Position numbers and translations under genes: made by a program | Assembly: GCF_009687865.1 (NCBI RefSeq) | Contig: NZ_BLAE01000018.1 | Coordinates: 1 to 36,745 of the forward strand | Direction: 5' to 3' | DNA from: Acrocarpospora macrocephala | GTDB lineage: Bacteria > Actinomycetota > Actinomycetes > Streptosporangiales > Streptosporangiaceae | Length of the DNA stretch: 36,745 nucleotides | The notes under the pieces: model-generated | Databases searched by the model: none | What the model saw: the letters and a program-made list of their open reading frames with translations, nothing else | What the model was told of the DNA's origin: nothing | Shown here: positions 1-36,745 of the stretch, one piece after another | Position numbering within the stretch: the first letter of the stretch is position 1 | Layout of the letters: each line of letters starts with the position of its first letter

Positions 1-44
1 CACCCAACCCGTTTGTTTCCCTCGGGCTCCGCCCGACCCCGCCA
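1..44 (+). repeat. Dispersed GC-rich repeat, copy 1
   Basis: The stretch runs from CACCC through a T-rich patch to CTCGGGCTCCGCCCGACCCC. The core CGGGC-TCC-GCCCG is a small hairpin. Nearly the same sequence recurs at about 91-131 in the same orientation and at about 31063-31123 on the other strand, so this is a short interspersed element. No gene is seen in 1-198: the open frames here lack ribosome binding sites and run through the repeats. Confidence 0.6.
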
Positions 45-90
45 TCACTGCGGCTGCCCAAAGAAGACGACGGTCACATTGCCGTGGGTC

Positions 91-131
91 TCCCACCCAC
101 CCTTTGTTCTATCCGGGCTCCGCCCGTCCCC
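91..131 (+). repeat. Dispersed GC-rich repeat, copy 2
   Basis: This second copy reads CTCCCACCCACCCTTTGTTC followed by the CGGGCTCCGCCCG hairpin. It lies about 90 bp after copy 1 and matches the reverse complement of the element near 31.1 kb, including the CCCACCCA and CTTTGTT parts. The bases between copies 1 and 2 (about 60-90) also resemble the GAAGAC/CACGGT part of the minisatellite beside the 31-kb copy. Confidence 0.55.
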
Positions 132-198
132 GTCTGCTCCTGCCCGTCCCCGTCTGTTCCGTAGAAAGCCGACGAGCGGCATCGTGAAACCTGCCCTC

Positions 199-924
199 CT
201 ATGCCAGGAAGCCCCGCAGCAGGGCGGCCGTGCCCTCCAGGTGTTCGGCGACGGCCTGGCGGGCGCGGTCGGGGTCGCGGTTCAGGATGGCCTCGACTAT
301 CGCGGCGTGCTGGTCGGCTGAGTGCTGGATGTTGAAGCTGAGGATGGGGATGGCATTCAGCAGGTCGGTGACACGTAAGCGGGCGTCGGCGCAGGCGGCG
401 GCGAGTAGTGGGGAGCCGGTGAGTTCGGCGATGCACAGGTGGAAGGCGGTGTCGAGGCGGCGGTAGTCGGAGGGGCCCGCCTCGTTGACGTCGGACAGCC
501 TGCGGCGGAGGGTGGCGATCTGGGTGGGGGTGAGGTCGCGGTCGGCGAGGACCTGGGCGGCGCCGCATTCGACGGCCATCCGGAAGGTGAGCGCGTCGTC
601 GAGTTCGCTGGGGCCCATCTCGTTGACGGCCCGGCGCAGGTCGCCGTGGCGCGGGTCGGGCGGCTGGTAGACGACGAAGGCGCCCCCGTAACGTCCCCGG
701 CGTACATCCAGATATCCGGATTCCTGCAGGGCGCGGATGGCTTCGCGGAGGGTGACGCGACTGATGCCGAGTTGGGCGGCGAGTTCCCGTTCCGGCGGCA
801 TTTTCGCGCCGTGGGCGACCACGCCGAGTTTGATCGCCTGGAGCAGCCGCTCGACGGTCTCCTCGAACGCGTTCCCCGAGCGGACCGGACGGAGCAACGA
901 AACGAGTGGGGATTCCGTCATCAT
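199..924 (-). CDS. FadR/GntR-family transcriptional regulator
   Basis: This is a 241-residue one-component repressor-type regulator. Residues about 15-80 form a GntR winged helix, with the motif PPERELAAQLGISRVTLREA and the wing GYLDVRRGRYGG. The rest is an all-helical FCD ligand domain, with conserved polar sites near FRMAVECGAA, RLDTAFHLCIAEL and QHAAIVEAI. The frame stays open far upstream, but GGAGGG lies six bases before the ATG at 924, so the long version is rejected; a second ATG at 921 is possible. The gene diverges from the ligase at 1039, which it probably controls together with the catabolic operon. In the shared 114-bp gap, GTCTG-ATTC-CAGAC is a good operator candidate. FCD regulators usually bind a small organic acid or amine-derived metabolite; which one applies here is unknown. 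Confidence 0.9.
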   Translation of the reverse strand: MMTESPLVSLLRPVRSGNAFEETVERLLQAIKLGVVAHGAKMPPERELAAQLGISRVTLREAIRALQESGYLDVRRGRYGGAFVVYQPPDPRHGDLRRAVNEMGPSELDDALTFRMAVECGAAQVLADRDLTPTQIATLRRRLSDVNEAGPSDYRRLDTAFHLCIAELTGSPLLAAACADARLRVTDLLNAIPILSFNIQHSADQHAAIVEAILNRDPDRARQAVAEHLEGTAALLRGFLA

Positions 925-1005
925 GCACCGCCCTCCAAATGGCCCAAGATTAGCCCAATCCGCTGTTGACGAGCTGACAGGCCTGGTGCTTGCATGCCTC
1001 CATTG

Positions 1006-1019
1006 GTCTGATTCCAGAC
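1006..1019 (+). promoter_or_regulatory. Inverted repeat, candidate FadR-type operator
   Basis: The site is GTCTG-ATTC-CAGAC, with perfect 5-bp arms and a 4-bp spacer, ending 19 bp before the ligase start. FadR-type GntR proteins bind short palindromes of this kind, and the regulator gene diverges from this gap. That the neighbour binds here is inferred. Confidence 0.5.
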
Positions 1020-1038
1020 TTTTAGAAGGGACTCGCGC

Positions 1039-2385
1039 GTGCTGACTATGGAGCAGCTTCGAGTTGAGGCCGAGGCAGGCAAGATCGACACGGTGCTGCT
1101 GGGGTTCACCGACATGCAGGGGCGCCTGCAGGGCAAACGGCTGTCGGCGCGCTACTTCCTGGACGAGGTGCTCCACCACGCGGCCGAAGGCTGCAACTAC
1201 CTGCTCGCGGTGGACGTGGAGATGAACACCGTCAGCGGCTACGCGATGTCGTCCTGGGATCGTGGTTACGGTGACTTCGTCTTCAAGCCCGATATGGCCA
1301 CGCTGCGCCGGGTCCCCTGGCAGGAGGGTACGGCGCTGCTCCTGGCCGACCTGGTCTGGGAGGACGGCTCCGACGTCACGGCCTCGCCCCGGCAGATCCT
1401 GCGCCGCCAGCTGGCCCGGCTGGGTGAGCGCGGCTGGGGGGCTTATGTGGGGACCGAGCTGGAATTCTGCGTGTACGCCGACAGCTACGAGGAGGCGTGG
1501 CGGAACGCGTACCGCGATCTGACCCCCTCGAACCTCTACAACGTGGATTATTCGCTGCTCGGCACCTCCCGGGTGGAGCCGCTGCTGCGCCGGATCCGGC
1601 TGGGTATGGAGGGTGCGGGGCTCTACGTGGAGTCGGCCAAGGGCGAGTGCAACCTGGGGCAGCACGAGATCGCGTTCCGGTATACCGACGCGCTCGCCAC
1701 TTGCGACAACCACTCGATCTACAAGAACGGCGCGAAGGAGATCGCGGCCCAGGAGGGCATGTCGTTGACCTTCATGGCCAAGCCGAACCAGCGCGAGGGC
1801 AATTCCTGCCATATCCACATATCGCTGAGGGACGCCGACGGGACCCCGGTGATGGCCGGGTCCGAGCCCTATGGCCTGTCCAAGATCGGGCAGCATTTCA
1901 TCGCCGGGCAGCTGGCCGCGATGCGGGAACTCACCCTCCTCTACGCGCCCAACATCAACTCATATAAGCGGTATGTCCCCGGCTCGTTCGCCCCGACCGC
2001 CGTCAAATGGGGCATCGACAACCGCACCTGCTCGCTCCGCCTGGTCGGCCACGGCCACGGGCTCCGGATCGAGAACCGGGTGCCCGGCGGCGACGTGAAC
2101 CCCTACCTCGCGGTGTCCGCACTGATCGCGGCCGGTCTGTACGGCATCGAGAACGAGCTCCCGCTGGAGGACCCCTACGGCGGAAATGCCTATATTTCCG
2201 ACGCTGAGACGGTTCCAGCGACGCTGCGCGACGCGCTCGACCTGTTCGCGGGCTCCACGCTGGCCGCCACCGCGTTCGGGCAGGATGTCGTAGACCATTA
2301 CGCCAACTACGCCAAGGTGGAGCTGGCCGCCTTCGACGCGGCCGTCACGGACTGGGAGATGTTCCGGGGGTTCGAACGACTGTGA
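1039..2385 (+). CDS. Glutamine synthetase-like gamma-glutamyl-amine ligase
   Basis: This 448-residue protein is a member of the glutamine synthetase fold that probably joins glutamate to an amine using ATP, rather than to ammonia. Visible catalytic elements are the metal-site GTELEF segment, ESAKGECNLGQHEIAFRY, the GNSCHIHISL histidine motif, the NINSYKRYVPGSFAPTAVKW loop and ENRVPGGDVNPYLA. The C-terminus is shorter than in housekeeping GlnA and no clear adenylylation-loop NLYxLP motif is seen, as in PuuA and GlnA3/GlnA4-type enzymes. The start is GTG 1039, with GAAGGG eight bases upstream; ATG 1048 is an alternative. The gene is first in an operon with aldehyde dehydrogenase, short-chain dehydrogenase and gamma-glutamyl hydrolase. 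The neighbours suggest ethanolamine or another amino alcohol as substrate; a polyamine is the alternative. The stop codon lies in a GTGA that begins a repeat-derived mini-ORF. Confidence 0.88.
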   Translation: MLTMEQLRVEAEAGKIDTVLLGFTDMQGRLQGKRLSARYFLDEVLHHAAEGCNYLLAVDVEMNTVSGYAMSSWDRGYGDFVFKPDMATLRRVPWQEGTALLLADLVWEDGSDVTASPRQILRRQLARLGERGWGAYVGTELEFCVYADSYEEAWRNAYRDLTPSNLYNVDYSLLGTSRVEPLLRRIRLGMEGAGLYVESAKGECNLGQHEIAFRYTDALATCDNHSIYKNGAKEIAAQEGMSLTFMAKPNQREGNSCHIHISLRDADGTPVMAGSEPYGLSKIGQHFIAGQLAAMRELTLLYAPNINSYKRYVPGSFAPTAVKWGIDNRTCSLRLVGHGHGLRIENRVPGGDVNPYLAVSALIAAGLYGIENELPLEDPYGGNAYISDAETVPATLRDALDLFAGSTLAATAFGQDVVDHYANYAKVELAAFDAAVTDWEMFRGFERL

Positions 2386-2562
2386 AGATCATCAACCAAG
2401 CCAATGCAGAGCCGACCGCCTTCGACGCAGCCATCACCGACCGGCAGGCGTTCCGGGGGGTCGAACCACTGTGAAAACCGTCAACCAAGCCAATGCAGAG
2501 CCGGCCACCTTCGACACGACCGCCACCGGCCGGCAGACGTTCCGGGGGGTCGAACCACTGTG
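2293..2562 (+). repeat. 89-bp tandem repeat, three copies, at the ligase/dehydrogenase junction
   Basis: Copy 1 is the last part of the ligase gene (about 2293-2381), copy 2 is 2382-2470 and copy 3 is 2471-2559. Copies 2 and 3 each consist of the first five codons of the dehydrogenase (GTGAAGATCATCAA or a variant) followed by a diverged copy of the last 24-25 ligase codons, ending in CGAACCACT. Shared blocks include GCCAATGCAGAGCCG and TTCCGGGGGGTCGAACCACT. GTG positions 2382, 2471 and 2560 are exactly 89 bp apart. The array fills the gap between the ligase stop and the dehydrogenase start, two genes that would otherwise overlap by GTGA. Confidence 0.85.
2382..2474 (+). other. Repeat-derived mini-ORF 1 (30 codons)
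   Basis: GTG 2382 overlaps the ligase stop as GTGA. The frame runs for 30 codons and ends in TGA at 2472-2474, itself part of the next GTGA. The peptide begins VKIINQANAEP and ends FRGVEPL, that is, the dehydrogenase N-terminus fused to a ligase-like C-terminus. It may be translated by coupling or may simply be a duplication scar; no separate ribosome binding site is seen. Confidence 0.4.
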
Positions 2563-2563
2563 A
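2471..2563 (+). other. Repeat-derived mini-ORF 2 (30 codons)
   Basis: This is a second link of the same length, from GTG 2471 to TGA 2561-2563, and its stop overlaps the dehydrogenase start at 2560. The peptide begins VKTVNQANAEP and ends FRGVEPL. The open frame and both overlaps survived although the two units differ at many positions, so coupling may be under selection. Confidence 0.4.
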
Positions 2564-3897
2564 AGATCATCAATCCGGCCACCGAGGAGGTCGTCGCCGA
2601 CATTGAGCTCGCCGACGCCGCCGAAGTCGACCGCGCGGTGGAACGAGCTCGGGCAGCTTTCCGGACATGGCGTGAAATATCGCCCGGGGATCGGGCGCGG
2701 TTGCTGCGGGCCTTCGCCCGACAGGTCGAGGAGCACGCTGAGGAGCTCGCCCAGCTGGAGATCACCAACTCCGGCCACACCGTCGGCAACGCCCGGTGGG
2801 AAGCCGGGCATGTCCGCGATGTCCTGCACTTCTACGCGGGCGCGCCCGAGCGTAACCACGGCAAGCAGATCCCCGTCCCCGGCGGGATCGACATCACCTT
2901 CCAGGAGCCGCTCGGCGTGGTCGGGGTGATCGTGCCGTGGAACTTCCCGATGGTGATCATGATGTGGGGGGTCGCCCCGGCCCTCGCCGCCGGGAACACG
3001 GTGATCGTGAAACCGGCCGAATGGACTCCGCTGACGGCGCTGCGGCTGGCCGAGCTGGCCCTGGCGGCGGGCCTCCCCGAGGGGGTGCTCCAGGTCCTGC
3101 CTGGCGCAGGGGAGGTCGCGGGAGCCCGCCTGGTGGACCACCCCGACGTTGCCAAGATCGTCTTCACGGGATCCACCGAGGTCGGCAAGCAGATCGCCGC
3201 GAAGGCCGCGGGACAGGTCAAGCGCGTCACGCTCGAACTGGGCGGGAAGAGCGCCAACATCGTCTTCGCCGATTCCGACCTGGCCAAGGCCGCGGCCTCC
3301 GCGCCGATGGCGGTGTTCGACAACTCCGGGCAGGACTGCTGCGCTCGGTCCAGGATTCTGGTGGAGCGTTCCGTCTATGACGAGTTCCTGGGACGGTTGA
3401 CGGAGGCCGTACAGGAATTGAAGGTCGGAGATCCCCGCGATCCGGACACGGCGCTCGGGCCGTTGATCAGTGCCGAGCATCGGGAGCGGGTGGCCTCGTT
3501 CGTCGAGAGACCGTACTTCCAGGGAGAATGCCCGGCGGGGCCCGGTTTCTGGTTCCCGGCCACCGTGCTGACTGGGGATGAGGATCGGGCCTTCCGCGAG
3601 GAGGTCTTCGGGCCGGTCGTGTCGGTGGTGCCTTTCCAGGATGAAGCGGACGCGATCGCGATCGCCAACGACACGCCATACGGGTTGTCCGGGTCCATCT
3701 GGACCAGGGATGTGGGCCGGGCGTTGCGGGTGGCGCGGGCGGTCGAGGCGGGGAACCTGTCGGTCAACTCGCATTCCAGCGTCCGCTACTGGACGCCGTT
3801 CGGCGGCTTCAAACAGTCCGGCCTCGGCCGGGAACTCGGCCCGGACGCGCTCGCCGCGTTCACCGAGACCAAGAACGTCTTCATCGCATCGGAGTAG
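2560..3897 (+). CDS. NAD(P)-dependent aldehyde dehydrogenase
   Basis: This 445-residue enzyme of the aldehyde dehydrogenase superfamily oxidises an aldehyde to an acid in the cytosol. Visible elements are the PWNFPMVIMMW segment, the cofactor motif FTGSTEVGK, the general base Glu226 in LELGGKS, and the catalytic Cys260 in NSGQDCC. EEVFGPV and PFGGFKQSGLGRE lie near the C-terminus. Start GTG 2560 is chosen because the protein then begins VKIINPATEEVV, as expected for the family; the longer open frame upstream translates the 89-bp repeats out of frame. In context it probably acts on a gamma-glutamyl-linked aldehyde made from the ligase product, comparable to PuuC, and the SDR starts nine bases after it. 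If the substrate is gamma-glutamylethanolamide, the product would be gamma-glutamylglycine. Confidence 0.9.
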   Translation: MKIINPATEEVVADIELADAAEVDRAVERARAAFRTWREISPGDRARLLRAFARQVEEHAEELAQLEITNSGHTVGNARWEAGHVRDVLHFYAGAPERNHGKQIPVPGGIDITFQEPLGVVGVIVPWNFPMVIMMWGVAPALAAGNTVIVKPAEWTPLTALRLAELALAAGLPEGVLQVLPGAGEVAGARLVDHPDVAKIVFTGSTEVGKQIAAKAAGQVKRVTLELGGKSANIVFADSDLAKAAASAPMAVFDNSGQDCCARSRILVERSVYDEFLGRLTEAVQELKVGDPRDPDTALGPLISAEHRERVASFVERPYFQGECPAGPGFWFPATVLTGDEDRAFREEVFGPVVSVVPFQDEADAIAIANDTPYGLSGSIWTRDVGRALRVARAVEAGNLSVNSHSSVRYWTPFGGFKQSGLGRELGPDALAAFTETKNVFIASE

Positions 3898-3905
3898 AGG
3901 TTTAC

Positions 3906-4670
3906 ATGCAGCGTTTGCAGGACCGGGTGGCCGTCATCACCGGCGGCGCCGGGGGGATCGGCCTGGCCACTGCCAGGCGGTTCGCCGCGGAGGGGGCCAA
4001 ACTGGTCCTGGTCGACCTGGATGAGAACGTCGGCGAGCAGGTCGCGGCGGAGGTCGGGGGGATCTTCGTCCGGGCCGACGTGACCAGCGAGGACGACGTG
4101 ATCCGGATGTTCCAGGTGGCCTACGACACCTACGGCAGCGTGGACATCGCGTTCAACAACGCGGGCATCTCGCCGACCGACGACGACTCGATCCTGACCA
4201 CGGGGATCGACGTTTGGCGGAAGGTGCAGGAGGTCAACCTTACGAGCGTGTACCTGTGCTGCAAGCATGTGCTGCCCTATATGCAACGGCAGGGGAAGGG
4301 GTCGATCATCAACACCGCGTCGTTCGTGGCGGTGATGGGGTCGGCGACGTCACAGGTGTCGTACACGGCGTCCAAGGGCGGGGTGCTGGCGATGAGCAGG
4401 GAACTGGGGGTGCAGTTCGCGCGGGAGGGCATCCGGGTGAACGCGCTCTGTCCCGGGCCGGTGGACACGCCCCTGCTCAGGGAGCTGTTCGCGAAGGATC
4501 CGGAGCGGGCGCAGCGGCGGCTGGTTCATGTGCCGATGGGGCGGTTCGCGCGGGCGGAGGAGATCGCGGCGGCGGTGGCGTTCCTGGCGTCCGATGACGC
4601 GTCGTTCATCACAGGGGCGGAGTTCCTGGTGGACGGTGGTATTTCCGGCGCTTATGTGACGCCGCTGTGA
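3906..4670 (+). CDS. Short-chain dehydrogenase/reductase (SDR)
   Basis: This is a 254-residue classical SDR. It has the Rossmann motif TGGAGGIG near residue 13, NNAG, the catalytic serine region NTASFVAVMGS, and the Tyr-x3-Lys pair in SYTASKGG. The acidic D in LVLVDLDEN after the second beta strand favours NAD. The last part, FITGAEFLVDGG, is typical of the family. GAGG lies before ATG 3906. The stop overlaps the next gene as GTGA, so the two are probably translationally coupled. Name-level homology would suggest a 3-oxoacyl reductase, but the operon suggests oxidation of a hydroxyl group, such as gamma-glutamylethanolamide to the aldehyde used by the preceding gene product. That role is inferred from the missing amine oxidase. 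Confidence 0.87.
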   Translation: MQRLQDRVAVITGGAGGIGLATARRFAAEGAKLVLVDLDENVGEQVAAEVGGIFVRADVTSEDDVIRMFQVAYDTYGSVDIAFNNAGISPTDDDSILTTGIDVWRKVQEVNLTSVYLCCKHVLPYMQRQGKGSIINTASFVAVMGSATSQVSYTASKGGVLAMSRELGVQFAREGIRVNALCPGPVDTPLLRELFAKDPERAQRRLVHVPMGRFARAEEIAAAVAFLASDDASFITGAEFLVDGGISGAYVTPL

Positions 4671-5407
4671 GGCCGGTGATCGGGATCACGTGTTACGTCG
4701 AGCCCGCGGCGTACACGGTGTGGGAGATGACGGCGGCGCTGTTGCCGTACGACTACGTGCGGCACGTCGAGCGGGCGGGCGGGCAGCCGGTGATCCTGCC
4801 GCCCGCCGGGGAGCCCGCCACGCTGACCGGGCGGCTGGACGGCCTGATCCTGGCCGGAGGCGGCGACATCGACCCGACGCGCTACGCCGCGGACCCCCTC
4901 CCAACCACCTCCTATATCCGGAAATTTCGGGATGATGCCGAGTTCGGGCTGGTCCGGGCGGCGCTGGCGGGCGGGTTGCCGTTTCTGGGGATCTGCCGGG
5001 GACTTCAGGTGCTCAACGTCGCCCTCGGCGGGACGCTGCATCAGCACGTTCCCGACGTGGTCGGCCACACCGGCCATTCCCCCGCTCCGGGCACATTCGG
5101 CCGCCTTCCCGTACGGCTCTCGCCGGAACTCGCCAAGATCTACGAATCCGACGAGATCACCCCGGCCCACTACCACCACCAGTCCATCGACCGCCTGGCC
5201 AACGGTCTCACCGTCACCGCGACCGCCGACGACGGCACCATCGAAGCCGTACAGCTGAACGAGCGGACCACGGCCGTCCAGTGGCATCCGGAAGCCGACG
5301 AGGACGGCCGGCTCTTCGACGACTTCGTGGCCCGGATTCGGCTAGGCTGGCCGGACACCGGTGATCCCGCGCGGGAGAGCGGCCTGGCATCCGGCCAGGT
5401 CCCCTGA
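4667..5407 (+). CDS. Gamma-glutamyl hydrolase, class I glutamine amidotransferase fold (PuuD-like)
   Basis: This 246-residue peptidase C26-type hydrolase probably cleaves a gamma-glutamyl amide and frees glutamate plus the oxidised amine. The nucleophile is Cys110 in GICRGLQ, and the catalytic His207 and Glu209 lie in QWHPE. LILAGGGDIDPTRY and the YHHQSID segment are also family hallmarks. It starts at GTG 4667, overlapping the SDR stop by four bases. The last 14 codons lie inside the first aptamer of the glycine riboswitch, so the C-terminal residues after about position 232 are encoded by RNA that must also fold. If the substrate is gamma-glutamylglycine, the product glycine is the ligand of that switch. 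Confidence 0.88.
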   Translation: MRPVIGITCYVEPAAYTVWEMTAALLPYDYVRHVERAGGQPVILPPAGEPATLTGRLDGLILAGGGDIDPTRYAADPLPTTSYIRKFRDDAEFGLVRAALAGGLPFLGICRGLQVLNVALGGTLHQHVPDVVGHTGHSPAPGTFGRLPVRLSPELAKIYESDEITPAHYHHQSIDRLANGLTVTATADDGTIEAVQLNERTTAVQWHPEADEDGRLFDDFVARIRLGWPDTGDPARESGLASGQVP

Positions 5408-5552
5408 AGGAGCAAGCCCTCCCCGCGAACCTCTCAAGGCAAAGGACCGTGCGGGCCAGGTGTCCTCTGGAAAGCAGGCCTGCGCCTCGCCGAAGGTGAA
5501 AGTCCGGGCAAAATCCGGGCGAAGCTCTCAGGCACCGATGACAGAGGGGGAG
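5366..5552 (+). ncRNA. Tandem glycine riboswitch (two aptamers)
   Basis: Aptamer 1 spans about 5366-5455. P1 pairs CCCGCGC (5366-5372) with GTGCGGG (5449-5455), with one G-U pair. The conserved GGGAGAG, CTGAAGGAGCAAG and CTCTCAAGGCAAAGGACCG blocks follow in order. Aptamer 2 spans about 5462-5552. Its P1 pairs CCTCTG (5464-5469) with CAGAGG (5542-5547), and it holds GCCGAAGGTGAAA and CTCTCAGGCACCGATGACAG. The two are joined by a short linker, as in cooperative glycine switches, and lie just before gcvT. The 5' end overlaps the hydrolase gene. A possible -10 (TAGGCT, 5343-5348) lies inside that gene. Such switches normally turn on glycine cleavage genes when glycine is plentiful. No clear terminator hairpin is seen before gcvT, so control may act on translation. 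Confidence 0.93.
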
Positions 5553-5588
5553 GATGCAGAACATCCGACCCTGCCTGAGGTGCGCCCT

Positions 5589-6665
5589 ATGCCACGACAG
5601 ACACCGCTGCACGAGGTTCATCAGAGCCTCGGCGCGACTCTCACCGACTTCGCCGGCTGGCTGATGCCGCTCCGCTACGGCAGCGAGTCCGCCGAGCACA
5701 ACACGGTGCGCACGGACGCCGGGCTCTTCGACCTCTCCCACATGGGCGAGATCTTCGTGACCGGCCCGCAGGCGGGCGAGGCCCTCGACTACGCCTTCAC
5801 CGGCCAGCTGAGCACGCTCGCGCCCGGCAAGGCACGCTATACGGTGATCTGCGCCCCCGACGGCGGCGTGCTGGACGACGTGATCATCTACCGGCTGACC
5901 GCCGAGGAGTTCATGGTCTGCGCGAACGCCTCCAACTACCCGCGCGTCGCCGCCGAGCTCGCCGACCGGGCCGCCAGGTTCGAGGCGAAGGTGGCCGACC
6001 GCTCCGAGGAGTACGCGCTGATCGCCATCCAGGGTCCTCGCTCGCAGGAGATCCTGGCCACGCTCACCGACGCCGATCTGGACGGCCTGAAGTACTACGC
6101 CGGGCTGCCCGGTGTCGTGGCGGGCGCCGAGGCGCTGATCGCGCGCACCGGTTACACCGGTGAGGATGGTTTCGAGCTGTTCATCGCGAACGCGGCTGCC
6201 GTACCGCTCTGGCATGCTCTGACCGCCGCGGGCGCGCGCCCGGCCGGGCTCTCCGCCCGCGACACCCTCCGGCTGGAAGCAGGCATGGCCCTGTACGGCA
6301 ACGAGCTCACCGAAGAGATCACCCCGTTCGACGCGGGCCTCGGCCGGGTAGTGAAGTTCGACAAACCCGGCGATTTCATCGGACGTGCCGCACTGGAGAC
6401 CAAGACCGAACCGCGCCGCCGCCTGGTCGGCCTGGTCGCCCGCGGGCGGCGGGTCCCCCGGCACGGCTACCCCGTCGTGGACGCGTCCGGGGCGGTCGTC
6501 GGCGAGGTCACCAGCGGCGCGCCGTCGCAGTCGCTGGGCAAGCCGATCGCGATGGCGTACGTGCAGGCGGAAATGCCGGAAAATGGCGATCTAGCCGTGG
6601 ACATCCGCGGCACGCGCGAACCGGTCGACGTCGTTGATTTGCCTTTCTACAGGAGGAAGAAGTGA
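5589..6665 (+). CDS. gcvT: Aminomethyltransferase, glycine cleavage T-protein
   Basis: The 358-residue T-protein transfers the aminomethyl group from lipoyl H-protein to tetrahydrofolate, releasing ammonia and methylene-THF. The protein begins with [20 protein letters not shown] and has DLSHMGEI, the folate-site segment around [31 protein letters not shown] and the C-terminal barrel with [22 protein letters not shown]. The start is ATG 5589 with TGAGG eight bases upstream; the longer open frame translates the riboswitch. The gene lies directly under the glycine switch and overlaps gcvH by four bases. The P-protein gene gcvP is not in the window, which is common in actinomycetes. Confidence 0.96.
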
Positions 6666-7048
6666 GCACCATCCCCGGCGAGCTGAGCTACACCAAAGAG
6701 CACGAATGGGTGGCCGGCCTCGATGACGGACTGACGGTGACGGTCGGCATCACCGAGTACGCCGCCGAGGCGCTCGGTGACGTGGTCTACGTGCAGGTGC
6801 CCGAGGTGGGCGGCACGGTCGCGGCCGGCGACGCGGTGGGCGAGGTGGAATCCACCAAATCGGTCAGCGACATCTACTCGCCCGTCAGCGGCGAGGTGGT
6901 CGAGACCAACCAGGCCGTCGTGGACGATCCGTCCCTGGTCAACTCCGACCCCTACGGCGAGGGCTGGCTCTTCCGGATCCGGATCGAGGCCGACCCGACC
7001 GACCTGCTGACCGCCGAAGAGTACGGCACCCTCACCGCGGGCGAATAG
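6662..7048 (+). CDS. gcvH: Glycine cleavage system H-protein
   Basis: This 128-residue lipoyl carrier shuttles the aminomethyl group between P-, T- and L-proteins. Lys66 in [11 protein letters not shown] is the lipoylation site, and the fold ends with [10 protein letters not shown] and a short helix. The start is GTG 6662, overlapping the gcvT stop (GTGA), and AGGAGGAAG at the end of gcvT serves as ribosome binding site. Length and motif spacing are normal for the family. Confidence 0.96.
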
Positions 7049-7071
7049 CCCACTAGCAAGGGCACAGATCA

Positions 7072-8481
7072 ATGGCGATCAGCGTCTTCGACCTGTTCAA
7101 GATCGGCATCGGGCCGTCCAGTTCCCACACGGGCGGCCCGATGGCGGCCGCCCACCGATTCGCGCGCGCGCTCAGCCAGGACGGCCTCCTGGAGAAGACC
7201 GCCCGCGTCGAAGTCATTTTGTACGGCTCGCTTGGCCTGACCGGCAAAGGCCACGGCAGCGACAAGGCCATCCTGCTCGGGCTGTCGGGCGAGAAGCCGG
7301 AAACGGTGGACGTGGAGGCGGTCGAATCCCGGCTGGACGAGATGCGGTCGACCGGGACGATCCGGCTGTTCGGCGGCCATGACATCCCGTTCGTGGTCGG
7401 CGAGGATCTCGTCTTCGAGCGCAAGATCTCCCTGCCGCACCATCCGAACGGCATGCGCTTCACCGCGTACACCGCCGATGGGAACCCGCTGCGGGAGAAG
7501 ATCTACTACTCGGTCGGGGGTGGCTTCGTCGTGGACGAGAACGCCACCGGCGCGGATCGCATCAAACCCGACGACACCGTGCTCCCGCATCCGTTCACCA
7601 CGGCTGCCGAGCTCCTGGGCCACTGTGCCGAGACCGGTCTGTCCATCTCCGGCCTGATGCTCGCCAACGAGCGCGCCTTCGGCCGCGACGACCAGCAGAT
7701 CAAATCCCAGCTTCTCCATCTGTGGGAGGTCATGTCGGAATCGGTCCGCCGGGGCTCCTCGCGGGAGGGCGTGCTTCCCGGCGGTCTCAAGGTCCGCCGC
7801 CGCGCGCATCAGCTCCAGCGCCGCCTGCAGAGCGAATCCGCCGAACGTGATCCGCTCCAGGCCATGGACTGGGTCACCCTGTTCGCCCTGGCCGTCAACG
7901 AGGAGAACGCCGCGGGCGGGCGCATCGTCACCGCTCCCACCAACGGCGCGGCCGGAATCATCCCTGCCGTTCTGACCTACTACTCCAGGTTCATCCCCGG
8001 CGCCGACGATGAGGGCGTGGTCCGTTTTCTCCTCACCGCGGGCGCCGTCGGGGTGCTCTTCAAGGAGAACGCCTCCATCTCCGGCGCCGAGGTCGGCTGC
8101 CAGGGTGAGGTCGGCTCGGCCTGCTCGATGGCCGCCGCCGGGCTCACCGAGGTCCTCGGCGGCACACCGGAACAGGTCGAGAACGCCGCCGAGATCGGCA
8201 TCGAACACAACCTCGGCCTCACCTGTGATCCCATCGGCGGCTTGGTGCAGATCCCCTGCATCGAACGCAACGCCGTGGCCTCCATCAAGGCCATCGCCGC
8301 CGCCCGAATCGCCCTCCGCGGCGACGGGCGCCATTTCGTCTCGCTGGACAAGGCCATTCACACCGTACGCACCACTGGGCGTGACATGTCCACCAAGTAC
8401 AAGGAGACCAGCCGGGGCGGTCTGGCCGTCAACGTCATCGAGGCGGAGTCCCACGTGGGCGTCAACATCGTGGAGTGCTAG
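7072..8481 (+). CDS. sdaA: L-serine ammonia-lyase (iron-sulfur type, single chain)
   Basis: The 469-residue enzyme converts L-serine to pyruvate and ammonia with an oxygen-sensitive [4Fe-4S] cluster. The N-terminal beta domain begins [18 protein letters not shown], and the C-terminal alpha domain contains [15 protein letters not shown], the cysteine in [16 protein letters not shown] and [17 protein letters not shown]. Both domains are in one chain, as usual in actinobacteria. The gene starts 23 bp after gcvH and probably belongs to the riboswitch-controlled unit, where it would drain serine made from glycine by serine hydroxymethyltransferase (glyA, not in the window). Substrate and operon membership are well supported; control by the switch is inferred. 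Confidence 0.95.
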
Positions 8482-8545
8482 CGAGCGGCGGGGCGTACTC
8501 GGGATCGGCAGTATTCTGGCGACCCGAATGAGGGAGGCCAGGGTG

Positions 8546-9946
8546 ATGATCCGCTCGCGGTGGGGTGTGCACCTGTTGTTCGGGGGGCTGCTTCTCGCGG
8601 GTGTGGTCGTGCGGGGGCTGGCGGTGCTGGGGTATCGGCCGGTTTTGTGGTTTTGGGCGGATTCGTTTTCTTATCTGAGTTCGGCTGTTGATCTGCGGCC
8701 GTTGCCGTCTCGGCCGGCGGGGTACTCGCTGTTCCTGTGGTTCTTCGACAGCGTGCAGGTTGTTGTGGTCGCGCAGCATCTGATGGGGATCGCGATGGCT
8801 GTCGTGATCTACGCGGTGTTGTTGCGGGCTGGGTTGCCTGCGTGGGGTTCGGCGTTGGCCGCCGCGCCCGTTCTGCTGGATGTGCATCAGGTGCAGCTGG
8901 AGCATCTGCTGATGGCCGATCTGCTGTTCACCTTCCTGGTGGTCATGGCGGTCGTGCTGCTGCTGTGGCGGCCCGCGCCGTGGGCGGTGGTAGCCGGGCT
9001 CGGCCTGCTCGGGATGGCGACGGTCACGCGGACGCTGGGGCTGCCGCTGGTCATCGTCGCGGTGGTCTGGCTGCTGCTCAGGAGGGTGAGCTGGCGGGCG
9101 GTGGGGGCGGGTGTGCTCGCCGCCGGGGTCGTGATCGGGGGGTACGCGACCTGGTTCAACGCCGTGCACGGCTCGTTCGGTCTGGGCGGCAGCAACGTCT
9201 GGATGTGGTCGCGCACGATGACCTTCGCCGACTGCCGGATCATGGACCCCCGCCCGGAAGTGGCGGTCCTCTGCCCTGAGGCGGGTCCCCGGCTGGCCGC
9301 GCCCGTCTACATCTGGGACCCGAAGTCCCCCATCGTCCGCAGCGGGGTCGAAAAGGAGGAACTGACCGGCGAGTTCACCTCGCTGGCCATCCGCAGCCAG
9401 CCCCTGGACTTCCTGCTCACCGGCCTCGGCGACGCCCTCTGGGCCTTCGAATGGAACCGCCGGATATATCCGTCGCCGGGCCCGCAAAGCGCATATGTCT
9501 TCCCCGACTCGGTACGGCCGTTCACCGACAAAGTCGCTTCAGCCGGGCGAACCGCCACCCAATTGACCGTCGAGTACCAGGGTTCCAGCGCGGAGACCCG
9601 GATCGTCGAGCCGTACGCGGGCTGGCTCCGGGCCTACCAGGAACACGGCTACCTGCGCGGACCCTTCCTGGCGGCGATCCTGCTCGCCGGGCTGGGCGGG
9701 ATGCTCGTCAAACTGGTCCGCGGCCGGTTCGCGGACCTGACACCCGCGCTGCTGCCCTGGGCCGCCGCGATGACGCTGACGTTCCTGCCGCCGCTGGTGG
9801 CCGCGTTCGACCACCGATATGTGGTGCCCGTCGTCCCGCTCGCCTGCCTCGCCGCCGGGTTGGCCCTCGCCCGCCGCGCCGGCGGTGACATGCCGATCGC
9901 ACCCGCCACCCGGGCCAAGCACAAGGCACAACTCACAGCCGGGTGA
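8546..9946 (+). CDS. Polytopic membrane protein, possible glycosyltransferase-like
   Basis: This 466-residue integral membrane protein has about eight to ten hydrophobic segments at the N-terminal half, for example LLFGGLLLAGVVVRGLAVLG and VVGGVLA-type stretches, then an extracytoplasmic loop of about 150 residues (WFNAVHG to YQEHGY) and two or three C-terminal helices. The layout, with a short acidic motif FWADSFSYL in the first loop, resembles GT-C type sugar or mannosyl transferases, but no decisive motif is seen, so function is left open. GGGAGG lies eight bases before ATG 8546; GTG 8543 and ATG 8528 are alternatives, and the much longer frame upstream is a shadow of sdaA. The gene end overlaps the opposing AmaP-like gene by 14 bp. 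Confidence 0.75.
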   Translation: MIRSRWGVHLLFGGLLLAGVVVRGLAVLGYRPVLWFWADSFSYLSSAVDLRPLPSRPAGYSLFLWFFDSVQVVVVAQHLMGIAMAVVIYAVLLRAGLPAWGSALAAAPVLLDVHQVQLEHLLMADLLFTFLVVMAVVLLLWRPAPWAVVAGLGLLGMATVTRTLGLPLVIVAVVWLLLRRVSWRAVGAGVLAAGVVIGGYATWFNAVHGSFGLGGSNVWMWSRTMTFADCRIMDPRPEVAVLCPEAGPRLAAPVYIWDPKSPIVRSGVEKEELTGEFTSLAIRSQPLDFLLTGLGDALWAFEWNRRIYPSPGPQSAYVFPDSVRPFTDKVASAGRTATQLTVEYQGSSAETRIVEPYAGWLRAYQEHGYLRGPFLAAILLAGLGGMLVKLVRGRFADLTPALLPWAAAMTLTFLPPLVAAFDHRYVVPVVPLACLAAGLALARRAGGDMPIAPATRAKHKAQLTAG

Positions 9947-10400
9947 CGTGCAGGCGTACCAGGACCGGGAGGTCGGCGCTCGGGCCGAGGACGCCGCGTA
10001 CGCGGGTGATCGCCTGCTGGTCGAGGCGGCGGGCCACCTCGCCCAGGGACGCGCCGGGACGGCAGCGGACGTGGATGCGGGTGCGCTCGCCGCGGACGAC
10101 CCGGACGGTCAGCTTGTCGACGCGGTCCAGGCCCTGGAGGGCGACGCCGAGCATGGCGGTGCCGGTTCCGTGGCGGGTGCCGTACCGGTGCAGGGCGAGG
10201 GCGAAGATGAGCCAGCGGGTGGCGATGGCGGCGGCGGCGGGGAGGACGGCGGCGGCGATGATGTAGGCCCAGATGTGGGCGGCGAAGAAGCCGGGGTCGA
10301 GGATGGCGAGGTCGGGGTGGGCGTCCCTGGCCCAGAGCGCGTACAGGCCGGTGAGCAGCAGGAGCGTGCCGACGATGCCGATGCCGATGCGGTTGGCCAT
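9933..10400 (-). CDS. AmaP-like membrane anchor protein
   Basis: The 155-residue protein has two N-terminal membrane helices (IGIVGTLLLLTGLYALW and an Ala/Ile-rich helix near residue 50) and a cytoplasmic C-terminal domain rich in alternating beta strands, GLDRVDKLTVRVVRGERTRIHVRCRP. This matches the alkaline-shock membrane anchor AmaP layout seen next to Asp23/Gls24 proteins in Gram-positive bacteria. Its ATG shares one base with the stop of the upstream gene (TGATG), so the two are coupled. No Asp23 gene is in the window. It probably has a cell-envelope stress or septum role; this is a family-based inference. Confidence 0.65.
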   Translation of the reverse strand: MANRIGIGIVGTLLLLTGLYALWARDAHPDLAILDPGFFAAHIWAYIIAAAVLPAAAAIATRWLIFALALHRYGTRHGTGTAMLGVALQGLDRVDKLTVRVVRGERTRIHVRCRPGASLGEVARRLDQQAITRVRGVLGPSADLPVLVRLHVTRL

Positions 10401-11011
10401 CAGATTCTCCTCCGGCGGAGCCGTACCACGACCTCGTGGCGGCCGTGCAGGGCCAGGCTCTGCAGGCGGTCGCCGACGGCGGCGCCCACCTCGCGCAGCA
10501 GGTCGCCGGTGCGGTCGGCGTCGGTGACCACGGTCACCTCGATCTGGCCGTGCCGCAGGCGGACGCGCGCCACGTCCACGCCGTCCACGGTGAGCGCCGC
10601 CGCCACGAGGGTACGGCGCAGCCCCTGCCGGGTCAGGCCCATGGTCACGCCCTCGTCGGCGGTCTCCAGGGCGATCAGCTTCACCCGTCCCGGCAGCAGG
10701 GCCAGCAGGATCAGGACCACGCCGGCCGTGATGGCGGCCAGCGCCAGGCCGGGGACGAGCGCGTCACCCCAGGTCCTGGCCACCAGGCGGGACATTCCCG
10801 GCCACGCCGCGGGCCCGCCCAGCCAGGAGACGACCATCTCGGCCGTGCTCCCCCAGGCGACGATCGCGAGGGCGGCGGCCACCACGACGCCCGCCGAGTC
10901 GCGGCCGGGGCGTAGCCTCCTGGTGGCCTGTCTGGCGAGCATTCTGCGCCGGGCTCGGCTCGCGGTGGAGTGCCCGCCGGCCAGGATCTCCTCAACCGTG
11001 CTCATGGTCAT
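10400..11011 (-). CDS. DUF6286-type membrane protein
   Basis: The 203-residue protein begins MTMSTVEEILAGG and has a basic stretch (SRARRRMLARQATRRLRPGR), two hydrophobic helices (AGVVVAAALAIVAWG and an Ala/Val/Leu-rich one near residue 120) and a C-terminal beta domain like that of the AmaP-like neighbour. Proteins of this kind sit with AmaP and Asp23 genes in actinomycetes. The start is uncertain: ATG 11011 and ATG 11005 are both possible, neither has a good ribosome binding site, and the upstream extension to 11113 looks non-coding. Function is unknown. Confidence 0.65.
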   Translation of the reverse strand: MTMSTVEEILAGGHSTASRARRRMLARQATRRLRPGRDSAGVVVAAALAIVAWGSTAEMVVSWLGGPAAWPGMSRLVARTWGDALVPGLALAAITAGVVLILLALLPGRVKLIALETADEGVTMGLTRQGLRRTLVAAALTVDGVDVARVRLRHGQIEVTVVTDADRTGDLLREVGAAVGDRLQSLALHGRHEVVVRLRRRRI

Positions 11012-11183
11012 CCAGGGATACACGGACGCGGCGGCCACCGGGCGGATCACCCGCCACTTTGCCCGATCATGCAGGGGCGAAGCCGGATTGTTTGCGACGT
11101 AGCCGGTTAACATGAACCGAGCTCACATACGCCGGGCGGACTAAGCTGCCTAGCGGACATCGACCGCGATGCCTGGAGATTTC

Positions 11184-12365
11184 ATGACATCTGCTGAAGC
11201 CTCGGCAGCCCGTTATGACCGGGCGACCGCGGCGCTCGAACCGCCCTTCGCGGTGCTGGACCTGGACGCGTTGCGCGCCAACGCCGCCGACATGGTCCGG
11301 CGGGCCGCCGGGAAGCCGATCAGGGTGGCCAGCAAGTCCATCCGGAGCCGGGCGATCCTGGAACGTGTGCTGGCGATGGAGGGCTTCGCGGGGATCATGG
11401 CGTACACGCTCGAAGAGGCGTTGTGGCTGATTTCTTGTGGTTTCACCGACATCCTCGTCGCGTACCCGACCGCCGACCGCGCCGCCATCGCCACCCTGGG
11501 CGCCGACGCCCGGGCGGCCCGCGAGATCACCATCACCATCGACTCCTCCGACCACCTGGACCTCCTGGACGGTCTCCCCCACGAGATCCGGATATGTCTT
11601 GATATCGACGCCGGATTTATCACCATGGCGGGGAAGTTCCGCGCGGGTGCGCTTCGCTCCCCCGTCCGCGAACCGGACCAAGCCGCCGAACTCGCCGCCC
11701 ACATCGCCAAACGCCCCGGCCTCCGGCTCGTCGGGCTCCTGTCGTACGAGTCCCAGATCGCCGGCGTCGGCGACAATCTGCCCGGCCTGTACGGCAAGGC
11801 CGTCCGCTGGATGCAAGCCCTGTCCCAGCGCGAGCTCATCGTCCGCCGGGGCCGAATCGTCCGAGCCGTACGCCAGGTGGCCGACCTCGAATTCGTCAAC
11901 GGCGGCGGCACCGGCAGCATTGAGCGAACCGTACGAGAAAGGGCGATAACCGAAGTAGCCGCCGGTTCAGGCTTCTACCACCCGCGCCTCTTCGACTTCT
12001 ACCGCGACTTCACCGGCATCCCCGCCGCCCTGTTCGCCCTGCCCGTGGTCCGCAAACCCGCCCCCGGCGTGGCCACCGTCCTGGGCGGTGGCTACCACGC
12101 CTCCGGCGCCCCCGGCCCGACCCGGCTCCCGCAGCCGTACCTGCCGGCCGGCCTGCGCTACCACCCCGACGAGGGCGCGGGCGAAGTGCAGACCCCGCTG
12201 CTCGGCGAGGCCGCCCACGACCTCCGCGTCGGCGACCGCGTCTGGTTCCGCCACGCCAAAGCCGGCGAACTCTGCGAACACTTCCCTGCCCTCCACCTCA
12301 TCGAGGGCTCGGAAATCACCGGAACCGTCCCGACCTACCGAGGCGAGGGCAAGGCCTTCCTGTAA
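11184..12365 (+). CDS. PLP-dependent amino acid deaminase/aldolase
   Basis: This 393-residue protein of the alanine-racemase N-terminal fold belongs to the branch that includes D-threonine aldolase and D-serine dehydratase-like enzymes. The PLP lysine is in PIRVASKSIRS near residue 50 (AVLDLDALRANA precedes it). A barrel follows, and then a C-terminal beta domain with TVLGGGYHASG, which in D-threonine aldolases binds metal through His and Cys; here HASG and the GELCEHFP segment could supply ligands. GGAG lies five bases before ATG 11184; ATG 11169 is weaker. It stands alone between divergent and convergent neighbours. The substrate cannot be read from sequence; a D-amino acid or beta-hydroxy amino acid is likely. 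Confidence 0.85.
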   Translation: MTSAEASAARYDRATAALEPPFAVLDLDALRANAADMVRRAAGKPIRVASKSIRSRAILERVLAMEGFAGIMAYTLEEALWLISCGFTDILVAYPTADRAAIATLGADARAAREITITIDSSDHLDLLDGLPHEIRICLDIDAGFITMAGKFRAGALRSPVREPDQAAELAAHIAKRPGLRLVGLLSYESQIAGVGDNLPGLYGKAVRWMQALSQRELIVRRGRIVRAVRQVADLEFVNGGGTGSIERTVRERAITEVAAGSGFYHPRLFDFYRDFTGIPAALFALPVVRKPAPGVATVLGGGYHASGAPGPTRLPQPYLPAGLRYHPDEGAGEVQTPLLGEAAHDLRVGDRVWFRHAKAGELCEHFPALHLIEGSEITGTVPTYRGEGKAFL

Positions 12366-12524
12366 GGATGGCGACACAACCGGCAGACATCACCACAGTT
12401 CACCACCGCCGACCCGGCTCGGCTCGCGATTCCTGGCCGCTGCCAGCCCCTCTGGGCGCCGGTGCGGCGAGAAGCCGTACGAACGCGAACGGCGCCGGAT
12501 AACGGCGAGCGACCTGGCGGCGTA

Positions 12525-12929
12525 CTACCTCCGGCGGCGGCGCATGATGATGATCGCCGCGCCGATGGCCAGGGCGACCCCCACGCCGATCAGGATGGGC
12601 GCGATGTTGGGGGGCGGGTATTCGTCCTCCCATCCCTCGGCCTCGCCGGGACTCGCCGCGCCGTTCGCCGCGGCGGGCGCGGCCCCGTTCGCGACCGGGC
12701 TCGTGGCGCCCAGCCCGCGTCCGGCCCCGTTCGGCCGCTGCGCTCCCCCGCCCACGAAGTCGCCGATCGTCGTGACGACATGCTCGGCCTGCGCCTTCAC
12801 CCTGGCCACGTTGCGCTCCGCGACCCGCTTGGGGCTGACCCGGTCCGCGATGGCGTCGACCGTGCGCGCCAGCTCCGTCCGGGTGCGCTCGATCTTCCGC
12901 TCCAGCGCCTCGGGATCGGTGTCCGCCAT
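12525..12929 (-). CDS. DUF3618 protein with C-terminal membrane helix
   Basis: The 134-residue protein starts with the DUF3618 signature: DPEALERKIERTRTELARTVDAIADRVSPKR, a predicted helical hairpin, extends through about residue 55. An Ala/Gly/Pro-rich linker follows and then one membrane helix (IAPILIGVGVALAIGAAIII) ending in a run of arginines, so the bulk is probably cytoplasmic. AGGAGG lies before ATG 12929. It diverges from the peroxiredoxin gene, a common actinomycete arrangement. DUF3618 proteins have no known biochemical function. The gap 12366-12524 before its stop holds no gene that can be supported. Confidence 0.82.
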   Translation of the reverse strand: MADTDPEALERKIERTRTELARTVDAIADRVSPKRVAERNVARVKAQAEHVVTTIGDFVGGGAQRPNGAGRGLGATSPVANGAAPAAANGAASPGEAEGWEDEYPPPNIAPILIGVGVALAIGAAIIIMRRRRR

Positions 12930-13059
12930 GACGATCCCCTCCTGTTGTCTCGTCTGTGATCAGTGTGGCAGGTCGGGTACGGCCCCCGGACCCCGCCCGA
13001 CCCGGTAGTTTGTTGCCGTCGCGACCCGGATATTCCAGAGCACGCCACGCGGAGGCGAA

Positions 13060-13533
13060 GTGAGCCAGTCCAGACTCGAGCCCGGCGACGCCGCGCCGGA
13101 CTTCATCCTGCCCGACGCCGGCGGCGAAGAGGTCTCGCTGAAGTCCTTCCGCGGCAAACGCGTCATCCTGTACTTCTACCCCGCCGCGATGACCCCTGGG
13201 TGCACCAAGCAGGCGTGCGACTTCCGCGACAACCTGAACTCGCTGACCGGCCACGGCCTCACCGTCCTCGGCGTCTCCAAGGACAAGCCCGCCAAGCTCC
13301 AGCAGTTCGCCGAGCGCGACGCCCTGACCTTCCCCCTGCTCTCCGACCCCGGCCTGGAGGTCCACAAGGCGTACGGGGCTTACGGCGAGAAACAGAACTA
13401 CGGCAAGACCATCACCGGCGTCCTGCGCTCCACCTTCGTCATCGACTCCGAGGGCAAAATCGAAAAGGCCCTCTACAACGTGAAAGCCACCGGCCACGTC
13501 GCCCGCCTGCTAAAGGACCTCGGCATTTCCTGA
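13060..13533 (+). CDS. bcp: Bacterioferritin-comigratory-type peroxiredoxin
   Basis: The 157-residue thiol peroxidase reduces hydroperoxides with thioredoxin as electron donor. The peroxidatic Cys48 is in the motif MTPGCT and a possible resolving Cys53 is five residues later (QACDFRD), the arrangement of atypical two-cysteine BCP enzymes. The protein begins LEPGDAAPDFILPDAGG, as expected. The start is GTG 13060, with GGAGG five bases upstream. Usual family members have D before TPGC; here it is M. The gene is probably monocistronic and is followed by a tRNA gene. Confidence 0.93.
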   Translation: MSQSRLEPGDAAPDFILPDAGGEEVSLKSFRGKRVILYFYPAAMTPGCTKQACDFRDNLNSLTGHGLTVLGVSKDKPAKLQQFAERDALTFPLLSDPGLEVHKAYGAYGEKQNYGKTITGVLRSTFVIDSEGKIEKALYNVKATGHVARLLKDLGIS

Positions 13534-13631
13534 CCCCGGAAAACCGGGTGCCTCCCACCAGCCGCCACCCGCTAAGATGGGGACACCCGGGACCCGGTCC
13601 AGAAATACCGAATTCCCAATAACTAAACAAT

Positions 13632-13705
13632 GGGGTTGTGGCCCAATTGGCAGAGGCACATGACTTAGGATCATGCCGGTGCGGGTTCGAGTCCCGCCAG
13701 CCCCA
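13632..13705 (+). tRNA. tRNA with anticodon UAG (Leu-like, short variable loop)
   Basis: The cloverleaf can be drawn in full. The acceptor GGGGTTG (13632-13638) pairs with CAGCCCC (13698-13704), discriminator A73. The D stem GCC/GGC has an 11-nt loop CAATTGGCAGA. The anticodon stem CATGA/TCATG (13659-13675) carries loop CTTAGGA, anticodon TAG. T stem GCGGG/CCCGC has loop TTCGAGT. The three-pair D stem, AATTGG-AGA loop, A73 and CTTAGGA loop look like tRNA-Leu, but the variable loop is only five bases (CCGGT, 13676-13680) where tRNA-Leu has a long arm. CCA is not encoded. It would read CUA/CUG. A strong terminator follows at 13707. Charging specificity is therefore uncertain. Confidence 0.85.
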
Positions 13706-13706
13706 C

Positions 13707-13763
13707 GAACGACGGCCCTGGTGTTCGGAAGCTGGCGCTTCCTTCCCCAGGGTCGTTCTTTGT
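13707..13763 (+). terminator. Intrinsic terminator of the tRNA
   Basis: GAACGAC plus CCCTGG (13707-13721) pairs with CCAGGG plus TCGTTC (13748-13758). An inner hairpin, GGAAG/CTTCC (13728-13742), closes the loop. A T-rich stretch, TTTGTT, follows. The base of the stem begins two bases after the tRNA. Confidence 0.8.
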
Positions 13764-13767
13764 TACA

Positions 13768-13832
13768 CGGGGGGACGACCCCCCGAGCCCCCCGGTGTGG
13801 GGGGCACAGCCCCCCACGCCCCCTGAGGTTGC
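13768..13832. repeat. G/C-run palindromic spacer
   Basis: This stretch is built of alternating runs of G and C, such as GGGGGGACGACCCCCC and GGGGGGCACAGCCCCCC, which form stable hairpins on either strand. It lies between the tRNA terminator and the opposing metallo-hydrolase gene and may block read-through from both sides. It has no coding capacity. Confidence 0.5.
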
Positions 13833-13861
13833 TAGCGCGGTTGCCGTGTTTGAGTAAGGGG

Positions 13862-14761
13862 TCATATGTCCACGGCGTGCTCGGCGCATAGGCAGCTGAT
13901 GCCGGGCTCGAGCCATTCGCGGCCGGTCCATTCGGGGTGGCGCTCGATCATCAGGGCCGTGACCTCCTCGATGATCGTCTCCTTGCTCATGGCCGAGTCT
14001 CGGCGTATCCAGGTTTCGTCGCGTAGCAGTTGAAGGTAGTTGCGGACGTCGGCCAGTAGTTGCGGGTCGCCGATGTCGCCGTGGCCGGGGACGACTACCT
14101 GTGGGGCGGTGGCGGACAGTTGCTCCATCACCGTGATCCAGCGGATGCCGGAGACGTCGGTGTCGTGGGGTGGGAACCAGGGGAAGATGGCGAACTGGCC
14201 GGCTTCCACCAGGTCGCCGGTGAACATCACCTCGGCGTCGGGGATCGTGATCACCTGGTCGCCCTTGCTGTGTGCTCGGCCGGTGGCGCGCAGTTGCACC
14301 ACCCGGCCGCCCAGGTCGAGGTCGTAGGAGTTGTCGTAGACGACGTCCGGGGTGGCCAGTTTGACGCCCTCCAGTTGCCGGGCGACCGGTTCACCGAGTC
14401 CGGCGAACATGTCGAGGTAGGCGGTGCCCTTGGTGGCCAGGTCGGTGGCCTGTGCCCTGTTGATCAGGTACGTCGCGAACTCGGTGAACGCCTGGGCGCC
14501 GAATGCGTGCTCGGGGTGAAAGTGCGTCGTGGTCAGGTACAGTTTGCGGTCGCCCGCGTAGTCGGCCGCGAATTTGAGCACGGTTTCGGCGTTGCGGGGG
14601 CCCAGTCCGGTCTCGACGACCAGCACGGAATGCGTGCCGCCGATAATGCCGATGTTCGGCACCAGTTGCACGCCCTGGTTCGGGATCACGACCAGATCGC
14701 GAGCGAGTTCCCGCGCATCTGTGATCCGTACAACAGGTTCCGGGTACGGGTATTCGGCCAT
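13862..14761 (-). CDS. MBL-fold metallo-hydrolase
   Basis: The 299-residue protein has the metallo-beta-lactamase fold. The metal motif is TTHFHPEHAFGAQAF near residue 78, a variant in which Glu replaces the usual Asp. Further ligands are probably His in ATGRAHSKGD, Asp in VMFTGDLVE, and His in VVPGHGDIG. There is no signal peptide, so it is cytosolic. A GAGGAG sequence precedes ATG 14761. The gene diverges from a LysR regulator that probably controls it through the box at 14892. The substrate is unknown; a small ester, lactone or thioester is typical of this branch. Confidence 0.85.
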   Translation of the reverse strand: MAEYPYPEPVVRITDARELARDLVVIPNQGVQLVPNIGIIGGTHSVLVVETGLGPRNAETVLKFAADYAGDRKLYLTTTHFHPEHAFGAQAFTEFATYLINRAQATDLATKGTAYLDMFAGLGEPVARQLEGVKLATPDVVYDNSYDLDLGGRVVQLRATGRAHSKGDQVITIPDAEVMFTGDLVEAGQFAIFPWFPPHDTDVSGIRWITVMEQLSATAPQVVVPGHGDIGDPQLLADVRNYLQLLRDETWIRRDSAMSKETIIEEVTALMIERHPEWTGREWLEPGISCLCAEHAVDI

Positions 14762-14891
14762 TAATTGGTACTCCTCAGGAAGTCAGGACCGCTGCTGGGT
14801 GGCTTGGCACCAGGTCATGTCGCGGCCGGTCGAGTCATTTCCAGTCCATCGCGGGGTTCTTCGAGGCGTCCAACACCGATTCCGCACGCCC

Positions 14892-14908
14892 GATACTGTT
14901 CGGGTATC
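14892..14908 (+). promoter_or_regulatory. LysR-type T-N11-A box
   Basis: GATAC-N7-GTATC is a perfect inverted repeat with the T-N11-A geometry typical of LysR binding sites. It ends ten bases before the LysR gene and lies in the divergent gap to the metallo-hydrolase, so it suits autoregulation and control of the neighbour. Confidence 0.6.
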
Positions 14909-14918
14909 GTCACTGGTG

Positions 14919-15809
14919 ATGGACTTACGCTTGTTGCGCTACTTCGTGGCCGTCGCTGAGGAACGCCACTTCGGGCGTGCTGCCGTGCGTCTGCACATGA
15001 CGCAGCCGCCGCTGAGTCGAGCCATCAAACGGTTGGAGATCGATCTCGGCACCGTGCTGCTGCGTCGCTCAGCCACGGGAGTCACGCTCACCGTCGCCGG
15101 AACCGCGCTCTACGACGAGGCGCGCACGCTGCTGGAGCAGGCCGAACAGGCACGCGCCCGGGTTACCGCGGCGGCCCGCGGCGCCACCATGACCGTCGGC
15201 ACTCTGGCCGACAGCGCCGAACAGGTCGGGACACGGCTTGCCGCCGCCTTCCGCCGGCGCCACCCCGAGGTCCATGTCCACATCCGAGAAGCTGACTTCA
15301 CCGACCCGACCACGGGGCTCCGCGCGGGTCGTGTGGACGTGGCCCTCACCCGGACGCCGTTCGACGACACCGGCATCAGCACCCACGTGCTGCGCTCCGA
15401 TCCCGTCGGCGTGGTCCTGCGCACCGACGACCCGCTTGCCCGCCGTGACGTCCTGTACCTACGCGATCTTGCTGACCGCCGGTGGTTCCAGTTGCCCGAG
15501 GGAACCGATCCCCTCTGGCGCGCCTACTGGAACGGCACCACGCCTACCGGTGAACTTCGAGACGGTCCCGTGGTGCGCACCGTTCACGAGTGCCTGCAGG
15601 GCGTTCTCTGGAACGGCACGATCGGGCTGACGCCGCTCGCGCACGCGCTTCCCAATGGGCTCACGTCCGTGCCCCTCGCCGATATGCCACCCAGCCGTGT
15701 CGTCGTCGCCTGGAAGAAAGCCAACACCGACCCGCTCATCCGCTCGTTCATCCACATCGCCGCCGCCATCTATGGCGGTCAGAGCGAGGGTGAAGAATTC
15801 ACCACGTGA
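14919..15809 (+). CDS. LysR-family transcriptional regulator
   Basis: The 296-residue protein is a standard LysR regulator. The winged helix-turn-helix spans residues 1-60 (MDLRLLRYFVAVAEERHFGRA and LHMTQPPLSRAIKRLE). A linker helix (EARTLLEQAEQARARV) and a two-lobed effector domain with MTVGTLADSAEQ and DVALTRTPFDDTGI follow. Length is normal. ATG 14919 is chosen because the family N-terminus fits exactly; GTG 14916 is possible, there is no clear ribosome binding site, and the long upstream frame is a shadow. It diverges from the MBL-fold hydrolase, its likely target. The effector is unknown. Confidence 0.9.
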   Translation: MDLRLLRYFVAVAEERHFGRAAVRLHMTQPPLSRAIKRLEIDLGTVLLRRSATGVTLTVAGTALYDEARTLLEQAEQARARVTAAARGATMTVGTLADSAEQVGTRLAAAFRRRHPEVHVHIREADFTDPTTGLRAGRVDVALTRTPFDDTGISTHVLRSDPVGVVLRTDDPLARRDVLYLRDLADRRWFQLPEGTDPLWRAYWNGTTPTGELRDGPVVRTVHECLQGVLWNGTIGLTPLAHALPNGLTSVPLADMPPSRVVVAWKKANTDPLIRSFIHIAAAIYGGQSEGEEFTT

Positions 15810-15821
15810 AAGGCCCTCAAT

Positions 15822-16637
15822 TTATGACCAGGTGGTGAGTCGGCCGTCGGCGCCGATGCCCACGTAGAAAGCCAACGCGAATCGGCTTCCCCCGACGCTG
15901 GGGCTGACCGCATGATAGTTGCGCGGATCGAAGAGCAGCGCGTCGCCTGCCTCGGCATTGACCGTCACCGACTGCTCGTCGAACGTGAGCGTAGGCCAGC
16001 AGGAGCCCACGCGATGGGCCTCGTCCCGCGGATTCCAGCGTCGTGACCAGATCGTGGTTTCTCCTCCTTTCTCCGGCATGGTGAGGTAGAGGTTGAAAAC
16101 GAGCTGAACTATCGGACGAACGTTGAGGAAATCAGCTGGTAACTCCCGGGCGATCTCATCCCAATGCGGGGGTGCACCGTGACTGTTTTCCCGGATCATC
16201 CCCCAGTAGACCTCGCGGTCCCCGACGGTGGCCGGCCGGGCGGGATCAGGGTGCGGCCAGGCGGCCTCAATTCGGGTCAGGCAGCGCCGGCGAAGATCGC
16301 CTTGCGGGCAGTTCCGCCAGTAGTGGTTGGCGGCGTCCGCCTGCCGCCAATAGTCCTCAGTGAGATGGCCGACCGGTAAAAAGTGATTGATAATCGGGCC
16401 GAAGTGGAATGTAGCCACCTGATATCTTGACTCGTCGAACGCGGACAGGTTGTCCGTCGGCAAGCCTGCGACGAATCGAGCGCATTCATCCGAGTCCAGG
16501 AATCGTTTGAGCTGAACGGCTCCCGCCAGGCCCGCGGAAAGACTGATCATGTGGTCCTGGGTGAGTTCAGTCGTGACGATCTTGTGGAAGAAGGAGTTGC
16601 CGAGCTGTGCGGGCGATTGGGGCTCGACGGTCGTCAT
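15822..16637 (-). CDS. 2-oxoglutarate/Fe(II)-dependent oxygenase-like protein
   Basis: The 271-residue protein has the double-stranded beta-helix features of 2OG-Fe(II) oxygenases: His158-x-Asp160 in PPHWDEIA, distal His242 in DPRNYHAV, and Arg252 ten residues later for 2-oxoglutarate. Before the distal His, NAEAGDALLFDPRNYH has the usual strand-turn pattern. The open frame extends to 16937, but GGGAGG lies five bases before ATG 16637, and a promoter (ATGACG/TATGAT) would start transcription near 16673, which supports the short form. The substrate is unknown; amino acid or peptide hydroxylation is typical. It converges with the LysR gene. Codon use is less GC-biased than in most neighbours, and the gene may be acquired. 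Confidence 0.72.
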   Translation of the reverse strand: MTTVEPQSPAQLGNSFFHKIVTTELTQDHMISLSAGLAGAVQLKRFLDSDECARFVAGLPTDNLSAFDESRYQVATFHFGPIINHFLPVGHLTEDYWRQADAANHYWRNCPQGDLRRRCLTRIEAAWPHPDPARPATVGDREVYWGMIRENSHGAPPHWDEIARELPADFLNVRPIVQLVFNLYLTMPEKGGETTIWSRRWNPRDEAHRVGSCWPTLTFDEQSVTVNAEAGDALLFDPRNYHAVSPSVGGSRFALAFYVGIGADGRLTTWS

Positions 16638-16679
16638 CAGCGCCTCCCACATCGGGACAGAGTTTTCGGCGGCGAACAG

Positions 16680-16709
16680 ATCATATGGTGCCGTCGAAGC
16701 TCTCGTCAT
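16680..16709 (-). promoter_or_regulatory. Candidate promoter of the oxygenase
   Basis: On the minus strand, ATGACG (16709-16704) and TATGAT (16685-16680) are 18 bp apart, predicting a transcript start near 16673 and a leader of about 36 bases before ATG 16637. Confidence 0.4.
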
Positions 16710-16740
16710 CGACCGGGGCGCGGGGGATTCGGCTTCCCAA

Positions 16741-16756
16741 TCGTGATAAATCACGA
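16741..16756. promoter_or_regulatory. Perfect inverted repeat in the divergent gap
   Basis: TCGTGAT-AA-ATCACGA has perfect 7-bp arms and lies just upstream of the candidate oxygenase promoter. It is a likely operator; the regulator is not recognised. The rest of the 480-bp gap 16638-17118 shows no supported gene, although both strands have weak open frames. Confidence 0.5.
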
Positions 16757-17118
16757 TAAGCCGGACACCGCGTTCGTTTTCCCGCTCCATGGGGATCGCG
16801 GCGGGCCGCCTAAATTCCCCCAGTTCTGGTAACGCAGGTCGCCACTCCCCCGCTGACCCAAATAGCGCCGGCGAGGTGGGCCCGGCCGCGCCGACCGATC
16901 GTGGTGTCTTGGCTCGCGACATACGGTGGGCCTTCATGCTGGGACGGCTCAGCTGGGATAGCGGGTGGCGGTATGGCCTCCGTCCCGGAGTGACCGGGAT
17001 GGAGGGATTTATGGTCAGTTGGCCGTGGGGTGAGCACGATATTGATCGAACGCTGATCGTTGTGGATCAGCCGCATGATCTCTATCCGATTACGTCGGAT
17101 TTCGAGAGAGGAACCCCC

Positions 17119-17376
17119 ATGCGTCACGCCCCCAGCCGTTCCGCGACCCCGCCGGTTCGCGATGAGACCTCGCCCGGTGGCCTACCGGTCCCAGGCCCCT
17201 TCCGCCGAATTCCACGACGTAGAATAATCGTTTTGATCGTCATCCTCGTCGCGGTGGGCACGATCTTCGCCGTCGATTCCCAACTGGCCGTCACCGTTCT
17301 CGACATGATCTCCGTCGGGGTGGCCTGCCTCGAAATCGCCAGGTGCGAGACCGCCACCCAACTGCGCACGGAGTGA
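17119..17376 (+). CDS. Small single-pass membrane protein
   Basis: This 85-residue protein is not recognised. It has a polar, proline/arginine-rich N-terminus (about residues 1-37), one strong membrane helix (IIVLIVILVAVGTIFAVDS) preceded by RRIPRRR, and a tail with two cysteines (VACLEIARCETAT). The positive residues before the helix predict an inside N-terminus and a short outside tail. GAGGAA lies before ATG 17119; a longer in-frame version from 16789 is possible but lacks support. It precedes the transmembrane HTH gene by 80 bp and may belong to the same unit. Confidence 0.55.
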   Translation: MRHAPSRSATPPVRDETSPGGLPVPGPFRRIPRRRIIVLIVILVAVGTIFAVDSQLAVTVLDMISVGVACLEIARCETATQLRTE

Positions 17377-17456
17377 TTCCCTGGGCATAAGCTGAACTCA
17401 CCTCGGCGGTGCCGACCGGCAACGGTTGGAGGTTTCTCGCTCCCGGAGAGAACCAG

Positions 17457-18647
17457 ATGACGGTGCCTCACCCCCCGGCAAATCCCATTGCCAGCTTCAG
17501 CGCGGAACTTCGCTCTTTGGCGGCGGATCGCACGATCGGCGACCTGGCCGGGCGTACCGGGCTGCTCACCGAAACGGTGAAACTGCTGCTGGCCGGCGAG
17601 CAGCTGTTCTCCTGGGAGGTGACCAGCGTTTTCCTGGACGCGTGCGATGCGACTCCCCATCAGTGGCGCCCCCGCTGGGAGCGCCTCGCACGCGAAAAGG
17701 GCCGACGAGTATGGAGTCGGAAGTACGACCCGGTGGGCGCCTTTCCCGACCCGGATTCGGCCAGGTCGATCGACGAGTTCGTCGACCTGATGCAGAAGCT
17801 CAGAGTGCATGCGGGCGAGCTGACCTACCAGACACTCGAAGATCGGGCGAAGGTCGAGCATCGGAGACTCCCGCATACCACGGTGAACGCCGTGATGAAG
17901 AAGCGGACGCGGCCCCAGCCAGACTTGGTCGAGGCGTTCGTCGAGGCCTGCGGGCTGCCGTTGCCGGAAAGGCGACGATGGCGGATGAAGTGGATGGAAC
18001 TCGTCGCGCAGGGCCAAGGCGATCACACGGCTACGATCAACGGCGCCCAGGCGCAACAGACGGTCCCCGAATCTCCATCGCCGCCCATCCCCATCGTGAG
18101 CTCGTCCGCTCCGCTCGCCGAATCCGCGAGCACAGCGGATTCGGCGCCCGATATGCCGCCGCCGGCGCCAAAACGGTTAATCAGGCGGGTCGTTCTCGGC
18201 GTGTCCGGCGCTTTCTTGCTGCTGGCCGGTATAGGTGTGGGGAGACTGACCGCAGCTGAGGTCGTGGAGACTCCCATACTCGGGGGTCCGCCCTATTCCC
18301 TGATTCAGGACCAGCCCCTTTCGCTTCCCTACAAGCTTCCGATGTCCCGGGACTGGCATCTCGACCTGCGACTCACCCTGGGCCATACCCCAGAAGGGGG
18401 CCTGCAGAACTGCACCTATTACGGCCAAATGCTCGTACGGATCGAGCGGCCGGGTGCGTCGCCACTGGAATATAAGTCACTACTCGGTCATAGAAATCTG
18501 ACTTTACCCAGGATCCCCATCGGGCGAACGGACTCTATGCGCATAGTCGTCACATTCAAGGTCGTGGGTCGTCCGACTCCCGCCCTCGATGGTCCTTGTC
18601 AGCTGACACTAGATCTCAACGGAAGCACCGTGCGCGCAGGCGAATGA
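17457..18647 (+). CDS. Membrane-anchored helix-turn-helix protein with extracytoplasmic sensor domain
   Basis: The 396-residue protein appears to have three parts. Residues about 10-75 and 100-180 form two helical, Xre-like helix-turn-helix units (TIGDLAGRTGLLTETVKLLL; LTYQTLEDRAKVEHRRLPHT). A Pro/Ser-rich linker (185-235) leads to one membrane helix at about 243-264 (VVLGVSGAFLLLAGIGVG). The last 130 residues are beta-rich and carry two cysteines (QNCTYY, DGPCQL), probably a disulfide outside the cell. This is the ToxR/CadC topology: DNA-binding end inside, sensor outside. GGAGAG precedes ATG 17457. Two solute-binding lipoproteins follow immediately (27 bp to the first), which suggests they pass a signal to the outer domain. 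No direct homologue is recognised; DNA binding and signalling are inferred. Confidence 0.7.
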   Translation: MTVPHPPANPIASFSAELRSLAADRTIGDLAGRTGLLTETVKLLLAGEQLFSWEVTSVFLDACDATPHQWRPRWERLAREKGRRVWSRKYDPVGAFPDPDSARSIDEFVDLMQKLRVHAGELTYQTLEDRAKVEHRRLPHTTVNAVMKKRTRPQPDLVEAFVEACGLPLPERRRWRMKWMELVAQGQGDHTATINGAQAQQTVPESPSPPIPIVSSSAPLAESASTADSAPDMPPPAPKRLIRRVVLGVSGAFLLLAGIGVGRLTAAEVVETPILGGPPYSLIQDQPLSLPYKLPMSRDWHLDLRLTLGHTPEGGLQNCTYYGQMLVRIERPGASPLEYKSLLGHRNLTLPRIPIGRTDSMRIVVTFKVVGRPTPALDGPCQLTLDLNGSTVRAGE

Positions 18648-18674
18648 CGCGGCGGTTGAAATGATCGGAGCGTC

Positions 18675-19511
18675 ATGACCCTCTTACGGTTGATCGCGGC
18701 TCTCACCGTCCTCACCGCCTGTGGTGCGACGACTCCGGAAACGAAGCCAACGGAACAGCCGAGTCACACGCTCGTCGGCAAGACCACATTGACGATCGCG
18801 GTCAAGATCGGCCCGGGACTCATGGAATACGTCAAAGACGACCCCAGCAGCCGTTCCGGCTTCGACGCCGATGTCGCCAACTATGTCGCCCGGCAGCTGG
18901 GCGCCACGAAAATCGCCTGGAAGGACGTCCTCACCAAGGACCGGGAGGAGGTGTTGCAGAACGGCAGTGCCGACCTGGTGGTGGCCACTTACACCATGAA
19001 TGAGAACCGCCGCGACATCGTCTCCTTCGCCGGGCCGTACCTCATCGTGGGCCAGGACATTCTGATCCGCACCGCCGACATCGGCAAGATCACCGGGCTG
19101 GACAGCCTCAAGAACAGGCAGACGTGCGCGTCGCAGGGGTCGACGAGCGCGCAGCGGCTGGTGCAGCACTTCGGGGCGGCCTGGGACACCCCCGACCACC
19201 TGGTCAGGGAGAACAGCACGATCGTCTGCCGTGACGGGCTGCTGGCCGGCCGGTACGACGCCGTCTCCACGGACAACTCGATCCTCGTCGGCTACGCCGC
19301 TCAGCACCCCGAGCAGCTTCACCTGGTCGGCCAGCCATTCACCAGCGAGGAGATCGGCATCGGCCTGGCCAATCGCCACGCGGCGGACGTACCCAAGATC
19401 AACGAGATTCTCCGGGAGATGATCAGGAGCGGCGAGGGGGCCAAGAGCATCAGGAAGCACTTCGGCCCGCTGGCCGATTCCTTCCTCAAGAACGTACCGA
19501 AACCCCGGTAG
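18675..19511 (+). CDS. Orphan family-3 solute-binding lipoprotein, copy A
   Basis: The 278-residue protein has a lipoprotein signal peptide with lipobox LTAC and lipid-bearing Cys16, then a complete two-lobed family-3 (amino-acid type) binding domain. Marker segments are LTIAVKIGPGLMEY, SGFDADVANYVARQLGA, ADLVVATYTMNENRRDIVSFAGPY and DAVSTDNSILVGYAA. Such proteins normally feed glutamate/aspartate-type ABC importers, but no permease or ATPase gene is nearby. It closely resembles copy B about 190 bp downstream; the block from SFAGPYL to AWD is nearly identical. Two cysteines in the mature part (RQTCAS and TIVCRD) are conserved in copy B and may form a disulfide. It may deliver a ligand signal to the membrane HTH protein. 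Confidence 0.85.
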   Translation: MTLLRLIAALTVLTACGATTPETKPTEQPSHTLVGKTTLTIAVKIGPGLMEYVKDDPSSRSGFDADVANYVARQLGATKIAWKDVLTKDREEVLQNGSADLVVATYTMNENRRDIVSFAGPYLIVGQDILIRTADIGKITGLDSLKNRQTCASQGSTSAQRLVQHFGAAWDTPDHLVRENSTIVCRDGLLAGRYDAVSTDNSILVGYAAQHPEQLHLVGQPFTSEEIGIGLANRHAADVPKINEILREMIRSGEGAKSIRKHFGPLADSFLKNVPKPR

Positions 19512-19702
19512 CGGTCGCCGCGCGCTGCTCGTCCGGATATCGACGCTGCTCACCGGGCATCCGGGATACGCCGGGATAGCCGGGCGCATCCGGGGTCGTG
19601 CCGGATAGTCGGGGAGGGGTTGCGCTCGGTAGTCGGCCCTGATGCAGTGGCGCCTGAACGAGTTCGCGGCGGGGGCGAACCCTTTTCCGGATCTCGGCGA
19701 CC

Positions 19703-20560
19703 ATGCGGATCTCTCACTTTGAGCGGAGGGTCGTGACCGGCTTACGACGGAGGACCAGGGCGGCGGTTGCCGTCCTCATCCTCACCTGCACGACAGCGTG
19801 CGATGCCTCGAGCGGCTACCCATCCCTCGTCAACAGGGCCACGCTGAGGATCGCGGTAAGCGCTTCGCTGCCGGGACTCAGCGAATTCGCCGACCACCAC
19901 CGCAGTGGATTCGACATCGACGTGGCCACCTACGTGGCCACCGAGCTCGGAGCTCGGCGCATCGAATGGCACGAGGTCGTGCCACGGGCTCGCGAGCGCG
20001 TGCTGCGTGACGGTGGTGTCGATCTGGTGGTCGCCAGCTACATCATGAACGAGAACCGTCTTGACGTTGTCTCGTTCGCCGGCCCGTACCTCATGGTCGG
20101 TCAGGACATCCTTATTCGTACCGCTGATATGGGAAAGATCGCCGGGGTGGATGACCTCAAGGACCGGCAGACCTGCGTTTCGGAGGGTTCGACCAGCGCG
20201 CAGCGGCTGGTGCAGCGTTTCGGCACGGCCTGGGACGAGCCCGCCCATCTGATCAGGCTTGACAACACCGGCGCATGCGTCGAGCGCCTGCTCACCGGGC
20301 AACTCGACGCCGTCTCCACCGGCAACTCGATCCTCGTCGGCTACGCCGCCCAGCACCCCGGCCGGCTGCACCTGGTCGGCCGCCCCTTCACCAGCGAGGA
20401 AGTCGGGATCGGCCTGGCCAAGGGCAACACCGCGGACATCCCCCGGATCAACGCGATCCTCCGGCAAATGATCGATAAGGGCGCCTGGGCGGCCAGCATC
20501 AGAAGAAGCCTGGGTACGGCGGCGGACTCGTTCATCGACAATCAGCCCAAGCCACCGTGA
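19703..20560 (+). CDS. Orphan family-3 solute-binding lipoprotein, copy B
   Basis: The 285-residue paralogue of the preceding gene has a long basic n-region, lipobox TTAC (Cys33), the same binding-protein fold and the same cysteine pair (RQTCVS, GACVER). The copies differ most near the N-terminus and around IRLDNTGACVERL versus VRENSTIVCRDGL, so ligand preference may differ. ATG 19703 has no good ribosome binding site; GTG 19733, with GGAGGG just before it, would give a shorter signal peptide and is a fair alternative. The 191-bp gap before it (19512-19702) holds GGGATA/CCGGGAT repeats and no gene. It converges with the TetR gene. Confidence 0.82.
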   Translation: MRISHFERRVVTGLRRRTRAAVAVLILTCTTACDASSGYPSLVNRATLRIAVSASLPGLSEFADHHRSGFDIDVATYVATELGARRIEWHEVVPRARERVLRDGGVDLVVASYIMNENRLDVVSFAGPYLMVGQDILIRTADMGKIAGVDDLKDRQTCVSEGSTSAQRLVQRFGTAWDEPAHLIRLDNTGACVERLLTGQLDAVSTGNSILVGYAAQHPGRLHLVGRPFTSEEVGIGLAKGNTADIPRINAILRQMIDKGAWAASIRRSLGTAADSFIDNQPKPP

Positions 20561-20578
20561 CCTGACAATCCGGTTTCA

Positions 20579-21106
20579 TCAGGGGCGGAGTCCGTCGTTG
20601 ATCACTGTGAGTAGGCGGGTGCGTGAGGCGGGGTTGGCGTGGCTGGCGGCATGGACCGCGCCCGACAGTAGGGCCATCAGGTCGGGGAGGCCGATGTCGC
20701 CGCGCACCGCGCCCGCCTGCTGAGCGCGGGCCAGCAATCCACTTAGCGCGTCCGCCAGTTCCTGGCCGACCTGCGTCTCGCCGGTGCGGCCTGCCGCCAG
20801 CACATCGGCGTACATGTCTCCTGATTCCACGGCGTAGGCGAAGAACGCGAAGAACGCCGGACCTGCTCCCTCGGTGGTGAGGGAGTCGACCTTGGACGCC
20901 AGGATCCGTACCCGGGCCAGGAAGACCGCCTCCAGGAGGGCTTCCTTGGTGGGGAAATGCCGGAAGACCGTGCCGACGCCGACTCCTGCCTCGCGGGCGA
21001 TCTCCTCGGTCGAGGCGGCCAGGCCCTTGGCCGTGAAGACCGCGTCCGCCGCCGCCAGCACGCGGTCCCGGTTGCGCCGGGCGTCGGCGCGCAGCGGCCT
21101 ATCCAT
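20579..21106 (-). CDS. TetR-family transcriptional repressor
   Basis: The 175-residue protein has the TetR DNA-binding domain in residues 5-55 (RDRVLAAADAVFTAKGLAAS, GVGVGTVFRHFPTKEALLEAVF) and a helical ligand domain. ATG 21106 is preferred over TTG 21112. It diverges from the SnoaL-like gene at 21179 and very probably binds the 18-bp palindrome in their shared promoter, so it would repress that gene and perhaps itself. The ligand is unknown; the C-terminal domain resembles SbtR-type TetR regulators (LPDLMALLSGAVHAA). Confidence 0.92.
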   Translation of the reverse strand: MDRPLRADARRNRDRVLAAADAVFTAKGLAASTEEIAREAGVGVGTVFRHFPTKEALLEAVFLARVRILASKVDSLTTEGAGPAFFAFFAYAVESGDMYADVLAAGRTGETQVGQELADALSGLLARAQQAGAVRGDIGLPDLMALLSGAVHAASHANPASRTRLLTVINDGLRP

Positions 21107-21135
21107 TGACAAACGGAGTGATCACTCCGTATCTT
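21106..21135 (+). promoter_or_regulatory. Promoter of the SnoaL-like gene with embedded TetR operator
   Basis: TTGACA (21106-21111) and TATCTT (21130-21135) are 18 bp apart. The spacer and its edges hold the perfect 18-bp palindrome ACGGAGTGATCACTCCGT (21113-21130), which would block RNA polymerase when bound. The -35 box overlaps the tetR start codon. A partial half-site, GCGGAGTCACG, follows at 21140. On the other strand TATAAT (21162-21157) is a possible tetR -10 box. Confidence 0.8.
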
Positions 21136-21178
21136 CTAAGCGGAGTCACGAGTCCGATTATATGCCCAGGAGGTCACC

Positions 21179-21565
21179 ATGAACGCACGCGAAGCCTTCG
21201 CCGCCTGGCAGGAGGCCGTCCTCACCAACGGCAGCATCGATCACCTCTTCGCCGACGACGCCATCATCGAACTCCCGTTCAACCCCGGCCGCCCGCGCCT
21301 GAACCGCACCGAATTCCTCACCCTCGCCGGCGCCCGCGCCACCATGCCCGTCCGTTTCGACGAGTTCCGCGACCTCGTCATCCACGACACCGGCGACCCC
21401 GAAGTGATCATCGCCGAATACTCGATCGCCGGCACCCACACAACCACCGGCCACCAGGCCACCGCCCCCTTCGTCATGATCCTCCGCGTACGAAACGGCC
21501 GAATCCTCCAGCTCCGCGAATACCAGGACGTCCCCACCATGACCGCGGCACTGGCTCCCGCATAA
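21179..21565 (+). CDS. SnoaL-like / NTF2-fold protein
   Basis: The 128-residue cone-fold protein starts with the helix NAREAFAAWQEAVLTNG and continues with HLFADDAIIELPFNPG, the FDEF strand and the final FVMILRVRNGRILQLREYQD. This pattern is typical of SnoaL-like proteins, some of which are small-molecule isomerases, hydrolases or ligand-binding proteins. AGGAGG lies six bases before ATG 21179. It is controlled by the divergent TetR gene and its ligand may be the inducer. Catalytic residues cannot be assigned. Confidence 0.85.
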   Translation: MNAREAFAAWQEAVLTNGSIDHLFADDAIIELPFNPGRPRLNRTEFLTLAGARATMPVRFDEFRDLVIHDTGDPEVIIAEYSIAGTHTTTGHQATAPFVMILRVRNGRILQLREYQDVPTMTAALAPA

Positions 21566-21574
21566 CCCGGCCGA

Positions 21575-21952
21575 TCAGCCGCTACCGAGGTCGCGAAGCC
21601 TCTTGGCGATTTCACTGACGTCATCGAGCTCGCCGGTGGTGACGGCGATCACCAGCGTCTCCGCGGCATCGGTGTCCGTGCCGGTCAGGATCTGGCCGTT
21701 CAGCTCCAGGAAGACGACGGCGGAGGTCCAGCCCAAACGTTTGTTGCCATCGACGAGGGGGTGACCGATGATCAGGCTCTGGATCAGGGCGGCCGCCTTG
21801 GTCCAGAGATCGGGGTAAGCGTCCTCGCCGTACAAGCTGGTCTGCGGCCGAAAGACGGCCGCGTGCAACTGCCCGCCATCACGCAACCCAACCGAGGGAA
21901 GAATCTCCTCCGCGATCGCCAGCACATCCGTCGTCGTGAGAAACACCGTCAC
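21575..21952 (-). CDS. doc: Doc-type toxin (Fic/Doc fold)
   Basis: The 125-residue protein of the Fic/Doc family probably phosphorylates EF-Tu, as Doc of phage P1 does, and stops translation. The core motif is HPLVDGNKRLGW, with His64, an Asp, Asn and Lys-Arg; Fic proteins read HPFxxGNxR, so Phe is replaced by Leu here. The rest (LHAAVFRPQTSLYGEDAYPD) fits the death-on-curing subfamily. Start GTG 21952 overlaps the stop of the upstream antitoxin as GTGA. The main activity, toxin or regulated NMP transferase, is family-based inference. Confidence 0.85.
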   Translation of the reverse strand: MTVFLTTTDVLAIAEEILPSVGLRDGGQLHAAVFRPQTSLYGEDAYPDLWTKAAALIQSLIIGHPLVDGNKRLGWTSAVVFLELNGQILTGTDTDAAETLVIAVTTGELDDVSEIAKRLRDLGSG

Positions 21953-22149
21953 TGCGAAAGCCGGTGCAGAAGCTCAGCATCCCGCTGAGCGACCTTACGC
22001 GCGATGGCCCGCACCGCACTCTCCTGCCGACGAGCCAGATGCTCTTCAATCGCGATGACAATCTCGCTGTTCAGACTGTTGCCATCCTCATCGGCCGCAA
22101 CCCGCAACCGCGCATGGATCTCATCCGGCAACCGAAGTCGAAGTTCCAT
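21949..22149 (-). CDS. Ribbon-helix-helix antitoxin of the Doc-type pair
   Basis: The 66-residue protein has an Arc-like ribbon-helix-helix unit (MELRLRLPDEIHARLRVAAD, NSLNSEIVIAIEEHLARR) followed by a charged helix that probably covers the toxin. ATG 22149 fits the family start; the longer form to 22194 crosses the operator-like repeats. No ribosome binding site is seen, so the transcript may be leaderless. It is first in the toxin-antitoxin unit and probably autorepresses it. Confidence 0.82.
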   Translation of the reverse strand: MELRLRLPDEIHARLRVAADEDGNSLNSEIVIAIEEHLARRQESAVRAIARKVAQRDAELLHRLSQ

Positions 22150-22157
22150 GCGGCAAT

Positions 22158-22176
22158 GGTACCCAAAAACGGTACC
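22158..22176. promoter_or_regulatory. Paired GGTACC sites, candidate antitoxin operator
   Basis: Two GGTACC palindromes (22158-22163, 22171-22176) are 13 bp centre to centre, separated by CAAAAAC, directly before the antitoxin ATG. Ribbon-helix-helix repressors bind such paired short sites. The link to this antitoxin is inferred. Confidence 0.5.
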
Positions 22177-22238
22177 TCGGAACGATCCCACCAACGACGG
22201 GAGTTCATCCTGCCTGCGTTAATTGGGGGAAACTGGCC

Positions 22239-22353
22239 GGCGGAGTCGACTCCGGGGCCCGCAGCAGCCTCGGAGTGACTCCGCCGTGGTCTTTGGAGGG
22301 TCGGTGTGGTGGGCGGGTCGCGCGGTGTGTCCTGGCACCGCGCGACCCTTTCT
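22239..22353 (+). ncRNA. Structured intergenic RNA candidate ending in an intrinsic terminator
   Basis: The 3' end is a perfect 13-bp stem (22315-22327 with 22336-22348: GGGTCGCGCGGTG / CACCGCGCGACCC) with an 8-base loop and then TTTCT, a textbook terminator on the plus strand. No plus-strand gene lies between 21565 and here. Upstream, CGGAGTCGACTCCG (22241-22254) and CGGAGTGACTCCG (22271-22283) are palindromes, and GGCGGAGT pairs with ACTCCGCC across them. A short transcript from this gap is possible; no promoter is certain. The remaining gap 22354-22525 holds no other recognised element. Confidence 0.4.
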
Positions 22354-22525
22354 CGCGTTCCACCATCAGTTCGTATCCCTTTACCTACCCCAAGGGGCGT
22401 TCCCGTAAATGATGATGCTGGAGAAGTCGTAAGGGGCGCGTAAGCGAGATCTGCGACCTGAGTCGTACTCGCGAATCAGCCCTGAGGCGGACCGCGATTG
22501 AGCAGGCCATACATATCGTGGGGGC

Positions 22526-23713
22526 ATGTTCGGCAGACTGCGGGCCTGGGGGCGGCGGCATCGTGCGGTGGTGGACCTTGTCACCATCGCGCCCTTGGTG
22601 TTGTTCTGTCTGGCCGCGGTGCCGGAGTATGTCGGTGATCCGTTTACGGCATCGAGCGTGCGGCTCGGCGTGCCGGGGGCAATCGCCCTGTCGGTGGCGT
22701 TGTTGGGCCCGCTGGCATGGCGGCGAAACCACCCGCGTGCGGTGTTCGCGGGGGTGGCGGCGATCAGCCTGGTCCAGTGGCTGGTGGGGATCGAGCCGTT
22801 GCCCGCGAATCTCGCGGTCCTGGTGGGCATGTACGGCGTCGCCGCCCGCTGCCGGGTGGAATGGGCGATCGCGGCGGGCGTGGTCGCGGAGTTCGGCACC
22901 TACTTGGCCCTGCGGGCATGGAACGACCTCACGCTGGAGATATTCATCAACGCGTCGGTATTCGTGCTGGCGATCTGGATCGGCGGCATTTACACAAATA
23001 TCCGGCAGCGATACGTCCAGGGCCTGGAGGATCGCGCCGAACGCGCCGAACGGGAGCGGGATCAGCAGGCGCTGATCGCCACCGCGGCGGAACGGGCCCG
23101 AATCGCCCGGGAACTCCACGACGTGGTGGCGCACAACGTAAGCGTGATCGTCGTGCAGGCCGACGGCGCCGGATACGCGATCGACAACGACCCGGAGCAG
23201 GCACGCAGGGCGGTCCAGGCCATCTCCGCCACCGGGCGGCAGGCACTGACCGAAATGCGGCGGCTGGTGGGCGTCCTGCGGGACGACACGGCCGCAACGG
23301 AGGACTACCAGCCCCAGCCGGGCCTGGGGCAACTGGAGGAACTCGTCCGGCAAGTACGGGAATCAGGCCTACCTGTGGACATGACCGTCGAAGGCGACCT
23401 GTCCGGACTGCCCGAGGGCGAGCAGCTGGTGATCTATCGGATTGTTCAGGAAGCACTGACCAATACCCTCAAACACGGCGGGCCGCAGGCCCGGGCGGAC
23501 GTGCGGGTGGAAGCCGGCGGGCGGGAGATCGTGATCAGAGTGGTCGATGACGGGCGCGGCGCGGCGGCCCTCGTGAGCGAAGGCGGTCACGGGCTGATCG
23601 GCATGCGGGAACGCGTCACCATGTACGGCGGAACGATGGACGCCTCCCCCCGTACCGGCGGCGGGTTCCTCGTGGTCGCACGGCTCCCGGGCCTTCGCGA
23701 GGGAGCCGCATGA
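22526..23713 (+). CDS. Two-component sensor histidine kinase (NarL/LiaS type)
   Basis: The 395-residue membrane kinase has four or five N-terminal helices (about residues 15-155) with only short outside loops. A coiled coil (RAERAERERDQQ) and a HisKA_3 dimerisation domain with phospho-acceptor His198 in ARELHDVVAH follow. The ATPase domain shows EALTNTLKHGG, VVDDGRG and GGHGLIGMRERV. It overlaps the response regulator by four bases (ATGA). With few extracytoplasmic residues, it may sense membrane or antibiotic stress, and the adjacent exporter fits this. A start at ATG 22526 fits the hydrophobic N-terminus. Confidence 0.94.
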   Translation: MFGRLRAWGRRHRAVVDLVTIAPLVLFCLAAVPEYVGDPFTASSVRLGVPGAIALSVALLGPLAWRRNHPRAVFAGVAAISLVQWLVGIEPLPANLAVLVGMYGVAARCRVEWAIAAGVVAEFGTYLALRAWNDLTLEIFINASVFVLAIWIGGIYTNIRQRYVQGLEDRAERAERERDQQALIATAAERARIARELHDVVAHNVSVIVVQADGAGYAIDNDPEQARRAVQAISATGRQALTEMRRLVGVLRDDTAATEDYQPQPGLGQLEELVRQVRESGLPVDMTVEGDLSGLPEGEQLVIYRIVQEALTNTLKHGGPQARADVRVEAGGREIVIRVVDDGRGAAALVSEGGHGLIGMRERVTMYGGTMDASPRTGGGFLVVARLPGLREGAA

Positions 23714-24372
23714 TCCGCGTGGTCCTGGTCGACGACCAGGAACTGGTCCGCGCGGGATTCCGGATGGTGCTGGGCGCCCAGCCGGACATCGAGATCGTCG
23801 CCGAAGCCGCCGACGGCGCCGCGGCCGTGACGGCGCTCCGCGAGATCAGCGCGGACGTCGTGCTGATGGACGTGCGCATGCCCCGGATGGACGGCGTCGA
23901 GGCCACCCGGCTGATCCTCGCCAAGCCCGACGCCCCGAAGGTGCTGATCCTGACCACGTTCGACCTGGACGAGTATGCCTTCGCCGCCATTCGCGCGGGC
24001 GCGTCCGGCTTCCTGCTGAAGGACGTGCCGCCCGATGATCTGCTCAGCGCGATCCGCTCGGTGCACGCGGGCGATGCCGTCGTCGCGCCCAGCACGACCC
24101 GGCGGCTGCTCGATCTCGTCGTCGCGTACCTGCCGAACGAGGCCAGGCCTACGCGGGACCCGCGGGTGCTGACGGCGCGGGAGCGTGAGGTGCTCCTGCA
24201 TGTCGCCCGCGGGTTGTCGAACGTGGAGATAGCCGGGCAGTTGCATCTGGCCGAAGCCACCGTGAAGACCCATCTAGGCCGCATTCTGGCCAAGCTGGAA
24301 CTACGGGACCGCGCCCAGGCCGTCGTGTACGCATACGAGAGCGGCCTGATCACCAGTCGGCCGAAAGGCTGA
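23710..24372 (+). CDS. NarL/LuxR-family response regulator
   Basis: The 220-residue partner of the upstream kinase has a receiver domain with Asp54 in VLMDVRMPRMDG and the acidic pocket VDDQ. T and K occur at the expected positions (LTTFD, LLKDVP). The C-terminal LuxR helix-turn-helix (residues about 152-215) includes LTAREREVLLHVARG and ATVKTHLGRILAKL. It starts at ATG 23710 within the kinase end. It probably activates the ABC exporter starting 116 bp downstream. Confidence 0.95.
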   Translation: MIRVVLVDDQELVRAGFRMVLGAQPDIEIVAEAADGAAAVTALREISADVVLMDVRMPRMDGVEATRLILAKPDAPKVLILTTFDLDEYAFAAIRAGASGFLLKDVPPDDLLSAIRSVHAGDAVVAPSTTRRLLDLVVAYLPNEARPTRDPRVLTAREREVLLHVARGLSNVEIAGQLHLAEATVKTHLGRILAKLELRDRAQAVVYAYESGLITSRPKG

Positions 24373-24487
24373 TCCCCGGCTACCTCAGGAGTCGCACTAC
24401 CCCCCCGCCGAAGGCCCCTCGAGGACCAGTCCGAGCCCGTCCCGAGGGCCGATGATTCGCCGGGCGGCGCGCCCTAGCGTTGCTGCC

Positions 24488-25231
24488 ATGACGATTACCA
24501 CCGATGTCCGGCACGCCGTCGTGGCCAAGGGACTGACCAAGATATACGGGCAGGGCGACGCGGCTGTGCACGCGTTGCGCGGGGTCGACGTGAGCTTCGC
24601 CACGGGGGCGTTCACGGCGATCATGGGCCCGTCCGGCTCGGGGAAGTCCACGCTCATGCACTGCCTGGCCGGGCTCGACACGGTGACCGAGGGCAGCGTG
24701 ACCGTCGGCGACACCGAGATCACCCGCCTGTCCGACAAGCAGCTGACGCTGCTGCGCCGGGAACGGGTCGGATTCGTGTTCCAGGCCTTCAACCTGCTGC
24801 CCACGCTGACCGCCGAGCAGAACATCCGGCTGCCCCTGGAGATCGCCGGACGGCAGGCCGATCAGGTGCTGTTCGACCGGGTCATCGACACGGTGGGGCT
24901 GCGGGACCGGCTCTCCCACAAGCCGAGCGAGCTGTCCGGCGGGCAGCAGCAGCGGGTGGCCGTGGCCCGGGCGCTGATCAGCAAACCCCAGGTGATCTTC
25001 GCGGACGAGCCGACCGGCAACCTCGACTCGCGCAGCGGCACCGAAGTGCTGGCGTTCCTGCGCCATTCGGTCCGCGAGCTCGGCCAGACGATCGTGATGG
25101 TCACCCACGACCCGGGCGCCGCCTCCTACGCCGATCGGGTGATCTTCCTCAGGGACGGCCTGATGGTCAGCGAGCTGATCGAGCCCACGCCGCAGACCGT
25201 GCTCGACACGCTGCTGAAGCTGGAGGCCTGA
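24488..25231 (+). CDS. ABC exporter ATPase (MacB/LolD-like)
   Basis: The 247-residue ATPase has Walker A GPSGSGKST (47-55), Q-loop FVFQAFNLLPTLT, signature LSGGQQQR, Walker B VIFADEPTGNLDSR and H-loop VTHD. These match the MacB/LolD/FtsE group that works with FtsX-fold permeases. ATG 24488 is chosen over 24452; the family usually begins a few residues before the first strand. It is followed three bases later by the permease gene. Substrates of such exporters in actinobacteria include peptide antibiotics; the substrate here is unknown. Confidence 0.93.
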   Translation: MTITTDVRHAVVAKGLTKIYGQGDAAVHALRGVDVSFATGAFTAIMGPSGSGKSTLMHCLAGLDTVTEGSVTVGDTEITRLSDKQLTLLRRERVGFVFQAFNLLPTLTAEQNIRLPLEIAGRQADQVLFDRVIDTVGLRDRLSHKPSELSGGQQQRVAVARALISKPQVIFADEPTGNLDSRSGTEVLAFLRHSVRELGQTIVMVTHDPGAASYADRVIFLRDGLMVSELIEPTPQTVLDTLLKLEA

Positions 25232-25234
25232 CCG

Positions 25235-27763
25235 GTGCTCAAAACCACCCTGGCGGGGCTGCGAGCACACAAACTCCGGCTCCTGCTCACCTCCCTCGCG
25301 ATCACCCTGGGCGTCGGCTTCATCGCCGGAACGTTCGTGCTCACCGACACGATCGAGGTCGGCTTCCGGCAGAAGTTCACCGCCGACGCCGCCAAGATCA
25401 GCGTCGCGGTCAAGCCGAAAGACAACCCCGAGGCCCAGGAAGCGCCCACCATCCCCGCCGACGCGCTGGAACGGATCCGGAAGGTCCCCGGCGTCGCCGA
25501 CGCCCAGGGCCTGCTTCAAGGCCCGACCCCGCTGCTCGGCCGGGACGGCAAGGCGGCGGGCAACATCCCGACGACCGCCATCTCCGTCCCCACCGGCACG
25601 CTCAACCGCGTCATCGTCACCAGCGGCGACTTCCCCGCCCGGCCGACCGACGCGATCCTGGACGAGAACACCGCCAAGACCAGGCGCTTCGCGATCGGCG
25701 ACACCATCACCGTGCTGGACACGAAGGGCGCAAGGAACGACTTCACCCTGGTCGGGCTCTTCGACACCGGCGTGAACCAGAACCTGGCCTACACCGGCGC
25801 GGTCGGTTTCACCACCGACACCGCCCAGCGCATGACCGGCGCCAAGGGCTTCGGCGAAGTCGACGTCGCCGGCGCGGAGGGCTCGGACCCCGCGCGGCTG
25901 CGAGACGCGGTGGCCGCGGCCATCGGCGCGGACTACGAGGTGAAGACCGGCAGCCAGCTGGCCGACGAGCTGGCCGCCCAGAGCAATGTCGAAACCAGTT
26001 ACCTGACCCTGATGTTGCTGCTGTTCGGCCTGATCGCGATGTTCGTGGCCGCCCTGGTGATCTACAACACGTTCAACATCCTGGTCGCGCAGCGCACCCG
26101 CGAGATGGCGCTGCTGCGCTGCATCGGCGCGACCCGCGCCCAGATATTCGGCTCGATCCTGCTCGAATCCGTGGTCGTCGCGATCCTGTCCTCCGGCCTG
26201 GGCCTCCTGCTCGGCCTCGGCCTGGGCGCGGGCGCGATGGCCGGCCTGGACCTGCTCGACGCGCCCGTCCCCAGCGGCGCGGCCATCTCCCTCACCCCCC
26301 GGACGATCATCCTCGCCGTGGTGATCGGCCTGGTCGTCACCGTCGGCGCCGCCCTGCTCCCGGCCCGCGCCGCCACCCGCGTCGCCCCCATCGCGGCCCT
26401 CCGCTCCCAGGTCGAGGAACAAACCTTCAAAGCCGGTCTGGTACGGACAATCCTCGCGACCCTCTTCCTCCTCGCCGGAACCGGCGTCACCATCGCCGGA
26501 ATCACCATGGACGGCGGCGGCGGCGACGCCCTGATCGTCATCATGGCCGGCGGCGCGCTCTTCTTCCTGGGCGTGCTCATCCTCAGCCCGGTCATCATGC
26601 GCCCGCTGGCGAGTTTCGTCGGCTGGCTCCCGCGCCGCCTGTTCGGCGTGCCCGGCAGCCTGGCCGTCGACAACGCCCGCCGCAACCCCAAGCGCGCGGC
26701 GACCACGACCCTGGCCCTGACCATCGGCGTCACCCTGATGACGCTGATCTCCGTGATCACCGCCACCACCCGGGCCACGATCAACGCCCAGCTGGACGCC
26801 CAGTTCCCGGTCGACTACATGATCTCCGAGCAGCGCGGCCCGGACTCCCGCATCCCGCGCGCCCTGGCCGCCGCCCTCCGCCAGAGCCCCGAAGTCGGCT
26901 CGGTCATCCAGATGCAGCGCGCCGAGGCGCAGCTCGAAGGCTCCGGCACGGAGAAATTCCAGGTAGGAAACTTCCCGGCATCGCCAGATTTCCGGCCGCA
27001 GGCGACCACGGGCTCGTTCGACGGCTTCGTCCCCGGCACCGTCGCCCTGGTCGACGGCACGGCCCGGTCTCTGGGCCGGAAGGTGGGCGACACGATCCAG
27101 CTGAAGACCGAACAGGCCGGAACGGTCACCTTGAAGATCGCCGCGACCTTCGACCGGGACAGCAGCGACCTGGCCCCCATCACCATTCCGCAGGCGGAAT
27201 TCGACCGATATTTCGGCGCACTTGATGACGCGGCCGTCTACGTGAACGCCAAGGACGGCGTCGCCCCCGACGTCGCGCGCCGGGCGGTGGAGGCGATCGC
27301 GCAGCCGTACCCGACCGCGCTGGTGGTCAGTTCGACCGAGATCCGCAGCGAGTTCGAGGACGCCCTGGACATGATGCTCATGATCTTCGGCGGCCTGCTG
27401 GGCCTGGCCATCCTCATCTCCGTGCTCGGCATCGCCAACACCCTCTCCCTGTCCGTCCACGAACGCACCCACGAATCCGCCCTGCTCCGCGCGCTCGGCC
27501 TGACCCGCCCCCAGCTCCGCCGCATGCTCTCCGTGGAAGCCCTGCTGCTGGGCCTGATCGGCGCGCTGATCGGCATCACCCTCGGCGTCGTCTTCGGGTG
27601 GTCCGCCATGCAGACCCTCCCGTTCGACATCCTCTTCCGCGCCCCCGCCGACCTGATCCTGCTCTTCCTGGTCCTGTCCGGCCTGGCCGGCGTGCTGGCC
27701 GCCCTGCTCCCCGCCCGCCGCGCCTCCCGCGCCTCGATCGTGGACGCCCTCGCGAGCACCTGA
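25235..27763 (+). CDS. FtsX-like ABC exporter permease (duplicated MacB-type)
   Basis: The 842-residue membrane protein has two FtsX/MacB units. Each has an N-terminal helix, a large outside domain and three membrane helices. The first outside domain is about residues 40-245 and the first three-helix block about 255-385 ([20 protein letters not shown] to [19 protein letters not shown]); an extra hydrophobic pair is near 405-455. The second block is at the C-terminus ([20 protein letters not shown] to [16 protein letters not shown]). [12 protein letters not shown] and [12 protein letters not shown] are the coupling motifs. It starts at GTG 25235. The kinase, regulator and ATPase genes before it suggest export or resistance under two-component control. 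Confidence 0.93.
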
Positions 27764-27771
27764 GGTCCCCC

Positions 27772-27803
27772 CGCCCGCTCTCACCCCTGAGGGCGGGCGT
27801 TCC
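27772..27803 (+). terminator. Possible terminator after the exporter
   Basis: CGCCCGC (27772-27778) pairs with GCGGGCG (27793-27799), with a 14-base loop, followed by TTCCT. It lies nine bases after the permease stop. Confidence 0.5.
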
Positions 27804-27880
27804 TCGGTTCGGGCAAACACACATGGTTCTGAGGATTCTTACCGGGAGCGCCCGGGGGTGGTCCCTTAACCTTGGGAAGC

Positions 27881-28720
27881 ATGTTGCACGGAAGTATTGG
27901 CATCTTCGACAGCGGTGTCGGCGGGCTCACCGTGGCGCGGGCGATCATCGACCAGTTGCCGCACGAGTCGATCTTGTATGTGGCGGACACCGCGCGCCAG
28001 CCGTACGGGCCGAAGAGCATCGCGGAGGTCCGCGGCTATGCGCTGGAGGTGATGGATCACCTGGTCGCGCATCAAGTGAAGATGCTGGTCATCGCCTGTA
28101 ACAGTGCCAGCGCGGCGGTGCTGCGGGACGCGCGGGAGCGCTATGACGTGCCGGTGGTGGAGGTGATCCAGCCGGCCACCCGCAGGGCGGTGCGGGCCAC
28201 CAGGAACGGGCGGGTGGGGGTGATCGGGACGCGCGCCACGATCGAGTCGATGGCCTACCAGGACGCGTTCGCGGCCGCGCCGCACGTGCAGCTGGTGGGC
28301 GTGGCCGCGCCGCGGCTGGTGGAGTTCGTGGAGCGGGGCGAGACCGACAGCGAGGAACTCATCGAGGCGGTGCGGGACTACCTCGCGCCGGTGCTGGCGG
28401 AGGGCTGCGACACGCTCATCCTCGGCTGCACCCACTATCCGCTGCTGGTCGGGGCCATCTCCTACGTCGTGGGGGACGACGTGACGCTGGTGTCCAGCGC
28501 CGAGGAGACCGCCAAGGACGTCTACCGCGTGCTGCACGATCGGGGGCTCAACCGGTCCGCGGACGTGCCGCGGCATCGGTTCCGCGCGACCGGTGATCCG
28601 GCTCCGTTCGCGCGACTGGGGCGGAGGTTCCTGGGGCCGGAGATCCAGGCAGTCGAGATGGCGACGATCGGCGACGCACCCACGATCGCGGACGTTTCCG
28701 GAAATGGGAGGTCTCAGTGA
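27881..28720 (+). CDS. murI: Glutamate racemase
   Basis: The 279-residue cofactor-free racemase makes D-glutamate for peptidoglycan. The two catalytic cysteines are Cys73 in IACNSASA and Cys183 in LGCTHYPLL, with the N-terminal [13 protein letters not shown] and [14 protein letters not shown] also characteristic. ATG 27881 is the likely start; TTG 27872 is weaker. Its stop overlaps the next gene as GTGA. The murI / MBL hydrolase / rph / rdgB order is that of Mycobacterium Rv1338-Rv1341, so this is a conserved chromosomal core segment. Confidence 0.96.
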
Positions 28721-29469
28721 GACTCACGATCGTCGGTTGCTCGGGGAGCTTCCCGGGGCCGGACAGCCCGGCCTCCTGCTACCTGTTCGAGGCGGAGGGC
28801 TTCCGCCTGGTGGTCGACCTCGGCAACGGCGCTCTCGGCGCGCTCCAGCGCCACATCGGCCTGCACGACGTGGACGCCATCTGCCTGTCCCACCTGCACG
28901 CCGACCACTGCCTCGACCTGTGCGCCTACCACGTCGTGCGCACCTACAGCCCCGGCGGCCCGTTCCCCCGCATTCCCGTGTACGCCCCTGCCGACGCCCC
29001 CCGCCGCCTCAACCGCGCCTACGGCATGCCCGACGAGCCGACCCTGGAATCGGCCTTCGACTTCCACGCCCTCACCCCGGACCGCCGCCAGATCGGCCCC
29101 TTCGAGGTGACCACCGCGCTGATGAACCATCCAGTGGAAACCTACGGATTCCGGATCTCGTACGGGGGCCACTCGGTCGCCTACTCCGGCGACACCGGCG
29201 AGTGCGCCGACCTGGTCCGGCTGGCCAGGGACGCCGACGTGCTCCTGTGCGAGGCGTCGTTCCTCGATCTCCCCGATCTCACCCCCGACCTGCACCTCAA
29301 CGGCCGCCAAGCCGCAGAGCACGCCGCCAAGGCCGGGGTGGACCGCCTGGTGCTGACCCACCTCGTGCCCTGGTACGACCCCGACCGCATCCTGTCCGAA
29401 GCCGCCACCGCGGGCTTTACCGGGCGGCTGGAGTTGGCCAGAAGCGGTGCGGTCTATGACCTAGGGTGA
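28717..29469 (+). CDS. MBL-fold phosphodiesterase/hydrolase (Rv1339-like)
   Basis: The 250-residue protein has the metallo-beta-lactamase fold of the RNase Z/phosphodiesterase branch: [12 protein letters not shown] holds the HxHxDH metal motif, [10 protein letters not shown] gives the bridging Asp, and [11 protein letters not shown] carries the last His. Its place between murI and rph matches Rv1339, reported as an unusual cAMP phosphodiesterase, so a cyclic-nucleotide or related substrate is plausible but inferred. It starts at GTG 28717, coupled to murI. It lacks the long arm of true RNase Z. Confidence 0.9.
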
Positions 29470-29474
29470 AGGTC

Positions 29475-30191
29475 ATGGCTCGCTCTGATGGACGTACGCC
29501 CGACCAGCTCCGGCCCGTCACACTCACCCGGAACTGGCTCGCCCACGCCGAAGGCTCGGTCCTCGTCGAGTTCGGCGGCACGAAGGTGCTCTGCGCCGCG
29601 ACGGTGGAGAGCGGGGTGCCGCGCTGGCGCAAAGGCAGCGGTCTCGGCTGGGTGACGGCGGAGTATGCGATGTTGCCCCGCGCCACCAACACCCGCGGCG
29701 ACCGCGAATCCGTGCGCGGCAAGATCGGCGGCCGGACGCACGAGATCTCCCGCCTGATCGGCCGCTCGCTGCGCGCGTGCGTGGACTACAAGGCGCTCGG
29801 CGAGAACTCGATCGTCCTGGACTGCGACGTGCTCCAGGCTGACGGCGGCACCCGCACCGCCGCGATCACCGGCGCGTATGTGGCGCTGGTGGACGCGGTC
29901 TCCTGGATGCGCAAGAAGCGCATGTGCCCCGGCGACCCGCTGGTCGACTCGGTCGCGGCGGTCTCGGTGGGGATCGTGGGGAACACGCCGCTGCTGGACC
30001 TCTGCTATGTCGAGGACGTGAAAGCCGGAACCGACATGAACGTGGTCATGACCGGCAAGGGCGCGTTCGTCGAGGTGCAGGGCACGGCCGAAGGCGCTCC
30101 CTTCGACCGGGACACGCTGGACGAGCTGCTCGATCTGGCCGCGGCCGGCTGCGCCGAGCTGACCGAGCTGCAGAAAATCGCTTTGGCCTGA
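29475..30191 (+). CDS. rph: Ribonuclease PH
   Basis: The 238-residue phosphorolytic 3'-5' exoribonuclease trims tRNA 3' ends. Diagnostic segments are [38 protein letters not shown], the RNase PH signature region [20 protein letters not shown] and [20 protein letters not shown]. The start is ATG 29475, which fits the family; GTG 29466 would overlap the upstream stop. The gene order is conserved in actinobacteria. Confidence 0.96.
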
Positions 30192-30239
30192 GCGCGCGCG
30201 AGCCCGATCATTGAGGTCTGGCTTCTGTTTGGGGATGGA

Positions 30240-30845
30240 ATGACACGTCTGGTGCTGGCGACCCGCAACGCGGGCAAGATCGTCGAGTTCCGCCGGATTC
30301 TGGCGGACGCGCGCGTACCCATCGATCTGGTCGGCCTGGAGGCGTTCCCCGAGATCGGCGAAGTGGCCGAGACCGGCCTCACCTTCGCGGAGAACGCCCT
30401 GCTCAAGGCCCACACCGTGGCCAAGGAGAGCGGCCTGCCCGCGGTCGCCGACGACTCCGGCCTCTGCGTCGACGCCCTGAACGGCATGCCCGGCATCTTC
30501 TCGGCCCGCTGGTCGGGCGGCCACGGCGACGACCAGGCCAACCTGGCCCTCCTGCTGGCCCAGCTCACCGACGTCCCCGACAACCGCCGCCAGGCCCACT
30601 TCACCTGTACGGCGGCGCTCGCGCTGCCCTCAGGCGAGGAACGGGTGGTCGACGGCATCATGACCGGCACGCTAATCCGCGAGCCCCGCGGCACCAACGG
30701 CTTCGGCTACGACCCGATCTTCGTCGCCGACGGCGAAACCCGCACCACAGGCGAAATGCCGGCCGCCGAAAAGGACGCCATCAGCCACCGGGGCAAATCC
30801 TTCCGCGCCCTGATCCCGGTCATCATCGAGGTCCTCGGCACCTGA
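30240..30845 (+). CDS. rdgB: XTP/dITP diphosphatase (RdgB/HAM1)
   Basis: The 201-residue pyrophosphatase removes non-canonical purine nucleoside triphosphates such as dITP and XTP. Markers are the N-terminal ATRNAGKIVEFRRIL, the metal-binding ADDSGLCVDALNG, PGIFSARWSG, GTNGFGYDPIF and SHRGKSFRAL. Length and start (ATG 30240) are normal. It is the last gene of the murI-rph block; a minisatellite begins 18 bp after its stop. Confidence 0.96.
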   Translation: MTRLVLATRNAGKIVEFRRILADARVPIDLVGLEAFPEIGEVAETGLTFAENALLKAHTVAKESGLPAVADDSGLCVDALNGMPGIFSARWSGGHGDDQANLALLLAQLTDVPDNRRQAHFTCTAALALPSGEERVVDGIMTGTLIREPRGTNGFGYDPIFVADGETRTTGEMPAAEKDAISHRGKSFRALIPVIIEVLGT

Positions 30846-30862
30846 CCTGGCGCCTTCGCTTG

Positions 30863-31060
30863 AGAGCCACCGTGGGAATCTTCGCCGGAGAACCATCGTG
30901 AAGTCTTCGTGGGAGAACCACCGTGGGAATCTTCGCCGGAGAACCATCGTGAAGTCTTCGTGGGAGAACCACCGTGGAGTCTTCGTGGGAGAACCACCGG
31001 GGCATCTTCGCGGGAGACCACCGTGGAGTCTTCTCGGATACACCCTGGACGTCTTCGAGG
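30863..31060 (+). repeat. 25/26-bp tandem minisatellite, about seven to eight units
   Basis: Units begin at 30863, 30889, 30914, 30940, 30965, 30990, 31015 and, degenerate, 31038. The consensus starts AGAACCACCGTGGAGTCTTC and ends GTGGG or GCCGG. Units 1 and 3 are 26 bp and units 2 and 4 are 25 bp and share TCGTGAAG, so an older 51-bp dimer was duplicated. A further partial unit, AGAACCACCGTG, lies at 31123. Units are contiguous with no spacers, so it is not a CRISPR array. No plus-strand gene is supported across it. Confidence 0.9.
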
Positions 31061-31062
31061 AC

Positions 31063-31123
31063 ACCACGGCGCTGGCGGGGTCGGGCGGAGCCCGAGGGAA
31101 AACAAAGGGCTGGGTGGGTGGGA
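31063..31123 (-). repeat. Dispersed GC-rich repeat, copy 3
   Basis: Read on the minus strand, this gives CTCCCACCCACCC, CTTTGTTTTCCCTCGGGCTC and GCCCGACCCCGCCA, matching the elements at 1-44 and 91-131. It abuts the minisatellite. The CGGGC-GGA-GCCCG hairpin is in the middle. Confidence 0.6.
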
Positions 31124-31233
31124 GAACCACCGTGTCTTGACTGTCGTTTCATGTGGGAGCTGGCGGGGATCTCGATCGCCTCGTAACCCGCTCGTAAGAT
31201 CTTCTGTCGCTGGGTAGGCGTAGCGTCTGGAGT

Positions 31234-32928
31234 GTGGAACCACGCACTCGCCCGCCCGCTTGGGCGGCCGCTCTGGCGGGGGTGACGGCCGGAGCCGTCG
31301 CGCTCGGTATCGCCCAGCTCGTCGCCGGGGTCTTCGGCGGAACCTCGCCGATCATCGCGGTCGGAAACTCGGCCGTCGACAACACGCCGTTGTGGCTGAA
31401 GGAATGGGCGATCCGCACCTTCGGCGAGAACGACAAGAACGTGCTCATCGGCGGCATCCTCGTCGTCGTCGCCCTGCTCGCCGCCGCCCTCGGCGTGCTC
31501 TCCCGCCGGCGGGTGGGCTTCGGCGTGGCCGGGTTGTGGCTCTTCGGCCTGGTCGGCATGGTCGCCGTCCTCACCGGGGCCGAGGCAGGGCCGCTCGCCA
31601 TCCTGCCGCCCCTGATCGGCGCCGGAGCCGGGGCGATGACCTTGTCGTCGCTGTTCCGGCGGCTGGAACCGCCCCCCTGGGCCGAGTCGGAACGCGCCGA
31701 AGCGCTCGCCGCGGCGAAAACCGATGATTCGCGCGCCGCAGCGGAACCCGGTGATTCACACGCAGCGGCGGAGCATGACGATTCACACGCAGCGGCGGAA
31801 CGGGACGATTCCGGGAAAACGGAAATGCCGCCCGTGATGCGGGCGGGATCCGAGCTGCATGCGTTCAGCAGGCGTCGTTTGCTGACCGGCGTCGGCGTGG
31901 GCGTGGGCGTCGCCGGTGTGTCCGGGATCGCGGGCCAGCTCCTCTCCGGCCGCAACGACGTCTCCGGTGCCCGCACGGCCGTCGCCAAGGCGCTGCCGAC
32001 CGCGGCCACACCGTTGCCGCCCCTCCCCGCCGGAGTGGATTTCAAGATCCCGAACCTGTCCCCCTTCTCGACCCCCAACCACGACTTCTACCGCGTGGAC
32101 ACCGCCCTGGTCGTGCCCGCCGTGGACCCGAAGAGCTGGACCCTGAAAATCCACGGCATGGTGGACAAACCCATCGAGATCACCTTCGACGACCTCATCA
32201 AACGCCCGCTGATGGAAGCCGACGTCACCCTGACCTGCGTCTCCAACGAGGTCAACGGCCCCTACGTAGGGAACGCCCGATGGCTCGGCGTGCGCATGGC
32301 CGACGTCCTGCGCGAGGCGGGCCTGCAGGCCAACGCCGACATGCTGCTCAGCACCTCCAGCGACGGCTGGACCTGCGGCACCCCCATCGACATCGTCATG
32401 GACGGCCGCGACGCCCTGTTCGCCATCGCGATGAACGGCGAGGTCCTCCCCGTCTCCCACGGCTTCCCCGTCCGCCAGGTGGTCCCCGGGCTGTACGGCT
32501 ACGTCTCCGCCACCAAATGGGTCACCGACATCAAGGTCACCCGCTACGACCTCGACGAGGCCTACTGGACTCCCCGAGGCTGGTCCGCCATGGGCCCCAT
32601 CAAGACCGGCTCCCGCATCGACCTCCCCCGCAACAAGGTCAAACCCGGCCGCAACACGATCGCCGGCGTCGCCTGGGCCCAGCACCGCGGCATCGAAAAG
32701 GTGGAAGTCCAGGTCGATGACGGCGACTGGCGCGTCGCCCGCCTGGCCGAAGTCCCCGGCCCCGACACCTGGCGCCAGTGGGCGATCGACTGGGACTTCA
32801 CCCCCGGCCTCCACACCATCCGCTGCCGCGCCACCGACGGCACCGGCCAAACCCAAACCGCCAACGGCGCCCCACCCGCCCCCAACGGCGCAACCGGCTA
32901 CCCCACCGTCCTGATGGAAGCCGTCTAA
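31234..32928 (+). CDS. Membrane-anchored molybdopterin-dependent oxidoreductase (sulfite oxidase family)
   Basis: The 564-residue protein has an N-terminal membrane part of about four helices (residues 10-145), a charged linker with DDSHAAAE-type repeats (about 165-195), and then a twin-arginine-like SRRRLLTGVGVGVGVAG segment near 213. The sulfite-oxidase molybdopterin domain runs from about 270 to 455. Cys335 in VTLTCVSNEVNG is the expected molybdenum ligand. A C-terminal dimerisation domain follows (SRIDLPRNKVKPGRNTIAGV). The catalytic domain is predicted outside the membrane. The start is GTG 31234 with GGAG just upstream. The physiological substrate is not known; sulfite or a sulfoxide is possible. 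Its 3' end is echoed in repeats downstream. Confidence 0.92.
   Translation: MEPRTRPPAWAAALAGVTAGAVALGIAQLVAGVFGGTSPIIAVGNSAVDNTPLWLKEWAIRTFGENDKNVLIGGILVVVALLAAALGVLSRRRVGFGVAGLWLFGLVGMVAVLTGAEAGPLAILPPLIGAGAGAMTLSSLFRRLEPPPWAESERAEALAAAKTDDSRAAAEPGDSHAAAEHDDSHAAAERDDSGKTEMPPVMRAGSELHAFSRRRLLTGVGVGVGVAGVSGIAGQLLSGRNDVSGARTAVAKALPTAATPLPPLPAGVDFKIPNLSPFSTPNHDFYRVDTALVVPAVDPKSWTLKIHGMVDKPIEITFDDLIKRPLMEADVTLTCVSNEVNGPYVGNARWLGVRMADVLREAGLQANADMLLSTSSDGWTCGTPIDIVMDGRDALFAIAMNGEVLPVSHGFPVRQVVPGLYGYVSATKWVTDIKVTRYDLDEAYWTPRGWSAMGPIKTGSRIDLPRNKVKPGRNTIAGVAWAQHRGIEKVEVQVDDGDWRVARLAEVPGPDTWRQWAIDWDFTPGLHTIRCRATDGTGQTQTANGAPPAPNGATGYPTVLMEAV
31723..31806 (+). repeat. In-frame 24-bp repeats in the molybdoenzyme linker
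   Basis: Three to four 24-bp units encode DDSRAAAEP / GDSHAAAEH / DDSHAAAER. GATTCACACGCAGCGGCGGA occurs twice without change. They lie between the membrane part and the catalytic domain and probably only set linker length. Confidence 0.8.
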
Positions 32929-32968
32929 CCGACCAGCTTGCCCCGACCAGTCGGCCATCCAACCGACG

Positions 32969-33130
32969 CCTCTCCGTCCAAATGGAAACCACCACCCCAC
33001 GCAGCAATCGACCAACCGACCGGCATCTCCGTCCAAAGGGAAGCCACCCCCCACGCAGCATGCGCTAAGCCAATCGACCATCCGACCGAGCCCTCCGTGC
33101 CCACGGAAGCCCGGCCATTCCGCGCAGCTC
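32969..33130 (+). repeat. Degenerate tandem repeats, 54-68 bp, after the molybdoenzyme
   Basis: Three units start near 32969, 33023 and 33091 with CTCCGTCC(A) then GGAAnCC, CCACGCAGCA and ATCGACCAnCCGACCG. The CCGTCC...ATGGAAGCC part resembles the 3' end of the preceding gene (CGTCCTGATGGAAGCCGTCTAA). Another copy of that tail, CGTCCTGGTGGAAGCCGTTA, lies at 33322. The interval 32929-33497 otherwise holds no gene that can be supported; the open frame across it has poor codon character. Confidence 0.65.
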
Positions 33131-33497
33131 ACCCAAGCCGCCCAGCCTCATACGCGGTTCGTGTCCCTCGGTGCAGGGCTTCCTCCAGCCCTCACCGCAC
33201 GATGACGCCCTTGCCTCCGACTCGGGGTTAGCACCTCTGCCCCCAGGAGACCTCCTCCCCCAAGCAATCGCCCATGCTGGGCGCACAGCATCGAGCCGAC
33301 TGGCCCTGCGACCGGCGTCTTCGTCCTGGTGGAAGCCGTTAATCCTGGCTGCGCCAACGCGTGGTCTTTCGTGTGGCGGCCGGTTCTTGGGTTGGCCAGC
33401 TGAGCGGCATGATTTGGGAAATACGACTTACCAGACGGGAGCGGGCTCTACGATCGACATCCTGAGGGGGAGGGGCCTGCAGTTGGTTTTCAGGGGG

Positions 33498-34271
33498 ATG
33501 GCCGATCGTCAGTCGCGGTGGCGGCTGCCGAGCGGCGTCTACAACCCCGTCGTCACGGGTGACGGCCGCCGCTGGCGTGACTATGAGCACGCCGCTGAGA
33601 CGCCGGCCCCGACGCTGGATGAGCGACCGTCCCTCCCGCGGAGCTCAGGCGTCGGCAACGACTGGTTCGATCGTGGTTGCCGTCCGCCCCGCCTGGACGA
33701 GGCCAGGCCGTACGGGATCGCGGGGGGTCTGGCCCGGCCGGACCCGCAGACGCAGGAGGACCTGCTGCAGGCGGCGGCCGGCCGATTCCCGGATCCGCGC
33801 GGCACCTGGATCCGGCTGATCAACGCGGAGGGTCCGACGGAGGACCCCTTCCGGTCTACCAACGCGATCGACTGCGCCCTCGCCGTCCTGTCCACCTGGC
33901 ACGGCGAGCCCGCGGTGGCGGCCCCGCGCCAGCCCGAATACGACCGCGCGGGCAAGCCCGTGCTGTCCGGCGAGACCGGCGGGGTGGCCAGGGCCGAACA
34001 GTGGCTGGGCCATCGATTCGAGTATCTGGGCCAGGGCCGCCGCGCCTACTCCACCATCGCCCAGCGCCTGCTCACGGGTGGCCAGGGCGCCGCCGCCATG
34101 CTCATCACCCGCTGGCCCAACGGCGGCAGCCACGCCTGGAACGCCGTCAACTCCGGCGGCGAGGTCCTCTGGATCGACGCCCAGCGCGGCCACATGGCCG
34201 TCGAACCCCCCTACGAGAACGTCACCGGCGTCTTCTGCGTCATCATCGACCACACCGGCCAGCGAATTTGA
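33498..34271 (+). CDS. Papain-fold glutamine deamidase toxin domain protein (N-terminus uncertain)
   Basis: The C-terminal 150-170 residues match the glutamine deamidase (papain-fold, Tox-PL) domain of polymorphic toxins. The triad is probably Cys126 in NAIDCAL, His212 in GSHAWNAV and Asp227 in WIDAQRGHM. The domain is preceded by LARPDPQTQEDLL and GTWIRLINAEGP, as in other actinomycete toxins, which usually read NCVDCAL. Such domains deamidate glutamine in target proteins. The frame is open from 33171, but its first part looks non-coding; ATG 33498 with a G-rich upstream is used here, and the true start could differ. No secretion (WXG100, RHS) domain is present, so the gene may be an orphan toxin tip. 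An immunity-like gene follows 25 bp later. Confidence 0.72.
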   Translation: MADRQSRWRLPSGVYNPVVTGDGRRWRDYEHAAETPAPTLDERPSLPRSSGVGNDWFDRGCRPPRLDEARPYGIAGGLARPDPQTQEDLLQAAAGRFPDPRGTWIRLINAEGPTEDPFRSTNAIDCALAVLSTWHGEPAVAAPRQPEYDRAGKPVLSGETGGVARAEQWLGHRFEYLGQGRRAYSTIAQRLLTGGQGAAAMLITRWPNGGSHAWNAVNSGGEVLWIDAQRGHMAVEPPYENVTGVFCVIIDHTGQRI

Positions 34272-34296
34272 CCCGCCCACACCCGGAGCGTGCGCG

Positions 34297-34560
34297 ATGA
34301 CCCCCGAAAGCGCACGAGCCCTGGCCGAGGACTACTTCAACGGCGGCCGCCCCCACCCGCTCGACATCGCCGTCTACACCTTCGACGCCGGCTACGTCGC
34401 CTGGCCCCGCGAACCCACCCCCGGGGACCCCACCGTCTTACCCGACACCGTCGGCGGCGCCTGCATCGTCATCGACCGCCACACCGGCGAGGTCTCCGTC
34501 CGCCCCCTCCTCCCACCAGAACTGGTAGCCGAACTCTGGCCCGACCCCACCCCTCGCTAG
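34297..34560 (+). CDS. Probable immunity protein (YrhB/Imm35-like)
   Basis: The 87-residue protein has the pattern of YrhB-type immunity proteins: an N-terminal helix (ESARALAEDYFNG), a central strand block with a tyrosine/tryptophan pair (YTFDAGYVAWPRE), a GACIVIDRHTGEV hairpin and a final helix, LPPELVAELW. GGAG lies eight bases before ATG 34297. Its position after the deamidase toxin suggests that it neutralises the toxin. The assignment rests on pattern and position. The last 25 bases including the stop are repeated at about 34603-34627. Confidence 0.65.
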   Translation: MTPESARALAEDYFNGGRPHPLDIAVYTFDAGYVAWPREPTPGDPTVLPDTVGGACIVIDRHTGEVSVRPLLPPELVAELWPDPTPR

Positions 34561-34619
34561 AACACCTACGCCGTAGGCAGGATCAGCCTGGCTACCCGGC
34601 CTGGGACCGCACCCCTCGT

Positions 34620-34674
34620 TAGAGACCTCATGCCACTTCGTGGCGCCATGATCTCGGCGTGCCGAGTCTCTGAC
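34620..34674 (+). terminator. Nested hairpin after the immunity gene
   Basis: AGAGAC (34621-34626) can pair with GTCTCT near 34667-34672 around an inner GCCAC-TTC-GTGGC hairpin. There is no long T tract, so termination is uncertain. The rest of the 345-bp gap 34561-34905 holds the duplicated immunity-gene tail and the promoter of the next gene. Confidence 0.35.
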
Positions 34675-34703
34675 ACCTCTCTCACGCCCTCCTGACCCCG
34701 GCA

Positions 34704-34733
34704 TTGACAGCGGACCCGGGCTGATCGTAGCCT
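34704..34733 (+). promoter_or_regulatory. Candidate promoter of the ThuA/lectin gene
   Basis: TTGACA (34704-34709) and TAGCCT (34728-34733) are 18 bp apart. The predicted start is near 34740, giving a leader of about 165 bases that contains the palindrome at 34758. Confidence 0.45.
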
Positions 34734-34757
34734 CAACCAAGGCTTATTTTTAGTAAA

Positions 34758-34772
34758 CTTTCCTAAGGAAAG
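34758..34772. promoter_or_regulatory. CTTTCCTAAGGAAAG palindrome, candidate operator
   Basis: The arms are perfect 7-bp repeats around a single A, in an AT-rich patch (TTATTTTTAGTAAACTTTCC) that stands out from the GC-rich surroundings. Such TTTCCTAA-type sites occur before secreted carbohydrate-active genes in related actinomycetes, from memory, and the next gene is secreted and has a lectin domain. A sugar-responsive repressor is plausible. Confidence 0.55.
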
Positions 34773-34905
34773 GATCCGAAGGCTTCCGCCGTCCCCACGT
34801 TGGCATGGAGGCGCGGTTGTCCATCGGCGCGTACGCAATGGCAGGCCAAGGCACCGGCGGCCATCACTCTCGGCACCAGCCACTTCCCACAGCTGAAGGA
34901 TCCCT

Positions 34906-36216
34906 GTGCCCAGAAAATTCGTGAAACGTTCCCTCGCCGCACTCTTCGGCATCACCGTCGCGGTCTCCATCGGCTTCACCGTCAGCCCCGCCACCAGCGC
35001 CGTCGCCAGGCAGGCCGCCGCCCCGTTCAAGGTGCTCGCCTTCTACAACGGCACCTGGGACGCCGCCCACATCGACTTCGACAAAGAGGCCAGGGAATGG
35101 TTCCCCACGGCCGGCGCCCAGTACGGTTTCACCTGGGAGGCGACGACCGACTGGAGCCGCCTCAGCGCCGCGGGCCTGGCGCAGTACAAGGTCATCATGT
35201 TCCTGGACGACGCCCCGCCCGCGAGTCAGCGGGCCGCGTTCCAGACCTACATGCAGAACGGCGGAGCCTGGATGGGCTTCCACGTCAGCGCGTTCACCAC
35301 CAACCCCAGCTCATGGAGCTGGTACTACAACACTCTGCTGGGCTCGGGCGCGTTCCAGACGAACACCTGGGGGCCGACCGCCGAGACCCTGAAGATCGAG
35401 GATCGCGGCCACCCGTCCACGGCAGGGCTACCGGCGACCATCCAGTCCTCGGTGAGTGAGTGGTACTCGTGGAGCCGTGACCTGCGGCAGAACCCCGATA
35501 TCGACATCCTGGCGTCGATTGACGCCGCCAGCTTCCCGGTCGGCAGCGACCCGAACCAGCAGTGGCGCAGCGGCTTCTACCCAGTCATGTGGACCAACAC
35601 GAAGTACAAGATGCTGTACGCAAACTTCGGCCACAACGCTATGAACTACGCCACGAATACGCGTACATCGTCGACCTTCGCGAGCGCCCAGCAGAACCAG
35701 TGGCTGATCAACGGCCTGCTCTGGCTGGGCGGTGTGGGCGGCACCACACCGCCGACACCGCCGCCGACACCAGAGCCGATCTCCCCGACCACGTGGTACT
35801 CGGTCGTCAACAAGGGCAGCGGCAAGTGCGTCGACGCCCGCGCGGCCGGCACCACCAACGGAACCGCGATCCAGCAGTACACCTGCAACGCGACCAACGC
35901 TCAGCAGTACCAGTTCGCACCGACGAGCGGGGGTTTCGTGCGCGTCAACAACCGCGGCAACAGCGCCCAGGCGCTCGACGTGACCAACGTGTCGACCGCC
36001 GACAACGCCCCGATCCAGACCTGGACGTACGGGGGCGGCAACAACCAGCAGTGGCAGCCGGTCTCCGAGGGAGGTGGCTACTACCACTTCGTCAACCGCA
36101 ACAGCGGCAAATGCCTCGACGTCCCAGCCGCGTCCACCGCTGACGGGGTCCAACTCGTCCAGTACTCGTGTAACGGCACGGCCGCCCAGTCCTACCGGCT
36201 GGTCGCACAGAGCTGA
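34906..36216 (+). CDS. Secreted ThuA-domain protein with ricin-type lectin domain
   Basis: The 436-residue protein has a signal peptide (FVKRSLAALFGITVAVSIGF, cleavage probably after ATSA or AVARQA). A ThuA-like, trehalose-utilisation/amidotransferase-fold domain (residues about 40-280) shows KVLAFYNGTWD, KVIMFLDDAPP, GGAWMGFHVSAF and PVMWTNTKYKMLYANFGHN. A Thr/Pro linker (TPPTPPPTPEP) leads to a ricin B-type beta-trefoil (about 298-435) with QxW-like repeats (NNQQWQPV) and CVDA/CLDV cysteine segments. The start is GTG 34906 with GAAGGA upstream. It probably binds extracellular polysaccharide; whether ThuA has catalytic activity is not known. It converges with the thioesterase gene. Confidence 0.88.
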   Translation: MPRKFVKRSLAALFGITVAVSIGFTVSPATSAVARQAAAPFKVLAFYNGTWDAAHIDFDKEAREWFPTAGAQYGFTWEATTDWSRLSAAGLAQYKVIMFLDDAPPASQRAAFQTYMQNGGAWMGFHVSAFTTNPSSWSWYYNTLLGSGAFQTNTWGPTAETLKIEDRGHPSTAGLPATIQSSVSEWYSWSRDLRQNPDIDILASIDAASFPVGSDPNQQWRSGFYPVMWTNTKYKMLYANFGHNAMNYATNTRTSSTFASAQQNQWLINGLLWLGGVGGTTPPTPPPTPEPISPTTWYSVVNKGSGKCVDARAAGTTNGTAIQQYTCNATNAQQYQFAPTSGGFVRVNNRGNSAQALDVTNVSTADNAPIQTWTYGGGNNQQWQPVSEGGGYYHFVNRNSGKCLDVPAASTADGVQLVQYSCNGTAAQSYRLVAQS

Positions 36217-36238
36217 CGCGGGAGGCTCACGAGCGGGA

Positions 36239-36270
36239 GCGGTGGCTGGACATCGGCATCCAGCCACCGC
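36239..36270. terminator. Shared hairpin between convergent genes
   Basis: GCGGTGGCTGGA (36239-36250) pairs perfectly with TCCAGCCACCGC (36259-36270) around an 8-base loop. It lies between the convergent ThuA and thioesterase genes and could serve both, though neither side has a T run. Confidence 0.55.
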
Positions 36271-36284
36271 GGCTCGGCCTCTCT

Positions 36285-36745
36285 CTAGCCGCGGCCGACG
36301 CGGGCAAGCTGGCGGGATTGGGCTACCAGGCGGCCGGTGGAGTCGTGGACTTCGACGTCCTCGTCGAACCAGTCGTCGGAGATGAGGCGGCCGGAGGCGA
36401 GGATGGTGAGCCAGCCGGGGGCGGGGAGGGCGCGCAGGTGCCAGGTCAGTTCGACAGTGGGGGCCCAGCCGCGCAGGCCTGCGGAGAAGGCGACCGGAGG
36501 GAGGGCGTCGACGGCGAGGGCGAGGACGTAGGGGTCGGGGTCCTGGGGTTCGGCCAGGCGGAAGTAGGCGCGGGATTCGGGGTGGTTCGTGGGGGTGTCG
36601 GTGAGCCAGCCGACGGTCGGGGGGTCGAAGCGCAGGTCGGTCTGGGCGTTGAGGTTCATCTGGGAGTCGGGCTTGGGGTCGGGGAGCCGCACGCAGTCGT
36701 CGAGTGGGGGCATGGGCGTGGCGGGCGGGGTCGTGTAGAAGGGGG
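36285..36745 (-). CDS. Acyl-CoA thioesterase family protein, 5' end outside the window
   Basis: This is the C-terminal part of a TesB-like (double hotdog) thioesterase: YVLALAVDALPPVAFSAGLRG, a hotdog helix and strand with TVELTWHLRALPAPGWL, then the final strand GRLVAQSRQLARVGRG. An internal methionine at 36713 could be read as the start, but the frame continues to the window edge and PFYTTPPATP before it fits the family, so the gene is truncated by the window. It probably hydrolyses acyl-CoA thioesters; the exact substrate is unknown. Confidence 0.82.
   Translation of the reverse strand, partial: PFYTTPPATPMPPLDDCVRLPDPKPDSQMNLNAQTDLRFDPPTVGWLTDTPTNHPESRAYFRLAEPQDPDPYVLALAVDALPPVAFSAGLRGWAPTVELTWHLRALPAPGWLTILASGRLISDDWFDEDVEVHDSTGRLVAQSRQLARVGRG

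Follow-up and report, generated by a model that had tools for sequence, protein, structure and literature searches.

Can two adjacent genes that share a four-base stop/start overlap stay translationally coupled once their junction has been duplicated? This question is raised by Acrocarpospora macrocephala, a soil actinomycete of the family Streptosporangiaceae, where we analysed a window of 36,745 nucleotides (contig NZ_BLAE01000018.1). Here the stop of a glutamine-synthetase-like ligase and the start of an aldehyde dehydrogenase are separated by a gap of 174 nt, and two short open reading frames (mini-ORFs) lie between them. The features of the locus, in window coordinates, are as follows.

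1039..2385, + strand: glutamine-synthetase-like ligase (ORF list; Pfam PF00120 Gln-synt_C, E=1e-98)
2304..2392, + strand: original 89-bp unit (sequence; comparison with relatives)
2366..2370, + strand: GGGGG ribosome-binding-like site before mini-ORF 1 (anti-SD duplex -9.8 kcal/mol)
2382..2385, + strand: GTGA joint 1, ligase stop / mini-ORF 1 start
2382..2474, + strand: mini-ORF 1, 30 codons and stop (ORF list)
2393..2481, + strand: extra 89-bp unit 1 (Tandem Repeats Finder; unit alignment)
2455..2460, + strand: GGGGGG site before mini-ORF 2 (anti-SD duplex -10.6 kcal/mol)
2471..2474, + strand: GTGA joint 2, mini-ORF 1 stop / mini-ORF 2 start
2471..2563, + strand: mini-ORF 2, 30 codons and stop (ORF list)
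2482..2570, + strand: extra 89-bp unit 2 (Tandem Repeats Finder; unit alignment)
2544..2549, + strand: GGGGGG site before the dehydrogenase start (anti-SD duplex -10.6 kcal/mol)
2560..2563, + strand: GTGA joint 3, mini-ORF 2 stop / dehydrogenase start
2560..3897, + strand: aldehyde dehydrogenase (GTG start at 2560; Pfam PF00171, E=6e-165)
3906-4670: short-chain dehydrogenase, after the aldehyde dehydrogenase
4667-5407: class-I glutamine amidotransferase, after the short-chain dehydrogenase

Structure of the ligase/dehydrogenase junction

The initial annotation described two extra 89-bp units between the ligase and the dehydrogenase, and both the sequence and Tandem Repeats Finder bear this out: three copies, namely the original junction and the two extra units, lie in tandem. 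Over 2320-2573 the program finds a period of 89, 2.9 copies, 84% match and 0% indels, with a score of 375, and given this score and the absence of indels the array is not a chance pattern. The unit bounds were set by the CAAC common to the breakpoints (2304, 2393 and 2482). The original unit thereby consists of CAAC, the last 25 ligase codons and the stop, followed by the post-joint bases up to the CAAC breakpoint. Comparison with relatives confirmed that a unit combines the dehydrogenase start codons with the ligase tail, and the final 75 coding bases of the ligase recur as a copy in each mini-ORF. As had been claimed, the 30-codon ORFs of the ORF list each run from the previous GTGA to the next, and all four-base overlaps are intact in the sequence, with GTGA at 2382, 2471 and 2560. 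Upstream of all three GTGs a GGGGG or GGGGGG ends at a distance of 10-11 nt.

The order of the genes in this row is like that of polyamine-type gamma-glutamylation operons. The best NCBIfam model for the ligase is TIGR03105, at 248.1 bits (below the cutoff of 469.6), and the best NCBIfam score of the aldehyde dehydrogenase is also under its family cutoff; for this reason we claim no substrate for either enzyme. The dehydrogenase start at GTG 2560 is supported by the alignment, which in most relatives begins at the same residue. With its own SD-like site at 2544..2549 the dehydrogenase could start without any relay. Within 2200-2700 no internal promoter (sigma-70-like promoters being those scanned for) or terminator was found, and the folding energy of the RNA over 2290-2620 is not below that of shuffled sequences (z +0.60).

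Three further observations concern the gene row. A second GTGA overlap, at 4667-4670, joins the short-chain dehydrogenase stop to the amidotransferase start and has no extra units. Two adjoining glycine riboswitch aptamers (RF00504) occupy 5362-5554, both upstream of gcvT, the first starting within the end of the amidotransferase ORF. Ahead of the ligase, the spacer at 929-1038 aligns with A. pleiomorpha over 110 bases with 0 substitutions, suggestive of a conserved control region.

Copy number and origin of the extra units

The ligase stop and the dehydrogenase start had been proposed to derive from a single GTGA, and a comparison of the junction in related genomes had been suggested. Five Acrocarpospora genomes, among them that of the window and those of A. 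pleiomorpha, A. corrugata and A. catenulata, carry 0, 0, 0, 1 (A. pleiomorpha) and 2 (window) extra units. Three of the five have a direct GTGA joint with no extra unit, in agreement with a single ancestral overlap. The A. pleiomorpha extra unit is exactly 89 bp long, with 30 codons and GTGA at both ends; in this one sister species no frame is broken and no GTGA lost.

Further afield, we compared the named relatives' loci (the best 80 of 215 by ranking). Among these best 80, a plain -4 junction occurs in 29 (26 GTGA, 3 TTGA) and other spacings in 50, and A. pleiomorpha stands at +85, or -4 with one 89-bp unit added. The junction DNA was searched against 341 genomes of the family; 194 had a match at E<=1e-5, and 17 of them gave two matches. 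An adjoining second copy was seen only in the window genome and A. pleiomorpha, two candidates being scored per genome, a procedure by which diverged extra units could be missed. In the other 15 two-match genomes the further matches are distant or on other contigs, with the proviso that in one (G141) both main matches lie 87 bases from the contig start and adjacency cannot be judged.

As judged from these alignments, the extra units are best read as products of local tandem duplication of the ancestral -4 GTGA junction, and the shared CAAC suggests that duplication proceeded through microhomology. The homologous junction of [Actinomadura] parvosata (L059, 4316-4385) holds an independent 33-bp tandem duplication, of length 0 mod 3 and with no relay.

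Open frames and divergence of the mini-ORFs

The initial annotation saw a puzzle in a unit length that is not a multiple of 3 and yet leaves both frames open. The open frames are there, but they are no puzzle. Since 89 is 2 mod 3, the next TGA at each GTGA joint falls in frame, and the mini-ORFs are open by descent because the dehydrogenase head and the ligase tail are each read in their own native frame. A unit length of 2 mod 3 is itself either a one-in-three chance or an outcome of selection. Two open DTGA-to-DTGA relays can likewise be read on the antisense strand of the array. In a neutral simulation with GTGA fixed, all three known mini-ORFs were open in 47% of runs, hence frame openness alone proves nothing.

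The two window mini-ORFs differ at 12 of 87 bases, all of them transitions, and window mini-ORF 1 differs from the A. pleiomorpha mini-ORF at 23 of 87. The comparison of synonymous and nonsynonymous change that had been suggested gave no sign of peptide constraint: nonsynonymous changes far outnumber synonymous ones both between the window units (10 against 2) and between the species (19 against 4), and on this pattern the peptides are unconstrained. Neither mini-ORF has a match in Pfam.

The corrected distance between the window extra units, 0.152 (12/87), exceeds the synonymous distance between the two species, 0.112. For the flanking genes of the window and A. pleiomorpha dS is 0.112 and dN 0.009, and dS for the split from A. 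corrugata is 0.368. At the synonymous rate the units would therefore be older than the split between the window species and A. pleiomorpha, and near the A. corrugata split in age. Between the window and A. pleiomorpha the mini-ORFs are 26% divergent, against 19.6% for the highest spacer segment measured. The fastest spacer segments (136-229, 30846-30985 and 32929-33170) range from 15.6 to 19.6%, their non-coding status resting on rough gene calls from codon-position patterns, one of these gene calls being antisense or out of frame to likely genes. Within the window the units, original and extra, differ pairwise at 12-21 of 89 positions. It may be that the units evolve faster than spacers and synonymous sites; alternatively, each species may retain different units from an older array.

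Retention of the coupling signals

Against this divergence, neither GTTCCGGGGG nor GTGA varies among the five units of the window species and A. pleiomorpha. For these 14 columns, the probability that none is hit by the 23 differences separating window mini-ORF 1 from its A. pleiomorpha counterpart is 0.010. As the 14 columns were delimited after viewing the alignment, we use the stricter count of GGGGG and GTGA only (9 columns), for which P is 0.058. Some copies of the signals are needed in any case, since the ligase has to stop and the dehydrogenase to start. The last 26 bases of the two window extra units contain none of their 12 differences (P 0.011), for which gene conversion could be the source. 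The initial interpretation stands in part: GGGGG, GTGA and the exact 89-bp length, the putative coupling signals, are kept in every unit of both species with extra units. The suggested tuning of dehydrogenase output by the mini-ORFs is speculative.

Insertions and deletions are also lacking. The unit tree has at least 38 substitutions and 0 indels, whereas nearby segments taken as non-coding show 35 indels to 286 substitutions. At that ratio 4.65 indels are expected on the tree (P(0) 0.0096), and with the two tandem-array segments excluded (18 indels, 193 substitutions) 3.54 are expected (P 0.029), in both cases from few segments, some of which are probably coding. As a control we took arrays with a period of at least 40 that is not a multiple of 3 and a match of at most 92%: 2 of 13 rows are without indels, the window array included, compared with 4 of 12 for periods that are a multiple of 3, the Tandem Repeats Finder rows overlapping in both sets. 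For the A. pleiomorpha 89-bp array the program lists one strand only, and the count there comes from the alignment.

The G-rich signal can also be followed in the ligase itself. In the 29 plain -4 loci the Arg-Gly codons read CGGGGG in 25, AGGGGA in 2, AGGGGG in 1 and AGAGGA in 1. Of the 50 loci with other spacings, one has CGGGGG and 11 have CGGGG followed by any base. From this contrast, which shared descent inflates, the ligase tail tends to carry the start signal at overlapping junctions. Nonomuraea supplies four of the -4 species (L039, L048, L058 and L069), with AGG or AGA followed by GGA or GGG; most Nonomuraea loci seen are not -4.

Other tandem arrays

We scanned 839,630 bases of the 12.1-Mb genome (43 stretches including the window) for further arrays of this kind. 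This sample gave 90 Tandem Repeats Finder rows at a period of at least 20, rows of one array overlapping, and open DTGA relays were flagged in the window and in two other stretches, L126 and L141. The L141 array (394-877; 44, 126 and 170 bp) lies in the spacer between two facing ORFs. The L126 array (2435-2783; 137 bp) also lies in a spacer: an ankyrin-repeat ORF of the same strand stops before the array, and the TTGA that was flagged is distinct from this stop. As neither array is anchored to a gene stop, no second relay starting at a gene's stop was found in the 839,630 bases.

Among the 80 loci from relatives (585,295 bases), two were flagged for open DTGA relays, L051 and L065. The L065 array overlaps several ORFs. 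In L051, from Planotetraspora, a 53-bp array (2 mod 3) at 512-635 has open DTGA relays, and a 133-aa ORF (169-570), a putative gene, ends inside it with TTGA. L051 is a possible second case of the architecture.

The window itself holds two other arrays. One, at 30862-31033, has 25- and 51-bp units with a GAACCACCGTGG motif and lies in the spacer between the ORFs 30240-30845 and 31234-32928; the segment 30846-30985 of this spacer is 19.5% divergent from A. pleiomorpha. The other, a 55-bp array at 32959-33060, lies upstream of the ORF 33171-34271, in a spacer (32929-33170) that is 19.6% divergent.

Discussion

We propose that the array is a duplicated coupling junction that would act as a ribosome relay, preserving coupling while the peptides themselves are irrelevant, and we put the probability of this reading at roughly 55%. 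An ancestral -4 GTGA junction, with a ribosome-binding-like site inside the ligase tail, would have been duplicated in tandem, once in the common ancestor of the window species and A. pleiomorpha and a second time in the window lineage, unless a unit was lost in the A. pleiomorpha lineage. With a unit of 89 bp (2 mod 3), every copy would be a complete terminate-and-restart module. A ribosome finishing the ligase would restart at GTG 2382 and make a 30-residue peptide of no importance, stop at 2472-2474 and restart at 2471 on mini-ORF 2, then stop at 2561-2563 and restart at 2560 on the dehydrogenase. We infer that the mini-ORFs are translated and that their frames are kept by selection on coupling. 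A more specific version, in which mini-ORF sequence is free, selection acts only on frame, SD and GTGA, and a share of ribosomes is lost at each step such that the number of units sets the enzyme ratio, seems to us unlikely.

An SD motif inside the upstream ORF is common in termination-reinitiation gene pairs and is not required. Published work makes the relay appear physically reasonable. A study of six pairs from Haloferax volcanii and E. coli (PMC10666635) reports that coupling needs overlaps or very short gaps, that a gap of about 20 nt nearly abolishes termination-reinitiation and that in two E. coli pairs the last 15 nt of the upstream gene are enough. According to another study (PMC6728339), the importance of SD sites varies. 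If reinitiation nearly fails beyond about 20 nt, as the first study reports for Haloferax volcanii and E. coli pairs (the host here being an actinomycete), coupling across the 174-nt gap would be possible only via the mini-ORFs.

Several known systems resemble the array. Mycobacterial interspersed repetitive units (MIRUs) vary in tandem copy number, the basis of MIRU-VNTR typing; their copies are dispersed at many loci and the unit is foreign to the flanking genes. The 89-bp unit, in contrast, is local, with no convincing other copy in its own genome, and derives from its flanking genes, the dehydrogenase head and the ligase tail. A 2025 review (PMC12548453, in excerpt) describes the MIRU as a repeat, apparently mobile, that inserts at start codons and becomes coupled at -4, and the 89-bp units share its short repeat with a small ORF coupled at -4. 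Compared by description, the array would work like a MIRU, the closest known system, and is not one, since it arose locally from the two genes beside it and is no dispersed element. With termination-reinitiation gene pairs it has in common the 4-nt stop/start overlap, found at all three GTGA joints, and the SD-like motif inside the upstream ORF (cf. the excerpt of PMC6728339), but here the junction is iterated, with mini-ORFs between two genes. Short uORFs and bicistronic designs are alike in that a short ORF would bring ribosomes to the next start (PMC12548453, in excerpt); unlike these, the mini-ORFs come as a consecutive pair that arose by duplication, and they lie within an operon-like gene row instead of at its 5' end. 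Titles and abstract openings in our literature search, whose coverage left most subscription journals outside, described no locally duplicated junction relay.

The serious rival to the relay is that the units are a neutral leftover: non-functional tandem repeats, with frames open by descent and high G+C, while the dehydrogenase would be initiated independently from its SD-like site and GTG, coupling being lost or irrelevant. We hold this quite plausible, at somewhat under even odds. It would account for the unconstrained peptide changes, for a divergence between species (26%) above that of the fastest spacers (15.6-19.6%) and for simulated neutral units being open in 47% of runs, and it sits well with the 50 of the best 80 of 215 loci that lack the -4 overlap and with the 33-bp duplication in L059, which arose independently at the homologous junction, is 0 mod 3 and makes no relay. 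It does less well with the lack of any indel despite 13-26% divergence between units, and with an SD-like core and GTGA kept in all of them.

The remaining explanations carry little weight. That a MIRU-type mobile repeat inserted into a DTGA site is very improbable; the anatomy is alike, in that a short repeat holds an ORF linked through a -4 overlap (PMC12548453, in excerpt), but the unit is built from the two flanking genes, and outside the array the 12.1-Mb genome offers at best a 36-nt match with E=0.011. Nothing in this genome other than the three adjacent units falls below E 0.01, which rules out a dispersed repeat or MIRU family. Two 30-codon ORFs, each with SD-like site and GTG, might encode functional small peptides, which the substitution counts (2 synonymous to 10 nonsynonymous between mini-ORFs, 4 to 19 with A. 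pleiomorpha) and the lack of a Pfam match make scarcely credible; on these grounds we rejected a peptide function. Equally far-fetched is an in-frame upstream extension of the dehydrogenase, beginning at ATG 2404 or arising as a fusion by readthrough of the ligase stop. In the window no stop interrupts the dehydrogenase frame between the end of the ligase and GTG 2560, yet A. pleiomorpha has a stop in it inside the unit, most relatives align from the GTG start and no G-rich site is visible just upstream of 2404. Tandem repeats can be misassembled, but the chance of an assembly artefact is negligible, given window units that differ mutually at 12-21 of 89 positions and a separate A. pleiomorpha assembly with one unit at the equivalent place.

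Read as a ribosome relay, the junction offers a way for an insertion to sit in a coupled gene pair without breaking the coupling, given a length of 2 mod 3 and a GTGA. The locus is a natural series of 0, 1 and 2 extra coupling modules within one genus. From this series one could learn if reinitiation in a chain operates in vivo and what share each step costs, and this would bear on whether coupling occurs by reinitiation or by RNA unfolding, the two models set out in the excerpt of PMC12548453.
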